The position numbers were made by a program, and so were the translations under genes. Shown here in pieces: positions 1-64,000 of a stretch of 64,000 nt of DNA (the stretch's first letter is position 1; the number at the start of each line of letters is the position of its first letter). This stretch comes from Candidatus Hydrogenedentota bacterium (GTDB taxonomy: Bacteria > Hydrogenedentota > Hydrogenedentia > Hydrogenedentales > SLHB01). Location: the NCBI GenBank assembly GCA_019695095.1, contig JAIBAQ010000012.1, positions 1 to 64,000 on the forward strand. Direction: 5' to 3'. The notes beneath the pieces were generated by a model, which saw only the letters and a program-made list of their open reading frames with translations, had not been told where the DNA came from and made no database searches.

Positions 1-23
1 TTTTCAATGACTCCCCAATACCG

Positions 24-932
24 ATGATCCCAAGCGTAAAACAGATCGAGTCGGCTTTCCGCCGTGTCCAAGATACGATAACCACATTCCTGACCAATGT
101 GGGTGACGCGCCGTATCACGAAGACGAGTGGCACTACGAACGTGGAACCGGCGGCGGAATCACGCGCATTTGGGAGGGCTCGCCGGTCATCGAAAAAGGG
201 GGCGTCAACTTCTCGTTCATTCGTGGGGCGTCTCTGCCGCAATCGGCTGCGACTCAATTCCGGATAGCGGAAGGCACTCCGTTTGCCGCTACCGGTGTAA
301 GTCTGGTGATGCACCCGCGAAACCCTCACGTGCCCACGATTCACATGAACATTCGTTACTTTGAGGCGGGCGACGCCTGGTGGTTTGGGGGTGGAATTGA
401 CCTCACGCCTTACTATCCGGTGCGTCGCGAAGTCATTGCATTCCATCGCGCATTGAAGTCGATCTGCGATGCGCATGGCGAAGACTACGCGGTCCACAAA
501 CGAGCCTGCGACGAATACTTCTTCATCAAGCACCGTAACGAGATGAGAGGCGTCGGCGGCGTCTTCTTCGATCACCTGCGGACAAATCGCAAGCACAATC
601 TGGAATTCGTCGAGGCATTGGGCATCGCGTTTCCGTCGGTTTACGGTCCGTTCATTGAAGCGAACAAGTGTAGGGCATACACCGAGGCGCAGCGAGAGTT
701 TCAGTTGTACCGGCGCTCGCGATATGTGGAATTCAACCTCGTTTACGACCGAGGGACTCTTTTCGGTCTGCAATCGGGAGGGCGAATCGAATCGATTCTG
801 ATGTCCCTACCCGCCGTGGCAAAATGGCGGTACAATTGGAGTCCGGAGCCGGGCACGCCCGAGGCAAAATTGTCTGAGGTGTATCTGAAGCCGGTGGATT
901 GGGCGAATGCGGTCGCGGAGGGTGAAGAATGA
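24..932 (+). CDS. hemF: Oxygen-dependent coproporphyrinogen III oxidase
   Basis: Cytosolic haem-synthesis enzyme that oxidatively decarboxylates two propionates of coproporphyrinogen III to give protoporphyrinogen IX, using O2. At 302 residues it matches the usual family length (about 300). Conserved blocks are in order: GGVNFS near 59-64, the His-rich MHPRNPHVPTIHMN near 96-109, WWFGGGIDLTPYY near 119-131, KHRNEMRGVGG near 169-179, YVEFNLVYDRGTLFGL near 234-249 and GGRIESILMSLP near 252-263. The reading frame stays open to the left edge of the window, so a longer N terminus cannot be excluded, but the ATG used aligns well with the normal family start. The stop overlaps the next gene by four bases (ATGA), so the two are probably co-translated. 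It implies exposure to oxygen. Confidence 0.95.
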   Translation: MIPSVKQIESAFRRVQDTITTFLTNVGDAPYHEDEWHYERGTGGGITRIWEGSPVIEKGGVNFSFIRGASLPQSAATQFRIAEGTPFAATGVSLVMHPRNPHVPTIHMNIRYFEAGDAWWFGGGIDLTPYYPVRREVIAFHRALKSICDAHGEDYAVHKRACDEYFFIKHRNEMRGVGGVFFDHLRTNRKHNLEFVEALGIAFPSVYGPFIEANKCRAYTEAQREFQLYRRSRYVEFNLVYDRGTLFGLQSGGRIESILMSLPAVAKWRYNWSPEPGTPEAKLSEVYLKPVDWANAVAEGEE

Positions 933-1291
933 GAAAAGCGGCAACACCGTCGGGGGTGTCACCCGAGCGCCGCTATAGCATTCGCGAGGTGAGCGAGCTC
1001 ATCGACGTTCCCGACTACTTGTTGCGGCAGTGGGAAGATCGTTTCCCTCCGCTGCGTCCGAAGCGCGACCGGGCCGGACGCCGTTACTACATGGCCCCCG
1101 ACATCGAAGTCGCCCGACGGATTAAGCAGCTGATTCGATACGAGAAAATGACGATCGAAGGCGCGCGTGTGCGCCTCCAACAAGAACTCCAGGGCGAAGG
1201 CAGGCCGCGCACGCGCAAAGAAGCGCTCGAACTGATCGACACGATCGAGTCCGAGATTGACGCATTGTTGGACATCCTGGAAGCGGACTGA
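929..1291 (+). CDS. MerR-type helix-turn-helix protein
   Basis: Small DNA-binding regulator of 120 residues. Residues 15-83 form a winged helix of the MerR type: YSIREVSELIDVPDYLLRQW is the HTH and RPKRDRAGRRYY the wing, followed by a helix that reads like the start of the MerR dimerisation coil. The C terminus is short and has no cysteine cluster or obvious ligand domain, so no metal or drug effector can be assigned. The start overlaps the hemF stop (ATGA), making an operon likely; control of haem genes or of its own operon is possible but is only inference from position. This short form (HTH plus a stub helix) is common as an annotated 'MerR family transcriptional regulator' without known target. 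Confidence 0.85.
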   Translation: MRKAATPSGVSPERRYSIREVSELIDVPDYLLRQWEDRFPPLRPKRDRAGRRYYMAPDIEVARRIKQLIRYEKMTIEGARVRLQQELQGEGRPRTRKEALELIDTIESEIDALLDILEAD

Positions 1292-1299
1292 ATTACCCC

Positions 1300-2328
1300 A
1301 TGCATACCTCTCACACCTACGAAGTCGAGACAGCCACAACCCTTTTCTCTTTTCTGACGGAGCGATTGCCGGATCAGAAGCGCACAAACATCAAGAAGCT
1401 GCTCAAGTTCAAGTCCGTCTTCGTGAACCAGAAGCCGGTAACGAAATTCGACCATCCGCTTCTGCCGGGCGACTTGGTGCATATCAAGGGACACAATCCC
1501 GAGAAATCAGGCAAACGGCCGCCGTTTACCTTGCAGATTCTCCATGAAGATAAAGACATCATCGTGGTTGTGAAGCCGCCGAAGCTATTGACCATCGCCA
1601 CGGAGAAAGAAAAGACAAACACCGCGTATCACCAGTTGTGGAATTACGTGGAGTGGCAGAATCCCCACCGCGGTGAACGCATTTTCATCGTGCATCGTAT
1701 TGACCGAGACACCTCCGGGCTGCTTGTGTTCGCGCGCACCGAGGCGATCAAACGCGTCTTGCAGGAACGCTGGGACGAGGTGGAGAAGCGGTATTACGCG
1801 GTCGTGGAAGGGGTGCCTAAGAAGAGCGAAGACGTCATCGAAAGCCACCTGCGCGAGAGCGACAAGAGCCTGAAGGTCCACAGCGTAGCGCCTGCGGACG
1901 ATGCCAAGTATGCGGCCACGAAGTACAAGGTGGTTAAGGTCGGCGACGACTATTCGTTACTGGATATCACGCTACTGACGGGACGCAAGAATCAGATTCG
2001 CGTTCACCTGGCCGATCGAGGGCATCCGGTAGTGGGCGATAAGAAGTACGGGGCTACATCGAATCCTGCGAAAAGGCTCGGTCTTCACGCCTATCACCTG
2101 TCGTTCATACATCCGACGACCGGTAAACGGATGGTGTTCTCCAGCGAATTGCCCCCCGAGCTTAAGAAGCTGCTGAAACTTAGCAACGAAAACAAAGCAG
2201 AGGCGCTTCGGCAACGCCCTCCAGCGCAGCGTGACGATCGCGCCAGGCCAAAGCCAAAACGCAGTCAGCCTGCAAGGCCGAAAAGACCGCGCGCGAAGTC
2301 TTCGGAGAAGGGTCGTCCCGGGACATAG
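1300..2328 (+). CDS. RluA-family RNA pseudouridine synthase
   Basis: Isomerises uridine to pseudouridine in RNA, most likely 23S rRNA. The N terminus (about residues 12-62) looks like an S4 RNA-binding domain, followed by the catalytic domain. The family signature HRIDRDTSG is at 132-140, with the presumed catalytic Asp135. A later block, LLTGRKNQIRVHLADRGHPVVGDKKYG, is the normal C-terminal core. The last 45 or so residues are an unusual Lys/Arg/Pro-rich tail, probably an unstructured RNA-binding extension. It starts 8 bases after the MerR-type gene. The 3' end overlaps the convergent glutaredoxin-like gene by 64 bases, and the basic tail lies in that overlap. Which RluA/C/D subgroup it belongs to cannot be told by eye. 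Confidence 0.9.
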   Translation: MHTSHTYEVETATTLFSFLTERLPDQKRTNIKKLLKFKSVFVNQKPVTKFDHPLLPGDLVHIKGHNPEKSGKRPPFTLQILHEDKDIIVVVKPPKLLTIATEKEKTNTAYHQLWNYVEWQNPHRGERIFIVHRIDRDTSGLLVFARTEAIKRVLQERWDEVEKRYYAVVEGVPKKSEDVIESHLRESDKSLKVHSVAPADDAKYAATKYKVVKVGDDYSLLDITLLTGRKNQIRVHLADRGHPVVGDKKYGATSNPAKRLGLHAYHLSFIHPTTGKRMVFSSELPPELKKLLKLSNENKAEALRQRPPAQRDDRARPKPKRSQPARPKRPRAKSSEKGRPGT

Positions 2329-2525
2329 CCGCGCACCCACTCGCCATCGATTAGCAAGTATGGGACACCTAACTTGCCTGTCTTCGTCTGCAACTCTTCG
2401 CCATATTCGGGGTTTTCGCGTATGTCTCGGTTCTCATACGGAATACCATGCTTATCCATAAACGCTTTCAGGTTCTGGCAATCCCCGCATAGTTTTGCCG
2501 AGTACATGATAATTGACGTTGGCAT
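2265..2525 (-). CDS. Glutaredoxin-like thiol-disulfide protein
   Basis: Thioredoxin-fold protein of 86 residues with a CGDC redox motif at 13-16 and the cis-proline block GVPYLLIDG around Pro55, so a disulfide or glutathione-linked redox role in the cytosol is likely. The upstream ATG at 2540 would add five residues, but a GGAGG sits 8 bases ahead of the ATG at 2525, which is therefore preferred. It runs toward the RluA-type gene and overlaps it tail to tail. The Asp between the cysteines (CGDC rather than CPYC) places it with the poorly studied NrdH/glutaredoxin-like small proteins; the physiological partner is unknown. Confidence 0.85.
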   Translation of the reverse strand: MPTSIIMYSAKLCGDCQNLKAFMDKHGIPYENRDIRENPEYGEELQTKTGKLGVPYLLIDGEWVRGYVPGRPFSEDFARGLFGLAG

Positions 2526-2553
2526 TGCTCCATCCTCCACAGGAAAAGGACAA

Positions 2554-2581
2554 CGGGGGCGAACTGCGTAGTCCGCCCCCG
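2554..2581 (-). terminator. Hairpin between the DUF1080 gene and the glutaredoxin-like gene
   Basis: CGGGGGCG at 2554-2561 and CGCCCCCG at 2574-2581 form a perfect 8-bp stem with a 12-base loop. Read on the minus strand it lies just downstream of the DUF1080 stop and is followed by a loose T-rich stretch, TTGTCCTTTTCC. It probably ends or attenuates the DUF1080 transcript before the glutaredoxin-like gene. The T tract is interrupted, so termination may be partial. Confidence 0.5.
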
Positions 2582-2606
2582 CCGTGCCTGTCTTAACAAA
2601 CAGCCT

Positions 2607-3755
2607 TTAGTTCTTCGGATATTCCGCGACGCGGATGTCCTTGAACGATAGATCGGTTGTCGGATCGTGGCCCTGAAGGTGTATCGTGCCGGGACCCGTC
2701 ACGTAGCCCGCTTTGCCTTGACCTTCTTCGGACACAGGGCGCATATCCAGGAAATCGCTAACGAGGTAGCCGTTGATCCAAACGCTCGCCTGCGGGCCTA
2801 CGCATACAACGGTCTTGTAGAACCACTCGCGCCCGCTCGGGACGACCTTGCGTGTATTCTGGTTGCCATAGTTGCCGCCCGTGCCATAGTCCACGGGTGC
2901 GTTGCGGTTGTCGCCTTCCCACTCATTGCGGACTTGCGACTCGTAGCCTAGCCAGAATTTGCCCACAGGCCCACGGAAAAACACGCCGCTATTCAGAGGC
3001 TTCGGCTCATCGGTGGAGAAGATCGCCAACTGCAGAACGAAGTCTTTGTAGACGTTCGCGGTCTCGATTTGCCCGTTGCCATCTTTGATATTCAGAGCGC
3101 CGTCAACCACGGTGAACTTCGACTTATGCCCGGGAATGATGTTCCAACCGTCGAGATCTTTGCCATTGAAAATGGGCTTCTCGCCAAGGGGGCGCAGCTT
3201 CATTTCGGCGACTTCGACCTTTGCTGGCCCTTTGGAAGTGCCGTAATAGAAGATGCCGATATGGCCAAATCCTCGGCCTGAAGTCAGTCCTTCAACCGCC
3301 TTGCCATCGACCGTAGCCGTGACCGTGGTTCCTTCGGCCTTCACTTCAACGACTTTCCAATCACCCTTACCATCTTTGGGTTCGGTGAGATTAATCACCG
3401 TGCCGCCGGTTTCCGCCGGATGCCCATCGAGGCTCGTGCGCACAGCCAATCCCGCCGAGTGTTCGGGGGCGACGCGAATCTTTGCCTTCAGTTCGAAGTC
3501 GGCAAACGGCATTGTCGTAGCCAACCAGCCGCCCGCGCCGCTGTCGCGCACGATGTTCGTGTCCGCAACCTTCCACTGCGCGTCGCCCAATTGGATCCAG
3601 CCGAAGAGGGTTTCGCCATCGAACAAGCTCACCCAGCCTTGCGCGGCTTCGTCTATTGTCGGCAGTTTTTCGGCCACCTGCGCCTGCGCGACGGCCGCTC
3701 CGCCCGCAATCAGCGCCACGGCAACCAGCGCCGTTAGTAATCGTTTCATGCCCAT
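2607..3755 (-). CDS. Secreted DUF1080 (3-keto-disaccharide hydrolase) protein, two domains
   Basis: Exported protein of 382 residues with a Sec signal peptide (KR, hydrophobic run, cleavage probably after AQA at 25). The mature part holds two concanavalin-like DUF1080 units. The first is about residues 35-190 (WVSLFDGETLFGW). The second is about 192-380 (PIFNGKDLDGWNI, then SGVFFRGP, WLGYESQV and a C-terminal SFKDIRVAEYP), each with the typical LFDG/NGKDL opening. The family is known for sugar binding and for 3-keto-glycoside hydrolysis and is greatly expanded in Planctomycetes and relatives. An AAGGAG lies 9 bases before the chosen ATG; a second ATG two codons later is also possible. Substrate unknown. 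Confidence 0.88.
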   Translation of the reverse strand: MGMKRLLTALVAVALIAGGAAVAQAQVAEKLPTIDEAAQGWVSLFDGETLFGWIQLGDAQWKVADTNIVRDSGAGGWLATTMPFADFELKAKIRVAPEHSAGLAVRTSLDGHPAETGGTVINLTEPKDGKGDWKVVEVKAEGTTVTATVDGKAVEGLTSGRGFGHIGIFYYGTSKGPAKVEVAEMKLRPLGEKPIFNGKDLDGWNIIPGHKSKFTVVDGALNIKDGNGQIETANVYKDFVLQLAIFSTDEPKPLNSGVFFRGPVGKFWLGYESQVRNEWEGDNRNAPVDYGTGGNYGNQNTRKVVPSGREWFYKTVVCVGPQASVWINGYLVSDFLDMRPVSEEGQGKAGYVTGPGTIHLQGHDPTTDLSFKDIRVAEYPKN

Positions 3756-3861
3756 CGTATACGGCTCCTTTCCGCAACCATCGTTATGAGTTTGCGCGAA
3801 TGCGCATCAGAATCCCCACTATCATACGCCTCGACGGCGACCGCTTCCAACGAAATCTCAC

Positions 3862-5289
3862 CTACGAAAACGCGTCGCGAATCTTGGAGTAGATACCGCC
3901 GAAAGCGCCGTTACTCAGAACGAGTACAATGTCGCCGAATTCGGCATGCACGAATAAATCGTCTACGATCGTATCGACGTCATCTCTGTACGCCGCGTTG
4001 ACTCCACGTGCGGCAAGTTCACATACGAGCTCGTTTCGATCGAGCCGTTCGTCTTCGGGAATTGAATTGGCGCGATGGATGGGCCCAAGCCACACCGAAT
4101 CGGCGTTGGCGAACGCGTCCGTCAATTCGCTTTGAAACCGGCGCGTAACTGTCGTGTTTGACCGTGGTTCGAAGACTACGGACAGTCGCTGCCCCGGCCA
4201 TCGCATACCGGCCGCTGCGATGGTCTCGCGGATAGCCGTGGGATGATGCGCGAAGTCGTCCACGAAGGTTATGCCATTGAATCTGTGAAAGACCTCCATG
4301 CGACGGCGGACCCCTTTGAACCAAGGCATCACACGCTCGATAGCCCTGCCATTCGCGCCGAAATGCGCAGCCACGGCAACGGCAGCCAATGTGTTTTGGA
4401 GATTGTGACGCCCGGCCAGCGGCACATCGAGTTCCGCCCAGACTCTTCCGGCCCGAAGCACATCGAATCCAATCAAACCGCCGGCCGTTCGCTCTTCACG
4501 AATCACGCCGCGCCATTCGGCGTTGTCCGCGAATCCATACGTGGTGACCGGGCAAGGCGCATAATCCTTCAGCGACAAGGCTCCCTCCTGATCCGCGCAC
4601 AAGACCAGCAGGCCGTGTCGAGGGATTTGTCTCAGCATGCGTTGAAACGCAAGGTGAATCTCGTCGAGGTCGTGATAGATGTCGCCGTGATCGAATTCAA
4701 CCGACGTTACTACGGCGCATTCCGGAACGTAGTGGAAGAACTTCGCGCGCTTATCAAAGAAGGCGGTGTCATATTCGTCACCTTCGATGATAAACGGCTT
4801 GCCTTCTGCGCCCAGCCTCGCGGAGTGGTCGAAATCAAGAGGCTGGCCTCCAATGAGAAATCCCGGTTCAAGACCCACGCGGTCAAAGAGGTAAGACGTG
4901 AGCGCCGTAGTCGTCGTCTTTCCATGGGTACCGCTGATGACAATCGAACGCCGTTGGCGGAGTACCGCATCCTTCATCCACTCGGGCAAGCTAACGTAAT
5001 GTAGCGTTCGTTCAAGCGCGGCCTCCACCTCGGGGTTGCCGCGGCTTAGCACATTTCCCAATACGACAACATCCGGCTCCCAATCGAGGTTGGCCTCGCT
5101 ATAACCGCTAGCCACGGGCACGCCCAGCGCCGCCACCATTTCGGACGTCGGCGGATAGAGTGGATTGTCGCTTCCGCGCACTTCCCACCCCGCTTCAATA
5201 GCCAGGCGCGCTCCCGCCACCATGGCCGTGCCGCCAATGCCCGAAAAATGCACGCGCGGCGCGCGATTCAACTCACCTAGAAAAAGCAA
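3862..5289 (-). CDS. mpl: UDP-N-acetylmuramate:murein tripeptide ligase
   Basis: Cytosolic Mur-ligase-family enzyme that joins recycled L-Ala-gamma-D-Glu-meso-DAP tripeptide to UDP-MurNAc, using ATP, in murein recycling. The N-terminal nucleotide-binding turn FSGIGGTAM (15-23) is followed by the Mur ligase ATP loop SGTHGKTTTT (119-128), then EGDEYDTAFFDKRAKFFHY near 169-187, which is characteristic of Mpl rather than MurC, and HPTAIRETIAAA toward the C terminus. Its 475 residues agree with the family (about 450). It stands alone on the minus strand with a short gap on both sides. MurC itself is the main alternative, but the EYDTAFFDKR block and the GxIGG-type start favour Mpl. Confidence 0.9.
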   Translation of the reverse strand: MLFLGELNRAPRVHFSGIGGTAMVAGARLAIEAGWEVRGSDNPLYPPTSEMVAALGVPVASGYSEANLDWEPDVVVLGNVLSRGNPEVEAALERTLHYVSLPEWMKDAVLRQRRSIVISGTHGKTTTTALTSYLFDRVGLEPGFLIGGQPLDFDHSARLGAEGKPFIIEGDEYDTAFFDKRAKFFHYVPECAVVTSVEFDHGDIYHDLDEIHLAFQRMLRQIPRHGLLVLCADQEGALSLKDYAPCPVTTYGFADNAEWRGVIREERTAGGLIGFDVLRAGRVWAELDVPLAGRHNLQNTLAAVAVAAHFGANGRAIERVMPWFKGVRRRMEVFHRFNGITFVDDFAHHPTAIRETIAAAGMRWPGQRLSVVFEPRSNTTVTRRFQSELTDAFANADSVWLGPIHRANSIPEDERLDRNELVCELAARGVNAAYRDDVDTIVDDLFVHAEFGDIVLVLSNGAFGGIYSKIRDAFS

Positions 5290-5397
5290 TGCAAGGCTCC
5301 TTGCTCAATTCGACTGACTACTCATGCGTTTCATCTATTCGATTTCCAGATCCCAATGACGAGATTTGACATGCTGAACCAAGGAGTTGCCTCTAAA

Positions 5398-6402
5398 TCA
5401 CGTGGCAGATTGCCCGCTTTGGTTACGTTTGCGAGACAAGCTCCACTTGATCTGTCCCCATGCCAATGGAATCTTCGAGACATACACAAACACAGCATAC
5501 CCCATGGACACGGCAATGCCATGTCCACGGCGGAGCATCTGCGCGGTCTTGCGCAGTACCATCAGAATCACCAGGGCTGCTACAACCGCTTTCGCGCTCA
5601 ATGGTGCAGTGATGAGCACAACAACGGCCAGAAGCAGAACCAGTGCCCAACCAAAGTTCGTTGTGCGTTCGCGTACCCACATCGGGTCGTCGCTTCCCGC
5701 GCAACGCGCCGCAATCTCCGCGTAGGTCTCCCCGTGGCGCACGTACTGCCGCCAGTAGTCCTCGATATGGCGAAAACCGATGTCGTGCAGTGCCATGGGA
5801 CGATTGAGGTGATAGATGAGCCGCTTCTGCTCATTGCGAATCCGCCAGCAAAGCAACGGTTCCTCGCCGTAGCGCACATCTTCCGGGAAACCACCTGCTG
5901 CCTCGAATGCTTCGCGCCGGAACATGGCCGCGCCGCCGCACGTGGCTACAGGGCCCTCTTGCGGATTCCAGTCGAGCTGCATTACACGGAATAGGATTCT
6001 CGTATTGATTTCCTGAAGATTTCCATAGACCGCGGCCACTTCCGGGTGCAAATCCAGGAATCCGATGGCGGCGGCGGGCCAATCGGGGTCCAGTACCATG
6101 TCGCCGTCAATGAACTGGAGATAGCGTCCCTGCGCAGACTTTGCGCCGAGATTGCGATTTTCCGCCGCGCGCCGCCGGCGTTCGCCGCCGAGAAGAAGGT
6201 CCACACCCACGCCTTCTGCGATTGTCCTGCTGCCGTCTGTCGACCCGCCGTCAACATAGATCAACTCGTATGTGGTTCGAGGGAGCGGACACCGCCTCAC
6301 GGAATCCAGGCACGCGGCAATGTTCCGTGCCTCGTTGTAGCCGATGACGACAAACGAGACGTCAGGAGAAGGGTATTCAGCTTCGTCGGACAAGGCAGAC
6401 AT
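5398..6402 (-). CDS. GT2-family glycosyltransferase, membrane-associated
   Basis: Family 2 (GT-A fold) transferase of 334 residues. The nucleotide-sugar site is recognisable: SFVVIGYNEARNIAACLDS near the N terminus, YVDGGSTDGS, and the metal-binding FIDGDM (DXD-type). A conserved GEEPLLCWRIR block follows, which matches the acceptor/catalytic ED(E) region. After about residue 260 there is a hydrophobic stretch (two short membrane segments, VLLLAVVVLITAPLS and AVVAALVILMVL) that should tether it to the inner membrane. It is divergent from the next gene. Product unknown; a surface glycan is the obvious guess from the neighbourhood. Confidence 0.85.
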   Translation of the reverse strand: MSALSDEAEYPSPDVSFVVIGYNEARNIAACLDSVRRCPLPRTTYELIYVDGGSTDGSRTIAEGVGVDLLLGGERRRRAAENRNLGAKSAQGRYLQFIDGDMVLDPDWPAAAIGFLDLHPEVAAVYGNLQEINTRILFRVMQLDWNPQEGPVATCGGAAMFRREAFEAAGGFPEDVRYGEEPLLCWRIRNEQKRLIYHLNRPMALHDIGFRHIEDYWRQYVRHGETYAEIAARCAGSDDPMWVRERTTNFGWALVLLLAVVVLITAPLSAKAVVAALVILMVLRKTAQMLRRGHGIAVSMGYAVFVYVSKIPLAWGQIKWSLSRKRNQSGQSAT

Positions 6403-6613
6403 TGTTGCGAATGAACCTGGTTAGGTCTCTATTCCCGATTGAGTCGCGTCATCATAGTCACGCCCTGCAATACGTGCAAACCCGCCATACGGCGGAATTT
6501 GGGGTCAAGGCTCGCGTCTTGTAAGAGACTTCTGACGCATTGTGACAAGCTGGAGCGGCGTCTCATCATTCCTATACACTGTTCGCGCGTATGCGGCAAG
6601 GAATGCAAATAGA

Positions 6614-7834
6614 ATGTTCGACGAGGTTGCCATGATAGTGGCGACCATCGTCATGGCGTGTGCCGTCGTGTACTTGGCCCTGGTTTCGGGCTATCTCCTC
6701 TTTCTGACATTTGGCGCGTTTTTGTTACATCTCAAGCCCCTACGCGAGGCGCAGCCACTGCGCATCGCCATCGCTGTGCCTGCTCACAACGAGGAACTTC
6801 AAATTGGCGCATGCGTGAAGCAAATCCTCCATGCCAACTATCCCGCCGATAAGCTTGGGATCTTCGTTATCGCCGACAACTGTTCGGACGGCACAGCCCA
6901 GGCCGCGCGCGAGGCTGGAGCCACGGCGCTGGAGCGCCACGATCTCACGTTACGTGGAAAAGGTCAGGCGTTGGACTGGTTCCTGAAGGGGCACAAACAG
7001 CAACTTGAATCGTTCGACGTGATTGCCATCGTCGATGCCGATACGCTCGTGGACAGAGACTTCTGCCGCGCCGTTTCCGCCGCTTTCGCTCACGAGTCTG
7101 TTTCCGCCGTCCAAGGATTCCATGGTGTGTCGAATCCGGGCGCGAACTGGCGCACGGCCCTGACTTTCGCTGCGTTTTCGCTGGTCAACGGATTGCGTCC
7201 CGCGGGCCGCACCTTCTGGGGCGGCACCGGCGATCTGAAAGGCAACGGTATGGCGTTCCGTTCATCCCTGTTGTTGCAGACAGGCTGGCCTGCGCACTCC
7301 ATTGTCGAGGATATGGAGTTCTCGATGCGGCTGTTGCTCGAAGGCACGCGCGTCCAATATGTTCCGCGTGCCATCGTTATCTCCGAGATGCCCACGACTT
7401 CCGCTCAGGCCGATCCCCAGCGCCGGCGCTGGGAAGCCGGGCGCATTCAACTCATAAAGACGTTTTTACCGAGACTGCTGGTCGCGTTCCTTCGCGCGCC
7501 ACGATGGCGCTATCTTGACGCGATACTGGAACTGATGGTCCCTCCGCTGTCGCTTCTGGTGTTCCTCGAACTCGTCCTGTTGGCCGTGTCAGTGTTTCTA
7601 GTTCCGGCATATACACTTCCCGTAGTTGGCTGCGGATTCATCATTGTTCACTACGTCGCATCGGGATTGTGGCTGTGCCGTGCGCCGGCCAATGTGTGGC
7701 TTGCGCTGGCGGCAGCACCGGCGTTCTTGCTGTGGAAGATACCGTTCTACATCAAGCTGGCGTTTACCAAGAAGCCACAAACGTGGGAACGCACGCAACG
7801 GCAAGCGGAGATCGATCGGGAGTCAAAGCAATGA
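6614..7834 (+). CDS. Processive-type GT2 glycosyltransferase, membrane protein
   Basis: Membrane GT2 of the N-acetylglucosaminyl/cellulose-synthase-like kind. An N-terminal membrane helix (MIVATIVMACAVVYLALVSG) precedes IAVPAHNEELQIG, FVIADNCSDGTA, the DXD-type IVDADTLVD, SIVEDMEF (the ED motif) and QRRRWEAGR, the Q(Q/R)xRW motif of processive enzymes. Two to three further membrane helices end the protein. A GTG at 6542 would make it 430 residues, but nothing resembling a ribosome site precedes it. I prefer the ATG at 6614, with AAGGA upstream; an ATG at 6632 preceded by GAGG is also possible. Divergent from the preceding GT2 across a 0.2 kb gap in which I see no clear element. Confidence 0.87.
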   Translation: MFDEVAMIVATIVMACAVVYLALVSGYLLFLTFGAFLLHLKPLREAQPLRIAIAVPAHNEELQIGACVKQILHANYPADKLGIFVIADNCSDGTAQAAREAGATALERHDLTLRGKGQALDWFLKGHKQQLESFDVIAIVDADTLVDRDFCRAVSAAFAHESVSAVQGFHGVSNPGANWRTALTFAAFSLVNGLRPAGRTFWGGTGDLKGNGMAFRSSLLLQTGWPAHSIVEDMEFSMRLLLEGTRVQYVPRAIVISEMPTTSAQADPQRRRWEAGRIQLIKTFLPRLLVAFLRAPRWRYLDAILELMVPPLSLLVFLELVLLAVSVFLVPAYTLPVVGCGFIIVHYVASGLWLCRAPANVWLALAAAPAFLLWKIPFYIKLAFTKKPQTWERTQRQAEIDRESKQ

Positions 7835-7873
7835 TAAAGGAAATGACGGATGCTCAGACGGTCTGCCGTACTT

Positions 7874-7949
7874 GTCATTCCGAGCGAAGCGACGAATCTG
7901 GCACACGGATCGATTCTCGTCCCAGATTCCTCGCTTCGCTCGGAATGAC
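7874..7949. repeat. Palindromic dispersed-type repeat (REP/MITE-like)
   Basis: Two 27-base arms at 7874-7900 and 7923-7949 are reverse complements with a single mismatch (26 of 27), separated by 22 bases. Each arm begins GTCATTCCGAGCG and ends near GAATCTG. This sequence type, whose translation gives CHSERSEES, is known as a dispersed palindrome in many unrelated bacteria, where it often lies between genes. It would form a strong hairpin in the transcript after the GT2 gene. Only this copy is seen in the window. Confidence 0.85.
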
Positions 7950-7988
7950 AATGGGGAAGTCTGAGACATTGGAGTTCAATCGTGTAAA

Positions 7989-9071
7989 ATGAGCGGCGTG
8001 GGTACCGACAGATCTGTATCACCCTTGCGCGCGGCCGTACTGGGCGCGGGGCAAATCTCCGCGGAGCACATGCGGTTCTTGCAGCGCTCGTCGCGAGCGC
8101 AATTTGCCGCCGTCTGCGATCTATCGAACGCGCTCGCGCGTTATTCCGCGGACCGGTTCGGCGCGGAGCATGCCTACACCGAACACGCGCGCATGCTCGA
8201 AGAAATCAAACCCGACGTGGTTCATGTGCTTACGCCTCCACATACCCACGTCGCGTTGGCGGCTGAGTGCCTCAAGGCTGGCGCGCACGTAATCGTCGAG
8301 AAACCCGTTGCGCCGACCAACGCCGAATTCCGCGCGCTGTGGACACAGGCCCAGCAGTGTGGCCGCGTCTTGGTGGAGGACCACAATTACCGGTTCAACC
8401 AACAAGCCTTGGCCATCGAGACGCTGGTGAATGACGGCGCATTAGGAGATATTCGTGAAGTAGAGGTGCGGATGGCGCTGCCCATCACGGAACCCGGGGG
8501 TGCGTTCAGCGACACCAATCTGCCGAACCCATGCCATCGGCTGCCTGCAGGCGCGTTGCACGATTTCTTGCCACACCTCTGCTATCTCGCGTTGCGATTT
8601 CTTCCGAACGTCGAGACGGTAAAGGCGGCATGGCGCAAGCAGAGTGACCATCCCTTGTTCACCTATGACTCGTGTGACGCCCTCGTTGTGGGTGGCGGCG
8701 TGCACGCGCGGCTTCGCTTCTCCAGCCATCAGAGTCCCGATTGTTTTGCGCTCATCGTGCGCGGATCGCGCGGCTGGGTAGAAACGGACTTCTTTCAACC
8801 GTATTTTCGACTGAATATTCCGCGATCGGGAGGCAAGCAACTCACACCGCTCGTAAACCAGTTCGTGAACGGCGCGGGGCTGATGAAGGCGAGTCTCCGC
8901 GGGTTCATGAATAAGATTCGCCGGATTACGCCTCTTGAAGGCCTGCAGACTTTCCTGGATCGCACCTACACGGCGCTGCAAACGGATGCGCCGCCGCCCG
9001 TGACCTACGAGGACATGGATCGCACGACCTCGCTTATTGACGCCTTGGTTGCCGAGGAGAACCGCATATGA
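7989..9071 (+). CDS. Gfo/Idh/MocA-family oxidoreductase
   Basis: NAD(P)-dependent sugar oxidoreductase of 360 residues. The Rossmann start RAAVLGAGQISAEHM, the domain core VHVLTPPHTHVALAAECLKAG and the family catalytic Lys motif VEKPVA are all present, followed by EDHNYRFN, which matches the substrate-domain region. Members dehydrogenate or isomerise sugars or sugar nucleotides. It overlaps the next gene (an epimerase) by four bases and that in turn overlaps a GT4, so the three act in one pathway, most likely making and attaching a modified sugar or a small glycoside. There is no good ribosome site before the ATG at 7989. Confidence 0.88.
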   Translation: MSGVGTDRSVSPLRAAVLGAGQISAEHMRFLQRSSRAQFAAVCDLSNALARYSADRFGAEHAYTEHARMLEEIKPDVVHVLTPPHTHVALAAECLKAGAHVIVEKPVAPTNAEFRALWTQAQQCGRVLVEDHNYRFNQQALAIETLVNDGALGDIREVEVRMALPITEPGGAFSDTNLPNPCHRLPAGALHDFLPHLCYLALRFLPNVETVKAAWRKQSDHPLFTYDSCDALVVGGGVHARLRFSSHQSPDCFALIVRGSRGWVETDFFQPYFRLNIPRSGGKQLTPLVNQFVNGAGLMKASLRGFMNKIRRITPLEGLQTFLDRTYTALQTDAPPPVTYEDMDRTTSLIDALVAEENRI

Positions 9072-10111
9072 GCACGCGGTTTCTGGTGACCGGTGCAAAC
9101 GGGTTTCTGGGCCGGTACGTAGTTGCGGAAGTGTTACGGGAAGGCTATCGCGTGCGGGCCGCGATGCGTCCCGGCGCCGATGTAAGCGCGCTGCCGTGGG
9201 CGGAGCACCCGAATGCGGAAATAGCACGTCTTGATTTGCGGTCGCGAAACGGCATTGTAGACGCTCTCAACGGTGTTGACGCCGTGATTCACATCGCGGC
9301 TGCAGTCGGTGGAGACTTGTATGCGCAGCTTGCTTCGACGGTCGTTGCCACCGAAAACCTGCTCGAAGGCATAGTGCAGGCGGGTGTACGCCGACTCGTG
9401 CAGATTAGCTCCTTTTCGGTATACGGGTATCTCGACAAACCAGCCAACTCAATCCTGGACGAGTCGAGTCCGATGGAACATCGCATTTACGAGCGCGACG
9501 ACTACTGCCTGACAAAGGTCCTGCAGGAGAATCTTGCACGCGACTACGCCATGCGTCACCAACTCGCGTTGACCGTGGTACGCCCCGGCGTCATCTACGG
9601 AAACGGCCACTTGTGGACCGCATGCCTTGGAGCGGAAGCGGGGTCTCAGACTTGGATTCAGATCGGTTCAAGTGCTCATCTGCCCATGGCCTACGTCGAG
9701 AATTGCGCCGAGGCGATCGTGCGGTGTGCGACTCTCGACGACGCGGTGGGTGAGACCATTAACCTGGTCGATGGCGAAGGACCCACACACGCCGAGTACA
9801 TCGCGAGGCTGCGGTCGCGCCTGACGCCGCGTCCGCGAGTCATACCAGTGCCATGGATTGCCATGCGCATGCTGGCCGCGTTTGCTCAATGGACCAATCG
9901 ATTGGCTTTTGGCGGCGAGGCGAAACTCCCAAGCATCCTGGTGCCCTGCCGGTTGCACGCGCGCTGCAAACCGCTTCGTTACACCCATGCCCACGCACAA
10001 GACGTTCTCGATTGGCAGCCGCGCTACACCCTGGATGAAGCGCTTGACCGTAGCTTTCTACCGGAGGCGGATTTGCTTGCGGTCGATAGGCCTGGCGGAG
10101 GTTGGGAATGA
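9068..10111 (+). CDS. NAD-dependent epimerase/dehydratase (extended SDR)
   Basis: Extended short-chain dehydrogenase, 347 residues. The cofactor motif is TGANGFLGRYV (GxxGxxG) at the N terminus, then VDAVIHIAAAVG, SSFSVYG and the catalytic tyrosine-lysine pair YCLTK, with the PGVIYG block after it. Residues resembling 3-beta-HSD/NAD-epimerase C-terminal helices follow. An AGGAG lies 8 bases before the ATG and the gene is coupled (ATGA) on both sides, to the Gfo/Idh oxidoreductase and the GT4. A role in sugar nucleotide or glycoside modification is inferred from this. Confidence 0.86.
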   Translation: MSTRFLVTGANGFLGRYVVAEVLREGYRVRAAMRPGADVSALPWAEHPNAEIARLDLRSRNGIVDALNGVDAVIHIAAAVGGDLYAQLASTVVATENLLEGIVQAGVRRLVQISSFSVYGYLDKPANSILDESSPMEHRIYERDDYCLTKVLQENLARDYAMRHQLALTVVRPGVIYGNGHLWTACLGAEAGSQTWIQIGSSAHLPMAYVENCAEAIVRCATLDDAVGETINLVDGEGPTHAEYIARLRSRLTPRPRVIPVPWIAMRMLAAFAQWTNRLAFGGEAKLPSILVPCRLHARCKPLRYTHAHAQDVLDWQPRYTLDEALDRSFLPEADLLAVDRPGGGWE

Positions 10112-11328
10112 GCAAACCGGTACGCGTGGCTTACATGACGGGCGAATACCTCCGTGTGTCGCCGTTTGTATTCATCCACCGCGAAATCGCCGCTTTGCGC
10201 GAATTGGGAGCTGAAATTGAGACCCTTTCCGTGCGCGGCATTCCGGAGAGCGAGTGCGTGAGTCCGGAGCAGCGAGCCGAACGCTCCACGACTCACATTC
10301 TGGTTCCTTTCTCATTCACGCGATTGATGAGCGTGCACGGGCGTCTAAAGCTGGCATCGCCATTGCGATACTTCCGCACATTCGCGCTTGCATTGAGGAC
10401 ACGCGCACCGGGCATCAAGGGCCTGCTCTATCAGATTGCTTACTTCATTGAGGCCGGGTTCGTTGTCGACTTCATGCGCAAACACGGCCTCACGCATCTG
10501 CACAACCACCTTGCCGACTCGAGTTGTACGGTGGCCATGCTTGCTTCCGAACTCGGCGGTTTCACGTTCAGCTTCACGTTACATGGACCCGGCATCTTCT
10601 TTGAACCGGACCGCTGGCGGCTCGACGCCAAGTTTGCGCGCGCCTCGTTTGTTGCGTGCATCAGCCACTTCTGCCGCAGCCAGGCCATGATCTGGACCAA
10701 GCCCGAGCGCTGGGATCGCCTGAAGATTGTGCACTGCGGGGTCGATACGCGCCACTACACGCCGCGCACGCACGAGGGAAAAGCAAAACGTCTGATCTTT
10801 GTGGGCCGCCTCGCCGCTGTGAAAGGAGTTCCAGTGTTGCTGGAAGCCTTCGCCGCGCTGGCAGCGATGCACCCTGAGTTGACACTCACACTCGCAGGCG
10901 ACGGCCCCGATCGCGCATGGATCGAATCGTATGCGCGTGAGCGCGGAATCACGGACCGGGTGACGATCACCGGTTACGTGTCACAAGAACGGGTGCGCGA
11001 GTTGCTCGCGGAATCCGATGTATTCGTGATGGCGAGCTTTGCCGAAGGAGTCCCTGTCGTGCTTATGGAGGCGATGACAACCGGTCTGCCCGTCGTCACG
11101 ACGCACATTGCCGGGATTCCCGAACTCGTCGAGGATGGCGTGTCCGGTTATCTGGTTCCGCCCGGCGACAGCGCATCGCTCACGAGCCGCGTTGAAGCCC
11201 TGCTCGGGGATCCCGCGCTCCGCAACCGGCTCGGTGCCGCCGGTCGCGCAAAGGTGCTAGCAGAGTTCGACTCGGCGAAAAATGCGCAGGGACTTCTAGT
11301 TCACTTCGGTGATTTGGGGAAAGCATAG
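10108..11328 (+). CDS. GT4-family glycosyltransferase
   Basis: GT-B fold retaining glycosyltransferase, 406 residues. Conserved C-terminal features are LIFVGRLAAVKGVPVLLEA, LAGDGPDRAWIE, and the E(x7)E nucleotide-sugar motif in FAEGVPVVLMEAM. The N-terminal domain contains PFVFIHREIAALRELGAE and HGPGIFFEP, typical of colanic acid or exopolysaccharide transferases. The ATG at 10108 is preceded by GGAGG six bases away and overlaps the epimerase stop; a TTG two codons upstream is less likely. Third gene of a coupled operon that starts at 7989. Confidence 0.9.
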   Translation: MSKPVRVAYMTGEYLRVSPFVFIHREIAALRELGAEIETLSVRGIPESECVSPEQRAERSTTHILVPFSFTRLMSVHGRLKLASPLRYFRTFALALRTRAPGIKGLLYQIAYFIEAGFVVDFMRKHGLTHLHNHLADSSCTVAMLASELGGFTFSFTLHGPGIFFEPDRWRLDAKFARASFVACISHFCRSQAMIWTKPERWDRLKIVHCGVDTRHYTPRTHEGKAKRLIFVGRLAAVKGVPVLLEAFAALAAMHPELTLTLAGDGPDRAWIESYARERGITDRVTITGYVSQERVRELLAESDVFVMASFAEGVPVVLMEAMTTGLPVVTTHIAGIPELVEDGVSGYLVPPGDSASLTSRVEALLGDPALRNRLGAAGRAKVLAEFDSAKNAQGLLVHFGDLGKA

Positions 11329-11501
11329 GCGGGATTAGCTCACGTAGTCAGAAAAGCGGGACACGAAGCGTTCCGCCCTGTCCGAGAGTATGCCGCGCTC
11401 CCACTTGGTCGTTTCCGGACAGTCACAATGTCAACCATGAATCAGGCAAAACGCAATCATTCGGCCTTTTTATCGCAAATTCGCCGACCGCGTTGTTCTG
11501 G

Positions 11502-11510
11502 TGTTATACT
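11502..11510 (+). promoter_or_regulatory. Possible extended -10 promoter ahead of the zinc-ribbon genes
   Basis: TGtTATACT at 11502-11510 fits an extended -10 element, 55 bases before the ATG at 11566. No good -35 is visible at 17 bases. The 237-base gap it lies in (11329-11565) contains nothing else I can name, and the upstream operon ends at 11328, so a new transcript would be expected here. Confidence 0.3.
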
Positions 11511-11565
11511 TGATCGAGCGAAATTAGAGCGCAATTTCCTGGCTAAAGACTGTGTTTAACGTCGT

Positions 11566-12753
11566 ATGATTGAATTCGAATGTATACAATGCGGGACCAG
11601 TCTGCGTGTCGAGAACCGGCACGCAGGGCGCACGGCATGGTGCCGCCGCTGCAAACGGCCCGTACTCGTCCCCGTTAACGCGACGCCCATCGCCGACCAG
11701 CCGGATGAGTTTCCAACGCCCGTTCCTCCGGCGCAACCGGTTGCCAGACCCTATTTTGAGCCGTCGCAACCACCAGCCTTGGAGGAACCGCAGGAAACAG
11801 CCATGCCTGCGCCTGTAAAGAGGGGGCCAATCCAAGCGATGGACACGGACCCGCGTAATGCGGCGTTGCTGGCGGAAATCGAGCGGCGCGGTCGGGTCAT
11901 TGCACAATTGACCGCAGAGGTTGAGGCGCTTCGTCAAGCGGCGGAAAGCCGTGCGCGCGAGGGCGATCTGCTGGAAGCTGAGTTGGCCGCCGCGCGAAAG
12001 ATGGCACTGTCCGGCGTGCAGGACACGGGCCGCGAACGGGCGATGATTGAAGAATTGAATGCCATCATCAGCACGCAGCGGGAACTGCTCGTCGAGAAGG
12101 ACGAGAAGATCTACAAGCTCGACGCGGCGCTGCGCCGGGCGACGCGTTATTCCGCGGAAACGGACGGCAATACGGAGTTGCCGGATGTTCCCCGTACACT
12201 CGAGGACCAGACCGAGGCGGGTGGTTATGAAGAGGGCGCCGAAGGTGGAGATGCGCGGGCAAACGTCGAATTGGATGAGGCGCGCCGGCTGGCACAGCAC
12301 CGCTCACTGGAGATTCGTTCGCTTCGAAATGCCCTTGACGATATGGCCGCCAAGTTCGACCGTGTGACGGTTGAATTGCGTAATGCTGTGCTTAAATTGA
12401 CGGAGACACAGCAGGATAATGAACGTCTCGTGTCGGAACTGGCTTCCGCGCGAGATAGGCTGCGTGAAAAGGAATTTGAGGGGGAACGGTTCTCAACGGA
12501 GCCGGCGCAGGCACCTGCCGAGTCGATGGAACCTGCTCTCCTGGAAGAGTCCTTGTCCTCTCCCGTACAGGTCGAAGTGCGCCCCGAACCTGTTTGGGCC
12601 ACGGCCCCGGTGCCGCGCCCCGAACCGGTGCGCGCCTACAGCCCGCCGGTTACGACGCCGGCTTCAGATATGCCCGCGCAACCCGCCACCGACATCCAGC
12701 ACGACCAACGTGTGCTCGTGGATGCCCTGCTTCGATTCCTCGGCCGACGCTGA
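11566..12753 (+). CDS. Zinc-ribbon plus coiled-coil protein, unknown function
   Basis: Not a recognised family as a whole. Residues 6-29 form a four-cysteine zinc ribbon (CIQC then WCRRC, Cys6, 9, 26, 29) with the HAGR turn between the pairs. Then comes a Pro-rich linker, then from about residue 95 a long acidic/basic heptad-like region (AEIERRGRVIAQLTAEVEAL and similar) to about 310, with one gap, so a coiled coil is likely. A second Pro-rich segment and a short C-terminal helix end the 395 residues. No signal peptide or membrane helix is seen, so it is probably cytosolic. The next gene shares the same kind of N-terminal ribbon, and the two look like a functional pair. Confidence 0.6.
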   Translation: MIEFECIQCGTSLRVENRHAGRTAWCRRCKRPVLVPVNATPIADQPDEFPTPVPPAQPVARPYFEPSQPPALEEPQETAMPAPVKRGPIQAMDTDPRNAALLAEIERRGRVIAQLTAEVEALRQAAESRAREGDLLEAELAAARKMALSGVQDTGRERAMIEELNAIISTQRELLVEKDEKIYKLDAALRRATRYSAETDGNTELPDVPRTLEDQTEAGGYEEGAEGGDARANVELDEARRLAQHRSLEIRSLRNALDDMAAKFDRVTVELRNAVLKLTETQQDNERLVSELASARDRLREKEFEGERFSTEPAQAPAESMEPALLEESLSSPVQVEVRPEPVWATAPVPRPEPVRAYSPPVTTPASDMPAQPATDIQHDQRVLVDALLRFLGRR

Positions 12754-12814
12754 CCGATTCGCCGTGGGAGTCCGTATCGTGCGAAGCACCCCCCTTTCAA
12801 GGTAAGATACGGGT

Positions 12815-14431
12815 ATGCAGAGGCTAGTTGTCACATGCGTTTGCGGAGAACGTATTCAGGTACCCCGCTCGGCCATTGGCCGCACCGGGTTATGCCCTGC
12901 TTGCGAACGCCCCATCACCATACGCTCTCAGAACGCCACACCCGCGCGAACGCAGCCCGCACCGCGCGCCGTTGAGGTTTCCCCCTCCGTGCCGGTTCCC
13001 GCGTCGTCCGTCATGCCCGGGCCTCTGGCCGCAAATCGTGTCATGATGGCAGCCGACGATTCGAAGCGGCGCTTCAGTCAAGCGGTCGATCTGTACTTTA
13101 ACGGACGTTACGCGGAATCATTGACGCTCTTCGATGCTCTCGTGCAGGAGTTTCCGGATCTGGAGGAAATCAAGACGGGCCGCGCCCTATGCTTGGGAGC
13201 CTTGCGCAAATCGCCGGCGCTTGCGCTGGAGCATCAGCCAAACGACGGTCGTTCTCAGTCACCGATACGCCCCATGTCTGGACGTCAACCGCAACAACCG
13301 ACGCCACAGGCGCCGCCCATTCCGATGCCGCCGCCCCCGGGTTATGCGGGCGGATACGTGCCTGCACCCCAGTATGAGGCCCAAGCGCAGCAGCACCCGT
13401 ATGTGGCACCGCAAGCGCCGCCGGTCTATGCTCCTCCGCCCCCCATGCAGGCGCCACCCGTGCAACCGTATGTTGTGCATCCCCAGGTTGCGCCCCAGGC
13501 ATATACAGCGCCTCCGGCGTACGTGGTGCAGCCTCCTCCGGCTCCGCCGAGCCAGCAGGTTTACGTGGCGCCGCAACCAGCCTACGCTCCACCACCTTCG
13601 TACTCGGCACCGGCTCCAGCACCGGTATACGCGGCACCGCAACAGGCATATTCACCGCCCGTTGCGCCTATTGCGCAGCAGCCTGTTCCGCCTATCGCGC
13701 CCCAGCCGGAAGCGATCGCGCAGCACGTACCGCAGAGCTATGCTCCGGCGAGCACGACCTATGCGTATGAAGCTCAGGCTACGCCGAATTTGTCGACGGC
13801 GCATGTGCAGCCGATTCAGCCACCGGAGCAGGTCGCGGCACCTGCCGTTTCGACTATGCCGCCAGTGCCTTCGGAGCAGACCGCTCCACAGGTGGCCATA
13901 CCGGCTCAGCCTATGCCGGCAGTCGTGCCGACTCCCGCTGAGTCCCCTGTCGTTCAGGCTGGTCCTCCTGCGGAGGCGACTCCGCCGCCACCGAAACCGC
14001 GCGAGAAACTGCCGCTTCCCGATACGCTCGACGAGGAGACGTTCAAGCGCGTGTTGCTCGACAAAATGATCAACGGCGAATCGGACGACATTCAGCTTCG
14101 CGCGACCGAATTGGCCGCGAAGGTATTTGGCTATACGGACCAGGAGTTCAACGAGGAACTTGCTTCGATGCAGCGATTGCTGGATTCGAGTGAAGTTACG
14201 GACTACGAGTTCCGGCTTCCCGACATCAAGATCAAGCAATCGGTTGCGGTCAAGTCGTCCAAACAGACAACCGCCGAAATGCCTGGAGAGGTAGCGGCTA
14301 CGCCTGACGCCAATACGGAGGCGAACGTCGAAGGTGTAGTTGAGGAAGACGCTGCAATGTCGGAAACAGACGTGGCCAATGAACAGGCGGAATCGGACGG
14401 AGACGTACCTGTCGCCGTTCAGGGCGAGTAG
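12815..14431 (+). CDS. Zinc-ribbon, TPR-like and Pro/Gln/Ala-rich protein, unknown function
   Basis: 538 residues in four visible parts. Residues 8-30 are a zinc ribbon with a CxC/CxxC spacing (Cys8, 10, 27, 30). About 85-140 read like one TPR unit (AVDLYFNGRYAESLTLFDAL). Roughly 150-395 is low complexity, very rich in Pro, Gln, Ala and Tyr. About 400-475 is a compact helical segment (LDEETFKRVLLDKMINGES), followed by an acidic tail. The low-complexity stretch is also visible as an open antisense frame, which I take as a shadow. It follows the other zinc-ribbon gene by 61 bases on the same strand. A scaffold role is possible but unproven. Confidence 0.6.
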   Translation: MQRLVVTCVCGERIQVPRSAIGRTGLCPACERPITIRSQNATPARTQPAPRAVEVSPSVPVPASSVMPGPLAANRVMMAADDSKRRFSQAVDLYFNGRYAESLTLFDALVQEFPDLEEIKTGRALCLGALRKSPALALEHQPNDGRSQSPIRPMSGRQPQQPTPQAPPIPMPPPPGYAGGYVPAPQYEAQAQQHPYVAPQAPPVYAPPPPMQAPPVQPYVVHPQVAPQAYTAPPAYVVQPPPAPPSQQVYVAPQPAYAPPPSYSAPAPAPVYAAPQQAYSPPVAPIAQQPVPPIAPQPEAIAQHVPQSYAPASTTYAYEAQATPNLSTAHVQPIQPPEQVAAPAVSTMPPVPSEQTAPQVAIPAQPMPAVVPTPAESPVVQAGPPAEATPPPPKPREKLPLPDTLDEETFKRVLLDKMINGESDDIQLRATELAAKVFGYTDQEFNEELASMQRLLDSSEVTDYEFRLPDIKIKQSVAVKSSKQTTAEMPGEVAATPDANTEANVEGVVEEDAAMSETDVANEQAESDGDVPVAVQGE

Positions 14432-14509
14432 CCGGTTGAGAAACGAGCGGCGCAGGGGAATCTGCTGCATCTTTCAATGGTGTAACCGGGTAGGCTGAGG
14501 GGAAACGTC

Positions 14510-15679
14510 GTGAGTAACCGGCCTTTGCGCATCGGTCTCGACGTAAGCTGCATTGCGGAATCCCCCATGACGGGAATCGGCTACGCAGCCCTCAATCAGT
14601 TACGTGCGTTGCTTCGCCGCGTTGAAGCGTTTGAGTTTCATCTGTTCGCGACGGGTGACCGCTCCGGTAAGGCCAACCTTGAGGATCTGCTTCCCTTCAC
14701 GGCCAGTCACGCGATCTTCCGGCGCGCACGGCTGGTCAAATACCACCTGTGGACGCGTTTGTCCTGGCCTCCGATCGAATGGTCCTGTGGACCTCTGGAC
14801 ATTGCGCACAATTTCTCGCATCACACACCTGCGACGAAAGAGGCATTGCGCGTGGTTACGGTTCACGATTTGTCGTTCTTGCGACATCCTGAAACACACA
14901 CGGCGCGCACCATCGAAGTACAGACGCGGCTCGTACGGCAGGTTGCGCGTGAAGCAGACGCCGTCGTTGCCGTGTCACAATCGTGCAAATCGGAAATGGT
15001 CGAACTGTTGGGGATACCCGAGGACCGGATTCACGTGGTTCCCAACGGCATACATCCTGAAGAGTTCGCGGGTCCGCTGGATTCGGAGACTCTGGACGTG
15101 CTGAAGCAAAGGCTGGGCATCTCGCGCGAATACTTCATCCAACTCGGGACCGTCGAGCCGCGCAAGAACATTCCACGCTTGGTGGAAGCTTACGCCCGGC
15201 TTCGTGAGAAACGCCGAGAAGTCCCTCAACTGGTCTTTGTCGGCAAACCGGGATGGAAGTGCGAGGCCAGCTTTCACCCTATGAAGCCGCTCGCCGAAAC
15301 GAAAGACATTGTCTACGCAGGTTACGTCGACCGAAGCGAAGCGGTGCTTCTGTTGCGCGGTGCGCTGGCTTGCGTATATCCGTCGATCTATGAGGGTTTC
15401 GGACTGCCCGTGCTCGAAGCCATGGCCGCGCGGACACCCGTAATCACCTCCAACACATCGTCGATGCCGGAAGTCGCCGGAGACACGGCCCTATTGGTCA
15501 ACCCCACCGACGTCGACTCCATCACGTGCGCTCTCGAGCAGACATTCGATGACCGCATTGCCGCCGACTCTCGAGCCGAGGCCGCATTCACGCGCGCCCA
15601 GACCTTCACGTGGGAACGCTCCGCGGAAACGTTGGCGGGATTGTATCGTACGCTCGCGGACAAACGAGGCGCGCGGTAA
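14510..15679 (+). CDS. GT4-family glycosyltransferase
   Basis: GT-B glycosyltransferase of 389 residues starting at GTG, with GAGGGG six to eight bases upstream. The N-terminal domain begins [19 protein letters not shown], the C-terminal one has [29 protein letters not shown] and [13 protein letters not shown] with the E(x7)E motif. These features resemble mannosyl- or rhamnosyltransferases of exopolysaccharide assembly. It is separated from the zinc-ribbon gene by 78 bases and precedes the dehydrogenase; no operon partner is certain. Confidence 0.9.
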
Positions 15680-15680
15680 C

Positions 15681-15711
15681 CTGACACAAACCCGTTTTCA
15701 TGGTGTACAAT
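15681..15711 (+). promoter_or_regulatory. Possible sigma-70 promoter for the dehydrogenase
   Basis: CTGACA at 15681-15686 and TACAAT at 15706-15711, with a 19-base spacer, stand 53 bases ahead of the start at 15765. Spacing is long, so this is tentative. Confidence 0.35.
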
Positions 15712-15764
15712 GCACCTTCAGACTCATGTTTGGGCGCACGGACCCTTCGCGAAGGAGTAGACCA

Positions 15765-16832
15765 TTGAAAGCAGCATTTATCAATCAAAACGGCGACCTT
15801 GATGTTATCGAATTTGGAGAGGTTGCCGATCCCGAACCCGCTGAGAATGAAGTGGTGGTCCGGCTCCAAGCGGCGGCTCTGAATCATCTGGACATATGGG
15901 TTCGGAAGGGCAGACCGGGCGTCGAACTCAGTATCCCTCACGTGCTCGGCTCGGACGGGATGGGAACCATCAGCGCGGTCGGCAAGAACGTCACAACCGT
16001 GCGAGTGGGCGATTCCGTTGTGATCAACCCTGGACTCTCGTGCGATGCATGCGAGTACTGCCTTCGCGGGGATCAAAGCGAATGCCTTTTTTTCGGTATT
16101 GTAGGCATGAGCAGGCCAGGGACCTTTGCCGAATACGTCGCCGTGCCTGCGGTCAATGTGCAGCCGGCTCCAGCACACCTCAATCCTGCCGAGGCGGCTT
16201 CGCTGCCCCTTGCTCACATCACGGCGTGGCACATGCTAATGTCGCGAGGCAATCTGCGTGCGGGCGAAACCGTGCTGATCCACGGAATCGGCGGCGGCGT
16301 GGCCTTGGCCGGCCTGCAACTTGCCAAGATGGCTGGCGCTGAAGTCATCGTTACGTCATCGTCGCAGGATAAGCTTGACCGTGCGCTGCAACTCGGCGCG
16401 GACCACGTCATCAACTACCGCACCAATCCCAATGTTGCAGCCGCAGTAAAGGATCTAACCGGCGGCCGCGGCGTCGATCTCATTCAAGACACAACCGGCG
16501 CGGCGACGTGGCCAATCAACTTCAGTTCCATACGACGCGGCGGACGCATCGTGCATTGCGGCGTCACGACGGGCAAGACCGTCGAGGTCGATATCTCCGC
16601 TTTGTACTGGAACCACGTCACCGTGATGGGCTCGACCATGGGATCGCACGAAGACTTCCGCAAATTGCTGCGAACAGTTTCGAGCACAAAACTAAAACCC
16701 GTCGTCGATTGCGTGTTCCCTCTGGCCGACGCCAAGTCCGCCGTGGGCAAAATGGAAGTGGGCGAACAGTTCGGCAAGATAGTCCTCGACGTGGTGGGTA
16801 CCTGGCGCGAATCGTATACAGTTCCCGCATAG
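15765..16832 (+). CDS. Zinc-binding-type alcohol dehydrogenase / quinone reductase (MDR family)
   Basis: Medium-chain dehydrogenase of 355 residues. The true start is most likely the TTG at 15765: AAGGAG lies seven bases upstream and the protein then begins MKAAFINQNGD as the family does; upstream in-frame codons make no sense. The catalytic domain has the GSDGMG block and a structural-zinc cysteine set (CDACEYCLRGDQSEC, four Cys). The cofactor fold is HGIGGGVALAGLQLAK, and GGRGVDLIQDTTG follows. NAD(P)H-dependent oxidation or reduction of an alcohol, aldehyde or quinone is expected; the substrate cannot be read. It is followed by the candidate RNA region. Confidence 0.9.
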   Translation: MKAAFINQNGDLDVIEFGEVADPEPAENEVVVRLQAAALNHLDIWVRKGRPGVELSIPHVLGSDGMGTISAVGKNVTTVRVGDSVVINPGLSCDACEYCLRGDQSECLFFGIVGMSRPGTFAEYVAVPAVNVQPAPAHLNPAEAASLPLAHITAWHMLMSRGNLRAGETVLIHGIGGGVALAGLQLAKMAGAEVIVTSSSQDKLDRALQLGADHVINYRTNPNVAAAVKDLTGGRGVDLIQDTTGAATWPINFSSIRRGGRIVHCGVTTGKTVEVDISALYWNHVTVMGSTMGSHEDFRKLLRTVSSTKLKPVVDCVFPLADAKSAVGKMEVGEQFGKIVLDVVGTWRESYTVPA

Positions 16833-16903
16833 TCCGCATAGGGCGAACATTCCGCAAGCATCGACGGGACGCATAATTTGCTCGATAAGGTCTTATTATT
16901 CTG

Positions 16904-16932
16904 TAGGCAAAGTGCGCAGAACGTGCTATACT
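16904..16932 (+). promoter_or_regulatory. Sigma-70-type promoter of the candidate RNA
   Basis: TAGGCA at 16904-16909 (four of six to TTGACA) and TATACT at 16927-16932, 17 bases apart, the latter preceded by a TG two bases earlier (extended -10, gTGcTATACT). Transcription would start near 16939. No ribosome site or credible ORF follows within the next 350 bases, but a strong terminator does, which is why I link it to an RNA gene. Confidence 0.55.
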
Positions 16933-16938
16933 CCTGCT

Positions 16939-17313
16939 GTAAGGCAGCATGGGGACGCTGAGGATCGAAATCGCATCAGACGCGTGTAAAGAGGGGGCTT
17001 AATTCCGGACACGCGAAACGACGGCGCTTTGATGAGTGTACGTTGCGAATTCGGATCGTAGGGGCAAGTTCCAGTCAACGGCCGTCAAGCTCGTCCGGGG
17101 CCGCGCAGGCTACACACACCAACACGTCATAGCACATCGAGTTTCTACTCCGGATTAAGGGGGCCGGTAGTGTTTCCCGGCGAGACCCCCTTCTCCCGGG
17201 ACTGAAGCGGTAGCGCACGACAGACTGCCCAACCTGCAAGTCACCCTCGCAGTTTGTCGCCTCCATGCACGACCGCTTCAAGGGCGGCGTCGGTGGAGGG
17301 CGCCGCCCTTTTT
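16939..17313 (+). ncRNA. Candidate structured non-coding RNA, about 375 nt
   Basis: Bounded by a promoter (16904-16932) and an intrinsic terminator (17281-17313), with no plausible protein on the plus strand. Helices found by eye: TGCTG/CAGCA just after the start; CGCGTGT at 16981-16987 with ACACGCG at 17009-17015; GACGGC 17020-17025 with GCCGTC 17081-17086, stacked on CGTTG 17041-17045 with CAACG 17076-17080; GAGT/ACTC at 17139-17150; GCCGG 17163-17167 with CCGGC 17177-17181 inside a GGGG/CCCC stem; TGAAGCGGT 17203-17211 with ACCGCTTCA 17272-17280 and, inside it, CGACAGACTGC 17218-17228 with GCAGTTTGTCG 17249-17259 (one G-U). CTTAATTCCGG in the loop of the second helix can pair with CCGGATTAAG at 17150-17159, a possible pseudoknot. 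It shows none of the conserved boxes of tmRNA, RNase P, SRP or 6S RNA. Function unknown. Confidence 0.5.
17281..17313 (+). terminator. Intrinsic terminator
   Basis: AGGGCGGCG (17281-17289) and CGCCGCCCT (17301-17309) form a perfect 9-bp stem with an 11-base loop, followed by a run of five T. It ends the candidate RNA transcript. The loop and lower stem closely resemble the terminator after the TPR gene at 56748. Confidence 0.85.
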
Positions 17314-17847
17314 GTTAACTTATTGTATTTAATGTCTTATGTGTGTCCTGCCGATAAAAAATATCGGGTTAAATTAACCCCAATACATAGCTGATTCCTT
17401 TCCTGAGTCAACAGCAACCATCGTCAATTCGCCAATCCTTCTTCTTCGAACCGATGCCGTATGGAAAGTCCCGAGAAGACTTATCGACATAGATCTGCGG
17501 AAAACTCAGGCTGGTGTGGATTAAGTTGGCACAGTAGCTACAAGTGCCCCCAAGAGCGTGGGGGACAGATTCAGTCAGATTCCGACCCCGGGCAGGGTAG
17601 AGTCGCCGAAGATTTGCGAGCAAATGCCTGGTCATTCGAATGAGGTTGGAATTCAATATCGCGCCAGAATCCAACAGAACGCGAATGGTATGGATGTCCC
17701 TTTGCGCCCCAGCAAACAGAAACCAGTGGAGTTGACAAGTTCATTCACAACCCATTTACATCTCTCGATTCGTCGATCCTTGCCGTTCATTAGTGAGTTT
17801 TAAAGAATTCTGTATCCGTTTTGCTTCGACTGTGTATAAGATGGGGC
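17314..17847. other. Gene-poor AT-rich spacer with stacked palindromes
   Basis: About 530 bases without a credible gene. Near its left end CCGATA/TATCGG (17351-17356 and 17362-17367, five-base A loop) abuts the palindrome GGGTTAA-A-TTAACCC (17366-17380). The rest has only short ORFs of poor codon quality on both strands. It leads into the dead IS630-type element, so it may include transposon debris, but I cannot fix an element end: TTTTAAA motifs occur on both sides of the transposase without a convincing inverted repeat. Confidence 0.5.
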
Positions 17848-18787
17848 ATGGCTACACTATCCAACGATTTGCGCGAACGAATTGTGGCGGCCTATGACCG
17901 AGGAGATGGCACCCGCCAGCAGATTGCGGAGCGGTATGACGTCTCGCTGGGGATGGTCAAGAAACTACTTCAACAACGGCGACTTACCGGTGACATCTCA
18001 TCCCGGCACCGCTTTTCTGGCCGCAGGCCCACGATTACGGTGAAACATGAGCAGCTGCTCAGGCGCCTGGTTCGAGAGCACCCGGACATGACGCTGGTGG
18101 AATTGCGTAATGCCGCTGGACTTTCGTGTACACCGCAGGCAATTCACTACGCCCTGGAGCGGCTTGGCTTGCCACTAAAGAAAAGACGCTCTGTTCCTCG
18201 GAATTGAATCGGCCCGACATTCGAGTAAGTCGGGAAGACTGGTTCAAGGCCATAGGCCATGTGGCGCACCATCGCTTTCTATTTATCAACGAGTCTGGTG
18301 CGAAAACGAATATGACCCGTCGCTATGGCCGTGCACCGCGCGGTCAGCGCGCCTATGATCGCGTGCCGAGCGGCCGTTGGGAGACCACCACAATGATCGC
18401 GGCGATTGGCCGCAACGGTGCACAAGCGCCCTGGGTGCTTGATGGACCAATGTATGGGACGGCTTTTGCAGTATGGGTAGAGCAGGTCTTGGTTCCCACC
18501 TTGGTGCCCGGCGATAACGTGATCATGGACAGTCTTTCCGTCCACAAGAACGTGGCCGCGCGAACAGCCATTCAATCAGCTGGAGCCCCACAGTCTGGGA
18601 TTTGCCGCCGTACAGTCCTGACCTGAACCTCATCGAAAAGATGTTGAGTAAAATCAAAACCTTCCTACGCAAGGCAAAGGCACGAACTCCAGAGACCTTG
18701 TGCCAGGCAAGCGGCAGCGCCTTCGAGCAAGTCACCAACAAAGACATCATGAATTTGTTTGCCTCGTGCGGCCATAATTTAATTTAA
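17848..18787 (+). pseudogene. IS630-family transposase, degenerate
   Basis: DDE transposase of the IS630/Tc1 kind spread over three reading frames. Frame 1 (17848-18207) gives the helix-turn-helix part (MATLSNDLRERIVAAYDRG...), ending in LPLKK. A -1 step at the A-rich AAAGAAAAG near 18178-18186 restores the normal KKKTLCSSELNRPD continuation, and could be programmed slippage, which occurs in this family. A second shift near 18583-18592, two extra bases or one lost, separates VIMDSLSVHKN from LPPYSPDLNLIEKM; this one looks disabling. The first catalytic Asp (normally FLDE) is Asn in FINESGAKTN. The element is therefore almost certainly inactive. Terminal repeats could not be fixed. Confidence 0.85.
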
Positions 18788-18969
18788 AATGCTTTGTATA
18801 CTTGATCCCTTTGGTATGCGTCTTTGTGATCTTCTGAAAACAGATACATTGATAGATCTCAGCGTAAATGGACGGGTGGGTGTATCGCGCAACTATATGT
18901 CAGTGTATGCCGATATGAGGCGAGTCAAGCTGGCCGTATCTGATTATTCCAGTCGCGATTCATGCTACA

Positions 18970-19737
18970 ATGGACCTGCTTTCAGGGGAGCACTTCAAAG
19001 TCAGAGGGCTTTGGGAGGGGAGTTTGGCTGGACACTCTCTGCTTCTGGTCACCGGTGCTGAAGCACTGACTGCTTCTTTGGCTGGTTTCAAGCAGGCCCG
19101 CGGCGGCGCCACTTCAACATTGGCTTGGGTGACTACGGGCGCATACACGCTGGCAGCCTTTCTCTGCCTATGGGCGATGCTGCGACGCGGTGCTCAGAGG
19201 GACGGGCGTTCCGGCAATTCCGCAATGCTGTGGCTAGCCTTTGGAATCGTCATGCTTGTCCTGGCGGCAATCAGGCAGTTGGACATGCTGGCGTGGCTGT
19301 GGCAACTGGGAAAGTCCTTCGCAAAGGCATACGGGTTGTATGAGGAACGTCGCGTCATACAAATCGCTCTGCTGGGGCTTGTCAGTGTGGCGGTCACAGG
19401 GGTCTTCCTATATATGTTGCGGGTGACCAGGGGCTGCGTCATCGAAGACACCATGGCCTTGTGTGGCATCCTTTTCATCCTTGGATTTGCATCCATCCGC
19501 GCCACCTCCCTGCATTATTTCGACATCGCGCTTGAGTGGCATGCGGGCGGTGTCACGTTAAGCTGGGCTTTGGAGAACAGCGGCATTCTTATGGTCATTG
19601 CTGCCGCACTACTGGCCATACGGCGTGTTCCTCCTGTCCACTATATTCAGTTTGACAAACCAGCCTATGGCGGCACGGGGACCAGTCAGGCGAGGCCAGG
19701 AAAGAAGATCATAGTCTTTCGCGATGTGGATGATTGA
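18970..19737 (+). CDS. Multi-pass membrane protein of unknown function
   Basis: Inner-membrane protein of 255 residues with about six hydrophobic helices (for example TLAAFLCLWAML, AMLWLAFGIVMLVLAAI, IALLGLVSVAVTGVFLYML, ALCGILFILGFASI and GILMVIAAALLAI). The stretch RQLD followed 20 or so residues later by AYGLYEERRVIQ is like a motif I remember from small membrane proteins of unknown role (usually GWYxxRRxxQ). The C-terminal tail is cytosolic and basic. No clear ribosome site precedes the ATG. It is first in the + strand arm of the polysaccharide locus, so a role in glycan assembly is possible. Confidence 0.65.
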   Translation: MDLLSGEHFKVRGLWEGSLAGHSLLLVTGAEALTASLAGFKQARGGATSTLAWVTTGAYTLAAFLCLWAMLRRGAQRDGRSGNSAMLWLAFGIVMLVLAAIRQLDMLAWLWQLGKSFAKAYGLYEERRVIQIALLGLVSVAVTGVFLYMLRVTRGCVIEDTMALCGILFILGFASIRATSLHYFDIALEWHAGGVTLSWALENSGILMVIAAALLAIRRVPPVHYIQFDKPAYGGTGTSQARPGKKIIVFRDVDD

Positions 19738-19871
19738 TGATTGCCCGTTTGAGGGACTGCAGGATTATCGCAGAAGGATGAGGGAAACCGGCACCTAGAA
19801 CCGTGGACTCTACTGCAACGAACGTAGGCTGACCGCCACCGGCACTTACGTCACTGCGCTCTCGGGGGTGT

Positions 19872-21089
19872 ATGAGCATTTCGTCAGACGCAGCGCTCGC
19901 AGGTCACAGGATTCCGAATCGGTTACTGTGGGTAAATGACGCTGCAGACTTCGTTGGCGGGTGCGAACAATACATCTTCAACACCGTGCGTTTGCTTCGT
20001 GAGCGCGGTATTCGTTCAACCCTCCTATACGATTGCAGACACCCCCGTTTTTCCACAGATTTCGCCGTTGCGTTTGACCAGGCGTTCCCGCTTGTTAATG
20101 CCCAGGTACAAGTGCGCAGCATCAAGCCTGACGTCATATACATTCATCGCCTGTCAGACACGAGTGCGCTGCGCGAACTCAAGGAAACGGGTATCCCAAC
20201 GGCGCGGTTTTTCCACGACTATCAGATATTCTGTCCGCGGGAGCACCGGTACAGCACGATTGGATTGCGCACCTGCCGTAAACCCATGGGAATGCGGTGC
20301 TATTTTCCCTGCCTGGGTTTCATAAACCGAAGCGAAAACGGAATTGGCATTCGAATGACCCCGGTTCGAATGCTGCTTGCGCAGATAAGTCAAAACAAGA
20401 AGCTAGATGCCTTCATTGTGGGTTCGCAATATATGGCAAAGCTCATTGCAGAGCACGGCTTTGAGTCACGACGTATTCATGTACTCCCTCTATACGTGCT
20501 TCCCCCGCAAGACGCGGTCGAGGCCACTAGAGAGTCCGACCTAATCCTGTTTGCCGGGCAGCTTATCCGCAGCAAAGGCTTGGATACCCTCCTCAGAGCC
20601 ATGGCAGCAACGACGCGCCCGTGCAGGCTCGCAATCGCGGGACAGGGCAGGCAGGAGCATGTGTTTCGCGAAATGACCCGGAGACTTCATTTGGAGAGTC
20701 GCGTTTCCTTTCTCGGCAGAATCCCCCACGAAGAGCTTGCTCACTGGTATGCCAGGGCCGCCGCCGTTGTAGTCCCGAGCCGATATCCCGAAACGTTCGG
20801 TTTGGTCGGTCCCGAGGCAATGCGCTACGGCGCCGCGGTAATAGGGACCACCGTAGGTGCAATCGAGGAATGGCTGGAAGATGAGCTGACAGGGTTCGCA
20901 GTGCCGCCCAATGACCCCATCACCATGGCCTCTGCCATCGACCGCATCACCGCCGACCCCAATACGGCCATCACCATGGGCTCGGCCGGCAAGCGGCGCT
21001 GCGCGGAACGGTTCTGTCCACAGCGGCATATTGATTCGTTGCTGGCACTATTCGGCTCTTTAGTCGCGAGAGGAGGGGACTGTGCCTAA
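19872..21089 (+). CDS. GT4-family glycosyltransferase
   Basis: GT-B transferase, 405 residues, begins after GGGGG close to the ATG. The N-terminal domain starts LLWVNDAADFVGGCEQYIF, an acceptor-side glycine-rich loop, and has a run of cysteines (FCPREHR, LRTCRKP, CYFPC) between about 115 and 150 that is unusual and could bind metal. The C-terminal domain carries LILFAGQLIRSKGLDTLL and the nucleotide-sugar motif PETFGLVGPEAM. It overlaps the next gene by eight bases. Sugar and linkage unknown. Confidence 0.88.
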   Translation: MSISSDAALAGHRIPNRLLWVNDAADFVGGCEQYIFNTVRLLRERGIRSTLLYDCRHPRFSTDFAVAFDQAFPLVNAQVQVRSIKPDVIYIHRLSDTSALRELKETGIPTARFFHDYQIFCPREHRYSTIGLRTCRKPMGMRCYFPCLGFINRSENGIGIRMTPVRMLLAQISQNKKLDAFIVGSQYMAKLIAEHGFESRRIHVLPLYVLPPQDAVEATRESDLILFAGQLIRSKGLDTLLRAMAATTRPCRLAIAGQGRQEHVFREMTRRLHLESRVSFLGRIPHEELAHWYARAAAVVVPSRYPETFGLVGPEAMRYGAAVIGTTVGAIEEWLEDELTGFAVPPNDPITMASAIDRITADPNTAITMGSAGKRRCAERFCPQRHIDSLLALFGSLVARGGDCA

Positions 21090-22308
21090 CCCGTACGGCA
21101 GGTTTACCGTGTGTGGGTCTTCTGCCGTAGAGGAGCTGTTGACAGCGCTGGCGACGGATGCTGCACGGATGGCGGAGGCTGCCCTTTCCCCCAGCGAATA
21201 CAGAGCTCTGGTCATCATAGGCGGATATGGGCGTGGTGAGGGAGGTGTGGAGATTGTGAGTGGCCAGGAGAGGCCTCACAACAATATCGACTTTTTGCTA
21301 ATCGCCGAGACGTCGCGGCCTGCGAAAATAGCGGCCCTTCGCCACCGTCTCCTGGAAGCGTTTCAGCCGGTGATGCAGCAGTACGACCTGGAAATCGATT
21401 TGAGCGTAATCGGCATCTGGCAGCTCCGGTTCTCACCGACTCTTATCATCTGGTATGAAACCCGCTTCGGGCACAAGACAATTCTAGGCGACACGAACTT
21501 TGTTCCTTCATTAAGTCAATTCCGCCTGGATCGGATTCCGTGTCGTGACGCACTACGACTGCTTGTAAACAGGGGTACGCTGCTTGTCATCAACGACCAA
21601 CTGCTTGACAAAAACACCGATCCTTCCTCGCAAAAACGGCGCATTACGCGCAATATCATGAAGGCCATTATCGGCTATGGCGATGCACTGCTCTTTGTAC
21701 TCGGCGACTACGACTGGAGCTACGTTGAACGAAAGCGACGAATGAAGCTCCGGCACGAACTCCCGCCGGAATTCCGTCAGTGGTATGACCGGGCCGCAGA
21801 ATTCCGATTCTGCCCCAACTATGAGTACTATGATTCCTGGGACCTCGCATCGTGGATGGAGAATCTGCGGGATATTCTCGAGCCCATCCATCGCCAATGT
21901 GAAGAAAAGCGACTTGGCCTCGACCATTTAGCGTGGGAGGAGTATCCTGCGCACGCCTCGGCCCATGCGCTGCTCGATGAGCCTATGTCTATCCGTGCAT
22001 GGGCGCGTAAGTCGGCCAACTTCTGTAAGAAGGCGCAATGTCCACAAGACCTGGGCATCCGAGGGAGAATGGGATACCGTGCTCTAGGCGTCCGCGGACG
22101 CTATCCGATAGTGTTCCCGGCTATCGCTTACCGCATGAAGGAAGCCCGATTGCGGGAGTTTGCAGCGAAGGTGTTGAACTCTGATGACACCACCTACAAA
22201 GCCCTGCGAGAGGCCTATCTCAGATTCTGGTGCGAGGAGGTGGACATAAACGCGTACTCATCGCTTCGCATATGGCAGCCTCCGAACTTCCAGGAGAACG
22301 GGGTGTGA
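21082..22308 (+). CDS. Nucleotidyltransferase-fold protein, unknown substrate
   Basis: Not a recognised named family. Residues 47-55 (GGYGRGEGG) followed by HNNIDFLLIA with Asp70 and LEIDLSVI with Asp106 reproduce the G-S/G-Y-G-x-G-E and D...D pattern of the polymerase-beta nucleotidyltransferase fold, here with the third acidic strand on EID. The C-terminal two thirds (about 150-408) is helical and Arg/Trp-rich, with no known domain. Start is GTG with AGGAGGGG upstream, overlapping the GT4 by eight bases. Lying between GT genes, it could transfer a nucleotide or phosphoryl group to a glycan or lipid; this is inference. A minor alternative is an aminoglycoside-type adenylyltransferase relative. 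Confidence 0.6.
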   Translation: MPNPYGRFTVCGSSAVEELLTALATDAARMAEAALSPSEYRALVIIGGYGRGEGGVEIVSGQERPHNNIDFLLIAETSRPAKIAALRHRLLEAFQPVMQQYDLEIDLSVIGIWQLRFSPTLIIWYETRFGHKTILGDTNFVPSLSQFRLDRIPCRDALRLLVNRGTLLVINDQLLDKNTDPSSQKRRITRNIMKAIIGYGDALLFVLGDYDWSYVERKRRMKLRHELPPEFRQWYDRAAEFRFCPNYEYYDSWDLASWMENLRDILEPIHRQCEEKRLGLDHLAWEEYPAHASAHALLDEPMSIRAWARKSANFCKKAQCPQDLGIRGRMGYRALGVRGRYPIVFPAIAYRMKEARLREFAAKVLNSDDTTYKALREAYLRFWCEEVDINAYSSLRIWQPPNFQENGV

Positions 22309-22377
22309 AAGCGAACGTCTGTGAGGTGAGTTCCGGATCACGATGCCGGCCTGCTGTATCTTCAAGAAGGTTCCACT

Positions 22378-23289
22378 ATGGACACTAAAGCGCCTCGAGC
22401 CTCCGTCATCCTACGGACAAAGAACTGTGAGAGCCTTATTGGACAGACCCTGGCCGCACTGTTTTCCCAAGACTTCAGGGACTTCGAGTTAATCGTCGTC
22501 GATTCGGGTTCCACCGATCGGACGCTCGACATCGTTCGACGATATCCCAGCACTGTTGTTGGCATGAATCCCAAGGAGTATCTTTCTGGCCGCGCACTGA
22601 ATCTAGGCGCCTCCCGCGCACAATCTGAATTGCTCGTGTTCATCAATTCGGACACCGTACCGTTGGTGCCCGATGCCCTCCGTCTTCTGCTATCCGCCTT
22701 GGACGACCCGGAGGTGCAGGCGGCATTCGGCCGCCAAGTACCCCGTCCCGATGCAAGAAGCTGGGTGCGGCACGAAGTGAACACCGCGTTTCCGGACCGT
22801 GAGGATGGCGTGACATTCCTGGTGCCTTTTGCTGCGCCCTTTTCCGTGATCCGAAAGAGCGCCTGGGAAGAGCATCCCTTCTTTGAGGAAGCATGGGGAT
22901 CGGAGGACACGGAGTGGGGTCACTGGGCCCGAACCAACAACCGAAAGGTCAGGTATATCACGGAAGCTCGTGTTATGCACTCGCATAACCACAATCTGCG
23001 CCAGTTGTACGGCCGTCTGTTTACAGAAGGCGAAGCCCTGGCGCTCATCCTGGGGGGACAGGATACGATCCTATCCACATGCCGCAAGGCGGTTGGGTCT
23101 ATCGCGCGCGACTGCGCTCATGCCATTCGATGCGCTCGTCCCTTTGATTTGCCGAGTATTCCCATTCGTCGCCTGGTCTGCCACTGGGCCTACTATAGGG
23201 GACACAAGTTGGGTGAGCACCGGCGAGCGACGGGAAGCCGGGATTCGAGTATCGGTCAGGAAGTCATTTTGAAACGGTATGACGGATAG
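22378..23289 (+). CDS. GT2-family glycosyltransferase (rhamnosyltransferase-like)
   Basis: GT-A transferase of 303 residues. SVILRTKNCESLIGQTLAAL, ELIVVDSGSTDRTLDI, and FINSDTVPL with its D-x-D-like aspartate form the donor site; GSEDTEWGHWARTNNRKVRY is the acceptor/base region. No membrane segment is evident, so it is a peripheral cytosolic enzyme. It overlaps the following GT4 gene by eleven bases, suggesting translational coupling. The pattern resembles rhamnosyl- or galactofuranosyltransferases, but specificity is not decidable. Confidence 0.87.
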   Translation: MDTKAPRASVILRTKNCESLIGQTLAALFSQDFRDFELIVVDSGSTDRTLDIVRRYPSTVVGMNPKEYLSGRALNLGASRAQSELLVFINSDTVPLVPDALRLLLSALDDPEVQAAFGRQVPRPDARSWVRHEVNTAFPDREDGVTFLVPFAAPFSVIRKSAWEEHPFFEEAWGSEDTEWGHWARTNNRKVRYITEARVMHSHNHNLRQLYGRLFTEGEALALILGGQDTILSTCRKAVGSIARDCAHAIRCARPFDLPSIPIRRLVCHWAYYRGHKLGEHRRATGSRDSSIGQEVILKRYDG

Positions 23290-24454
23290 CTATGCCGGGC
23301 GCACCATGAAAGTCGGGATACTTACATTCGCATGTGACGCGGGCCTGTCGGGTATCGGGCAGTACCTGATTCGACTGCTGCGTGAGTTTCCACAGACTGC
23401 AGCCGACTTGCAGTTTGAAGTGATTGGCTTTCACGATGAGTTGGAGGCCTTTCTTCCTGCCGGGCACCCTTACACTACGCACGTGGTCTGCACGTTATGG
23501 AAGAATCCTATTCTCAATATCACGTGGCAGAATACGGTGCTGCCCGCTCTTTGTCAGAAACGCCGATATGACGTGCTATTTCTGCCTGCGGCGAACCGTC
23601 GCCTGCCACTCTGGCTGCCGTGCCCCACTGTGGGCACCGTGCATGATTTCTCAAGTATTCATGTCAGCGGGAAGTACGATCCGCTGCGCGATTTCTACAT
23701 CAAACAGGTACTTCCTTTTCTCATTCGTCGCTTGACGCGTGTCATTGTGGTTAGCGAATGTACGAAGCAGGACGTTGTCCAATACGCGCGCTGTCTTGAG
23801 GAACGTGTCCAGGTTATCCTGCATGGTGTCGATCACAATACTTTTTTCCCGCGAGACAAGGAGGACGCGCAGCGAGCAGTTTGCCCCAAGTATGCCATTC
23901 GCCCTCCCTACATACTCTACCTGTCGCGCATCGAGCATCCTGGAAAGAACCACACGCGACTGATTCAAGCCTTCGCGCACCTGAAGCAACGCACATCGCT
24001 TCCCCATCAACTCGTTTTGGCGGGGTGTGATTGGACGCGCGCTGAGGTCGTGCATCAGGTGTGTCAGGATATGGGACTTGGAGATAATGTACGTTTCACC
24101 GGCTTTGTCGAGGCCCAGGACCTTCCAAGCCTGTATTGTGGTGCAGAACTGTTTGTCTTCCCTTCGCTTTTTGAGGGTTTTGGCATGCCTATCGCGGAAG
24201 CCATGGCCAGCGGTGTTCCTGTTGCCTGCTCAAACTGTAGCTCCCTGCCGGAGATCGCGGGAGATGCCGCGGCGTATTTCGATCCCGGTGACGTGACGGA
24301 CATCGCCAATGTGCTCCTGGAAATGATTGACAATCAATCTGCGCGTGAGCGCTGCATCAATTCAGGCAGGGCGCGGGCGGCGCAGTTTCAGTGGTCCTTT
24401 GCCGCAGATAGAACGATTGAAGAATTGATTCACGCGGTCACCGAGTCTGCATGA
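23279..24454 (+). CDS. GT4-family glycosyltransferase
   Basis: GT-B transferase, 391 residues from the ATG at 23279; an ATG at 23306 (MKVGILTFACDAG) gives a more typical N terminus and is a real alternative. Motifs: GLSGIGQYLIRLLREF (acceptor loop), GTVHDFSSIH, LYLSRIEHPGKNHTRLIQAF and FEGFGMPIAEAM (E(x7)E). Similar to mannosyltransferases of exopolysaccharide operons. The preceding GT2 overlaps it by eleven bases; a hairpin at 24492-24527 follows. Confidence 0.88.
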   Translation: MTDSYAGRTMKVGILTFACDAGLSGIGQYLIRLLREFPQTAADLQFEVIGFHDELEAFLPAGHPYTTHVVCTLWKNPILNITWQNTVLPALCQKRRYDVLFLPAANRRLPLWLPCPTVGTVHDFSSIHVSGKYDPLRDFYIKQVLPFLIRRLTRVIVVSECTKQDVVQYARCLEERVQVILHGVDHNTFFPRDKEDAQRAVCPKYAIRPPYILYLSRIEHPGKNHTRLIQAFAHLKQRTSLPHQLVLAGCDWTRAEVVHQVCQDMGLGDNVRFTGFVEAQDLPSLYCGAELFVFPSLFEGFGMPIAEAMASGVPVACSNCSSLPEIAGDAAAYFDPGDVTDIANVLLEMIDNQSARERCINSGRARAAQFQWSFAADRTIEELIHAVTESA

Positions 24455-24491
24455 GACGGCAAGTTATCTGAGACCCGGGGAAATCGAGTGA

Positions 24492-24527
24492 TTCGGGAGT
24501 AAACATCGAGGTTAGCGGGCTCCCGAA
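24492..24527 (+). terminator. Hairpin in the leader of the radical SAM gene
   Basis: TTCGGGAG (24492-24499) and CTCCCGAA (24520-24527) make a perfect 8-bp stem with a 20-base loop, followed by ACCGTTTTG. It lies between the GT4 stop and the radical SAM start, with the ribosome site right after it. It could be a weak terminator/attenuator or only an mRNA stabilising hairpin. Confidence 0.45.
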
Positions 24528-24548
24528 ACCGTTTTGAAAGGATGCGCC

Positions 24549-26000
24549 ATGAACGTACTTTTCATTTCGAGTCTTCAGGTTTACTGCAGCGTTGAGAAAC
24601 CGCTCTACAATCAGAATGCATTAAGCCTTGGCGTTTCCTACATTTCATCCTACCTGAAGCGGGCCGGCCATGAGACACGTATGTTTGTAATGACCCGGGA
24701 TACACCGAGGCGCGACCTCGACCGCGCCATCGATGAGTTTAAACCCGGACTTATCGGGTTCACGGCAATCTTCAGTGAATTTGCGTTCATACGAGAGGTG
24801 GGAATGTACGTCAAGGAGCGTCATCCTGAAATCTACCTGATGGCAGGTGGGCCGCACGTATCTTTGAATCCTGAGATCGCAATTCAGGATGCTTTCGACG
24901 CGATTTGTATCGGCGAGGGAGAAGCCGCTTCACTTGAGCTGGTTAATCAGCTTCAGCAGGGACGGAGTCCCTCTGGAATTCAGAATCTCTGGATAAGGCA
25001 GAATGGCAAGATTGAAAAGAATCAGACACGGCCTTTTGAGCAAGACCTTGACGCGCTGCCATTTCCTGACCGCGACATGTGGCAGGAATGGATTGACGAT
25101 CCCGTTACGGTTCCTTGTATCTTGCTGGGCCGGGGCTGTCCCTATACGTGTACCTATTGCTGCAATCACGCGCTGAGAGCGCTCGCGCCGGGTAACTATG
25201 TCCGTTTTCGTTCTCCTGAGAACGTGCTGGAAGAAGTCAAGGAATTTTCAGCAAGAAATCCCGCGGTGTCACACATCTATTTCGAGGTTGAGACGATTGG
25301 CGCCAAACCCCATTATGCCGAAGCCCTATGTTCGTGCTTGAATGCATACAATCAGGAGCGCAAAGCGCCACTGACATTTTCGGTCAATCTGCGTATCCAT
25401 CCGAAGAAGGATTTTGGCCCATTCTTTGCCACTCTCAAGACGGCACATTTTACGTCGGTCAATATAGGTCTCGAATCGGGAAGTCCTCGTGTCAGAAAAG
25501 AAGTGCTTCGGCGCACGTACTCAAACGACGACGTAAGGAGCGCAGTGCGTGCTGCGAAAGAGAACGGATTAAAGGTTCATCTCTATGTGCTTATCGGATT
25601 GCCGGGAGAGACCCTGGAGGAGTTCCGGGAAACGATTGAATTGACGAGGGAATGTGAGCCAGATTTCTACTATCTCTCCATCTTTACCCCGTATCCGGGG
25701 ACCGTGCTCTGTGACAAATGCAAGGAGATGGATCTTCTGGAAAACGAGCTCGATATGACGCTGGAGCGTCGCAGAGCCGTTCTTGACTTGCCCGGATTTT
25801 CGCGGCGCCAGATTCAGCGTGAGTATCTTTTGTTTGCCTACAGGGTGTACAAAGGGAAATGGCCCATCAATGCCATATTCAGGAAGGTAGTCGGGACGTG
25901 GCTGCGCACCAGTGCCGTCCTGTATCGATGTTACCGCATCCTGATGCGGCGACCTAGAGTTCGCGATTTCATGAGGAGCGTCGGGTGGCAGTGGGGCTGA
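24549..26000 (+). CDS. B12-domain-type radical SAM protein
   Basis: Cytosolic radical SAM enzyme of 483 residues. The N-terminal half (1-140) has a cobalamin-binding-like Rossmann fold (MNVLFISSLQVY, AGGPHVSLNPEIA, ICIGEGE), but the DxHxxG cobalamin ligand motif is not visible. The 4Fe-4S motif CPYTCTYC is at 197-204 (CxxxCxxC), followed by YFEVETIGA and NIGLESGSPRVRKEV, as in the B12-dependent class. The ATG at 24549 with AAAGGA six bases upstream is preferred to a TTG at 24534. Within a glycosyltransferase operon it may methylate or otherwise modify a sugar or lipid carrier; this is inference. It ends six bases before the converging gene. Confidence 0.85.
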   Translation: MNVLFISSLQVYCSVEKPLYNQNALSLGVSYISSYLKRAGHETRMFVMTRDTPRRDLDRAIDEFKPGLIGFTAIFSEFAFIREVGMYVKERHPEIYLMAGGPHVSLNPEIAIQDAFDAICIGEGEAASLELVNQLQQGRSPSGIQNLWIRQNGKIEKNQTRPFEQDLDALPFPDRDMWQEWIDDPVTVPCILLGRGCPYTCTYCCNHALRALAPGNYVRFRSPENVLEEVKEFSARNPAVSHIYFEVETIGAKPHYAEALCSCLNAYNQERKAPLTFSVNLRIHPKKDFGPFFATLKTAHFTSVNIGLESGSPRVRKEVLRRTYSNDDVRSAVRAAKENGLKVHLYVLIGLPGETLEEFRETIELTRECEPDFYYLSIFTPYPGTVLCDKCKEMDLLENELDMTLERRRAVLDLPGFSRRQIQREYLLFAYRVYKGKWPINAIFRKVVGTWLRTSAVLYRCYRILMRRPRVRDFMRSVGWQWG

Positions 26001-26006
26001 GTGCCA

Positions 26007-27281
26007 TCAGGGAGATTCTGGCGACCGGCGCTTTCCTCGCTCAGGCACAGAATCTGCGATTACCGCTTGATAGATGTTAAGCAGCCCATTTGTAACGTTG
26101 TCCCATGAATACCGTTCGACCGTCTCGCGACCTGAGGCGGCAAGGGCAAGTGCCCGTTCCGTTGTCAACGATCCGTAGGCACGAAGGAAGTCCACGATAT
26201 CATCCGCCTCGAAGAGCAGGCCGTTCGTTCCATCCTTCACAAAGTCTGGAATTCCGCCGACACGGCTGGCAATCACGGGACATCCTGCGGCCCACGCCTC
26301 CAGTACGACAATGCCAAACGGTTCATGAACGGAGGGTAAAACAAATACATCAGCCGCATGGTAGGCATCGACGAGCATTGGGTCTTCTGGCGTCAGGCCG
26401 GGGACGACAGTCACGGCGTCTTCCAACCCGTTTTCACGCGCACATCTTGTCAGGTTGTTCCAGTAGTCTTCGTTGTTCACGGAACCCACGAAGGCGATAT
26501 GGATACTGGGATCGCTCCGGCGAAGGTCGGGAAGTGCTTTGACCAGGAAGAGCTGGTTCTTTTGGGGGGCGATCCGCGCCACCGTCAATAGCAGGCGAGC
26601 GGACTCCGGGATGCCGTGCGCCTGCCGAAACCGCTGGCCATCGCCGCGTGCAAAGTACTCTACATCGACGCCATTGGGCAGGTACTCTATGCGCTTACCG
26701 GGGAAGCGCTCTTGGGCTAACCTCTGTTCCTGCCGACCGACGCAGAATAGTGCTGCTGCATCGTCCAGCACACGCCTGGAGCCCACGCACCACCCCAAGA
26801 TCTTACCCCATTCGAAGGCGTTGTCAGCAGGAGCCATCAAGGCGCTCTCTTCCTCCGCTGGCAAGTCATAGATGCCCCCGTGCAAGGTAATGACGTAGGG
26901 GATGCGTCTCCACTTGGACACCGTCCGCACGATGCCCCCAAGTCTCTTGCCAGTATGCAAATGGAAAAGGTCAATATTCGGAATTTGCATGAGCGTGTGC
27001 ATTAGAGAAAAAGAGAAGAGGTTTCCCCCCACCTTGTCGAGCTTCAATCGCGCCTCGCTTCCGAGGTTCCAATACGGGTAGAAGTACCCTAGTCTCTTTA
27101 CGCGTACTCCGCCGATTTCCTCCTCATTTCTGGAACTCAGAACGGCGGGACACACGACTTCGAATTGGTTCCCTGCTGCCTGGATTCGGCGTCCGGTTTC
27201 CAGCACATACGTCTCGATGCCGCCCCAGTCCTCACGAACGAAACGACGCGGCACTGCCACGACATGAATGCCTACGCTCAT
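26007..27281 (-). CDS. GT4-family glycosyltransferase
   Basis: GT-B transferase. The ATG at 27281 (MSVGIHVVAVPRRF) with GAGGG eight bases upstream is taken as start, giving 424 residues; an upstream ATG at 27335 would add a basic 18-residue extension with no ribosome site. The N domain has DWGGIETYVLETGRRIQAAG and DLFHLHTGKRLGG; the C domain has LLLTVARIAPQKNQLFLVKA and the E(x7)E block HEPFGIVVLEAW. It is the last gene of the minus-strand arm and converges tail to tail with the radical SAM gene. Confidence 0.88.
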   Translation of the reverse strand: MSVGIHVVAVPRRFVREDWGGIETYVLETGRRIQAAGNQFEVVCPAVLSSRNEEEIGGVRVKRLGYFYPYWNLGSEARLKLDKVGGNLFSFSLMHTLMQIPNIDLFHLHTGKRLGGIVRTVSKWRRIPYVITLHGGIYDLPAEEESALMAPADNAFEWGKILGWCVGSRRVLDDAAALFCVGRQEQRLAQERFPGKRIEYLPNGVDVEYFARGDGQRFRQAHGIPESARLLLTVARIAPQKNQLFLVKALPDLRRSDPSIHIAFVGSVNNEDYWNNLTRCARENGLEDAVTVVPGLTPEDPMLVDAYHAADVFVLPSVHEPFGIVVLEAWAAGCPVIASRVGGIPDFVKDGTNGLLFEADDIVDFLRAYGSLTTERALALAASGRETVERYSWDNVTNGLLNIYQAVIADSVPERGKRRSPESP

Positions 27282-27383
27282 CTCAATCACCCTCGGGAGC
27301 CACGCTGTGTTTCGGCGACGCGTATCGATCCACATCCCAAACTGTAGCGGTTCGGAAATCTGGTTCGTAACACTTCCTCATCT

Positions 27384-28712
27384 TTACGGGTCTGACAGCG
27401 GCATGCCAAAATCGGGTTTGTCCGCTCGACGCCCCAGTATCCATTCATAGACTTGCAGGACCTGCCGGGCTTTGGCTTCCCATGCAAAACATTCCCTCAC
27501 TCGCCGGCACGCGCTCTCTTGCATGCTGAGTATCCGAGACGGTTCACAGACAATTTGCTCAAGTATATCTCGCAATCTAGTGACTACTTCTGCTCGATTT
27601 CCCATCTTAACGAGAAAACCGGTCTTCGCAGTTACCAATTCGGCGGGGCCTGCGTAGTCGAGGACGATTGGGACAAGTCCAAGTGCCATGGCTTCGATTA
27701 CAACGCCGCCTCCGAAGTCGCGAATGCTGGGAAAGGCAAATACCTGCGACTGTGCCAGGCGGTCATGCAGTTTATCGTGGTCGAGCCATCCCTCCATCTT
27801 TACGCCAAAGTCAATTCCGGCCCGATCGACTAAAGCTCGCAGTCGCGGCATTTCTGGCCCATCGCCGATTATGTCCACCACTATTTTCTTCTCCTTTACA
27901 AGGGGTGCGGCAGCCTCAAGCAACATGTCCACCCCCTTGAGGGGGACCAACCTGCCGACAAACGCCACTCGCAGTGGGCGCTCGATAGGGCCTTGGGAAC
28001 CTGGCTTGAATTGGCCGACATCAATTCCGTTCTCAGGGATGTACACGCACTTGTGCCGGTAGAGTTCGGGTATCTGCTGCCAAGTGAACCGCGCTCCAAC
28101 GATAATTGCGGATGCATGTGTGCGTGTCGCGCGATAGCCAGGTAACAGCTTGTGAAGGGGGCGCAAAAGAGAAATCCACTCTCTCTCTCTCTTGCGAATC
28201 TCATCGAATCCATCGGGCCAGGGAACACCCCCATTAATGGGTCCCAGGATAAAAGGCACGCCCGCCTTGTGGCATCTGGTCGCAAGGATACTCGGAATGG
28301 TTGGACTTAAGGGAAGCAACCGATGCACAAGGTCAAACTCTCCAGCCTGTATGTGAACCCTAAAACGCGCCCAGACTAGATACTCGAAGTAGTAGTAGGA
28401 GAGGGCTGAAAATGCAGTATGCGTCGCCCATCCTTTCGCGGAAAACACCGTCCACTTTTTTCGCGCACCTCCCCTGAAGAACTCACCCACCTTAAACATC
28501 GGCTCCAGCACTCTACTGGAGTCAATCGCCGTGAAGTCACGTCCTTCTACAAGGCCGGCACGCACGATGGCATCCCGCGTCCTTAATTGAGTCACCAAAT
28601 GAACATCGGCCAGTTCGGCCAAGGCCCGGGAGTGCGACCATCCGACCAACGGCACGCTCGGGGCCTCCGGATTCGCAGACTCCGCAATTAGTAGTACTCG
28701 GATTCTTGGCAT
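27384..28712 (-). CDS. GT4-family glycosyltransferase
   Basis: GT-B transferase of 442 residues starting MPRIRVLLIAES, with AAGG seven to eight bases before the ATG. Acceptor-side block GPINGGVPWPDGFDE and donor-side RVAFVGRLVPLKGVDMLLEAA and VVIEAMALG are seen; the first Glu of the usual E(x7)E motif is a Gly-rich loop here (RDFGGGVVIEAM), which is less canonical. Otherwise a normal member. 100 bases separate it from the next gene of the arm, in which nothing else is visible. Confidence 0.86.
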   Translation of the reverse strand: MPRIRVLLIAESANPEAPSVPLVGWSHSRALAELADVHLVTQLRTRDAIVRAGLVEGRDFTAIDSSRVLEPMFKVGEFFRGGARKKWTVFSAKGWATHTAFSALSYYYFEYLVWARFRVHIQAGEFDLVHRLLPLSPTIPSILATRCHKAGVPFILGPINGGVPWPDGFDEIRKREREWISLLRPLHKLLPGYRATRTHASAIIVGARFTWQQIPELYRHKCVYIPENGIDVGQFKPGSQGPIERPLRVAFVGRLVPLKGVDMLLEAAAPLVKEKKIVVDIIGDGPEMPRLRALVDRAGIDFGVKMEGWLDHDKLHDRLAQSQVFAFPSIRDFGGGVVIEAMALGLVPIVLDYAGPAELVTAKTGFLVKMGNRAEVVTRLRDILEQIVCEPSRILSMQESACRRVRECFAWEAKARQVLQVYEWILGRRADKPDFGMPLSDP

Positions 28713-28809
28713 TTCCCGTACCTTGTTGCGCCATTGCCGTGCGTGAAACGTACGCGCGCGCTCTTACCTCAAGTCATTCCTCCATCGAACTCTGCTCCAA
28801 TGGCCCCGC

Positions 28810-29604
28810 TTATAGTCCAACCGATGATCTGCCGAGCAGTCTGTCTGCATAACGCGGCAGAACTGCCGACGTGTCGTATTCCCGCTGAATCAGCACATAA
28901 CCGCGTTCCCGGAGATATCTCCTGGCCTGCCTTCTTTCATGGGAACGAAGATTGCAGTGCTCGTAATTGATAAGCACGGGCTCAATTGCAGAAAAGTCAA
29001 TCAGCTTGATAATTTCGAAGTCATACCCTTCGACATCGATCTGGAGTAGATCTAGTTTTGCTATGTGATGCTTCTTGAGGAGATCCATCAGCGTTATGCA
29101 GTCTACGCTTTCCTGATCAATACGTTCTTCCGGCAAATTCCTGAGTGCATTCTTCTCGGGGCAGAATGTGGCAAGGCCCTCTTGCCAGGGTTCTGTGGCA
29201 TGGCCTTCCTTGACACGGAATAGCGTGGCGGGTCCCGGTGCCTTGGATATGGCCGCGTTTTCGAAAATCAGGCCTTCTGTATGTGCGTAATTCTGTAGGA
29301 GCTGCGCGAACTTACCCTTGAGCGGTTCGACCAGAAGGCCTTTCCATTTGTGGCCAACAATGTGCTGCCGCAGCGGGTCTGCCATGGCGCCGTCGTTGGC
29401 GCCAATCTGGACAAAGAAGAAGTCGGACCGTTCCCCGGGAAAGGAATCGAGAAAAGTCCGGAATGCCTGCTCTCGACGCTCCCACCTTGTTCTGAACAGC
29501 GCCCTTCGCACGTTGAGGAAGAGATTTCGCAAGATTTTCAGAAATGACCACAGCAATGGACACTTCCTGAGGTACCTTCTTAGAGGGACAGAAACGCTAC
29601 TCAT
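28810..29604 (-). CDS. FkbM-family SAM methyltransferase
   Basis: Class I SAM-dependent methyltransferase, 264 residues. VQIGANDG at 65-72 is the SAM-binding loop, LLVEPLKGKF (90-99) the acidic strand-2 loop, and LLQIDVEGYDFEII the FkbM signature. The first 35 residues are hydrophobic and basic and may anchor it at the membrane. Family members methylate sugar hydroxyls in surface polysaccharides and antibiotics, so capping or decorating the polymer is likely. The ATG overlaps the stop of the upstream polymerase gene by four bases, coupling the two. GGGGGAG precedes the ATG. Confidence 0.88.
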   Translation of the reverse strand: MSSVSVPLRRYLRKCPLLWSFLKILRNLFLNVRRALFRTRWERREQAFRTFLDSFPGERSDFFFVQIGANDGAMADPLRQHIVGHKWKGLLVEPLKGKFAQLLQNYAHTEGLIFENAAISKAPGPATLFRVKEGHATEPWQEGLATFCPEKNALRNLPEERIDQESVDCITLMDLLKKHHIAKLDLLQIDVEGYDFEIIKLIDFSAIEPVLINYEHCNLRSHERRQARRYLRERGYVLIQREYDTSAVLPRYADRLLGRSSVGL

Positions 29605-30968
29605 CGGTAGGCTCCCCCGCGCAATTCGTATGCACTAGCAGCAAAAGTCATGCGGTGGGCCGCAACGGCCAATCCAGTCATTATGTTGAAGAGCATGAAT
29701 ATCTGCTGATTCCTAAATGTAATCTCTGTGGTGTTGGCCAGGAATTCAGCCAGAAATCCGAAGAAACACCCGATGCCGATCAGGGTCCAGAGTTCAGAAT
29801 TGCGGACGAAGAAATGACGTCCGGCTATTGACAGCCAACGGAACCAGAGCAACAAGGAGATGAGCAGCCCAGGCCACCCAAGTTCACCGAGCGTCAAACC
29901 GTACAGCGTGTGCCCCTGTGTTGCGCGGCCATCGCCGGGTTCTGCCGTACTGGAATAGGGCCGCGAGGTGTCGTCGCCCGCCCAGTGGCAATACAGGTGG
30001 TAATACCAGCCCCAGTTGTTGAGACCGACCCCGAAGGGATGGTCTTTCGCCATCATCCAACCCACTCGGTAGAAACCCGTGCGTCCCCCTTCCGGTTTGA
30101 ACGCGGCCGCCGTTCTGTCGGCTTGATGCCGCTCTTCCAGGGCGTCCAGGCCACGATAGAAGATTCCACATACGACAGTGGCAAGTATGAGCAAGAGCGC
30201 CGTCTTGCGCGCGTCGACTCGAGCACCGTGACCTGCGATCAGGGCGCCGGCGGAAGTGGCCAGGAAGACAACGGACGGCATACGGGCAATAGTCAGAATT
30301 GTAGCCACCGCTCCCAGGGTCCAGGCAGCAGTACAGAACGCCTTTATCGTGCGGCGCTCGCCTGAGAGCGCGATCGCGAGCAGAAGAGGGGCCGTCAGGC
30401 AGCAATAGTCGCCCAGAATGTTGGAATGTGGAAAGGTCCCATATACCCGGTAAATTGACCATACATAGCGCTGCAGGACCGCAAGGCATCCGTTGTATAT
30501 GAGGACGGCACTCAGCGCGTACAGCAAAATATATGCGTCACGGCGAGACCTGATAAACCATGCTACCGCGATAAACACCAGCATGCCGCGGAGGAGCTTC
30601 ACGATTTCAAACATCCCGAACAGCTTGGGATTGGAAACGGCAACAGTGAAAGAGGCGTAGGCAAAGTAGATGAGCATCGGGGCCAGGCTTGCGGGCCAGA
30701 ATATGCGGCCGCCTTCGCGCCGCAGGGTGACTACCGTGCTCATGAGAAGGATGAGGGCGAACAAGTCGACAATGGAGAATTCGAATCCGCGCGTGGACCC
30801 GGCATACCACCACCGTTCAAGGAAATTGATATCGCATCGGTCTGTAAATGCCGTGAAGAACACCAAGGCAAAGAAGACGCATTCGCGGACACGCCGTGAA
30901 TAGGACGATGCGAGGATGCCCGCAGGCACAAGGAGGACTAATCCGGCCAGGAACACCGCGTATTTCAT
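29601..30968 (-). CDS. O-antigen ligase / Wzy-like polysaccharide polymerase
   Basis: Multi-pass inner-membrane protein of 455 residues with about 11 hydrophobic helices. The large periplasmic loop after the middle (HPFGVGLNNWGWYYHLYCH and QGHTLYGLTLGELGWPG) has the GxGxxN...H pattern of the Wzy_C (O-antigen ligase) family. It should polymerise or ligate lipid-linked repeat units on the periplasmic face. The usual C-terminal block (GELGWPGLL) follows the loop. Coupled to the FkbM gene downstream, in the middle of the minus-strand arm. Confidence 0.85.
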   Translation of the reverse strand: MKYAVFLAGLVLLVPAGILASSYSRRVRECVFFALVFFTAFTDRCDINFLERWWYAGSTRGFEFSIVDLFALILLMSTVVTLRREGGRIFWPASLAPMLIYFAYASFTVAVSNPKLFGMFEIVKLLRGMLVFIAVAWFIRSRRDAYILLYALSAVLIYNGCLAVLQRYVWSIYRVYGTFPHSNILGDYCCLTAPLLLAIALSGERRTIKAFCTAAWTLGAVATILTIARMPSVVFLATSAGALIAGHGARVDARKTALLLILATVVCGIFYRGLDALEERHQADRTAAAFKPEGGRTGFYRVGWMMAKDHPFGVGLNNWGWYYHLYCHWAGDDTSRPYSSTAEPGDGRATQGHTLYGLTLGELGWPGLLISLLLWFRWLSIAGRHFFVRNSELWTLIGIGCFFGFLAEFLANTTEITFRNQQIFMLFNIMTGLAVAAHRMTFAASAYELRGGAYR

Positions 30969-30993
30969 CAGGGCATGGCTCCAGCAGCTTCTC

Positions 30994-32202
30994 CTACCGC
31001 TGCATTAGTACGGAATTGGACAACGTATGAACCTCGGAGGCCCAACGCCCCCAATTAAACGTTTGATCGTACGCGCCTCGTGCGGCCTCGCAGAACTGCG
31101 CGTAGGTACAAGTATCCCGAAAGAGTCCGGCAATGATATCGGCGAACTCATCGGCCGGCGTAGATCGGTCGCGTACAATCCCGTTGACTCCGTCAGTAAC
31201 GATTTCCGGGACGCCACCGACTGCACACGTGACAACCGGGAGTCCATGTGCAAATGCCTCGCAAAAAACAATGGGCGAGCAGTCCCCCCTGGTCGGCAAG
31301 AAGAGAAACGTGGCCTCGTCAAGCAATTGAGACAGGCGTGCCTGGTCCTTTGCCTCGTGCTTATTCAGAAACGGGACGACGCGGATGTAAGGACTCACAC
31401 TTGCAGGGACTATACCGCACACAGTCAGTCGCGCCTTCAATCCGAGCCGATTCAACGTCTCCACTACGGAAATGGCCAGTTCGCCCCCTTTCCGCTCCCA
31501 GTCAACACCCAGGAACAGCAGCTCGCACGTTGATTGCTCACGCCTCCTGTTTTCCAGGACTCTCTCTCGATCGGGAACCTTATCCAGATTGGCTCCAAAG
31601 GCAATTGATCGGACTTTGTCCGGTGAAACTCCATACTGATGAATCGCAGAGTCAGCGGCCCACTTGGACCCAAACACGATAAGGTCGCAATGAGCGTATG
31701 CTTCGCGCTCAAATTTCATAAGCTCTCGAAGATTTCTCGCGGATATCCCTGCATAGCCCGGATATTGAAGTTCAACAAGTTGCGCTTTTGTGCCGTCGGA
31801 AAAATAGATCAACGGTTTTGATGTCTTGATAGCTCCCGGCAAAACCAAGGAGTCAATGCAGAAGGCGATATTCCAGTTGTCTGGAAACGATCGAAGGCGA
31901 TGCTTTAACTGTCGGGCATGATAGGCAGTAGACCTTGGTCTCCAGTAAGGGCTGCGTCCAACGAGAGCAAGCAGTCGATTCTCAAAGCCTATGGTGATAC
32001 CTCGGGGGTAGCCAAGGGAGTCGCAACGATGAACTTCGTCGCACACCGAGGTGAGGGCCTCGAACATCTTGTACGCTATCCCGGACCAGATCAGCCTGTC
32101 CAGAAGACTGAAACGAGCTATGACCAATGCATTCATGGGACGCATATTCGGCAGCCTGAGAGGTCTGCCGTTCCCTTTTGCGGTGCTACTGTCAGTTGAC
32201 AT
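30994..32202 (-). CDS. GT4-family glycosyltransferase
   Basis: GT-B transferase of 402 residues from the ATG at 32202; an ATG at 32145 (MRPMNALVIARF) is an alternative, and neither has a strong ribosome site. Donor-side features: LLFLGVDWERKGGELAISV and the E-motif in GDCSPIVFCEAFAHGLPVV. It lacks the usual E at the first position of E(x7)E (DCSPIVFCE), a common variation. N-terminal acceptor part has YFSDGTKAQL and DLIVFGSKWAADS. Lies between the flippase and the polymerase genes. Confidence 0.85.
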   Translation of the reverse strand: MSTDSSTAKGNGRPLRLPNMRPMNALVIARFSLLDRLIWSGIAYKMFEALTSVCDEVHRCDSLGYPRGITIGFENRLLALVGRSPYWRPRSTAYHARQLKHRLRSFPDNWNIAFCIDSLVLPGAIKTSKPLIYFSDGTKAQLVELQYPGYAGISARNLRELMKFEREAYAHCDLIVFGSKWAADSAIHQYGVSPDKVRSIAFGANLDKVPDRERVLENRRREQSTCELLFLGVDWERKGGELAISVVETLNRLGLKARLTVCGIVPASVSPYIRVVPFLNKHEAKDQARLSQLLDEATFLFLPTRGDCSPIVFCEAFAHGLPVVTCAVGGVPEIVTDGVNGIVRDRSTPADEFADIIAGLFRDTCTYAQFCEAARGAYDQTFNWGRWASEVHTLSNSVLMQR

Positions 32203-32229
32203 ACCCAGTTGGCCAATATTCTGTTACCT

Positions 32230-33837
32230 CTAAAGCGACACTTCCGTATTTCTAGACCATGTGGATTTCCGCGTCTCTGAGCGATAGCGAAGAGCCGAGC
32301 GAATCATGCGGCGCACGTCCGCGCGATCATTGTCTTTCATGAGGACTACCAGGCATAGGATATAGACCGTGGCGCCGGCGATGGCTATCACGATTACGGC
32401 AGTCCATTGTGGGCTGGCGACGCATGCACGGAGACCCAGCATGAGAAGGACCGATGCCAAGAAGGGCACTGTACCGGGAAGAATAGTCTCCGAGAGTACG
32501 CGACGAAGTCGCATATTCAGGAGTCGAATCGCAAGAGGCCACCAGAGGAGAAGGTGACCCAGGTACACGCTGATGACAGAGGCCAACGCGGATCCCTTCG
32601 CTCCGAGGTGGAGAGAAGCAACAAGGTAGATGGTAAGTCCCAGGTTGAATGAGTTCTCGAGCGCGGTTCTCCAGGCAAGGCATCTCAGCTGCGCTCTGGC
32701 GGATGCGATAGGCCACAAAATCGAGTTGCCATAATTCATTGGAAAGCAGGCAAACAGCAGCATTGACACCACACCCGCCTGTCCATACGCATTTCCGACG
32801 TAGAGGGCGAAGATATCGCTACCGAGAATCATGAAAGGTGCTGCAACAAAAAGGGAACTCCACAGGGAGAGACGGCCCATTCGAATGAAGAGCTCCGTGA
32901 GGCGGTCATTCTGATTCATGGCGTGCATTGAGATGACAACCGGCTCGATGGCGCCACTGTAACCTGCATAAAGTGATTTGAACTGCCGGATAGGTAGGGA
33001 TCCAAGGTAGAAGCAGGAAACATCGACTGCAGAAGCAAAACGATTGAGCACGATTGGGTCCGCTGACTGCAAAACGGCGCCAAAAAGCCCATTGACGAAG
33101 TTCCAACCGCCAAAGCCTACCATCTCCTTTGCCAGAGTTCGGTCTCGGTATGCACGTCGCAGGCGGAGGCTTGGAACGAGACGTCTCGATACTGTCTGCG
33201 TAATGGCCAGGTTCAGCATGTCGGCCCCTACAGAAGCTGCGATGACCCAAATAACGCGATCGCCCGCCGTATAGAGTAGAGTGAAAAGCAGCGTGAGGCG
33301 AAAGAGTTCGGTGCCGACACCAATCATGTTTTGCAGCACGAATTTCTGGCGCACATAAAGTCCCATTCCAAAGGGGGACAGCGGAAGGCGAATCGCAGCG
33401 GAAAATATGAGCAGGGCCATCATGACGCGGGCGTCCCAAAGCAGCTCCGGAGAGATGTTGACGAGGTGGTCAATGTACCAGGCAATTGTCCAGCCTGCCC
33501 CGAGAAAGGCGAGTCCCCCGGCGCATAGGATGGGAAACATTGTGGACACAATTCGAGTCACACGTTCATCATCGCTTCTGGCGTAGGCCTCGACTAAGTA
33601 TCGGCCGAGGCCGCCAGTCAGTACGGTGGTGATCAGGGGGGCGAACATCATGATGGAGTAGAGAACGGGCAGGAGACTGTACTCCTCGGGCGTGACGCGC
33701 TTGAGCAGGTACTGTTGCAGCCAAATGAGTACGGTTATGGTCAGCAGTCGCGTAGCAAGCGAACTGGCGGTGTTGATGAGTACGAGCCTCTTGCTGATTG
33801 GCACACGGAGTGTCGCGTCTGGGGAGTTAGGCTTCAT
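32230..33837 (-). CDS. Wzx-type polysaccharide flippase (MATE/MVF superfamily)
   Basis: Integral membrane protein of about 535 residues with some 12 to 14 helices, starting KRLVLINTASSLATRLL. It should move lipid-linked oligosaccharide from the cytosolic to the periplasmic face. Internal helices such as FIVRLVPSLRLRR-type basic loops and the polar LQSADPIVLNRFAS segment fit the family. The start is uncertain: an ATG at 33876, preceded by GAGG nine bases upstream, would overlap the preceding gene by 50 bases; the ATG at 33837 overlaps by 11. One of two flippases in the window. Confidence 0.82.
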   Translation of the reverse strand: MKPNSPDATLRVPISKRLVLINTASSLATRLLTITVLIWLQQYLLKRVTPEEYSLLPVLYSIMMFAPLITTVLTGGLGRYLVEAYARSDDERVTRIVSTMFPILCAGGLAFLGAGWTIAWYIDHLVNISPELLWDARVMMALLIFSAAIRLPLSPFGMGLYVRQKFVLQNMIGVGTELFRLTLLFTLLYTAGDRVIWVIAASVGADMLNLAITQTVSRRLVPSLRLRRAYRDRTLAKEMVGFGGWNFVNGLFGAVLQSADPIVLNRFASAVDVSCFYLGSLPIRQFKSLYAGYSGAIEPVVISMHAMNQNDRLTELFIRMGRLSLWSSLFVAAPFMILGSDIFALYVGNAYGQAGVVSMLLFACFPMNYGNSILWPIASARAQLRCLAWRTALENSFNLGLTIYLVASLHLGAKGSALASVISVYLGHLLLWWPLAIRLLNMRLRRVLSETILPGTVPFLASVLLMLGLRACVASPQWTAVIVIAIAGATVYILCLVVLMKDNDRADVRRMIRSALRYRSETRKSTWSRNTEVSL

Positions 33838-35050
33838 CTGCAGTAACAGGGCCAGTGAGAGCCGCACTTCGCACATCGCTATCGGCCTCGGACCGCATCA
33901 GGGCAAGCATGTTGACCAGGTGGGACGGTCTTGCGGCATCTTGGGAATTGGTCATGAATGTGGCAACGGAGTCTTTGTCCTCCGGGTCGTAGCCGTGCAT
34001 TGCCACAAGTGGTTTTTCACCCATAAAGCTTGGGCACAGTAGACAGCCAGGGTCCATGAGAAAGATTAGGTCGCCATACCTGTTATCTGGAAAGTCACAG
34101 CCCCACCGGGCCAGTACTTCCTGGGACAGGATGTGGCCGTGTGCTTCCTCATTCAATTGGGCAGTGATGGCATCTCGAGCACGGGGACTGTAAAACCAAA
34201 ATCGGGCCATTGTGGAGTCATACGCGGCCAAATAATCCTTGCCAAAGCGGAGGCCCAGAGAGTCGACTCGTTCCATGAGGGGGCATGTGCAGATAGTGTC
34301 CGTCATGCCATGGTCAGAAAAAACAAAGAGCCGGACTTCGTCGTAGCGGCGGTTGGCATGTTCCATCAGAATCCGAAGTTGATCCTCGTACCAACGGACT
34401 TTGCGGGCCCCCCCGTTCCCATGTTTGCCTTCGCGATGCAATATCGCATCTAGAGCGGCGAGGTAAACAAACCCGAACCGGATCTTGCTTTCATCAATCG
34501 CCAGCCTGGCGGCAGCGAGATTTGCCTCTTCATTCGCGTGCCAGTCAGACCGGTGAAACGGGATATCGTTTTCCCGCAGATGGTCGAAAATGGTCGGACA
34601 TCCGCCATTGATACCACCCGGTTCGAAGATATCGCGACGTTCCATGTAGTCGAATTTGGACAGATGCTTGAATGGCATGTTGTAAATCTGAAAATAGCCG
34701 GTGATACCGTGAATGCGCTGGAGATGCTTGCTCATGTAACTACGGATTCGCCCGCGCCGGGTGATGAACCGAGGGATCGCGCTGAAAAGATGATAGTAGG
34801 CAAATGGCGTTTTCCCCGTGGCGCGCGCGAAGAATGTGAAATGGCCGTGCTCCCGAGGAAGCCTTCCGGTAAGTATCGTTGGAATACACGTAGAGCTATA
34901 GCCAAATTGGGTGCCCAGCGGCATTCTGACGGGTAGCATGTCATCCAGAAAGGAGTAGTGCTTGACAAGTTCCCAGCCAAACGCGTCAATGAACACGAAT
35001 AGGCTCAGCCTGCCGGGCTTGACCGCAGCTTTGGAGGCTTCACTATTCAC
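33827..35050 (-). CDS. Alkaline-phosphatase-superfamily hydrolase (phosphodiesterase-like)
   Basis: Probably cytosolic or peripheral, 407 residues, no signal peptide. Metal-binding and nucleophile motifs fit the alkaline phosphatase superfamily, type I phosphodiesterase group: FVFIDAFGW with Asp22, SSTCIPTILTG near 52-62 carrying the Thr/Ser nucleophile, YLAALDAILHREG with Asp and His, LFVFSDHGMTD and MHGYDP. Start is GTG at 35050 with GGGAAA upstream. It lies in the middle of the polysaccharide arm, so it may hydrolyse a phospho-ester, phosphonate or sugar-nucleotide, or act as a phosphoethanolamine-transfer-like enzyme. The exact substrate is unknown. Confidence 0.72.
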   Translation of the reverse strand: MNSEASKAAVKPGRLSLFVFIDAFGWELVKHYSFLDDMLPVRMPLGTQFGYSSTCIPTILTGRLPREHGHFTFFARATGKTPFAYYHLFSAIPRFITRRGRIRSYMSKHLQRIHGITGYFQIYNMPFKHLSKFDYMERRDIFEPGGINGGCPTIFDHLRENDIPFHRSDWHANEEANLAAARLAIDESKIRFGFVYLAALDAILHREGKHGNGGARKVRWYEDQLRILMEHANRRYDEVRLFVFSDHGMTDTICTCPLMERVDSLGLRFGKDYLAAYDSTMARFWFYSPRARDAITAQLNEEAHGHILSQEVLARWGCDFPDNRYGDLIFLMDPGCLLCPSFMGEKPLVAMHGYDPEDKDSVATFMTNSQDAARPSHLVNMLALMRSEADSDVRSAALTGPVTADEA

Positions 35051-35166
35051 CGCACAAGTTTCCCACTACGCCCCTACAGAGTTCCGCAGAAATGCATGCA
35101 GAGAAGGCTGCTTCTGGGAAGCACTCCCCTTTGCCGCATACCAGTTGGCGTTTCTCAATCACTGCT

Positions 35167-37776
35167 TCACGCCGCCCCACGACCGCTAAACACTGCGTTG
35201 AACGTCTTTAAGAGGATCAGAAAATCCGCACTAAATGACCACGAATCGATATAGGCGAGGTCCATTGCAACCCACTCGTGGAAGGGGACGTCGCTCCTGC
35301 CGCTAACTTGCCAAGGGCCTGTCATTCCGGGTTTGACGCTCAAGCGACGTCTTTCAAACCACTTGAACTTGTCGACTTCATGGGGCATCAGAGGGCGCGG
35401 GCCCACCAGACTCATTTGCCCTAACCAGACATTAAAGAGCTGCGGAAGCTCATCGAGGCTGTATTTGCGCAGGAAGCGCCCAAATTTTGTCACACGCGGG
35501 TCGTTCCGAATCTTGAATACCGGTCCATCCGCCTCGTTCAGTGGCATGAGGTCTCGCTTAAGGTCCTCGGCATTTGCCACCATTGACCGGAACTTGATCA
35601 TCTTGAAAGACCGGTGGTTCTGCCCAATACGATCTTGCACGAAAAACACAGGGCCCTTGGAAGCCAACTTGATGAGGACTGCAAGCACGGCGAAGAGCGG
35701 CGCGAAGAGGATGATCAGGACACTAGAGGAAGCAAAATCTACGAGTCGCTTCACCGCCAGCCAGGCGTAAGTCTCGGACATGGTGGAGAGAGAAATCAGT
35801 GGCCTGTCCTCAATCAGTACCGTGCGGCATTTTGCGATGTGAAGCGGCAAGACATTCCCAACAACATGTACCGGCATGCCTACGCGTTCACACTCTTCGA
35901 CCACTGCCTTTATCGCATCAAAATGGGAATGAACCGGGAGGGTTATGAAGGTTTCATTTACTTTGTTCAGCTTCAAGATGGTGCTAACTTCGCTGATGGG
36001 TCCGAGGTACGGTACCTCCGCCAGTCCCACGGAATCGGTGCGAGGCTTTTCGTCATCGATCACTCCCACCACTCGATACCCTAAGCGCGACACTCCTCCC
36101 AGTTGCCGGATTAGATCAACGGTTCGCTCATTGGCACCGACGACGACCACATGGCGAATGCGATAGCCCAGGGAGTAGATGATCTGCGTCAAAAAGCGAA
36201 TGGAAGTGCGGAAAACAAGCAACGCGACACAGGAGAGCAGGCAGAACACGAGAAGGAAGTTTCTTGTCGATCGCACACCAGAAACAAGCACTGCCAACAA
36301 GAACCCACTGATGACGGCCGCGTTGCCTATGGCCTTGAGAATGCCAAACACCTCCGGTGTCAGCGATTCGACGTTACGCCACCGCCATAGCCACCTGTCG
36401 GTTGCGGCCGCATACCACGCGGCCACAAAGATAGCCCAGAACGGCAGATAGTTCACAAGGCAAATCTTCACCAACTCCGGAGTAACCGTCGTGAGATCGA
36501 TGGCAAGAAAGTAGGCCGCAGAGATGCAGCAGGCATCCAGGCCAGCCAGAACGAGGGTGGTTATGGAATGGGGTTTCAAGTATGACCACCGGTCCTCACT
36601 GCCGTTCTCGAGGGCACGAGGCGATGCGCCTGAGTGCAACGGTACTCGTAGGAACGAAAGCTGCCCAAAGAGAACATCGGCCAGTTGTGGCAGATCGTCC
36701 AGTCCGTAGCGGCGCAGGAAGCGGCCAACTCGAGTGAGCTGAACTGCCGCATCTGTCTTCCCTCTTCCGCTAGCGACCGGATGTATGCGAAACGCCCACA
36801 AGCTTTCGGCCCGCTCGTTTCCCACAGGCTGACGCTTCTGGACAAAGACGGGACCTTTCGATTCGAGCTTTATAATCAGGGCGACGATGGCGAAAAGGGG
36901 CGCCAGCGCAAACAGCAGCAGGAACGCCGTGATAACTTCCGTTACCCGCCGCAATTGAATGTTTGCCAAGTACCGAGGTCTACCAAGGACAGACAAGAGG
37001 GGCACATTTCCGATTCGTGTAACGTCACATGCGGCCATGTGCACTGGAAACATATCCCCTACGAGCCGAACAGGGACTCCGATGGTCTCGCATACATGGG
37101 CAATGCGCTCGACTTCCTTGTAGAAGCTGCCCAAGGGAAGCGCCAGGTAGACCTCATCAATCATGTGCTGAATCAGGAGTCTATCGATTTCGCTCACCTT
37201 GCCAAGACAGGCTATCCCAAGTTCATTGAATCCGGCACCGCGTGCGGGGTCATCTTTGATGTATCCAATCACGCGGTACATTCTGTGTTCGTCGGCTAGG
37301 AAGTCTCTGGCAAGTTCCACAGCCTTTTCGTCCGCGCCCACAAACAGGACGCGGCAGTCACTATAGCGTCGGCGCAGTACTAGGACGCCGGGACGAGTAA
37401 TCAGTACTCCCGCCAGCATCATCGTCAATGCGACAACGGAGAACACAAGAAAGAACGGGCGGCTGTAGTCCCATTTCAGATAGAGGACAAGCGCAAATCC
37501 GCTGAATATCAGTGTTATGAAGTAGACCCGGGTCACAGAAAAGAGAAGCGCCGTCAGGGATTCGCCGCGCCGAGACTCGTACAGGTGCTGGTCAAAAGTC
37601 ACAATGCACCAGATCGCCGAAAAGACAGCAAAGTAGATCCCATATGTCGCGGCGCGTTCCCCCCACGTCTCTTCTGGTCCAGTAGCCAACCACACAGAGA
37701 ACGCGAATGCGGCAAACAGACAACTGATGTCGCGTAATACCCGGAGAAACAGCTTCACCATGGGCCTGAACAGCAT
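35167..37776 (-). CDS. Tandem double glycosylphosphotransferase (degenerate + intact)
   Basis: Membrane protein of 869 residues, twice the family length. Residues 1-395 and 401-869 are two full PGT-type units in head-to-tail order: membrane helices, a CoA-binding_3-like Rossmann part (VLFVGADEKAVELA and VVVVGANERTVDLI), then the catalytic segment. The second unit is canonical: KFRSM 728-732, DELPQ 775-779, MSLVGPRP 788-795 and PGMTGPWQVSGR 816-827, so it should attach sugar-1-phosphate to undecaprenyl phosphate and start the polymer. The first has WAFRIHPVASG at 327-337 in place of KFRSM, a weak YGLDDLPQLADVLFGQLSF at 357-375 and no PGMTG block. It is probably non-catalytic. GGAG is eight bases before the ATG. 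Confidence 0.88.
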   Translation of the reverse strand: MLFRPMVKLFLRVLRDISCLFAAFAFSVWLATGPEETWGERAATYGIYFAVFSAIWCIVTFDQHLYESRRGESLTALLFSVTRVYFITLIFSGFALVLYLKWDYSRPFFLVFSVVALTMMLAGVLITRPGVLVLRRRYSDCRVLFVGADEKAVELARDFLADEHRMYRVIGYIKDDPARGAGFNELGIACLGKVSEIDRLLIQHMIDEVYLALPLGSFYKEVERIAHVCETIGVPVRLVGDMFPVHMAACDVTRIGNVPLLSVLGRPRYLANIQLRRVTEVITAFLLLFALAPLFAIVALIIKLESKGPVFVQKRQPVGNERAESLWAFRIHPVASGRGKTDAAVQLTRVGRFLRRYGLDDLPQLADVLFGQLSFLRVPLHSGASPRALENGSEDRWSYLKPHSITTLVLAGLDACCISAAYFLAIDLTTVTPELVKICLVNYLPFWAIFVAAWYAAATDRWLWRWRNVESLTPEVFGILKAIGNAAVISGFLLAVLVSGVRSTRNFLLVFCLLSCVALLVFRTSIRFLTQIIYSLGYRIRHVVVVGANERTVDLIRQLGGVSRLGYRVVGVIDDEKPRTDSVGLAEVPYLGPISEVSTILKLNKVNETFITLPVHSHFDAIKAVVEECERVGMPVHVVGNVLPLHIAKCRTVLIEDRPLISLSTMSETYAWLAVKRLVDFASSSVLIILFAPLFAVLAVLIKLASKGPVFFVQDRIGQNHRSFKMIKFRSMVANAEDLKRDLMPLNEADGPVFKIRNDPRVTKFGRFLRKYSLDELPQLFNVWLGQMSLVGPRPLMPHEVDKFKWFERRRLSVKPGMTGPWQVSGRSDVPFHEWVAMDLAYIDSWSFSADFLILLKTFNAVFSGRGAA

Positions 37777-37963
37777 CTAGCCGACTCCACGCCAGTATTT
37801 CACGGCGCAAAACAGGACTACCCACCCGCGAACTGCAATCACCCAGCAAGCGCAACTATGAACAAAAGCGTTTCCAGTCGAGAAGCACCTTTGCGAGCCA
37901 GAACCTGCGATACCCTTAAGTACCCTCCAGAACGAACCGGCCAACCGCGTTTCCCGAATTACT

Positions 37964-40225
37964 TCATCTAGCCGATTCGTGACCTGCCGAACCTGCTTTC
38001 CGGCGAATTAATGGAGTTGCCCTGTCCATCTCAGAAGGCATTTCTTCTCCATAGCTGTGATAGAGTTCATAATTCTTCTTCATGTAGCCGCCTACTGTGA
38101 GCCGCGCCCCATTCAGCACAACGCCGATCACTTTCGCATCAATTTCCCTAAGCTCGCGCAAGCACCGCGCGACCATGCCAAGTGAAGAGACTCCAGAACC
38201 CACCACGACGAGCACGCTGGATACGAGTAGCGCAACCAGCCTTGCATCGGCCATAATGAGCCATGGCGGCGAGTCCAGAATCACGTGATCCACCTCCTCA
38301 AGTGCCTTCACGAGAAAATTCGACATTTCACGTGATGCAAGGCGTCCCGCAAGGTCGTCCTTGTCCTGGCCGGGTCCCAATACGTAGAGACCTGGCACAT
38401 GCGTTTGCCGCAAGAGTTCATTCGGGGCCCTGCACCGGCTAAGTATCTCCGCGAGTCCCTCCGCCTCGGGAAGGCCAAAGGACTTCTCAAGCTTTGGATG
38501 CCGATAAGACAAATCCACGAGCAGTACGCGCCGGCCCGCTTGAGCCAACGCCACGCCCAGATTACAGGTTAGTGAAGTCTTTCCATCGCCTCGAGTGGGA
38601 CTTACCACGAGCAGGGACCCCATATCGCGAACACTTCCCCTGTCAGGATGAAGAAACTGCGCCAGTACCCTGCGGTATGCGTCTGCAAGTGTTGAAAGGG
38701 GGAGCCTTTCCGTGACAAGAGGTATAGCCACTTTGTCCGGCACTGAATCTTCGTCGGCATGTGGTATTGTGGCCACGACAGGCAGGTCAGTCAGCCGCGC
38801 CAGATCTTGAGAGGAGCGTAGCTGCTGATCGGTCAATTCACGCCAAACGCCAAGGCTTACTCCGACTCCGAGACTTGCGGCCCCAGCCATCAGCATCCCG
38901 ACGATTCGCGGCAAATAGTCGGGGCCGCCTCCCGGCACACTGGGTGGGGCCACGAGTTGGACTCGGGTTGGGGCGTTACTCTCCACCTTGATGCTGGCAA
39001 TATTACTGCGAACCTCATCGAGAATGCTGCGAGTCTCTGCAACTTTACTCTCTAGGTCCTTCAACTGGGCATACTGTTCGGTGGTCTTCTCTACACGTCC
39101 TTTGTATTCGTCAAGTAGTTGTTTGTATTTGCTCACGCGCTGCTGTGCCTCTTCCACTTCCTTAGTAAGCGAATCGAACTCCCGGCTCTGTTGTGCCTGA
39201 AACGATTGGAGTACTTCCTTCCGGACATCTCGCTCGACCGTCTGCAGATTGTCCCGGAGACTCGCGAGGCGTTTTTCATCAATCTTCCGCGTGGGCAGAT
39301 TCTCCCTTTCGATATCCGAGGCTCCCGCCAGTCGGGCCTGTGCCATAACCACTTCTCCACGCAACGCACTCACACGCGAATCAGCGCTCACCCGCTCCTC
39401 TAGGCCGAAATCGTAGGCAGGCAGGCCTTTTGAGACATTGTCGGTCAGCGCTTCGGCCAACGTCATCTGGTTCTGAAGCTCCGCCTGCGAGCGTTGTGCC
39501 TTGACCAGGTCTTCCTCGGCACGGATCAAGCTTTCGTTGTACAGTTGCGGCTCTCCCGTTTCCAGCGGTGTTTCTCCAACAACGGGAATACCAAGCGTCT
39601 TTTCGAGCGTGGCGATTTTCTCCAGTTGCATATCCAATTCGACCTGCCGGGCGTCGCGCTCACGCGTAAGCCACGCCAAGCGCTCATCACTCATGGAGGC
39701 TACCAGGGTGATGGAATAATTCATGTACACAGAGACGATTTGTTCCAGCGTAATGCGCGCCGCTTCCTTTTCCGGCATGGAACAGGTAATGGTGATAATC
39801 TCGCCTCCCCGGCTTATGTGGGCGCTCACACAACCCTTAAGGTATTCCAGAGGGTCGTCCTGACTGCTCAACAGCGGAAGGTCGCGAACGGTCGGTGACT
39901 TCAAGACATCGGAGAGCACCGCGTTTCCCGTTACAATGCTGATTTGGGTGTTTACATACGTGGCGTAGGGGGTGTCGTCTTCCGGCTTTTCTAGAACAAA
40001 CGGCTCGGCTGACAATAGTCGAATATCAGCACTGGCCGTGTAACCCACCGGCACAAACAGCCACGCCGCAACTACTGTTGGAATGGCCAGGAACAAGGTG
40101 GTCACGGCGATCATCCGACCACGCAATACGACGAACCGCTTGAAATCAAAAACCGGCCAGCCGGCAGGTGGTGTCCCTGTCTCCAAGGAGGCTGTTACCA
40201 GCGATGGACGGGTGTCTTGATTCAT
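37964..40225 (-). CDS. Wzc-type chain-length determinant and tyrosine autokinase
   Basis: Inner-membrane protein of 753 residues starting MNQDTRPSLVT, with AGGAG four to five bases before the ATG; an upstream in-frame codon gives nothing recognisable. The N-terminal helix AVTTLFLAIPTVVAAWLF, a large periplasmic coiled-coil segment (about 190-430), then a second helix, then the BY-kinase domain: Walker A SPTRGDGKTS 542-551, Walker A' LLVDLSYRHP 568-577, Walker B VILDSPP 648-654. A C-terminal tyrosine cluster (Tyr714, 719, 722, 725) fits autophosphorylation. The usual DADLR of Walker A' is DLSYR here, with one acidic residue lost. It pairs with the Wza-type exporter upstream. Confidence 0.88.
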   Translation of the reverse strand: MNQDTRPSLVTASLETGTPPAGWPVFDFKRFVVLRGRMIAVTTLFLAIPTVVAAWLFVPVGYTASADIRLLSAEPFVLEKPEDDTPYATYVNTQISIVTGNAVLSDVLKSPTVRDLPLLSSQDDPLEYLKGCVSAHISRGGEIITITCSMPEKEAARITLEQIVSVYMNYSITLVASMSDERLAWLTRERDARQVELDMQLEKIATLEKTLGIPVVGETPLETGEPQLYNESLIRAEEDLVKAQRSQAELQNQMTLAEALTDNVSKGLPAYDFGLEERVSADSRVSALRGEVVMAQARLAGASDIERENLPTRKIDEKRLASLRDNLQTVERDVRKEVLQSFQAQQSREFDSLTKEVEEAQQRVSKYKQLLDEYKGRVEKTTEQYAQLKDLESKVAETRSILDEVRSNIASIKVESNAPTRVQLVAPPSVPGGGPDYLPRIVGMLMAGAASLGVGVSLGVWRELTDQQLRSSQDLARLTDLPVVATIPHADEDSVPDKVAIPLVTERLPLSTLADAYRRVLAQFLHPDRGSVRDMGSLLVVSPTRGDGKTSLTCNLGVALAQAGRRVLLVDLSYRHPKLEKSFGLPEAEGLAEILSRCRAPNELLRQTHVPGLYVLGPGQDKDDLAGRLASREMSNFLVKALEEVDHVILDSPPWLIMADARLVALLVSSVLVVVGSGVSSLGMVARCLRELREIDAKVIGVVLNGARLTVGGYMKKNYELYHSYGEEMPSEMDRATPLIRRKAGSAGHESAR

Positions 40226-40232
40226 GGCGCTC

Positions 40233-41549
40233 CTATTTCCCGAGTGGAGGGACGAGCTGCATGGCGCTGTTAACCACTCCCTGCAAAGACTGCACGCTCT
40301 GTTCCAGTGTCGACTGAATGGATGAACCAAGTACTCCCCTGCTCTCGTTGTACATGCGGTCAAACTGTTCCGGCGTATAGTAGGCACTGTAGGCTTGCTG
40401 ATAAAGGCTCAAGACCTGCTGAGCGAAGCTCATGCCCGTGGTAGCAGGCGCAAGCAGCCGCTGCACGAATGCCTGTGCGTTCACGAGGCGTTTTCGAGGC
40501 ACATATACTATGTCCCCGGGTTCCAGCAACATGTCCGTCCCCTTCTTAAGGGCTTCGCGAACATCGAAAATGAAGATCTTTGTCTCCGTGTCGTTTATCT
40601 CGCGAGTGATGGCCACCTCTCGGATTCGTGCAGTAGATTCATTGTATCCACCTGCAAGGGAAAGGAGACGCGTGAGTGTCAGCCCTTCGGATATCGCATA
40701 CACACGCGGTTGGCGCACCTCACCCAGCACATAAACCAGGTTCGCGCTCTCGGGAACATACACTACGTCCCCCGGATAGACCGGCGTATCCGCCGGGCTC
40801 GGACCCGATTTCTGGAAGCCTCGCAAATTGAACTCGGAAACCTCGCGGTGACCATCCGCATGTCGCACAATAAAGGCTTTGACCAGTTGCCCCTGACTGC
40901 CGACGTACGTGTCGCCGCCATATTGATTCACTCGAGGGCCGCCGGCCACAGCGATTGCGTTCATGAGCGTAATAGGGCGAATATAGGGATACTCGGAAGG
41001 ACGGCTGACATCGCCCAAAATCGTGAAGACCTTGCTTCTGACCTCGAATATGGAAAGGGTTAGCTGTGGCTCGGAGTAGAATTCCGCGTAGGCGCCCCGT
41101 ACAAGTTCTTCCGCTTCTTGGCGAGAGAGTCCGTCTACCTTCAAGTCGGGGACCATCTGGAGTGAGATGTAACCGTCATAGCGAACCTGCGCCTGCATGC
41201 TGAGCCTTTCGTCATCAAAAGAGCGTAGGCTCAGAATATCTCCCGGCCCAATTCGATATGACAGGGGAATTTCCATCCCCGCGATTGAATCCCCAGTCTT
41301 TTGGTCGGAAGCGTCGGTCGATTGGGCATCACTCAGCAGGTTTTTTGTTGGCACTACAGCCCGGTCAACTATTGCGTCGTCTTTGCCGCCCCCCCCCGAC
41401 TTCGTAGCGGCAGATGGAGCATTGGGGGGTGCTTTTGTTGCGCAACCAAACTGTAGTCCACACGCAAGGACAAGGACCGTCAAATACCACATGACTCGCA
41501 GAACTTGAGTTGACAGAATTGTCCCCTCCCCGGAATCGCGCTTAGTCAA
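40233..41549 (-). CDS. Wza/KpsD-type polysaccharide export lipoprotein (SLBB)
   Basis: Outer-membrane exporter of up to 438 residues. Hydrophobic N terminus WYLTVLVLACGLQFGC suggests a lipoprotein signal. A Poly_export domain (SYRIGPGDILSL and DGYISLQMVPDLKVDGLS) is followed by two SLBB beta-grasp units (VFTILGDVSRPSEYPY and LVYVLGEVRQPRVYAI, each ending in a GDVVYVP-type strand). C-terminal 80 residues are helical. The TTG at 41549 is the longest start, but the SD-like GGGGAGGGG lies inside it; ATG at 41492 is an alternative. A run of nine G on the coding strand (41389-41397) encodes a Gly stretch. Operon with the Wzc-type gene, seven bases apart. Confidence 0.88.
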   Translation of the reverse strand: MTKRDSGEGTILSTQVLRVMWYLTVLVLACGLQFGCATKAPPNAPSAATKSGGGGKDDAIVDRAVVPTKNLLSDAQSTDASDQKTGDSIAGMEIPLSYRIGPGDILSLRSFDDERLSMQAQVRYDGYISLQMVPDLKVDGLSRQEAEELVRGAYAEFYSEPQLTLSIFEVRSKVFTILGDVSRPSEYPYIRPITLMNAIAVAGGPRVNQYGGDTYVGSQGQLVKAFIVRHADGHREVSEFNLRGFQKSGPSPADTPVYPGDVVYVPESANLVYVLGEVRQPRVYAISEGLTLTRLLSLAGGYNESTARIREVAITREINDTETKIFIFDVREALKKGTDMLLEPGDIVYVPRKRLVNAQAFVQRLLAPATTGMSFAQQVLSLYQQAYSAYYTPEQFDRMYNESRGVLGSSIQSTLEQSVQSLQGVVNSAMQLVPPLGK

Positions 41550-41853
41550 GACGCTTCAATGCAAACCTCCGCAAAACGTGTTGCGATTGCCCCATCCTCA
41601 TCTGCCCGCTTCCGACTTGACTTACGTACAGTCGGCGGACCCAACTGTCGGCTCTCGCACTTCGAGTATACTTCTGACTTCTCGTACGCTAGGTTTACGC
41701 CCATTATATATTAGAAATAAATTGCTGTGTGCAGCTTTTTCACTTTATCGGCCCTATCGTTCACTCCACGCCTGCGCGGGTTCGGTTCGATTTTTCTGAC
41801 CTTCCACTTCCTGGCGACCAGCAGGCACCCTACTTCCTCACTCGATCATACGG
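41550..41853 (-). promoter_or_regulatory. AT-rich gap with a likely -10 for the export operon
   Basis: 304 bases between the WecG fusion and the Wza-type gene. On the minus strand a perfect TATAAT lies at plus positions 41704-41709, about 150 bases ahead of the Wza-type start; the -35 region at 17 bases is weak. The gap has no credible ORF. An internal promoter for the export genes is the most reasonable reading. Confidence 0.35.
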
Positions 41854-43305
41854 CTAATTCTGGGAACCAATTCGGTTGCAGCGTGAAGAGACTTCCACAG
41901 CGCGAAAGCGTTCGCGGACTATACGAAAAAGAAACACAAAATTGCCTATAAGATAGCGTCTCCACATTCGACCTGGTTCCTGAATAAGGCGGTAGACCCA
42001 TTCCATTCCAATCTCGCGCACCCAGAGCGGCGCCCGCGGAATTCGGCCGGAGAAATAATCGAAAAGCCCCCCCCACCCCATGGCCACGGGAACGTTGAGT
42101 TCAGCTAGATGATTGCGGATCCAGAGTTCCTGCTTTGGCACACCCATTGCCACGACAAGCATATCCGCTCCCGATTGTGCGATTCTGCAGACCACCTCGC
42201 GCTCTTCCATGGGATTGAAATACCCGTGGTCACATCCCTTGATTACGACCCCCGGATAATGCTGTCTGACCCAATCTGCGACGCGTTCGGCTGCCCCGGG
42301 CGCGGCACCCACGAGGTAGATCTTCTTTTCGGCTTCAGACAGCCGGGCACACAAGCGGGGGAAAAGGTCTGTACCGCAGAGGTTTTGGCGAATGGGCTGA
42401 CGCAAAATCTCTCCGGCCAGCTTTGTGCCAAAGCCGTCTGCCAGAACAAGGTCCGCCTCGTCAAGGGCTCGTCTATATTCGGGTACCTGGAAGGTTTGAT
42501 TTATATTGTGTGGATTCACAAAACAGACGTGACCCGCCTGAGGTGAATCTATCATGTTCATTACGCGGTCGATGGCGTTGTTCATTGACATATTGTCAAT
42601 CCGGACGCCCAGGATGCGCACTTCCGCAGGGTACACAGGAGGCGCGTTTCCCCACAGGAGCCACGTAACGATCCCTGGAATTGCGCGCAGTGCGAGGCCT
42701 ATGTCCTTGCGTAATGACATGCTCTTCACGTACCGCACGTCCAGCGCAACTTCCTGGACATAGTCCAGACTAATGTGGCGCCGGACCCACCAGTCACAAA
42801 TGAGTCCCGGACGAACTGCTATCCGAAGGCGTGCTTGAGGTTCACTTCGACAATACGAGCACATCTCACACGAGTAGGCGGCCCGTGGACCAACAAACGA
42901 CAAATCACCTTTCAAAACATTGATAAGAATCGGAAGTTTACGAAAAACACGCCATTGGGTGGCAAATGAGAGTTCACTGAACGGTTGACACTCAATCCCC
43001 ATCTTGGGTGTCCGTTGAATGATGGTCATGCTTCGACTCATCATAAGTGCCATTCCGACACCCACGAAAAGCGGTAATAATAAGATGACCAGAAAGAGAG
43101 ATATCGTCAGGTCAATTGTCCGCTTGAGGTAGGGGTAAACCCGTGCACGCACCCTCGCATCTTCCAATCCTTCATCAGTCTCGAGGCGCTGCATTTTCTG
43201 TTGATTTGCGGATCTCCAAGCGTGCTCTGGTTCCCCGAAAGAAGCAGGCGCTTTCGTTGAAGTCGATGTCCCAAAAGCCTTTGAAGACAAGTGCAGTACC
43301 CCCAC
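41854..43305 (-). CDS. Degenerate PGT-like domain fused to WecG/TagA-type glycosyltransferase
   Basis: 483 residues. About 58-215 is a bacterial sugar transferase (PGT) fold: the membrane hairpin FLVILLLPLFVGVGM, then LPILINVLKGDLSFVGPRA (124-142) and VRPGLICDWW and LRKDIGLALRAIPG, but the KFRSM/DE catalytic segment is missing (ELSFATQWRVFRK). From about 229 to 415 a complete GT26 (WecG/TagA/CpsF) domain follows: VNPHNINQTFQVPEYRRAL, VLADGFGTKLAGE, GTDLF and MGVPKQELWIRNHLAE, ending MGWGGLFDYFSG. It should add the second sugar to the lipid-linked intermediate. The N-terminal start is uncertain (GTG at 43305; ATG at 43194 possible). First gene of the minus arm. Confidence 0.84.
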   Translation of the reverse strand: MGVLHLSSKAFGTSTSTKAPASFGEPEHAWRSANQQKMQRLETDEGLEDARVRARVYPYLKRTIDLTISLFLVILLLPLFVGVGMALMMSRSMTIIQRTPKMGIECQPFSELSFATQWRVFRKLPILINVLKGDLSFVGPRAAYSCEMCSYCRSEPQARLRIAVRPGLICDWWVRRHISLDYVQEVALDVRYVKSMSLRKDIGLALRAIPGIVTWLLWGNAPPVYPAEVRILGVRIDNMSMNNAIDRVMNMIDSPQAGHVCFVNPHNINQTFQVPEYRRALDEADLVLADGFGTKLAGEILRQPIRQNLCGTDLFPRLCARLSEAEKKIYLVGAAPGAAERVADWVRQHYPGVVIKGCDHGYFNPMEEREVVCRIAQSGADMLVVAMGVPKQELWIRNHLAELNVPVAMGWGGLFDYFSGRIPRAPLWVREIGMEWVYRLIQEPGRMWRRYLIGNFVFLFRIVRERFRAVEVSSRCNRIGSQN

Positions 43306-43634
43306 GCACTAGCTCTTCATGGCAAGCGGCACACATTCAATTTGTAAGCAAGTCATATACCGCTTCAGCATGATAATGTTAAATCTATATTTTCCAGGAC
43401 CTTAACTTAGCTTTCAGAGATGTCATGGCCTGAGTAAAATGCGATAAACATGAAAAAATATATCAAACTTGACAAATCCTTGAACGCGACTTGTCCACGC
43501 GAACTTGACTAATGCTAAAATTGCGGTTGTCTGTTACATTACTATGTCGGGCGCTGTTCCTGTATGGGCGTCAGTGTCTCACGTGCGTCCCGCTGTTCAC
43601 CACGATAGGGCCTTACCAGAGCAGGCCGAGAAGG

Positions 43635-44503
43635 ATGGGGAAAGTGGTCACCTCTGCGGGAATACTCTGGCTCATTGTTTGCCTATTCGCTAGTCAGATA
43701 CCGAGTGCACGACTAGATAACAAAGTGACAGATTGTGGCCAATCTGTCCTTTGCGTTGAGATTGAGGGCCTTCTGGACGGTAATCCTGCGGAAATACCCT
43801 TCGCGAGAACGGTTGACGGTACCGTAGTTCCTCCTTTCGGCGGCTCACTGGAGAATCTGGACGGAACCCCATTTTCGTGGTCAAAAGGATACCTTCTTGA
43901 CCACCTCGTCACTTGGCCGGAGTTTCCCAGTGCGCCGGACGATAAACTGCCTCTGGCTGATGGGAAATGGACGGGAGGCCCGTATAGGAACTCTTCCGGA
44001 AAGCGTTGCATCGAACGAATCAATGCCTGGTATCGGGAGGGCACCGGTGCCGGGTTTAAACAGGACGTCTTTCGCAGTTTCGATAACGGGCATTCCAGTG
44101 TCCTGCCGGGTGCCTATCCTTCGCTACGGATTGAGACTCCTGTTGCCCAGCTCAGTCCGGTGTGGGAAAACGTCTTCAGGCCTAGAGTGACGACGGGCGT
44201 ACAGTCTTGCGGAAGCGCTGGACGCTTGACCTGCGATTCAGCTGGACGGATTGCGGGCGTCCTATAGCCTCATACTGTGCGTTGGTATTGCGCGGGGAAG
44301 CCGAAATCGAGCCGCTGAATGCGGAAAAGTCCATCCTGAGAGTCCGGATTCCATGGCAACAGATGAAAGAACATCCCAGCGTGCGCACTGACGTACTGCT
44401 TCTTGTTCATGACGGCGATTATTACTCAGCCCCCGCCTATGTGTCTGTGCACCATGTGTATGCACTCGACGGGGCAGCGCAGGGAGTCAAAAAGGCACCC
44501 TGA
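43635..44503 (+). pseudogene. Frameshifted secreted protein, unknown function
   Basis: An exported protein split over two frames. The first (to 44267) starts MGKVVTSAGILWLIVCLFA, a Sec signal; a GTG at 43644 with AAGGA eight bases upstream is another possible start. It then reads LPLADGKWTGGPYRNSS and DVFRSFDNGHSSVLPGAYPSLR. Past 44190 the frame goes into ALS-poor text and stops. The other frame, open from 44186 to 44503, continues sensibly (LRKRWTLDLRFSWTDCGRPI...). A one-base shift near 44186-44206 joins them. A sequencing error would give the same picture. No domain is recognised. Confidence 0.5.
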
Positions 44504-44968
44504 CCCACTACGTGAGGCATCGGAGGACTACCATTCCCCGTCTGCTCGTGGCTTGAGGACCGATATCGGGCAACGACGAGTAGTGCCCGTGCCTCGCTTG
44601 AGTTCCACATTCGCTCGGCAATTGCCCCACGGGTTTCCCGCGCGAAGTTGACCTACCGCCGAGGCCATCCCCCTCATGCCTGATGGCAATCCAGTTCGTC
44701 TTTGCTGAATCGTTTTTTTTCTGTGCTATCTGTGGTATTTTTTGACAATTATTGAGTTGTGCAACCAATTTTTGGCGGTGACAATTTTTTGTCCTATTGG
44801 GTACTTACTGTCGATTCGCCCGGTTTAATTTCCCCAGCTACCCACGCACATATCAGCTTAACGTATTGAAATTAAATAGTTTAAAAATCCGGGTATGAGA
44901 ATTGTTCGTGAATCCCCTTAGTAAGTGCCGCGTATGCGGCGTCAGCCGCCAGAAGAGGAGTGAGTACT
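44504..44968. other. AT-rich spacer upstream of the metalloprotease
   Basis: 465 bases, clearly AT-richer than the flanks. TTGACA (44742-44747) is the only good -35; no matching -10 at 17-18 bases. Hairpin GCGGC-gtca-GCCGC (44936-44949) precedes the AGAGGAG of the metalloprotease. I see no gene here. Confidence 0.4.
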
Positions 44969-46936
44969 ATGGTAAATACGGCAAAGGCTAGTCTAGCTTG
45001 GCTGCTGGGCGTGCTGGCAGTAACCTTCTTGTGCGTCGCCTCGCACGCACAAGTCAATCCAGGCGAATCTACAGTCCCGGAAACCACTATCACAGGGATA
45101 GTCGAGGTTGTCCAGGAGGACTACCCTCAGAACAGCGAGGGAAAGTTGTACCACGTGCTGACGGACCAGAAGACGGGCAAGCTTTACTGGATCAAGTTCG
45201 AAGGCACCCCGCGACACGGGCTCAAGTCCGGGCAGGTCATCAAGGCGCGAGGGAAGGTGCGCGGGGACGAACTGGTGGTCCTAAGTGGGGACAGCAGTTC
45301 GGTCACCGTACTTCAAGACAGCGCGGCTGTTGCAGGTCAGCGTACCATTGCTGTGATAATCGTTGACTTTCTGGATACTGCGGCTCCGTGTACGCCTCAG
45401 CAGGTAGCCGCCATTCTTTGGCCAGACGCCAGCCAGTCCTACGCGAACAAGAATGTGTCCGGATTATACGAAGAGGCCACTTCGGGCCTGATTGGATTTC
45501 AGTCTGATACCGACGGCAACGGAACCCCCGATGTCTTCGGCCCGTACACGGTCAATGCAATGAGCACCGACGCGTGCAATTATTACGCGTGGGCCTCGGA
45601 CGCAGAGAATCAGGCATCCTACGATGGTGTTCAGCTGGATCTGTATGAGCATTTGCTGTTTGTCATTCCGACCGCCAACACCTGTGGCTGGTCAGGAGTT
45701 GCTAATGTGGGACCGGGTAATCCCGCTCGCGCCTGGGTAGTCGGAATACGGTATCCGGACGCATTTGCACATGAATTGGGTCACAATCTTGGGATGTATC
45801 ACGCCGGCACGGATACCAACAACGACGGCGTCACAGATAACGCATATGGAGACTTGTCCGACATCATGGGGTACTGCGGCGTCGGCTATCGCCATCCTGA
45901 CGCGCCCCACAAAGAGCAGTTGGGCTTCTTTACCGGCTATTCTGAGCGCGTGAAGGTCGTGCAGGCAGGGGGAACGTATACGATTGCGCCCTTGGCGCTG
46001 AATCCGTGGGAGACAAACCTGCCTCAGGTTCTCAAGATCTACAAGCCCAATACCGGGGAGTATTACTACCTGTCGTATCGAACCCTGCTGGGATACGACA
46101 GCGCATTAAACTCCGGCTATGCCAATCAACTCAACATCCACCGCTATGCAGGCGCACAGACGTCTTTTGTCAAGGCATTGGCGGACGGAGGGATATTCCA
46201 AGACACTGCAAACGGCATTAAAGTCACCCAATTGAGCCACAATGTCGATCCTGTCTCCGGATTCGTCAGTGTCCAAGTCGATTTCGGTGCCGTAGTTCGC
46301 GCTCCGAGCGTGTCAATATCGCCATCGAACCAGGTCGCATCGCAGCCCTCAAACGCGCTTCAATTCACCGTCTCGGTGACGAATAACGATTCAAACGCGG
46401 GCGCAACCACGTTTGCTTTTGCGGCCAGCCTGCCCGCTGGATGGTCCGCATCGGGTCAACCGGCTCAACTTGCACTGTCGCCGGGGCAAAGCGGCACCCT
46501 CGTTGCTACCGTGACTCCTCCCTCCGGAATCACGGACGGGAAGTATACGCTGAAGCTTGGCGTTTCGGATCCTTCGGGCGTGCATGCGACGGCGCAGGGT
46601 ACGGTTTCCTACACATTGGATTCACAGGCGCCGCTCACCGTCACCGGGCTTCAGGCCAGCCTGAACCGAAAGGGCGTGGCCCTTACTTGGAGCGCGAGCT
46701 CTGACGGAACGGGCACCGGCATTCGCCAATACAGCGTGTTCAGAGGCTCCGGCGGTTCTGCGCTCTCGTATGTGGCGGCAGTGACAACCCTGTCGTTTCA
46801 AGACACCGCGGTCACCGCTGGCAATACATATACCTACGCGATAGCGGCTCAGGATTACGCAGGCAACCTGTCTGTCCTCAGCAATCCCGTGAGCATCGCG
46901 CTGACAAGCAGTAAGTCCAGGCCTTCGCAGAAATAA
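44969..46936 (+). CDS. Secreted M11/M6-type zinc metalloprotease
   Basis: Exported protease of 655 residues; GAGGAG eight bases before the ATG at 44969 fixes the start over a GTG at 44960. Signal peptide ends ASHA (27). Zinc site HELGHNLGMYH at 268-278 with the Met-turn DIMGYC at 298-303 makes it a metzincin of the gametolysin kind. Two aspartate-rich, EF-hand-like loops, SDTDGNGTPD (179-188) and DTNNDGVTD (282-290), flank the zinc site and may bind calcium. About 450-550 looks like a NEW3 beta-sandwich and 560-650 like an FN3 domain. It lacks a PEP-CTERM tail. Its place next to the exosortase genes suggests matrix or surface-protein processing (inference). Confidence 0.85.
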   Translation: MVNTAKASLAWLLGVLAVTFLCVASHAQVNPGESTVPETTITGIVEVVQEDYPQNSEGKLYHVLTDQKTGKLYWIKFEGTPRHGLKSGQVIKARGKVRGDELVVLSGDSSSVTVLQDSAAVAGQRTIAVIIVDFLDTAAPCTPQQVAAILWPDASQSYANKNVSGLYEEATSGLIGFQSDTDGNGTPDVFGPYTVNAMSTDACNYYAWASDAENQASYDGVQLDLYEHLLFVIPTANTCGWSGVANVGPGNPARAWVVGIRYPDAFAHELGHNLGMYHAGTDTNNDGVTDNAYGDLSDIMGYCGVGYRHPDAPHKEQLGFFTGYSERVKVVQAGGTYTIAPLALNPWETNLPQVLKIYKPNTGEYYYLSYRTLLGYDSALNSGYANQLNIHRYAGAQTSFVKALADGGIFQDTANGIKVTQLSHNVDPVSGFVSVQVDFGAVVRAPSVSISPSNQVASQPSNALQFTVSVTNNDSNAGATTFAFAASLPAGWSASGQPAQLALSPGQSGTLVATVTPPSGITDGKYTLKLGVSDPSGVHATAQGTVSYTLDSQAPLTVTGLQASLNRKGVALTWSASSDGTGTGIRQYSVFRGSGGSALSYVAAVTTLSFQDTAVTAGNTYTYAIAAQDYAGNLSVLSNPVSIALTSSKSRPSQK

Positions 46937-46996
46937 AACCAGGTCGAGGGGACTGAGTTTACGGAATGTGAAACTGGCTGGTTGCAGAAATGACAA

Positions 46997-47037
46997 GGCA
47001 TGAGAAAGTGTTGCAACTCACAACGCTTTCTCATGCC
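46997..47037. terminator. Long bidirectional hairpin between convergent genes
   Basis: GGCATGAGAAAGTGTTG (46997-47013) and CAACGCTTTCTCATGCC (47021-47037) pair over 17 positions, one being G-T, around a 7-base loop. It lies between the metalloprotease and the convergent PEP-CTERM gene. No clean T run follows on either strand, so it may stabilise or process 3' ends rather than terminate. Confidence 0.6.
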
Positions 47038-47068
47038 AACCTAATACGCTGTCTCATGCCAACCTAAT
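47023..47068. repeat. 23-bp direct tandem repeat
   Basis: Two adjacent 23-base units, 47023-47045 and 47046-47068, differ at one base (ACGCT T/G TCTCATGCC AACCTAAT). The first unit is most of the right arm of the hairpin at 46997-47037, so either copy can pair with the left arm. Confidence 0.85.
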
Positions 47069-47078
47069 GGTAAGAGAG

Positions 47079-47834
47079 TTAAAGTTTGTTACGGAACCTG
47101 CCCGCAAACAAGCCCAACATGCCAATGCCAACGATCGACCATGTCGCAGGTTCCGGCACGGGGATGCCCGGTTCGTCCGGCGGGAAATTCGGCTCGTCCA
47201 AAGCGGTTCCGTACTGGAACGACCAGTTCGAGAGATTCGCTAAAGAGAACCCCGCATAATCGTCCGCGACGGAAAGGTTAAAGGTCACGGAATTAGAAAT
47301 GGTCGGATTCGACAGAACCGCATTATTCGAGCCGGGTCCGATTCCGTAATCTATCCCGTAGTTCATCCCATCAACAGCGACGGGGCCAGCCAGGTTGACA
47401 CCGTTAAAGTTTGCGGTGCCAAACAAACCAAAGCCCGAACTGCTGATACCCGAGGTAGCTCCATTGGGAGCACCAACGAGACCGTCCCCGTAAGCCCACT
47501 CACCACCCACGTTGCCGCCCCCATCCGGGCCATTGAGTACAGCAGAGCCGGAAGTGAGCACCGCGCTCACAGGTGCGAGCATGTAACCTCCAGAGACGGA
47601 AAAGAAGAGCGCCGTCAGGAGATCGCTGGGTTTCAACGCTACATCGTCCACGTTGGCAAGCACTACGGTCAGCGTACCGTTACCGTCGTAACTGACGACT
47701 GCCTGCGCCTGCAGGAGGCTGCCCGATTCCGGGTTGGTTTCCGATCCGAAAATCGTAATGGAATCAGCGAAAGCAGGCATGGCAAACAGCGCAACCAACA
47801 GCACGCCAAAAGCACAGCCCAAAATCTTCAACAC
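47079..47834 (-). CDS. PEP-CTERM surface protein
   Basis: Exported protein of 251 residues and the only exosortase substrate seen in the window. Sec signal at the N terminus (cleavage after AFA). Gly/Ser/Asn-rich middle, Trp-poor. The last 26 residues carry the sorting signal: VPEPATWS, a hydrophobic helix (IVGIGMLGLFAG), then RFRNKL. Exosortase is expected to cleave at the PEP motif. Start: GTG at 47834 lies eight bases from AGGAGG; the GTG at 47843 would be flush with it. The protein looks like a structural matrix component. Its leader is described separately. Confidence 0.88.
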   Translation of the reverse strand: MLKILGCAFGVLLVALFAMPAFADSITIFGSETNPESGSLLQAQAVVSYDGNGTLTVVLANVDDVALKPSDLLTALFFSVSGGYMLAPVSAVLTSGSAVLNGPDGGGNVGGEWAYGDGLVGAPNGATSGISSSGFGLFGTANFNGVNLAGPVAVDGMNYGIDYGIGPGSNNAVLSNPTISNSVTFNLSVADDYAGFSLANLSNWSFQYGTALDEPNFPPDEPGIPVPEPATWSIVGIGMLGLFAGRFRNKL

Positions 47835-47932
47835 TTTTCTCACCTCCTCTCAGCCCAGTCTTCGGACCATACCCCTAAGGTCCGACCCCAAGTTACAGGA
47901 GGTGGCACAAGACTCCTTGCACGCAGAGTCTT
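47835..47932 (-). promoter_or_regulatory. Leader of the PEP-CTERM gene with Shine-Dalgarno sequestration
   Basis: Transcript runs toward lower coordinates. The Shine-Dalgarno AGGAGGTG (47848-47841) has an exact 8-base complement, CACCTCCT (47904-47897), upstream in the same leader. Between them is a 7-bp hairpin, TCGGACC with GGTCCGA (47862-47868 and 47879-47885, 10-base loop). Farther upstream AAGACTC with GAGTCTT (47909-47915 and 47926-47932) forms another 7-bp stem. The AGTCTT part of that stem is also complementary to AAGACT at 47862-47857, so alternative pairings exist. This would suit translational control by a switching or temperature-sensitive leader; no ligand is suggested. Confidence 0.5.
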
Positions 47933-48451
47933 TAAGCAAGAATAGTGCCATTTGGAGTGATATAGTATTTAATTTACAATGTCGGCGAGGTCAAACGGCG
48001 GTGCGGTAAGGCCCAAACATGAGTACCGGCAAACTAAGTCTAGTATCAGGAGGCTGTTGGGCGTTGATGAAGGCCAATTAGAAGCTTGGGCCCAAACCTT
48101 AAAGTAAGAATAATGACAGTCTGCCGAGTGGCGGTGCCGGGAATGAATTCCGTGACTGCTGGACAATGAGTATTCATCCTAGACATTTCTTTACTGCACT
48201 TGTTGACAAATTGTCATTCATTGATTGACCTGCAAATGCGCTATTCCCGCAGTCGTTGGGAAGCGCAGAAGTCATGTGAGCCGTTGAAATTAAATATCAC
48301 TATGCATTGTGCTTTCTGGTTTCTTTGCTTAGCCTTTGCACGACAGGCGGTAGTTCCTGGGCGTTGGAAGGTATGCGGTCGGGCCTACAGGCCGACCAAG
48401 CCAGTTGGCATGTCACGCAGTGCATCCACGTGAGGAGACAACCGAGTACGG
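47933..48451. other. Spacer between the PEP-CTERM gene and epsI-like gene
   Basis: About 520 bases with no credible gene. TGACAA-a-TTGTCA at 48204-48216 is a perfect 13-base palindrome with a TTGACA overlapping it, a possible regulator site. The stretch near 47950-47980 is AT-rich and may hold the promoter of the PEP-CTERM gene, but no pair of boxes stands out. Confidence 0.4.
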
Positions 48452-49078
48452 CTACGGGATTCTATCCTGCAGAATCGGCGCCAGGCTGGAAGCAAAGTCG
48501 TTGAGCATTCGAAATGCTTTCTGCTCGCCCGAACTGTCGACGGGGATGCTCAATCGGATCAACATAGAACTAGGATTACGAAGCAAAAGTTTGTCGCGCA
48601 CCCAACAAAGCGAATTCACAAAATAGCTTCCCGTGAAGTCATTGCCCGTTTTGAACCAGTAGAGCACCGCCTGGCGCGACTTGCCTCTCTGCAGCGTGAG
48701 CCCTTGTCCCACAAAGTATACCCCCACCGGAATCGGCGCTTTGTCTTGCGTCTCCCAACCCTGACCCGTGAAGCAGACTTCAGGGAAATGGAGGCTGCGA
48801 CGAGTCGTTCCCGCACAGACGATGGTCATCAGAATGGTTCCGCCGCTACGCGACGAATAGCTGCGCATGAGAATCGCGTTTGATTCTAACTGTTGCCTTA
48901 TGGATTCGGACACAGGTATGTCAGGGCCGGCCTGGTGGAATTCCAGAATCTCGGATGGCAGATTAAACAAGTCCGACGGAGAGCTGTTCGCCGCGGTATT
49001 GGCCTCAGCCCCTCTGATAGTCAGATGCAGTATTGCAGTAGCCAACAGCATAATGAATGTGATGAGGTACCGTTTCAT
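48452..49078 (-). CDS. EpsI-type exosortase-associated protein (DUF3485)
   Basis: 208 residues with one N-terminal membrane helix or signal (YLITFIMLLATAILHLTI). The family block SLHFPEVCFTGQGWE at 95-109 contains a conserved Cys102 and His97. The C-terminal half has VLYWFKTGNDFTGSYFVN and RDKLLL, matching DUF3485. In other bacteria this is encoded beside, or fused to, exosortase, and is needed for polysaccharide export, but its activity is unknown. The ATG overlaps the exosortase stop (ATGA), so the pair is co-translated. Confidence 0.9.
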   Translation of the reverse strand: MKRYLITFIMLLATAILHLTIRGAEANTAANSSPSDLFNLPSEILEFHQAGPDIPVSESIRQQLESNAILMRSYSSRSGGTILMTIVCAGTTRRSLHFPEVCFTGQGWETQDKAPIPVGVYFVGQGLTLQRGKSRQAVLYWFKTGNDFTGSYFVNSLCWVRDKLLLRNPSSMLIRLSIPVDSSGEQKAFRMLNDFASSLAPILQDRIP

Positions 49079-49980
49079 GATGAGGCCTGTGCGGAAGTAT
49101 GCGGCTTGGAGGGGGCGAGGCGATGAAGCAACCGGTCAAATCCAAATAGAAGTAGGAGCGCTACCACGTAAATAAAGAGGCCCGATATGTCATGAACCCA
49201 GCCGCTGGCGACCTCACTTCCCCAGAAACTGGCAACCACGCAAAGAAAGAAGATGCGGAGGACGTTGGAAAAGACGGCAACCGGAACGGACACCAGCAGG
49301 GTCAAGACTCGAGCGCATGGTCGTGTCTGGCTCATATAGCTCATCATGGCGCCGAGCGCCAGGAGCGCAATAAGGGAACGTAGACCTCCGCACACATCGC
49401 CAATCAAGAGCTGATCGTCGCCGAATCGGACATATGATCCATCGCGAATCATAGGAAGCAGGCAAGCGCGCGAAAGGAAAATGGCGCAGTCCATGGCGAG
49501 CATCTTTACCCGGAAGGTAATGCTTGTTGTAAGGAATTCAGGCAGAGGTATCATGAATAGCAGGAATGCTAACGGGAACCACAGGCGACGCAGGTGACCT
49601 GCGCCCAGAAAAATCAATACAAATCCCGCCAGTAGCGGAATAATCGCCGCTTCTCCGAGCATGCGCAACCCAAGGAGATCTCCTCCCAGGACCATAAGGC
49701 ATGCGCAGCCCAGGACGGCGTATCCCCAATTTGACGAACCCCTTGGGATTCGAGCGAGTTCATTTCGCATCCGCCACGTGAAAAACAAGCATATGAATGG
49801 AACAAGAAAGGCGTGCGTATAGTAGGAGTTCTCACGGGAGACATTATCGCGCCAGTTTTCGAAGTAAGGTCGGAGGATGAAAGCCGAGAGAGCTAGAGTC
49901 GCTATCCAAAAGCCAATCCTGAACCATTTTGCGTTTGCGATGGCGTCCCGCAGTCCCCTTTGGGAAACAGCACTGTCCAT
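49075..49980 (-). CDS. Exosortase (XrtA-like)
   Basis: Integral membrane transpeptidase-like protein of 301 residues with about eight helices. The catalytic triad is visible: Cys197 in GDVCGGLRS, Arg242 in FSNVLRI, His263 in WVHDISGLF. It is expected to cleave PEP-CTERM proteins at the membrane and pass them to an acceptor, in the manner of sortase. YTHAFLVPFI is the usual N-terminal block. The start lies 11 bases after the TPR gene stop and the end overlaps epsI-like by four bases, forming a three-gene unit. No typed accessory genes (PrsK, PrsR) are within the window. Confidence 0.93.
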   Translation of the reverse strand: MDSAVSQRGLRDAIANAKWFRIGFWIATLALSAFILRPYFENWRDNVSRENSYYTHAFLVPFICLFFTWRMRNELARIPRGSSNWGYAVLGCACLMVLGGDLLGLRMLGEAAIIPLLAGFVLIFLGAGHLRRLWFPLAFLLFMIPLPEFLTTSITFRVKMLAMDCAIFLSRACLLPMIRDGSYVRFGDDQLLIGDVCGGLRSLIALLALGAMMSYMSQTRPCARVLTLLVSVPVAVFSNVLRIFFLCVVASFWGSEVASGWVHDISGLFIYVVALLLLFGFDRLLHRLAPSKPHTSAQASS

Positions 49981-49991
49981 TAGGTGTTACG

Positions 49992-52900
49992 TTACTCTCC
50001 GAGTCGAGCTGCCATGTTCGCCAATCGGGCCCTGTCGGACGGCGAACTCCCTTCAGCTTCTTCCTTGGCGGAATCATAGTAGGTGCGGGCTAAGTCCAAT
50101 CTGCCGAGTCCGAGATAGGCCTCCGCCATGAGCAGTTTCAGATTGCCGGGGGCAACGCCGCCCGCTTGGCTGAAGCCTTGAAAATCTTCAATGGCCTTGG
50201 CGTAATCCTTAAGGTCGAGTCTGATGGACCCACGCAAGAATAGGAGCATGGGCTTGGGATTGATATCGATTACGCGCTGAACGATGGCGAGCGCCTCCGC
50301 GCGCTGTGCGGGAATGCGCGACAGAATAAATGCCTTTTGCTCCAACACCTCGGTATCTTCGGGCCGCTGCGCCAACAGGCGGTCGCACAGACCGAGCGCC
50401 GCGCCGGGGTTGTTCGTCAGCAATTCCACGACAAGCAGGCCACGTAGTGCCCGCCAGGAGTTGTGTTGTTTCACGAGCGCCTGAGTGTAGGAACTTGATG
50501 CATCCGGAATCCTGACGGAGGTTCCTTCAGACAAATAGAAGTTGCCCAGTTCAATCCACAAATCGGGATCGTCCGGTTGACGAGCCGTGCATTGCTTCAG
50601 GAATTCTTCTGCTTCATTTCGCTTTCCCTGATTCGAAAACGCAGCGGCTAGTGAATGAATTACTGCCAGGTCCTTCTGATTCAGAGCATATATCTCGCGC
50701 AAAAGGCCCTCCGCCGCTGCCCAGTTCCCGCGGTTCATAGATAACAGCGCGCGAAGATAGGAGGCAGACTTGCCGCCTTGCAGAGCTTCCACCCGCTCTA
50801 TGAGTACCTCTGCTTCAGAAAAACGCTTTGCATCAGAGTAGGCCCGAGCAAGATAGCCAACAATTGCGAGGTTATTTGGGAACAAGGTAGTTGACTTTTC
50901 AAGCGTTTGAATGGCATCCAGCAGCCTTCCCGCCTGTAACTGGGCTCGCGCAAGCACAACCCATGCACCCGGGTCTTCGGGCGACGCTTCGCGGGCCTTG
51001 GAAGCAAAGCTGAGCGCCGTTGCGAAATCACCCTTTCGAGAGGCCACTTCACTGGAGATCATATAGGTCTCCGCATCGGGTGCATTCGCTGTCCTCGCCG
51101 CAGCACACAGCTTCTCCGCGCCATCGACATCTGCGGGAACGTGCTGCAAGAGCGCATAGGCCCGCAAGACCTTCGCGTCGGTGCGTTCGGGCTCGATGCC
51201 TTCAGCCTCTGCAGTGAGTCGTTCTGCGGCACTCCTGTGCTGAGGGTCATCCGAAATCAGCAAGGCTCTTGCAATGAGGATTCGGCTATCGTTAAGGCGA
51301 GTCGTCATAGTCGTCACATCGCGATATTTCTCTGCAAGATTCCCGAGAACCGAACTAGCGGCCTCAAAATTGCCCACTCTGAGGTACAAATCAATTTCGT
51401 CCAGTTCAAGTTCGCTGTGATTTGCCGCGGAAGGCTCACTGGCTTGAAGAGTCCGAAGCAGGTCCAGGCCTGCGTCGAGAAACCCGCGGTCCGCGAAGAG
51501 TGACGCCCACGCAAAGGCCCTCTCCGGTGTGATTGCACTCTCCGCAAGCTCAAGCTCGAAGTACTTCTTGGCTTGTTCAACATCTGACTCGCCAAGCGCG
51601 AGTGCCGCCCGCAGAAGGGTCAACTCCGGAGCCGCGACTTTAGCGTCTTCCGCGCGGGAGAGCACGCTTCTCGCACTCTCAGCGTCTCCCTGGTCGAGAA
51701 ACAAAGAAGCGAGTTCCCGATAGCCTCCAGGTGCAGAGGGGGCTTGCTCGATCGCCCGCTCAAAGAGTTGTCTTGCCAGGGCTATTTGCTCATTGCCGGC
51801 CCCTTTGCCTGATTTCTCGCGTGAGAGAGAGAATCCGGTCGATAACAGTGAGCCAAAGTACGGCGCTTCGCTTTCAAGCAAAGAGACTGCGGTCTTGGTG
51901 AGTTCTGATACAGGGTGCTCCGCGAACGTCGCGTCCCAAATCGCAAGTGCGACCTCATCGTTCGGATTGTTGGCGAGATAGATTTCAAGCGTGTTCTTCG
52001 CTCGCTCTCGTTGTCCGCTTTCAAGATAAGCCACGCCCAAATACCGTCGTGCAACCCGAAGTTCAGGAGCTTGCCGCACGACGACCTCCAGTTTAGACAC
52101 CGCGTCTGTAAGCTGCCCCTGCTTCATTAGTCTCCGCGCGTCGAGATACTCCGGCACGATTCGGTTGTCTGGGCATGCGGTCCGAAATGCCTCAACAGTT
52201 TTGTTTGCGTTCTGCAGGAGCCCGGCATCAATCTGCGCCTCAGCCAGCAACACATAATGCTGTGGATTGTCCGCCAGGACATACGGATCCGTTTGGGATA
52301 GAAATGAGATAGCCTCAGCAGCTTGACCACAGGCGAGATAGGTCTTGAAGACGATGACGTACGCGTCCGCTGACTCAGGCGCCTTGCCGATGGCTCTTAG
52401 TGCAAATGACCGTGCCTTATCCCACTGCTTGCTGGAAGCGTAGACCTTTGCCGCCACCAAAAGGGCATCTGCGGAATCAGCACCCGCAGTCAGGGCTGAC
52501 TCGATCTCCTGCACGGCCCTGCTGGAATCGTTCGCTTCCAACAAGAAGCGGGCGCGCTCCACCCCAATACGCTTTTTGTCGGAGGCTTCTGCCTGGGCCT
52601 TTTCCAGAACCTGCCACCCCTGTTCTTCCAAACCCTTCTTCAGGAGGAGTATGGCCAAGTTTCCGTAGACTACTGGCTCGGCGCTGCCAGATTGGATCAT
52701 CTCTTGATAAGCAGTCTTTGCCTGGTCTGTTCGCCCAAGGTTGTCACATGCCAGCGCTTTGGCAAGGGTCAGCGTGGCGTCATTTGGATTCACCCGAAGA
52801 AGCAGGTCAACTGCGAAATCGAGGTCCCGCCACAGTCCGTGTCGAAGGTAGAAATCGATTACCTGCTGGGTCAGGGCACGGTCTGACGGGGTTGCAAGGG

Positions 52901-53207
52901 CTAGCTGCATATACGCGCGCCCCGCGTCACGAACGTTGGCTTGGCGGTCGTTTAGCAGTTTCAGACAGGAATCGATGTATTCTGGAAGAACGCTTGTGGC
53001 TTGCGGATGCCGCGCGAGATACCACGTGAAATTGCTCTTGGCTTCGCGATACCGCCCCTCAGCGTACGCGCGCTTTGCGGTGACATAGGCTCCCTGCCCT
53101 TGGTAACCACGAAACAATAGGTATCCCGCGCCACCCAATACCCCAAGGCCAGTCAACACTGTCGCGATCAGAAGTATGCTTGCCAGCGGTCGCTTAAGCG
53201 GAAACAT
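49992..53207 (-). CDS. Large TPR-repeat protein of the exosortase locus
   Basis: 1071 residues: an N-terminal membrane anchor (ILLIATVLTGLGVLGGAGYLLF) and then TPR-like helices nearly to the end (typical units A-Y-x-x-G/A-x-x-x-A..., for example AKRAYAEGRYREAKSNFTWYL and AEAYLGLGRLDLARTYYDSA). This is like the PrsT-type TPR proteins that accompany exosortase, though it is a single-pass membrane protein rather than an evident lipoprotein. It probably lies in the periplasm and scaffolds export or assembly. GGGGGAAGAG precedes the ATG. It is divergent from the second TPR gene and upstream of exosortase. Confidence 0.87.
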   Translation of the reverse strand: MFPLKRPLASILLIATVLTGLGVLGGAGYLLFRGYQGQGAYVTAKRAYAEGRYREAKSNFTWYLARHPQATSVLPEYIDSCLKLLNDRQANVRDAGRAYMQLALATPSDRALTQQVIDFYLRHGLWRDLDFAVDLLLRVNPNDATLTLAKALACDNLGRTDQAKTAYQEMIQSGSAEPVVYGNLAILLLKKGLEEQGWQVLEKAQAEASDKKRIGVERARFLLEANDSSRAVQEIESALTAGADSADALLVAAKVYASSKQWDKARSFALRAIGKAPESADAYVIVFKTYLACGQAAEAISFLSQTDPYVLADNPQHYVLLAEAQIDAGLLQNANKTVEAFRTACPDNRIVPEYLDARRLMKQGQLTDAVSKLEVVVRQAPELRVARRYLGVAYLESGQRERAKNTLEIYLANNPNDEVALAIWDATFAEHPVSELTKTAVSLLESEAPYFGSLLSTGFSLSREKSGKGAGNEQIALARQLFERAIEQAPSAPGGYRELASLFLDQGDAESARSVLSRAEDAKVAAPELTLLRAALALGESDVEQAKKYFELELAESAITPERAFAWASLFADRGFLDAGLDLLRTLQASEPSAANHSELELDEIDLYLRVGNFEAASSVLGNLAEKYRDVTTMTTRLNDSRILIARALLISDDPQHRSAAERLTAEAEGIEPERTDAKVLRAYALLQHVPADVDGAEKLCAAARTANAPDAETYMISSEVASRKGDFATALSFASKAREASPEDPGAWVVLARAQLQAGRLLDAIQTLEKSTTLFPNNLAIVGYLARAYSDAKRFSEAEVLIERVEALQGGKSASYLRALLSMNRGNWAAAEGLLREIYALNQKDLAVIHSLAAAFSNQGKRNEAEEFLKQCTARQPDDPDLWIELGNFYLSEGTSVRIPDASSSYTQALVKQHNSWRALRGLLVVELLTNNPGAALGLCDRLLAQRPEDTEVLEQKAFILSRIPAQRAEALAIVQRVIDINPKPMLLFLRGSIRLDLKDYAKAIEDFQGFSQAGGVAPGNLKLLMAEAYLGLGRLDLARTYYDSAKEEAEGSSPSDRARLANMAARLGE

Positions 53208-53706
53208 CTCTTCCCCCGTCGCTGCTCACGGCATGCATCGTTGCTGGAAGAATGGTGCGCGATAGAAAATGTCCCCTTACCCTGACGCGATGTATGGTAA
53301 CATTGTCACGGTGATTTAGGCTACTCCAATTATCGGGCGGTCTAGTGGGGGTACAAAACGTCTCAGCTAATCATCAATCCAAATACCGAGCAGGCAGATT
53401 CAGAGGAACCAGAAAAGTGTCCAGATTGTGACAGTGGCAGTCTGTGCAGTTACTTGGCACAAACGCGTATCGGTACCAGCTCTGAAGTGCATTCGCTTAC
53501 CACGAGAACAACGTGAATGGGGGACATGTATCATTCCCCTGAGCGGGACCCGGAAATGTCTCTGATTCTCTCATTGAGTCCGAGGATGAACTTTCCTGAA
53601 AGTTGGTTCAGGCCGCAGGCAGCTGATTCTGCGATTCGTTTAGTGCGCGAATTCGTCAACGGTATTTCGCAGTTGATTTTGCCCTTTCGCATGAAAGGAA
53701 GTGGCT
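53208..53706. other. Divergent intergenic region between the two TPR genes
   Basis: About 500 bases. Two short ORFs on the + strand have no ribosome site and no recognisable product. The AAGGA before the ATG at 53707 is the only clear functional site. I see no strong promoter pair by eye, although both genes must be driven from here. Confidence 0.4.
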
Positions 53707-56652
53707 ATGCGTCCTCTATACGGTTTGTCCAAGCCCGTCTACGCCGCTGGAATCGCAGTCCTCTTTTTCCTCGTTATTCTCGTATCCTCGTGTGAGGCCC
53801 GCCGAAGTGAGCAATACCGGCTTGAAGCAGATGCTTACTTTAAGCTCGGGCGATTGCAGGAGGCTGCCGAACTGTACCAGGAAGCCATTGTGGTCGACTC
53901 ATCCAATGCGATGGCCAAGCTTGGCTACGGCCGATGCCTGAAGGCGGAACATAAGTTCGACGAAGCACTCGCAATTTTCCAGGAAGTCTTGTCCAGTGCA
54001 CCCCAGACGGGAGCCGCATACCTGGAGACGTCGAACCTTCTGCTTGACCTCGACCGCCCCGATGAGGCCATTCAGCTCGCTAGCCAGTACACGTCACTCA
54101 ATCCGGAACAGGGGGGACTGTTGCTGGGACGGACTTTTCTGGTTGTCGGGCGAAGCGCGGAGGCATTGGCGACCCTTTCCACATTAAATGAGCGTTTCCC
54201 CAATTCCGCTGACATCAAGGTAAATCTAGCTTTGGCCTGCCTCGCGCAGGGTCAAGCGAAAGAGGCAGAGACGCTGCTCAGGAAGGTGTTGGGCTCCGTT
54301 TCGACAACCTCTACTGCCGCCCGGGTTGCGCTCGTAGATGTCTATGAGACCTTGGGAAAGAGCACCGAGATGGTTGCGGAATTGGAGGACATGCTGGCTA
54401 GAGCCCCTGAGAATGAAGACACCAAATCGGTACTGGCGCGAAGCCAGGTCGTGGCAGGACAGCTTACTGAGGGGGAATCTCGGGCACGTGAAGCGGTGAC
54501 TACAGACCCTTCCTCCGGTTGGGCCAACTACGCGATGGGATTTTGCATGCTTCAGAAGGGCGCTAATGAGGAAGCTACAGGCTATCTTCAAAGAGCCTTT
54601 GCAGTCTTACCCCAGGAGACTCAAGTACAGATGGCATTGAGGCGCGCTCAGAACGGCAGTTCTGCAGCAAGGGGAGCGACAACTCATGCATCTGGTGCTG
54701 GCTTGAAGACTGAAGGGACACCTCCTTTAGAGATCCCAAAAGATTGGCGCACGCTCTGGAAGCAGTCCGTTCTCAACCAACTTTTGGAAGGTCGCGACGG
54801 GTTCCTCAAGGAAGGCGGAGAGAACCTGCGCGAGACGCTTGTGGCGGCGGCCATCTTTACCGGCAAGCATGCATTGGCTGAAGAATTGGCTCAGAGCCTG
54901 GCCGAAGATAGCCCCTTGCGCCTCTATCTGCGTGCTTTGAAGGAGGGTAACAGAGAAGACGCCTTAAAGGCCGTTGAAACATGGAGTACCCGAGACGACG
55001 ACCTTGGACTCCTTGGCCAAAATGCCTTGGGCTACGCGATGGCACTCTCAGGCGCACATGCCCGGGCCTTGCAGGCACTCACCGCGTGCAACCAGCGCTG
55101 GCCCGACAATGCTGTCAGTCTGTTCAATACCGCACAGGTGTTCCGAATGGCCGGCATGTCCAGGCACGCAGCAAGCGTGTGCAGGCGAATCAGCACTGAG
55201 TATCCCAGCAACTCGGAAGCTCACGGGATGCTTTTTGCCATACTCCGAAGCAGTGGGCATGAATACGAGGCCTGCAGAGCCGCTGAAACTGCATATGCAA
55301 TATTCCCTGGGGCTCCTGAAGCCGCGCTCAATCTATCCCAGTCTTACCTGGACTTGCGCCGGCTCGACGAAGCAAAGGATGTGCTCAGTCAGGCTTTCGA
55401 GGCCGCTCCTGGAAAACCGGAGCTGCGCTTGGGACTCGCCAATATCCTGCTTCATGAAGGCAAACCGGATGAGTGTCTTGACCTTATCGCTGGGGAGACG
55501 TCCTCCCCCAATTGGGAAGGGCAAACGGGGGTGCTTTCGGCGTTGTGTTACACCATGATGCGCGAGTGGGAACCGGCTCTTGAAAAAGCCACATCTATCG
55601 ACGGCGCATCCCAGCAGCCAACAGCGCAGCTCATCAGGTTCAGCGCACTATTGAATATGGGCAAGTCCGAAGATGCGGTTGCCAGCCTGCTTCCGACGGA
55701 TACTGCAAAGCCCTCAGGAGACCGGGCAGGCCTGATTCTGATGCAGGCTGTGGGCCATCCCGCCGCCGGAATCAGCGACGCCGAATCCGCACTTGCCGCA
55801 GAACTCTCCAGAGACGCTGCCCTGGTGAGTTGTTTTGCACTTGGAGCAACCTATCAATCAGCCGGCCTGCACGATGACGCTCTGGAGGCATTTCAGGATA
55901 TAGAGCCCTTGGTGTCAGAGGGAGCACCCTGCCTTATCCGGTTTATGTTCACGAGTATGACCATGGCTGCCAGACTGCAGGATGTAAAGGACGGACTGAG
56001 GTCCCTCGCACAGCGCCATGCAGCGGTGCCGGGTGCCTGGCTGAACCTTGCCGCCGCACTTCGAGCGCTTGACGATGACATGGGGGAGCGAGAGTCCCTT
56101 GACAAGGCATTGGAAGCAGGACCAAATGATCCTAGTGTGTCGTTGCAGCGAGGCATGTATTTTGAGCGCAAGAATGATGCGCCATCGGCCATTAACGAGT
56201 ATCAGCGATTTCTAACACTCCGTCCGGACGACCCCATCGGAAACAACAATTTGGCCTACTGCCTGCTGACAACAGGTGGAGACGCGCAAAAGGCGCTCGA
56301 ATGCGCGCTCCGCGCCGCCAGAAAGCTTCCCCAGGACCCTCACGTCATGCATACGCTTGGTGTCGCACAATTGCGGTTGGGCGACCTTGCAGAAAGCAAG
56401 AAGAACCTCACGGCCGCGTTTGACAGACTTCCTGGAGACCCTGCCATAGCGCTGGATCTCGGGCAGCTTTCTATCCAGGAGGGAGACAGCCAAAAGGGAC
56501 GCCAACTGGCAACGGCTGCGCTGGCTTACGCCGATTACTTTGATTTGAACTTTTCTCGAAAGCAGGAGGCTGACGAGATACTTGCCAGACCTCCTGTACA
56601 GGAGCCTGCAAATGGTCAACTTTCACAAGCAGGCGACCTGCCTTCACCTTAA
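53707..56652 (+). CDS. TPR-repeat lipoprotein, PrsT-like
   Basis: 981 residues; ATG at 53707 with AAGGA seven bases upstream is preferred over the GTG at 53701. Lipoprotein signal: LVILVSSC with the lipidated Cys29. After it come about 20 TPR-like helical pairs, for example ADAYFKLGRLQEAAELYQEA and NNNLAYCLLTTGGDAQKALECA. The size and lipobox match the PrsT (PEP-CTERM system TPR lipoprotein) pattern better than the other TPR gene does. Location would be the outer or inner membrane, facing the periplasm. A terminator follows 100 bases downstream. Confidence 0.88.
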   Translation: MRPLYGLSKPVYAAGIAVLFFLVILVSSCEARRSEQYRLEADAYFKLGRLQEAAELYQEAIVVDSSNAMAKLGYGRCLKAEHKFDEALAIFQEVLSSAPQTGAAYLETSNLLLDLDRPDEAIQLASQYTSLNPEQGGLLLGRTFLVVGRSAEALATLSTLNERFPNSADIKVNLALACLAQGQAKEAETLLRKVLGSVSTTSTAARVALVDVYETLGKSTEMVAELEDMLARAPENEDTKSVLARSQVVAGQLTEGESRAREAVTTDPSSGWANYAMGFCMLQKGANEEATGYLQRAFAVLPQETQVQMALRRAQNGSSAARGATTHASGAGLKTEGTPPLEIPKDWRTLWKQSVLNQLLEGRDGFLKEGGENLRETLVAAAIFTGKHALAEELAQSLAEDSPLRLYLRALKEGNREDALKAVETWSTRDDDLGLLGQNALGYAMALSGAHARALQALTACNQRWPDNAVSLFNTAQVFRMAGMSRHAASVCRRISTEYPSNSEAHGMLFAILRSSGHEYEACRAAETAYAIFPGAPEAALNLSQSYLDLRRLDEAKDVLSQAFEAAPGKPELRLGLANILLHEGKPDECLDLIAGETSSPNWEGQTGVLSALCYTMMREWEPALEKATSIDGASQQPTAQLIRFSALLNMGKSEDAVASLLPTDTAKPSGDRAGLILMQAVGHPAAGISDAESALAAELSRDAALVSCFALGATYQSAGLHDDALEAFQDIEPLVSEGAPCLIRFMFTSMTMAARLQDVKDGLRSLAQRHAAVPGAWLNLAAALRALDDDMGERESLDKALEAGPNDPSVSLQRGMYFERKNDAPSAINEYQRFLTLRPDDPIGNNNLAYCLLTTGGDAQKALECALRAARKLPQDPHVMHTLGVAQLRLGDLAESKKNLTAAFDRLPGDPAIALDLGQLSIQEGDSQKGRQLATAALAYADYFDLNFSRKQEADEILARPPVQEPANGQLSQAGDLPSP

Positions 56653-56747
56653 CCGGGAGACTGCTCGCGCCACCCGACGAGGTTGAATGACCGAAGATTT
56701 GTCACCGACATGCTATTCTGCGTGCCTAATGCTCTCCATTTCGAGAG

Positions 56748-56776
56748 ACGGCGCCGGTGGATGGCGCCGCCGTTTT
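56748..56776 (+). terminator. Intrinsic terminator after the TPR lipoprotein
   Basis: CGGCGCC (56749-56755) and GGCGCCG (56763-56769) form a 7-bp stem with a 7-base loop GGTGGAT, followed by CCG and TTTT. It shares the order GGCG-CGGTGGA-GGCGCCGCC-TTTT with the terminator at 17281. The rest of the gap to 57070 holds nothing I can name; a short ORF across it is likely spurious because it contains this terminator. Confidence 0.75.
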
Positions 56777-57070
56777 ATTCGATGCAATCGACTACCAAGG
56801 CTGGAGCGTCCTCACCGCAGACCTCCACTCGCCCACAGTCATGGATTCATCTCGGCCAATTGATTGTCATCATCTCAGGTAAGATCGCGAATACTCCAGA
56901 CCTGAAGCGACATCAGGCTGGCAATCTGCTTTTCTTGCAACACAATGATAGGACCGTTCATGGAATGACGTGTGAATATCGTTCAAACTCGTCACGAAGG
57001 ATCGACGGCGAGACTAGGCTGTCCAGATGTCTCAGTCTGAAAGTGGTGTGAGGGCCAGGGCAAGGACTCC

Positions 57071-57748
57071 TCAGTAATGCAATTGCCAATCGTCCCACAC
57101 AATTTCCATGGGGAAGTCGGTATCAGGCGTCTGACAACATACGTTTATGATTATCGACAGCGGCTCGGCGTCAGTTACAGAGAATACACCTGAGAACTCC
57201 TGAAATTTGTCGCACGGAGCAACGAGGATTCTTGCCAAGGGAGGCCTTTGAGCGAGTGTCTTTTCAGTAGCTGAGTTTATCGCCGATACCAATACGACCA
57301 ACGTGTTCTTGGAGCGATTGACGGCCTTGAACGAGAGCTTGTACTGCCTGCCAGGCCGTATGTCGTTAACGACAGTGTGCAATTGGTTCCAGAACGAATC
57401 GAGACCGTCATTTGCCGACCATACTTGACGCATAGCGAATTTTCCTTCCGCTATCGTGCTGCTCTCCTTCATCAATTTCGAGTACTGGTTGGATTCTTGA
57501 CCGAAGCCCTTTGGCGCCGCCTCGCCGTCAATCCATTCTTCTACCCCCCCGTTTTCAATCAAGTTCGGCACCGGAGGTACTTGCGTCTTCTCCGCAGAAA
57601 TAAGCTGAACATACTCTGTGCCTGAGTTTTCAGCACTTTGAGATGGAAGTGATTGAGCAGGCTGATTTGGGTCGACCTTGGCTTTCTGACACGAAGAAAG
57701 AAGGAGAACCAATAATGCAAGTGAAGTCAGTGCTACACGGGTACACAT
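57071..57748 (-). CDS. Lipoprotein with a carbohydrate-binding-like domain
   Basis: 225 residues from ATG at 57748 (a GTG two codons upstream is possible). Lipobox LLLSSC with Cys20, then a Pro/Ser/Gln-rich linker. From about 62 to the end lies a beta-rich domain starting NLIENGGVEEW, with KLSFKAVNRSKN in the middle and FPMEIVWDDWQLHY at the end. The same pattern occurs twice in the protein at 61203-62438, and resembles the CBM4/9-like folds that start N-x-I-x-N-G-D-F. Probably binds polysaccharide at the cell surface; not shown. Confidence 0.7.
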   Translation of the reverse strand: MCTRVALTSLALLVLLLSSCQKAKVDPNQPAQSLPSQSAENSGTEYVQLISAEKTQVPPVPNLIENGGVEEWIDGEAAPKGFGQESNQYSKLMKESSTIAEGKFAMRQVWSANDGLDSFWNQLHTVVNDIRPGRQYKLSFKAVNRSKNTLVVLVSAINSATEKTLAQRPPLARILVAPCDKFQEFSGVFSVTDAEPLSIIINVCCQTPDTDFPMEIVWDDWQLHY

Positions 57749-58243
57749 TCGCACAATTTCCTGCCTCTCTACTCTAGAGCGCACCATGACCACAGATATT
57801 CTGTTTGATTACGTCGATTGATTCAACCCAATTTCGCATTGAAGCAATCTCCAATCGCGAGGTGGACTTGAAGAAGCGCCAAGGCGGTGGGACGCAAAGC
57901 ACTGAATCATGCGTGCCCCAGGGTCAACTCCCGTGAGGTTGAAGGGATAGACACGGTCTTGTGGATTCCTGCTGCGGCTTTGAGGGAGGTAGGCGTCACG
58001 TCGCGAACAATGAGTATGCCGCCGTTCGCGTAGTATCCGTTGAGGTCGAAGCGCAATGACGGTAGTGACCTAAACTGAAAAGGTCAGCATGATTTCTGCG
58101 ATTCGCGTGAATCTAGTATTGATTTGTTTGCAAAGCAATCGATATGGTCTAATCACCTTACGGGGACCGTGGTCCTGCAATAGAACTCAAAAACATGCGC
58201 CGGTGGGACGTCCGGTGATAATTGGGCATCTGAGAGGGCAGTA
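57749..58243. other. Divergent spacer with a possible promoter for the Wzz-like gene
   Basis: About 495 bases. TTGATT (58119-58124) and TATGGT (58143-58148) with an 18-base spacer form the best promoter for the gene at 58244. A GATTC-gcgt-GAATC hairpin lies near 58100-58113. No gene is seen in the rest. Confidence 0.35.
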
Positions 58244-59545
58244 ATGTCGCGCGAAATAGGTATAGTGCGTCTTGTCGTGCGGGCCATTACGATGGGTGCG
58301 CTGAGTGCGATCATCGTAGGTATATATTCCCTGACTTTAGAGAATCAGTATACCGCTACCGCGTCACTCATTCTGTCGCCGCTTCCCGTTGCGGTCAGTG
58401 AGTCGAAGGAGGACTCCAAAGCGGAGCACCCTGCAACAGAGGTGAACTTTCTGATGGCGAAGCCGCTGACGGTGCCCGACTATCGCATCCTGCTGACGAA
58501 TTCGGAATTGGTTGCTCACCTTAAAGAACGGTGGATCGAATCTCGCAAAGCCCGCGGTAAGACCAATACCAAGTTGCGTCTTGAAGAAGTCGCGAAGGCG
58601 ATGGCCGTTGACATTCGAATCTACAAGCAGACTGTGTACGATATTGTCTACCAGCCAATTATCCAATTGAGCTTTACCGCCAATGACCCCAACACCGCCG
58701 CGGAACTCGTGAACGAATGGGCGCAACAGGGCATTCTGCTCGCGGGCGAAATCGATAAGATGGGCGAGGAGGGGATGATTGACTTCCTTAAACGGCAATT
58801 GGATGAAAAGGCCGTTGAGCTTCAAGCCGATGAAAAGAAGATCGAGGAGTTGGAAAGCCAATTGATTCTCAAGAATTGGCAACAGCGTATCATGGACTTG
58901 GATATTCAGGTGACTAAGTTCCAGACCAGAGCCGCTGAATTGACAACCGAAATCTCGGGCGGACAGGCCCAATTGGCTCAGCTGGAGGCCATTCTACAGA
59001 ATGTGCCCGACAAGGTTTCCTTACGTAAAGCCGCTTCGGAAGACGCGTATTGGCTAATCGATGCCATGGGTAAGAAACCTGACTCCAAGAATATCCTAGA
59101 ATCGGAAGAGATCAACGATGTCCACGGGAAGATACTCGAGAAGAAGAGTACTGTGGAAACCGAGTTGCGCGGCAAGGAGGCTGAGCGGAAGGCTATCGAC
59201 GAAGAGTTGGCGCGCATGAAATCCGATATTGAAAGCCTCCAACGTCAAGTGGCTGAACACAACCGTTTGTATTGCGATGCCAAACGCGACCTCGAAACGC
59301 ATGAAGTCCAGTACAAGCAGTTGGCGGTTAACTACGGTGCCGCCCGCATCGCGGAAGCCAAAAATGTGCCCGACCTCAAACTCGCGAACAAGGCCGTGCC
59401 ACCCGACACAAAGACAGGGCCCCATCGCAGTCTTATGGTCATTGCCGCGGCTATGTTGGGCATACTTATTGTGCCGATTCACTATTGGCTCATGGTGTTG
59501 GCCAAAGTATACGTGGCTGGGGTTCGTGAGACAGTGCGCGCATAG
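58244..59545 (+). CDS. Wzz/Wzc-type chain-length determinant without kinase
   Basis: Inner-membrane protein of 433 residues. N-terminal membrane helix (GALSAIIVGIYSLTL), a Wzz-type beta/helical start (ENQYTATASLILSP), a long coiled coil (about 180-380, for example LDEKAVELQADEKKIEELES), and a C-terminal helix (LMVIAAAMLGILIVPIHYWL). No kinase motifs follow. The QYTATA and helix pattern is the Wzz family. GAGAGGG is five bases before the ATG. It is the second chain-length protein of the window, paired here with a second flippase 57 bases downstream. Confidence 0.85.
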   Translation: MSREIGIVRLVVRAITMGALSAIIVGIYSLTLENQYTATASLILSPLPVAVSESKEDSKAEHPATEVNFLMAKPLTVPDYRILLTNSELVAHLKERWIESRKARGKTNTKLRLEEVAKAMAVDIRIYKQTVYDIVYQPIIQLSFTANDPNTAAELVNEWAQQGILLAGEIDKMGEEGMIDFLKRQLDEKAVELQADEKKIEELESQLILKNWQQRIMDLDIQVTKFQTRAAELTTEISGGQAQLAQLEAILQNVPDKVSLRKAASEDAYWLIDAMGKKPDSKNILESEEINDVHGKILEKKSTVETELRGKEAERKAIDEELARMKSDIESLQRQVAEHNRLYCDAKRDLETHEVQYKQLAVNYGAARIAEAKNVPDLKLANKAVPPDTKTGPHRSLMVIAAAMLGILIVPIHYWLMVLAKVYVAGVRETVRA

Positions 59546-59602
59546 CGTTCCATGCGGTAAGCCTGCCCGTATGGAAGCTGCCCTACTCTGGGAACAACAA
59601 AG

Positions 59603-61057
59603 ATGATACGCGGGGGGTCAACATTCCTTCGCGGCTCCTTCCTTTCGACTTTGGGAATGGCAGTCACGATGGCGGCGGGAATTCTGGCGGCCGTCATATT
59701 TACCAACGCGCTCGACCGCGCAGGCGATAATAATGCCCCCGGAGTCTTCGCGTTACTCCTTCTCCTCAGCGAGTTGCTGATGCTGTTCAACAACTTCGGC
59801 CTGGTTTTCACGTTGCCCAAACTCATCGTGTCGTCCGCTCCCGATCGCCGAAATAGCGTTGCATGGTCGGCACTCCTCTACCAAATCATGACCTCCGTCG
59901 CTTTCGCAGTTCCCGTATATCTACTTTGGATCGTGGTAGATGATCCAACGGTGATTTCAACGAACGAAAGCTGGGTGTCCCTTTTCCCGTATTTGTGGGC
60001 GCTCCCTTTGCTAGTGCTGTTGGGGAATCTCCGCGAAAATGCGTTGGCCGCTCTTGCAGGCTTCGACCGCTACGGCGCACGCGCAGCCGGCCTGATCGCA
60101 ACGGCTATCGTGAATCTTGTCATGATCGTCGTGTTGCTCTGGTACCTGTACACTGGACTCACCGGCTTGCTGCTGGCGACCATGCTCACGTATCTCTTTG
60201 GCGCATTGTGGTTCTGCTACGCACTACCGCGATTTCGAAAGCGCGATGCCGATTGGCACGAGTATAGGAAGGCGGTCAGGTTCACTGTTCCGTTGTTTCT
60301 AAACAACCTTCTCGGTTTCGCATCCACACGTTGCGATACACTCATAATTGCGTGGCTCCTTGGCCCCGCCGCCGCAGCTTACTTTGAGTTTATACCTAAG
60401 CGATTTTCCGCCTATCTGAACCGGATCACCGTCTCTGCGCTCACTCCTTTTCTCCCAAGAATGTCCGCCCTTGTCGCTCAAGATGACCATGCCGAAGCCT
60501 CCCAGTTGCTCAATGCCGTCAGTTTTACTTTCACTGCCGCGGGATATACCGGAGTCCTGTTGTTGGTCGCAGTACAGGATTGGCTAGTCGGGCTACTGTT
60601 TCCTCCAGAATACAAATCGGCCCTAAGCTCCATGGGGCTGGTTCTTGCGTCGGGCATACTATGTTTGCAGGCGGGTATTGCCGGCCTGACCCTGATCGCG
60701 CTCGAAAAGCCCAAAGCCATAACCATCGTAAACGCGATTACTGCAATCTTGAGCCTCACTCTCAACATCATTTTCGTGCCGTGGTTGGGTATGGTTGGGG
60801 CGGGAATCGCCGCAGTGTTATCGGGAGCATTCTCAGATACCGCGCAAGTTTGGTATGTGTCGCGTTACGGTCTGCGCGTTTCTTGGACAAGATTCCTGGG
60901 GCTACATTTCCTTTTCTTGGCAGGTCTGGTGCTTTCCAGCGTTCTTGCGAACAGCATATTCGCCCTCACGTGCCCTCTGCTATTCGTGTTGGCGTGCCTA
61001 TCTAGCCGGATACTCCGCCTCGATGAGATGCGCAGTCTGGCTTCTCAGAAGGCCTAG
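59603..61057 (+). CDS. Wzx-type polysaccharide flippase, second copy
   Basis: 484 residues, 12-14 membrane helices, starting RGSFLSTLGMAVTMAAGILAAVIFT. Internal features such as FTVPLFLNNLLGFASTRCDTLIIAWLLG, and the C-terminal VPWLGMVGAGIAAVLSGAFS, are typical of MATE/Wzx proteins. Its role would again be flipping lipid-linked sugar. It is not close to the 32-kb flippase by eye. With the Wzz-like gene it may form an independent export cassette, perhaps for another glycan. Confidence 0.85.
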   Translation: MIRGGSTFLRGSFLSTLGMAVTMAAGILAAVIFTNALDRAGDNNAPGVFALLLLLSELLMLFNNFGLVFTLPKLIVSSAPDRRNSVAWSALLYQIMTSVAFAVPVYLLWIVVDDPTVISTNESWVSLFPYLWALPLLVLLGNLRENALAALAGFDRYGARAAGLIATAIVNLVMIVVLLWYLYTGLTGLLLATMLTYLFGALWFCYALPRFRKRDADWHEYRKAVRFTVPLFLNNLLGFASTRCDTLIIAWLLGPAAAAYFEFIPKRFSAYLNRITVSALTPFLPRMSALVAQDDHAEASQLLNAVSFTFTAAGYTGVLLLVAVQDWLVGLLFPPEYKSALSSMGLVLASGILCLQAGIAGLTLIALEKPKAITIVNAITAILSLTLNIIFVPWLGMVGAGIAAVLSGAFSDTAQVWYVSRYGLRVSWTRFLGLHFLFLAGLVLSSVLANSIFALTCPLLFVLACLSSRILRLDEMRSLASQKA

Positions 61058-61202
61058 CAGAGACACCGTGAAAGCAGTCTATTTGCCGAGCATCACAGAG
61101 CCGGCTTCGAGGAGTATCCTGCCCTTTGTTGAAGGGCAAGGCGTGGCCAATGCGCCAAGTGCGTCTTGGCAGTCGGGCAGACGTACGCGTTCAGACTTCG
61201 AG

Positions 61203-62438
61203 TTACGGAGTATTGGGTAATGGTGATTTGGAAGGCCCCATCTCATTCATTTCGAACGCTGTCCACGCGACCTTCGTGCCTGCCTTCCTGCTGCATGTAA
61301 CAATGCGAATTGTGCTGTATGAGCCCGTATCGAACTCGCCTGAATAATCAAGGAAACCGAATTCCTTCGAGGGTCTCACTAGAATGAATGCTGGCGACAG
61401 ATTCTGTTGAGACTCCTTGCTGGAATCTACACCCCATACTGCAACCATTGCGGTCCAATCTGAAAGATTGAGTGCCTTAACGGATAGACGGTAGTGAGTA
61501 TGAGGCTTCAGATTCTCAATCGTCTGCCCGAACTGCTTGTATATGGAATCTGCAACATCCGATTCACGCCAAGTTTGAACCGCCACATAGCCAGGAGCCG
61601 GAGTATTTCCTTTGTAGCGCTCGATTAAGGAGGGCATATTTTGCAGCGTATATCCCACTGCGTGAGTCCAATGAATAGGAAGTCGCTGTCCGTCTGGCCA
61701 ATTCCCCAATCGCCCATTACGAACAAGTGATTCGCTCTGCTCTGGCACACGTGCCAGAGTGAATTTATCCCACACGACCTCGACCGGGAACTGCGAATCC
61801 GCACACAGCGTCACTATACGAATTGTGTCAGACTCTCCAGAGTCGAAGTCTGCCCAATAGTCGACAAGGTCATCAGATTTGCCTACGGTGATTAAAAATG
61901 AATTTATGCGCTCGACCTTCTGGTTTGCGGAATCCACAACAGACCAAACAGCCACCCTTACAACACGACCGGACGGATTCTTTGATTTCAATGTTAGTCG
62001 GTAGCGGGTATTCTTGGCTAAACCGCTCAGCGTCACGCCAAACTGGCGAAACACCGATTCCGCGCCGTCATTCTTGTGCCACGTTTGCTTGACTGCTCTC
62101 CAATTGTCGTATGTACGTCCCTCGTACGGCACAATTGTGCTGGCCTTGTCTTGCCGTGGGTCTTTGGATCCATAAGACCAGTCCTCCGGCAGCTCTTTAT
62201 TACGTAGCCAATTCGAGAAATCTCCGTTTGGAATGAGGTTCGACTCGGAGTACGTTTTGAGTGTGGAAACCTCCAAAGCAGTCTCGTTCACTTGCCCGGA
62301 TTCCGCGACTACTTTCACGGGTTCGGCGGCGGGCGTAGGCAAGGATTCTGTAGCGGCCTTTTTATCCGTTTGAGCACCAGCATATATGCCAATAAACACC
62401 GTCAAGGACACAATGCGCAGAAAGGTTTGATTTCTCAT
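61203..62438 (-). CDS. Secreted protein with two copies of the carbohydrate-binding-like domain
   Basis: 411 residues from ATG at 62438, AGGAG ten bases upstream; a longer frame from 62570 is less likely. Signal peptide cleaves after AGA (22). Residues 67-228 and 237-405 are two copies of one domain: each starts N/R-L-x-x-NG(D/R), has W..D near position 30 and KNTRYRLTLKSKN or KPHTHYRLSVKALN, and ends with a V-x-W strand (PVEVVWDKFTL, TKVAWTAFEM). It is the same domain as in the lipoprotein at 57071. Its function is unknown; carbohydrate binding is the natural guess. Lies just downstream of the second flippase, convergent to it. Confidence 0.7.
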   Translation of the reverse strand: MRNQTFLRIVSLTVFIGIYAGAQTDKKAATESLPTPAAEPVKVVAESGQVNETALEVSTLKTYSESNLIPNGDFSNWLRNKELPEDWSYGSKDPRQDKASTIVPYEGRTYDNWRAVKQTWHKNDGAESVFRQFGVTLSGLAKNTRYRLTLKSKNPSGRVVRVAVWSVVDSANQKVERINSFLITVGKSDDLVDYWADFDSGESDTIRIVTLCADSQFPVEVVWDKFTLARVPEQSESLVRNGRLGNWPDGQRLPIHWTHAVGYTLQNMPSLIERYKGNTPAPGYVAVQTWRESDVADSIYKQFGQTIENLKPHTHYRLSVKALNLSDWTAMVAVWGVDSSKESQQNLSPAFILVRPSKEFGFLDYSGEFDTGSYSTIRIVTCSRKAGTKVAWTAFEMNEMGPSKSPLPNTP

Positions 62439-62535
62439 AATCAGCGGACTCCTGGCACGCATCGGAAGATTAATCAACATTTCTCCATGTCTGGAATGCT
62501 CAGAGTACGGAGAGTAGACCGCAATCTCTCCACGT

Positions 62536-64000
62536 CTACAGATATCCCAAGGCTTCGACTTGTTGTTCAAGTTCGCTCTGGCTGCGAGAGTTCTCGGACT
62601 TTCCCAAGTAAGAGTCGGGGATAAAGCGTAAAGTCGATAGACTCGCTCCGATGTCTTTGGCTCCCTGCTCGATCGTCACCGTAAAAAAGCCATCACTGAT
62701 CTCATACTCTCCGATCGTCACGAGATCGCGGCTTTCTTGAATTCTCGTACTAACAACCAATTTGGGCGCACTATCGGTCTGAGCTGTTACCTTCAATGCA
62801 GAACCTCTCTGAAACGGTCGCAATTCCATTTCTACTCGATAGAAACCGTTGGGAACATCGTACTTCATAGTGATGGGTGGGCAGTCTTCCGTTTCCGGAG
62901 TAGAAGTCAGATTCAAGTAGTTGCACGTCCACTTACTGTCGTCAACACGGTTTTCACTTACAAAAGCTTGAGGGGGTGAGGCAAATGCCGGGGAAACGGG
63001 TAGCGAGAATGGACGAGGCGTAGTTCTGGGCAGGGAGACATACTGATACCACTTGGGAAAAAGCTCGCTGCGCACGTATTTGAGATACGCAGCAACTTCA
63101 TCTGGGAATTCCGAGGCAACATCCTTGCGATTTTCAAGATTGTCGGGAAGCTGCCAAAGGTGAGATGTGTCGGTTTCGGGGAGGTACTCCAGACGGTATT
63201 TCTTGCTTCGAATTGTTATCCAAGTAAGCTTGTCGTCACTGCGGTCAGGAAAGCTAGCTACCACATATCGGCGAGAATCGCTAGAGGGGTTCTCGTGCAT
63301 CAGAGGGACAAGACTCTGCCCGTCTGTAATCGTATTTGTTTCCAATGAAAGCAGTTCTATTAACGTCGGGACAATGTCGACATTTTCGACCAGCTTCGCT
63401 ACCCGCTTTCCAGCAGGAATTCCAGGACCTCGCATGACCAGTGGCACGTGGAACAACTGGTCAACCGTAAGCGAAGGCGGGTGGTCAAGTGTATAACCAT
63501 CTTCGCCAACGCATTCGCCGTGGTCAGCACCAATGACAAGAATTGTGTTCTCATAAATGCCGAGAGACTTCAGCTTCTCAACCAGAATACCGATCTGGTA
63601 GTCCGCCCAAAGAAACCTCCCATCGTAAAGTCCCATGAGATACGACCGGTGCTTAGCGCTAAAGGGCTTTGACGGGTCCGGATTTGCGGCATACTGCCGG
63701 TCCACCCACTGGTCGTAACCTTGTTTAAGGTAGTGCGGAGCATGGGTATCCATCGTATGCAGATACAGAAAGAACGGCTCAGACATTGAAGTTTCCAGCC
63801 ACCTGAATGTCTCGCTATTGATGTCATCGAACTCAGCATAAGCCAGTCCATCCCTCGGACGAACTAAGTTCAATATGTCGAAGTCCTCGTATATCCTGGA
63901 GCCCCGAACGAACCAAGGGTGAGCCGAAAAAGCTACAGCCTTGTAACCGTTTTCGCGCACAATTCCCGGTAACAACTTCTCATCGCTTGGCGGCGTTCTG
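62536..64000 (-). CDS. Sulfatase-family protein (5' part outside the window)
   Basis: The frame is open to the right edge of the window, so the start and the catalytic Cys/Ser motif lie outside; the 488 residues seen are the middle and C terminus. Landmarks: YLHTMDTHAPH, the metal-site TILVIGADHGE, DQLFHVPLVMRGPGIPAGKR and VENVDIVPTLIELL. A beta-rich C-terminal extension (from about residue 300, RPFSLPVSPAF onward) is unlike plain sulfatases; the last residues LEQQVEALGYL are typical of the family end. It likely acts on sulfated or phosphorylated glycans outside the cytosol (signal not visible). Coding strand minus. Confidence 0.87.
   Translation of the reverse strand, partial: RTPPSDEKLLPGIVRENGYKAVAFSAHPWFVRGSRIYEDFDILNLVRPRDGLAYAEFDDINSETFRWLETSMSEPFFLYLHTMDTHAPHYLKQGYDQWVDRQYAANPDPSKPFSAKHRSYLMGLYDGRFLWADYQIGILVEKLKSLGIYENTILVIGADHGECVGEDGYTLDHPPSLTVDQLFHVPLVMRGPGIPAGKRVAKLVENVDIVPTLIELLSLETNTITDGQSLVPLMHENPSSDSRRYVVASFPDRSDDKLTWITIRSKKYRLEYLPETDTSHLWQLPDNLENRKDVASEFPDEVAAYLKYVRSELFPKWYQYVSLPRTTPRPFSLPVSPAFASPPQAFVSENRVDDSKWTCNYLNLTSTPETEDCPPITMKYDVPNGFYRVEMELRPFQRGSALKVTAQTDSAPKLVVSTRIQESRDLVTIGEYEISDGFFTVTIEQGAKDIGASLSTLRFIPDSYLGKSENSRSQSELEQQVEALGYL

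Follow-up and report, generated by a model that had tools for sequence, protein, structure and literature searches.

A predicted leader that locks the Shine-Dalgarno sequence of an XDD4-family PEP-CTERM gene behind a sigma-54 promoter in a Hydrogenedentota bacterium

In the toiL-topAI leader of E. coli, an RNA structure hides the downstream ribosome site, and a short upstream frame relieves this block when ribosomes pause on it, the start codon included (PMC12121999). The ermB translational attenuator is described as a leader peptide combined with a second ribosome site sequestered by a stem-loop (PMC9178857), while the ppe2 gene of Mycobacterium tuberculosis needs translation of a uORF in its leader, a B12 riboswitch, and is reached via termination-reinitiation (PMC11260477). 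With respect to the transcription of exosortase substrates, -24/-12 sites stand before 99 of 167 proteobacterial PEP-CTERM genes, at a mean distance of 71 nt from the start codon, and the account of these motifs in Haft 2006 reports them in Proteobacteria only (PMC1569441). The pepA gene of Aquincola has a TGGCAC promoter element and a mapped start (PMC9850573). The words exosortase and Hydrogenedent are absent from the main text of a 2025 survey of sigma-54 regulons (PMC12316311), and literature searches combining PEP-CTERM with riboswitch, PEP-CTERM with Shine-Dalgarno, and Hydrogenedentota with exosortase returned no leader of the kind described below.

The window analyzed here, i.e., the whole stretch of 64,000 nt from a Candidatus Hydrogenedentota bacterium, carries on its minus strand a gene for an XDD4-family exosortase-dependent PEP-CTERM protein (47079–47834). 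Membership of this family was assigned from a match to NF045504 well above the cut-off (E=1.6e-50; 171.8 bits versus 40) together with a C-terminal PEP-CTERM motif (PF07589; 24.4 bits versus 20.7). The gene had been presented in a preliminary description as the only one of its kind, which holds for the window; across the genome, PF07589 matches nine places at E≤10, eight of which are above the cut-off. The start codon is likely GTG 47834–47832, located 8 nt past AGGAGG. The longest open reading frame begins at GTG 47843, but this codon is an unlikely start because it sits within the Shine-Dalgarno sequence (SD). Directly past the XDD4 stop codon there is a 12-bp stem-loop, GGCATGAGAAAG...CTTTCTCATGCC (46997–47037, minus strand), which from its sequence is the probable end of the transcript; it was not flagged in a terminator scan that takes only loops of up to 8 nt. 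Two copies of ATTAGGTTGGCATGAGA(C/A)AGCGT lie between the stop codon and this stem-loop (47070–46997), and the whole repeat and stem-loop region separates the XDD4 gene from a convergent gene (44960–46936) with a weak M6-metalloprotease-like match.

Upstream of the XDD4 gene, the order on the minus strand is a gene for a large TPR protein (49992–53207), an exosortase gene (49075–49980), an EpsI-like gene (48452–49078) and an interval of ∼620 nt. The TPR, exosortase and EpsI proteins encoded at 48452–53207 are 52.7–62.8% identical to those of a related contig (G010:C558), in which the EpsI gene is followed by the beginning of a similar TPR-type protein and then by the contig end. In the nine relatives whose sequence extends far enough beyond the EpsI-like gene, the frame after this gene encodes, as judged by eye, a TPR-type protein, and XDD4 is not directly next to it. 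Since the relatives differ at this point, the position of the XDD4 gene after EpsI is a local arrangement that has no syntenic orthologue in the data. In a comparison of 14 stretches, an XDD4 match was present in 10, and an exosortase or EpsI match in none. The window also carries a TPR gene beyond the cluster, on the other strand (53701–56652). No XDD4 match was found in plasmids or in viral contigs.

A consensus sigma-54 -24/-12 promoter, TGGCAC-TATTC-TTGCT with an N5 spacer, can be read directly at 47935–47950 (minus strand). We take the usual sigma-54 spacing to apply, which puts the predicted transcription start near G47924 (minus strand), 12 nt past C47936 of the -12 element. The resulting predicted leader is 90 nt long, and the structured stretch discussed below coincides with it almost exactly. 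A scan of 46900–48500 for sigma-70-like sites gave none. The preliminary description, which dealt with the leader fold, mentioned neither this promoter nor the open frame in the leader that extends over the two arms of the SD stem. As in the proteobacterial sigma-54/PrsR PEP-CTERM genes, a -24/-12 promoter is placed ∼100 nt or less from a single PEP-CTERM gene (PMC1569441, PMC9850573), and the hexamer TGGCAC is the same as that of the Aquincola pepA promoter (PMC9850573).

Such promoters recur before related genes. A -24/-12 site lies at most 400 nt upstream of the match in 9 of 38 XDD4 locus entries, compared to 0.27 expected, as estimated from the remainder of the same loci; the 38 entries hold at least two duplicated places (L004/L037 and L019/L033), and both G008 genes are counted separately. 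Of the nine entries, one is from Noviherbaspirillum and one from a genome related at domain level only (G109). The places with such promoters are the window, L023, L027, L029, L032, L033, L035, L041, L022 and contig C89 (L049) of the window's own genome. In that genome, in which rpoN was found, a strict sigma-54 pattern gave nine matches (five for the reversed control), two of which stand just before PEP-CTERM genes, namely the XDD4 gene studied here (contig C12) and the gene on C89.

The regulators associated with these promoters in Proteobacteria were not recovered. None of 45 genomes had a TIGR02915 (PrsR) match above the cut-off, and no TIGR02916 match above the cut-off was found in the own genome. 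Motif 1 ending in TTTACA was not seen at 32–92 nt upstream of the promoter; only a TGTAA half-site is present, 28 nt upstream of it. The locus thus differs from a Haft-type regulon (PMC1569441) in its Hydrogenedentota host, in having no PrsR above the cut-off, and in having no TTTACA motif 1. A comparison of the regions upstream of 14 sigma-54-like promoters revealed no activator site common to all. At a distance of ∼254 nt, the sigma-54 promoter is preceded by a palindrome, TGACAA-T-TTGTCA (48216–48204), which is a candidate activator site, and the two tandem G008 genes have another palindrome in common, TGTCA-N4-TGACA, 132 nt upstream of their promoters. On contig C124 of the own genome there are also two tandem XDD4 genes (L057 and L059), probably a duplication, with a common leader element composed of the hairpin GTGCTT-GGGG-AAGCAC and a second GC-rich hairpin; this element stands downstream of degenerate sigma-54-like sites.

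The SD of the XDD4 gene, AGGAGGTG (47841–47848, minus strand), is exactly complementary to the 8-nt anti-SD CACCTCCT (47897–47904, minus strand), as the preliminary description had observed. The inner 7-bp stem that it placed between these arms is likewise present (TCGGACC/GGTCCGA; in the RNA UCGGACC...GGUCCGA, 47885–47879 and 47868–47862 on the minus strand, 90% complementary over 10 nt in a repeat search). Both the minimum free energy and the centroid structures of the predicted transcript add a 5'-terminal hairpin, GUGCAAG-GAGU-CUUGUGC (47905–47922, minus strand), which abuts the SD stem. A transcription start downstream of 47897 had been named as fatal to the proposed pairing; the predicted start, at 47924, lies upstream of that position.

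The sequence from 47924 to 47830 is predicted to fold at -38.0 kcal/mol (z -3.04), a value matched by 1 in 200 dinucleotide shuffles. As controls, 41 further gene starts of the window were folded, picked by a crude criterion (ORF length and SD) that may have misplaced some of them; their mean z was 0.16 (sd 0.97, minimum -2.87). Among 20 overlapping 95-nt windows covering 48440 to 47776, only that at 47930–47836 was extreme (z -2.78), the other 19 ranging from -1.95 to +1.00. The leader fold is therefore a local outlier with respect to shuffled sequences, to its surroundings and to other gene starts. Given the predicted start, the most stable fold has the anti-SD and the SD joined in an unbroken GC-rich 8-bp helix of -12.9 kcal/mol. 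At 37°C the SD of the predicted transcript has a mean unpaired probability of 0.002, and to open it the model requires 12.2 kcal/mol when the RNA ends at 47830, 8.2 kcal/mol when it ends at 47800 and 10.1 kcal/mol when it ends at 47780. The earlier view that the leader hides its own SD is thus borne out by these calculations, according to which the leader is a genuine, unusually stable SD lock behind a sigma-54 promoter.

An open frame of 22 codons, VPPPVTWGRTLGVWSEDWAERR followed by a stop codon, runs through the leader from GTG 47908 to TGA 47842–47840 (47840–47908, minus strand) and has a 6-nt SD of its own, AAGGAG (47913–47918, minus strand), 4 nt before the GTG. The start of this frame overlaps the anti-SD, which is contained in codons 2–4 (CCA CCT CCT, giving with the GTG a V-P-P-P opening), and its TGA shares bases with the main SD and ends 5 nt short of GTG 47834. 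When a ribosome was modelled at the start of the frame, the cost of opening the main SD fell, for the same three RNA ends in the same order, to 0.9, 2.4 and 0.4 kcal/mol, and with the ribosome at codon 4 to 1.7, 0.4 and 1.4 kcal/mol. With the ribosome at codon 12 the SD stem stayed closed (10.3–10.9 kcal/mol). The SD and start of the upstream frame are themselves partly hidden by the 5' hairpin (opening cost 4.4–6.5 kcal/mol). In shuffled leaders, frames of 8 codons or more that have an SD of at least 5 nt and end near the start codon occurred in 8.6% of cases (chance 0.086), and the upstream frame by itself is only suggestive as evidence.

A short frame with its own SD, placed to disrupt the SD stem, has the arrangement of a leader-peptide attenuator, and by analogy the geometry of this leader is that of the known erm, toiL and ppe2 systems. 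With toiL-topAI it shares a leader structure hiding a ribosome site and a short upstream frame; the frame and its regulation were tested there and are predicted here, and the gene, phylum and sequence are different (PMC12121999). The likeness to erm attenuators lies in a leader peptide and a sequestered second ribosome site, both predicted in the present case. Unlike ermB, there is no drug, known stalling peptide or resistance gene, and only the Pro-Pro-Pro stretch hints at stalling (PMC9178857). Translation of the upstream frame is proposed here, as for the ppe2 uORF, to be needed for the downstream gene, but the ppe2 leader is a riboswitch for B12, and no aptamer was recognized by Rfam in the leader studied here (PMC11260477).

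Is the lock a regulatory device or an accident? The fold might be neutral and confined to one genome, with the sigma-54 promoter as the point of control and a translation rate that is low and constant, and we regard this as quite possible, if short of probable. The preliminary description had named a conserved gene without conserved pairing as a refuting outcome, and the data come close to it. The pairing is absent from every other testable PEP-CTERM/XDD4 leader, these being family members and not syntenic orthologues, from a set of 147 searched genomes that includes none of the same genus. In the 12 others that were scored, the longest anti-SD is 0–5 nt, compared to 8 nt here, and the opening costs are 0.9–8.6 kcal/mol, compared to 8.0 kcal/mol here; 16 leaders were listed and 13 scored, this one included, as no start codon was found in own C1 and G020_b, and G011 was skipped. 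A set of 12 leaders was folded, this one included: in the other 11, taken from the sigma-54-like site (degenerate in the two from C124) to the start codon, z ranged from -1.40 to +0.97 and none was unusually folded. DNA similarity searches with the leader returned, in the own genome, the leader itself and two chance matches, and in the related loci chance matches only. The bare hairpin motif, CACCTCCT-N25..55-AGGAGGTG, is at chance frequency over the 147 genomes, with 15 occurrences in 10 genomes, compared to 17 occurrences of the reversed control pattern in 13 (one versus one in the own genome). With a fixed 88-nt leader, moreover, the opening cost of 8.0 kcal/mol ranks only 10th among 42 genes of the window, called by the same crude procedure. 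A neutral origin does not readily account for an extreme z (-3.04) that is limited to the predicted leader, nor for the fact that the locked SD is precisely the strongest one (a 9-nt match) in the crude gene set of the window. We give a translational brake of known kind and a neutral fold roughly equal weight, and the leader is, on these models, at most a local control element.

The other readings are less probable. In one of them, the leader is a conditional switch whose opening depends on a ligand, on a small RNA or on an RNA-binding protein (e.g., a CsrA-like one acting on GGA motifs) rather than on the upstream frame; this would fit the strong lock and the stable inner hairpin. It would also fit a GU-rich alternative helix (47808–47880, minus strand), possibly due to chance, in which a strand of the inner hairpin pairs with the early coding region and the SD is looped out, 7.7 kcal/mol above the minimum. 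We nevertheless think it unlikely, as Rfam gave no match at the gathering cut-off in the whole window and, in permissive searches, only two chance-level matches at 47700–48100 (E≥2.7, opposite strand) and sub-threshold chance matches in 17 related loci; the relatives show no conserved aptamer-like core, and no partner was identified. A two-way switch had been suggested in which AGTCTT (47914–47909) pairs either with an upstream arm or with AAGACT (47862–47857), all on the minus strand. The upstream stem, AAGACTC/GAGTCTT, is indeed complementary at 7 of 7 positions, but its 5' arm (47932–47926) precedes the predicted start. With transcription starting at 47924 this arm is not transcribed, and the two-way switch therefore largely falls. 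Forcing the downstream AGTCTT/AAGACT pair costs 9.3–15.6 kcal/mol in the predicted transcript and 9.4–11.0 kcal/mol in a longer one, considering nested structures. The same repeat, AAGACTC-N10-GAGTCTT (47909–47932), could be a repressor operator acting in the DNA, and its perfect 7-bp arms do extend across the predicted start; repeats of this length are not unusual by chance, however, and an operator would leave the SD stem unexplained, so that we consider it decidedly improbable, in a comparison for which the sequences of the relatives reached the promoter only and not the start site. An RNA thermosensor, also proposed earlier, would suit an SD held within a hairpin but is very improbable because the unbroken GC-rich helix keeps the SD paired up to a modelled 70°C (98% paired; unpaired probability 0.021), and opening within a physiological temperature rise was not observed in the model. 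Taken over the nested folds that were scored, a procedure to which pseudoknots are external, the switch, pseudoknot and thermosensor readings of the leader are not supported.

Our tentative proposal is that the SD-locking leader acts, behind the sigma-54 promoter, as a translational brake that ribosomes translating the upstream frame would release. The promoter would give rise to a single-gene transcript of the PEP-CTERM gene. In the predicted fold of its 90-nt leader, a short 5'-terminal hairpin is followed by a long stem-loop, the closing 8 bp of which lock the SD. This lock would add a strong translational brake to the sigma-54 control, and we infer that it would most likely be opened by ribosomes on the 22-codon upstream frame. 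A ribosome at GTG 47908 or in the first codons (V-P-P-P) would cover the anti-SD and set the main SD free, and one arriving at the stop codon (47840) would cover the main SD and might restart at GTG 47834. That ribosomes pausing or moving slowly on Val-Pro-Pro-Pro hold the stem open and so turn the PEP-CTERM protein on, making the leader a translation sensor on top of sigma-54 control, is conceivable, but we would not expect it.

The papers that were found say little about how exosortase substrates are regulated in bacteria other than Proteobacteria. If the proposed brake is real, this PEP-CTERM gene would be double-locked, at the level of transcription by sigma-54 and at the level of translation by a stem that ribosomes open. 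A firmer by-product of the analysis is that XDD4/PEP-CTERM genes of this Hydrogenedentota family are preceded by sigma-54 promoters although no protein of the family scores above the PrsR cut-off, and the missing activator is therefore a findable target.
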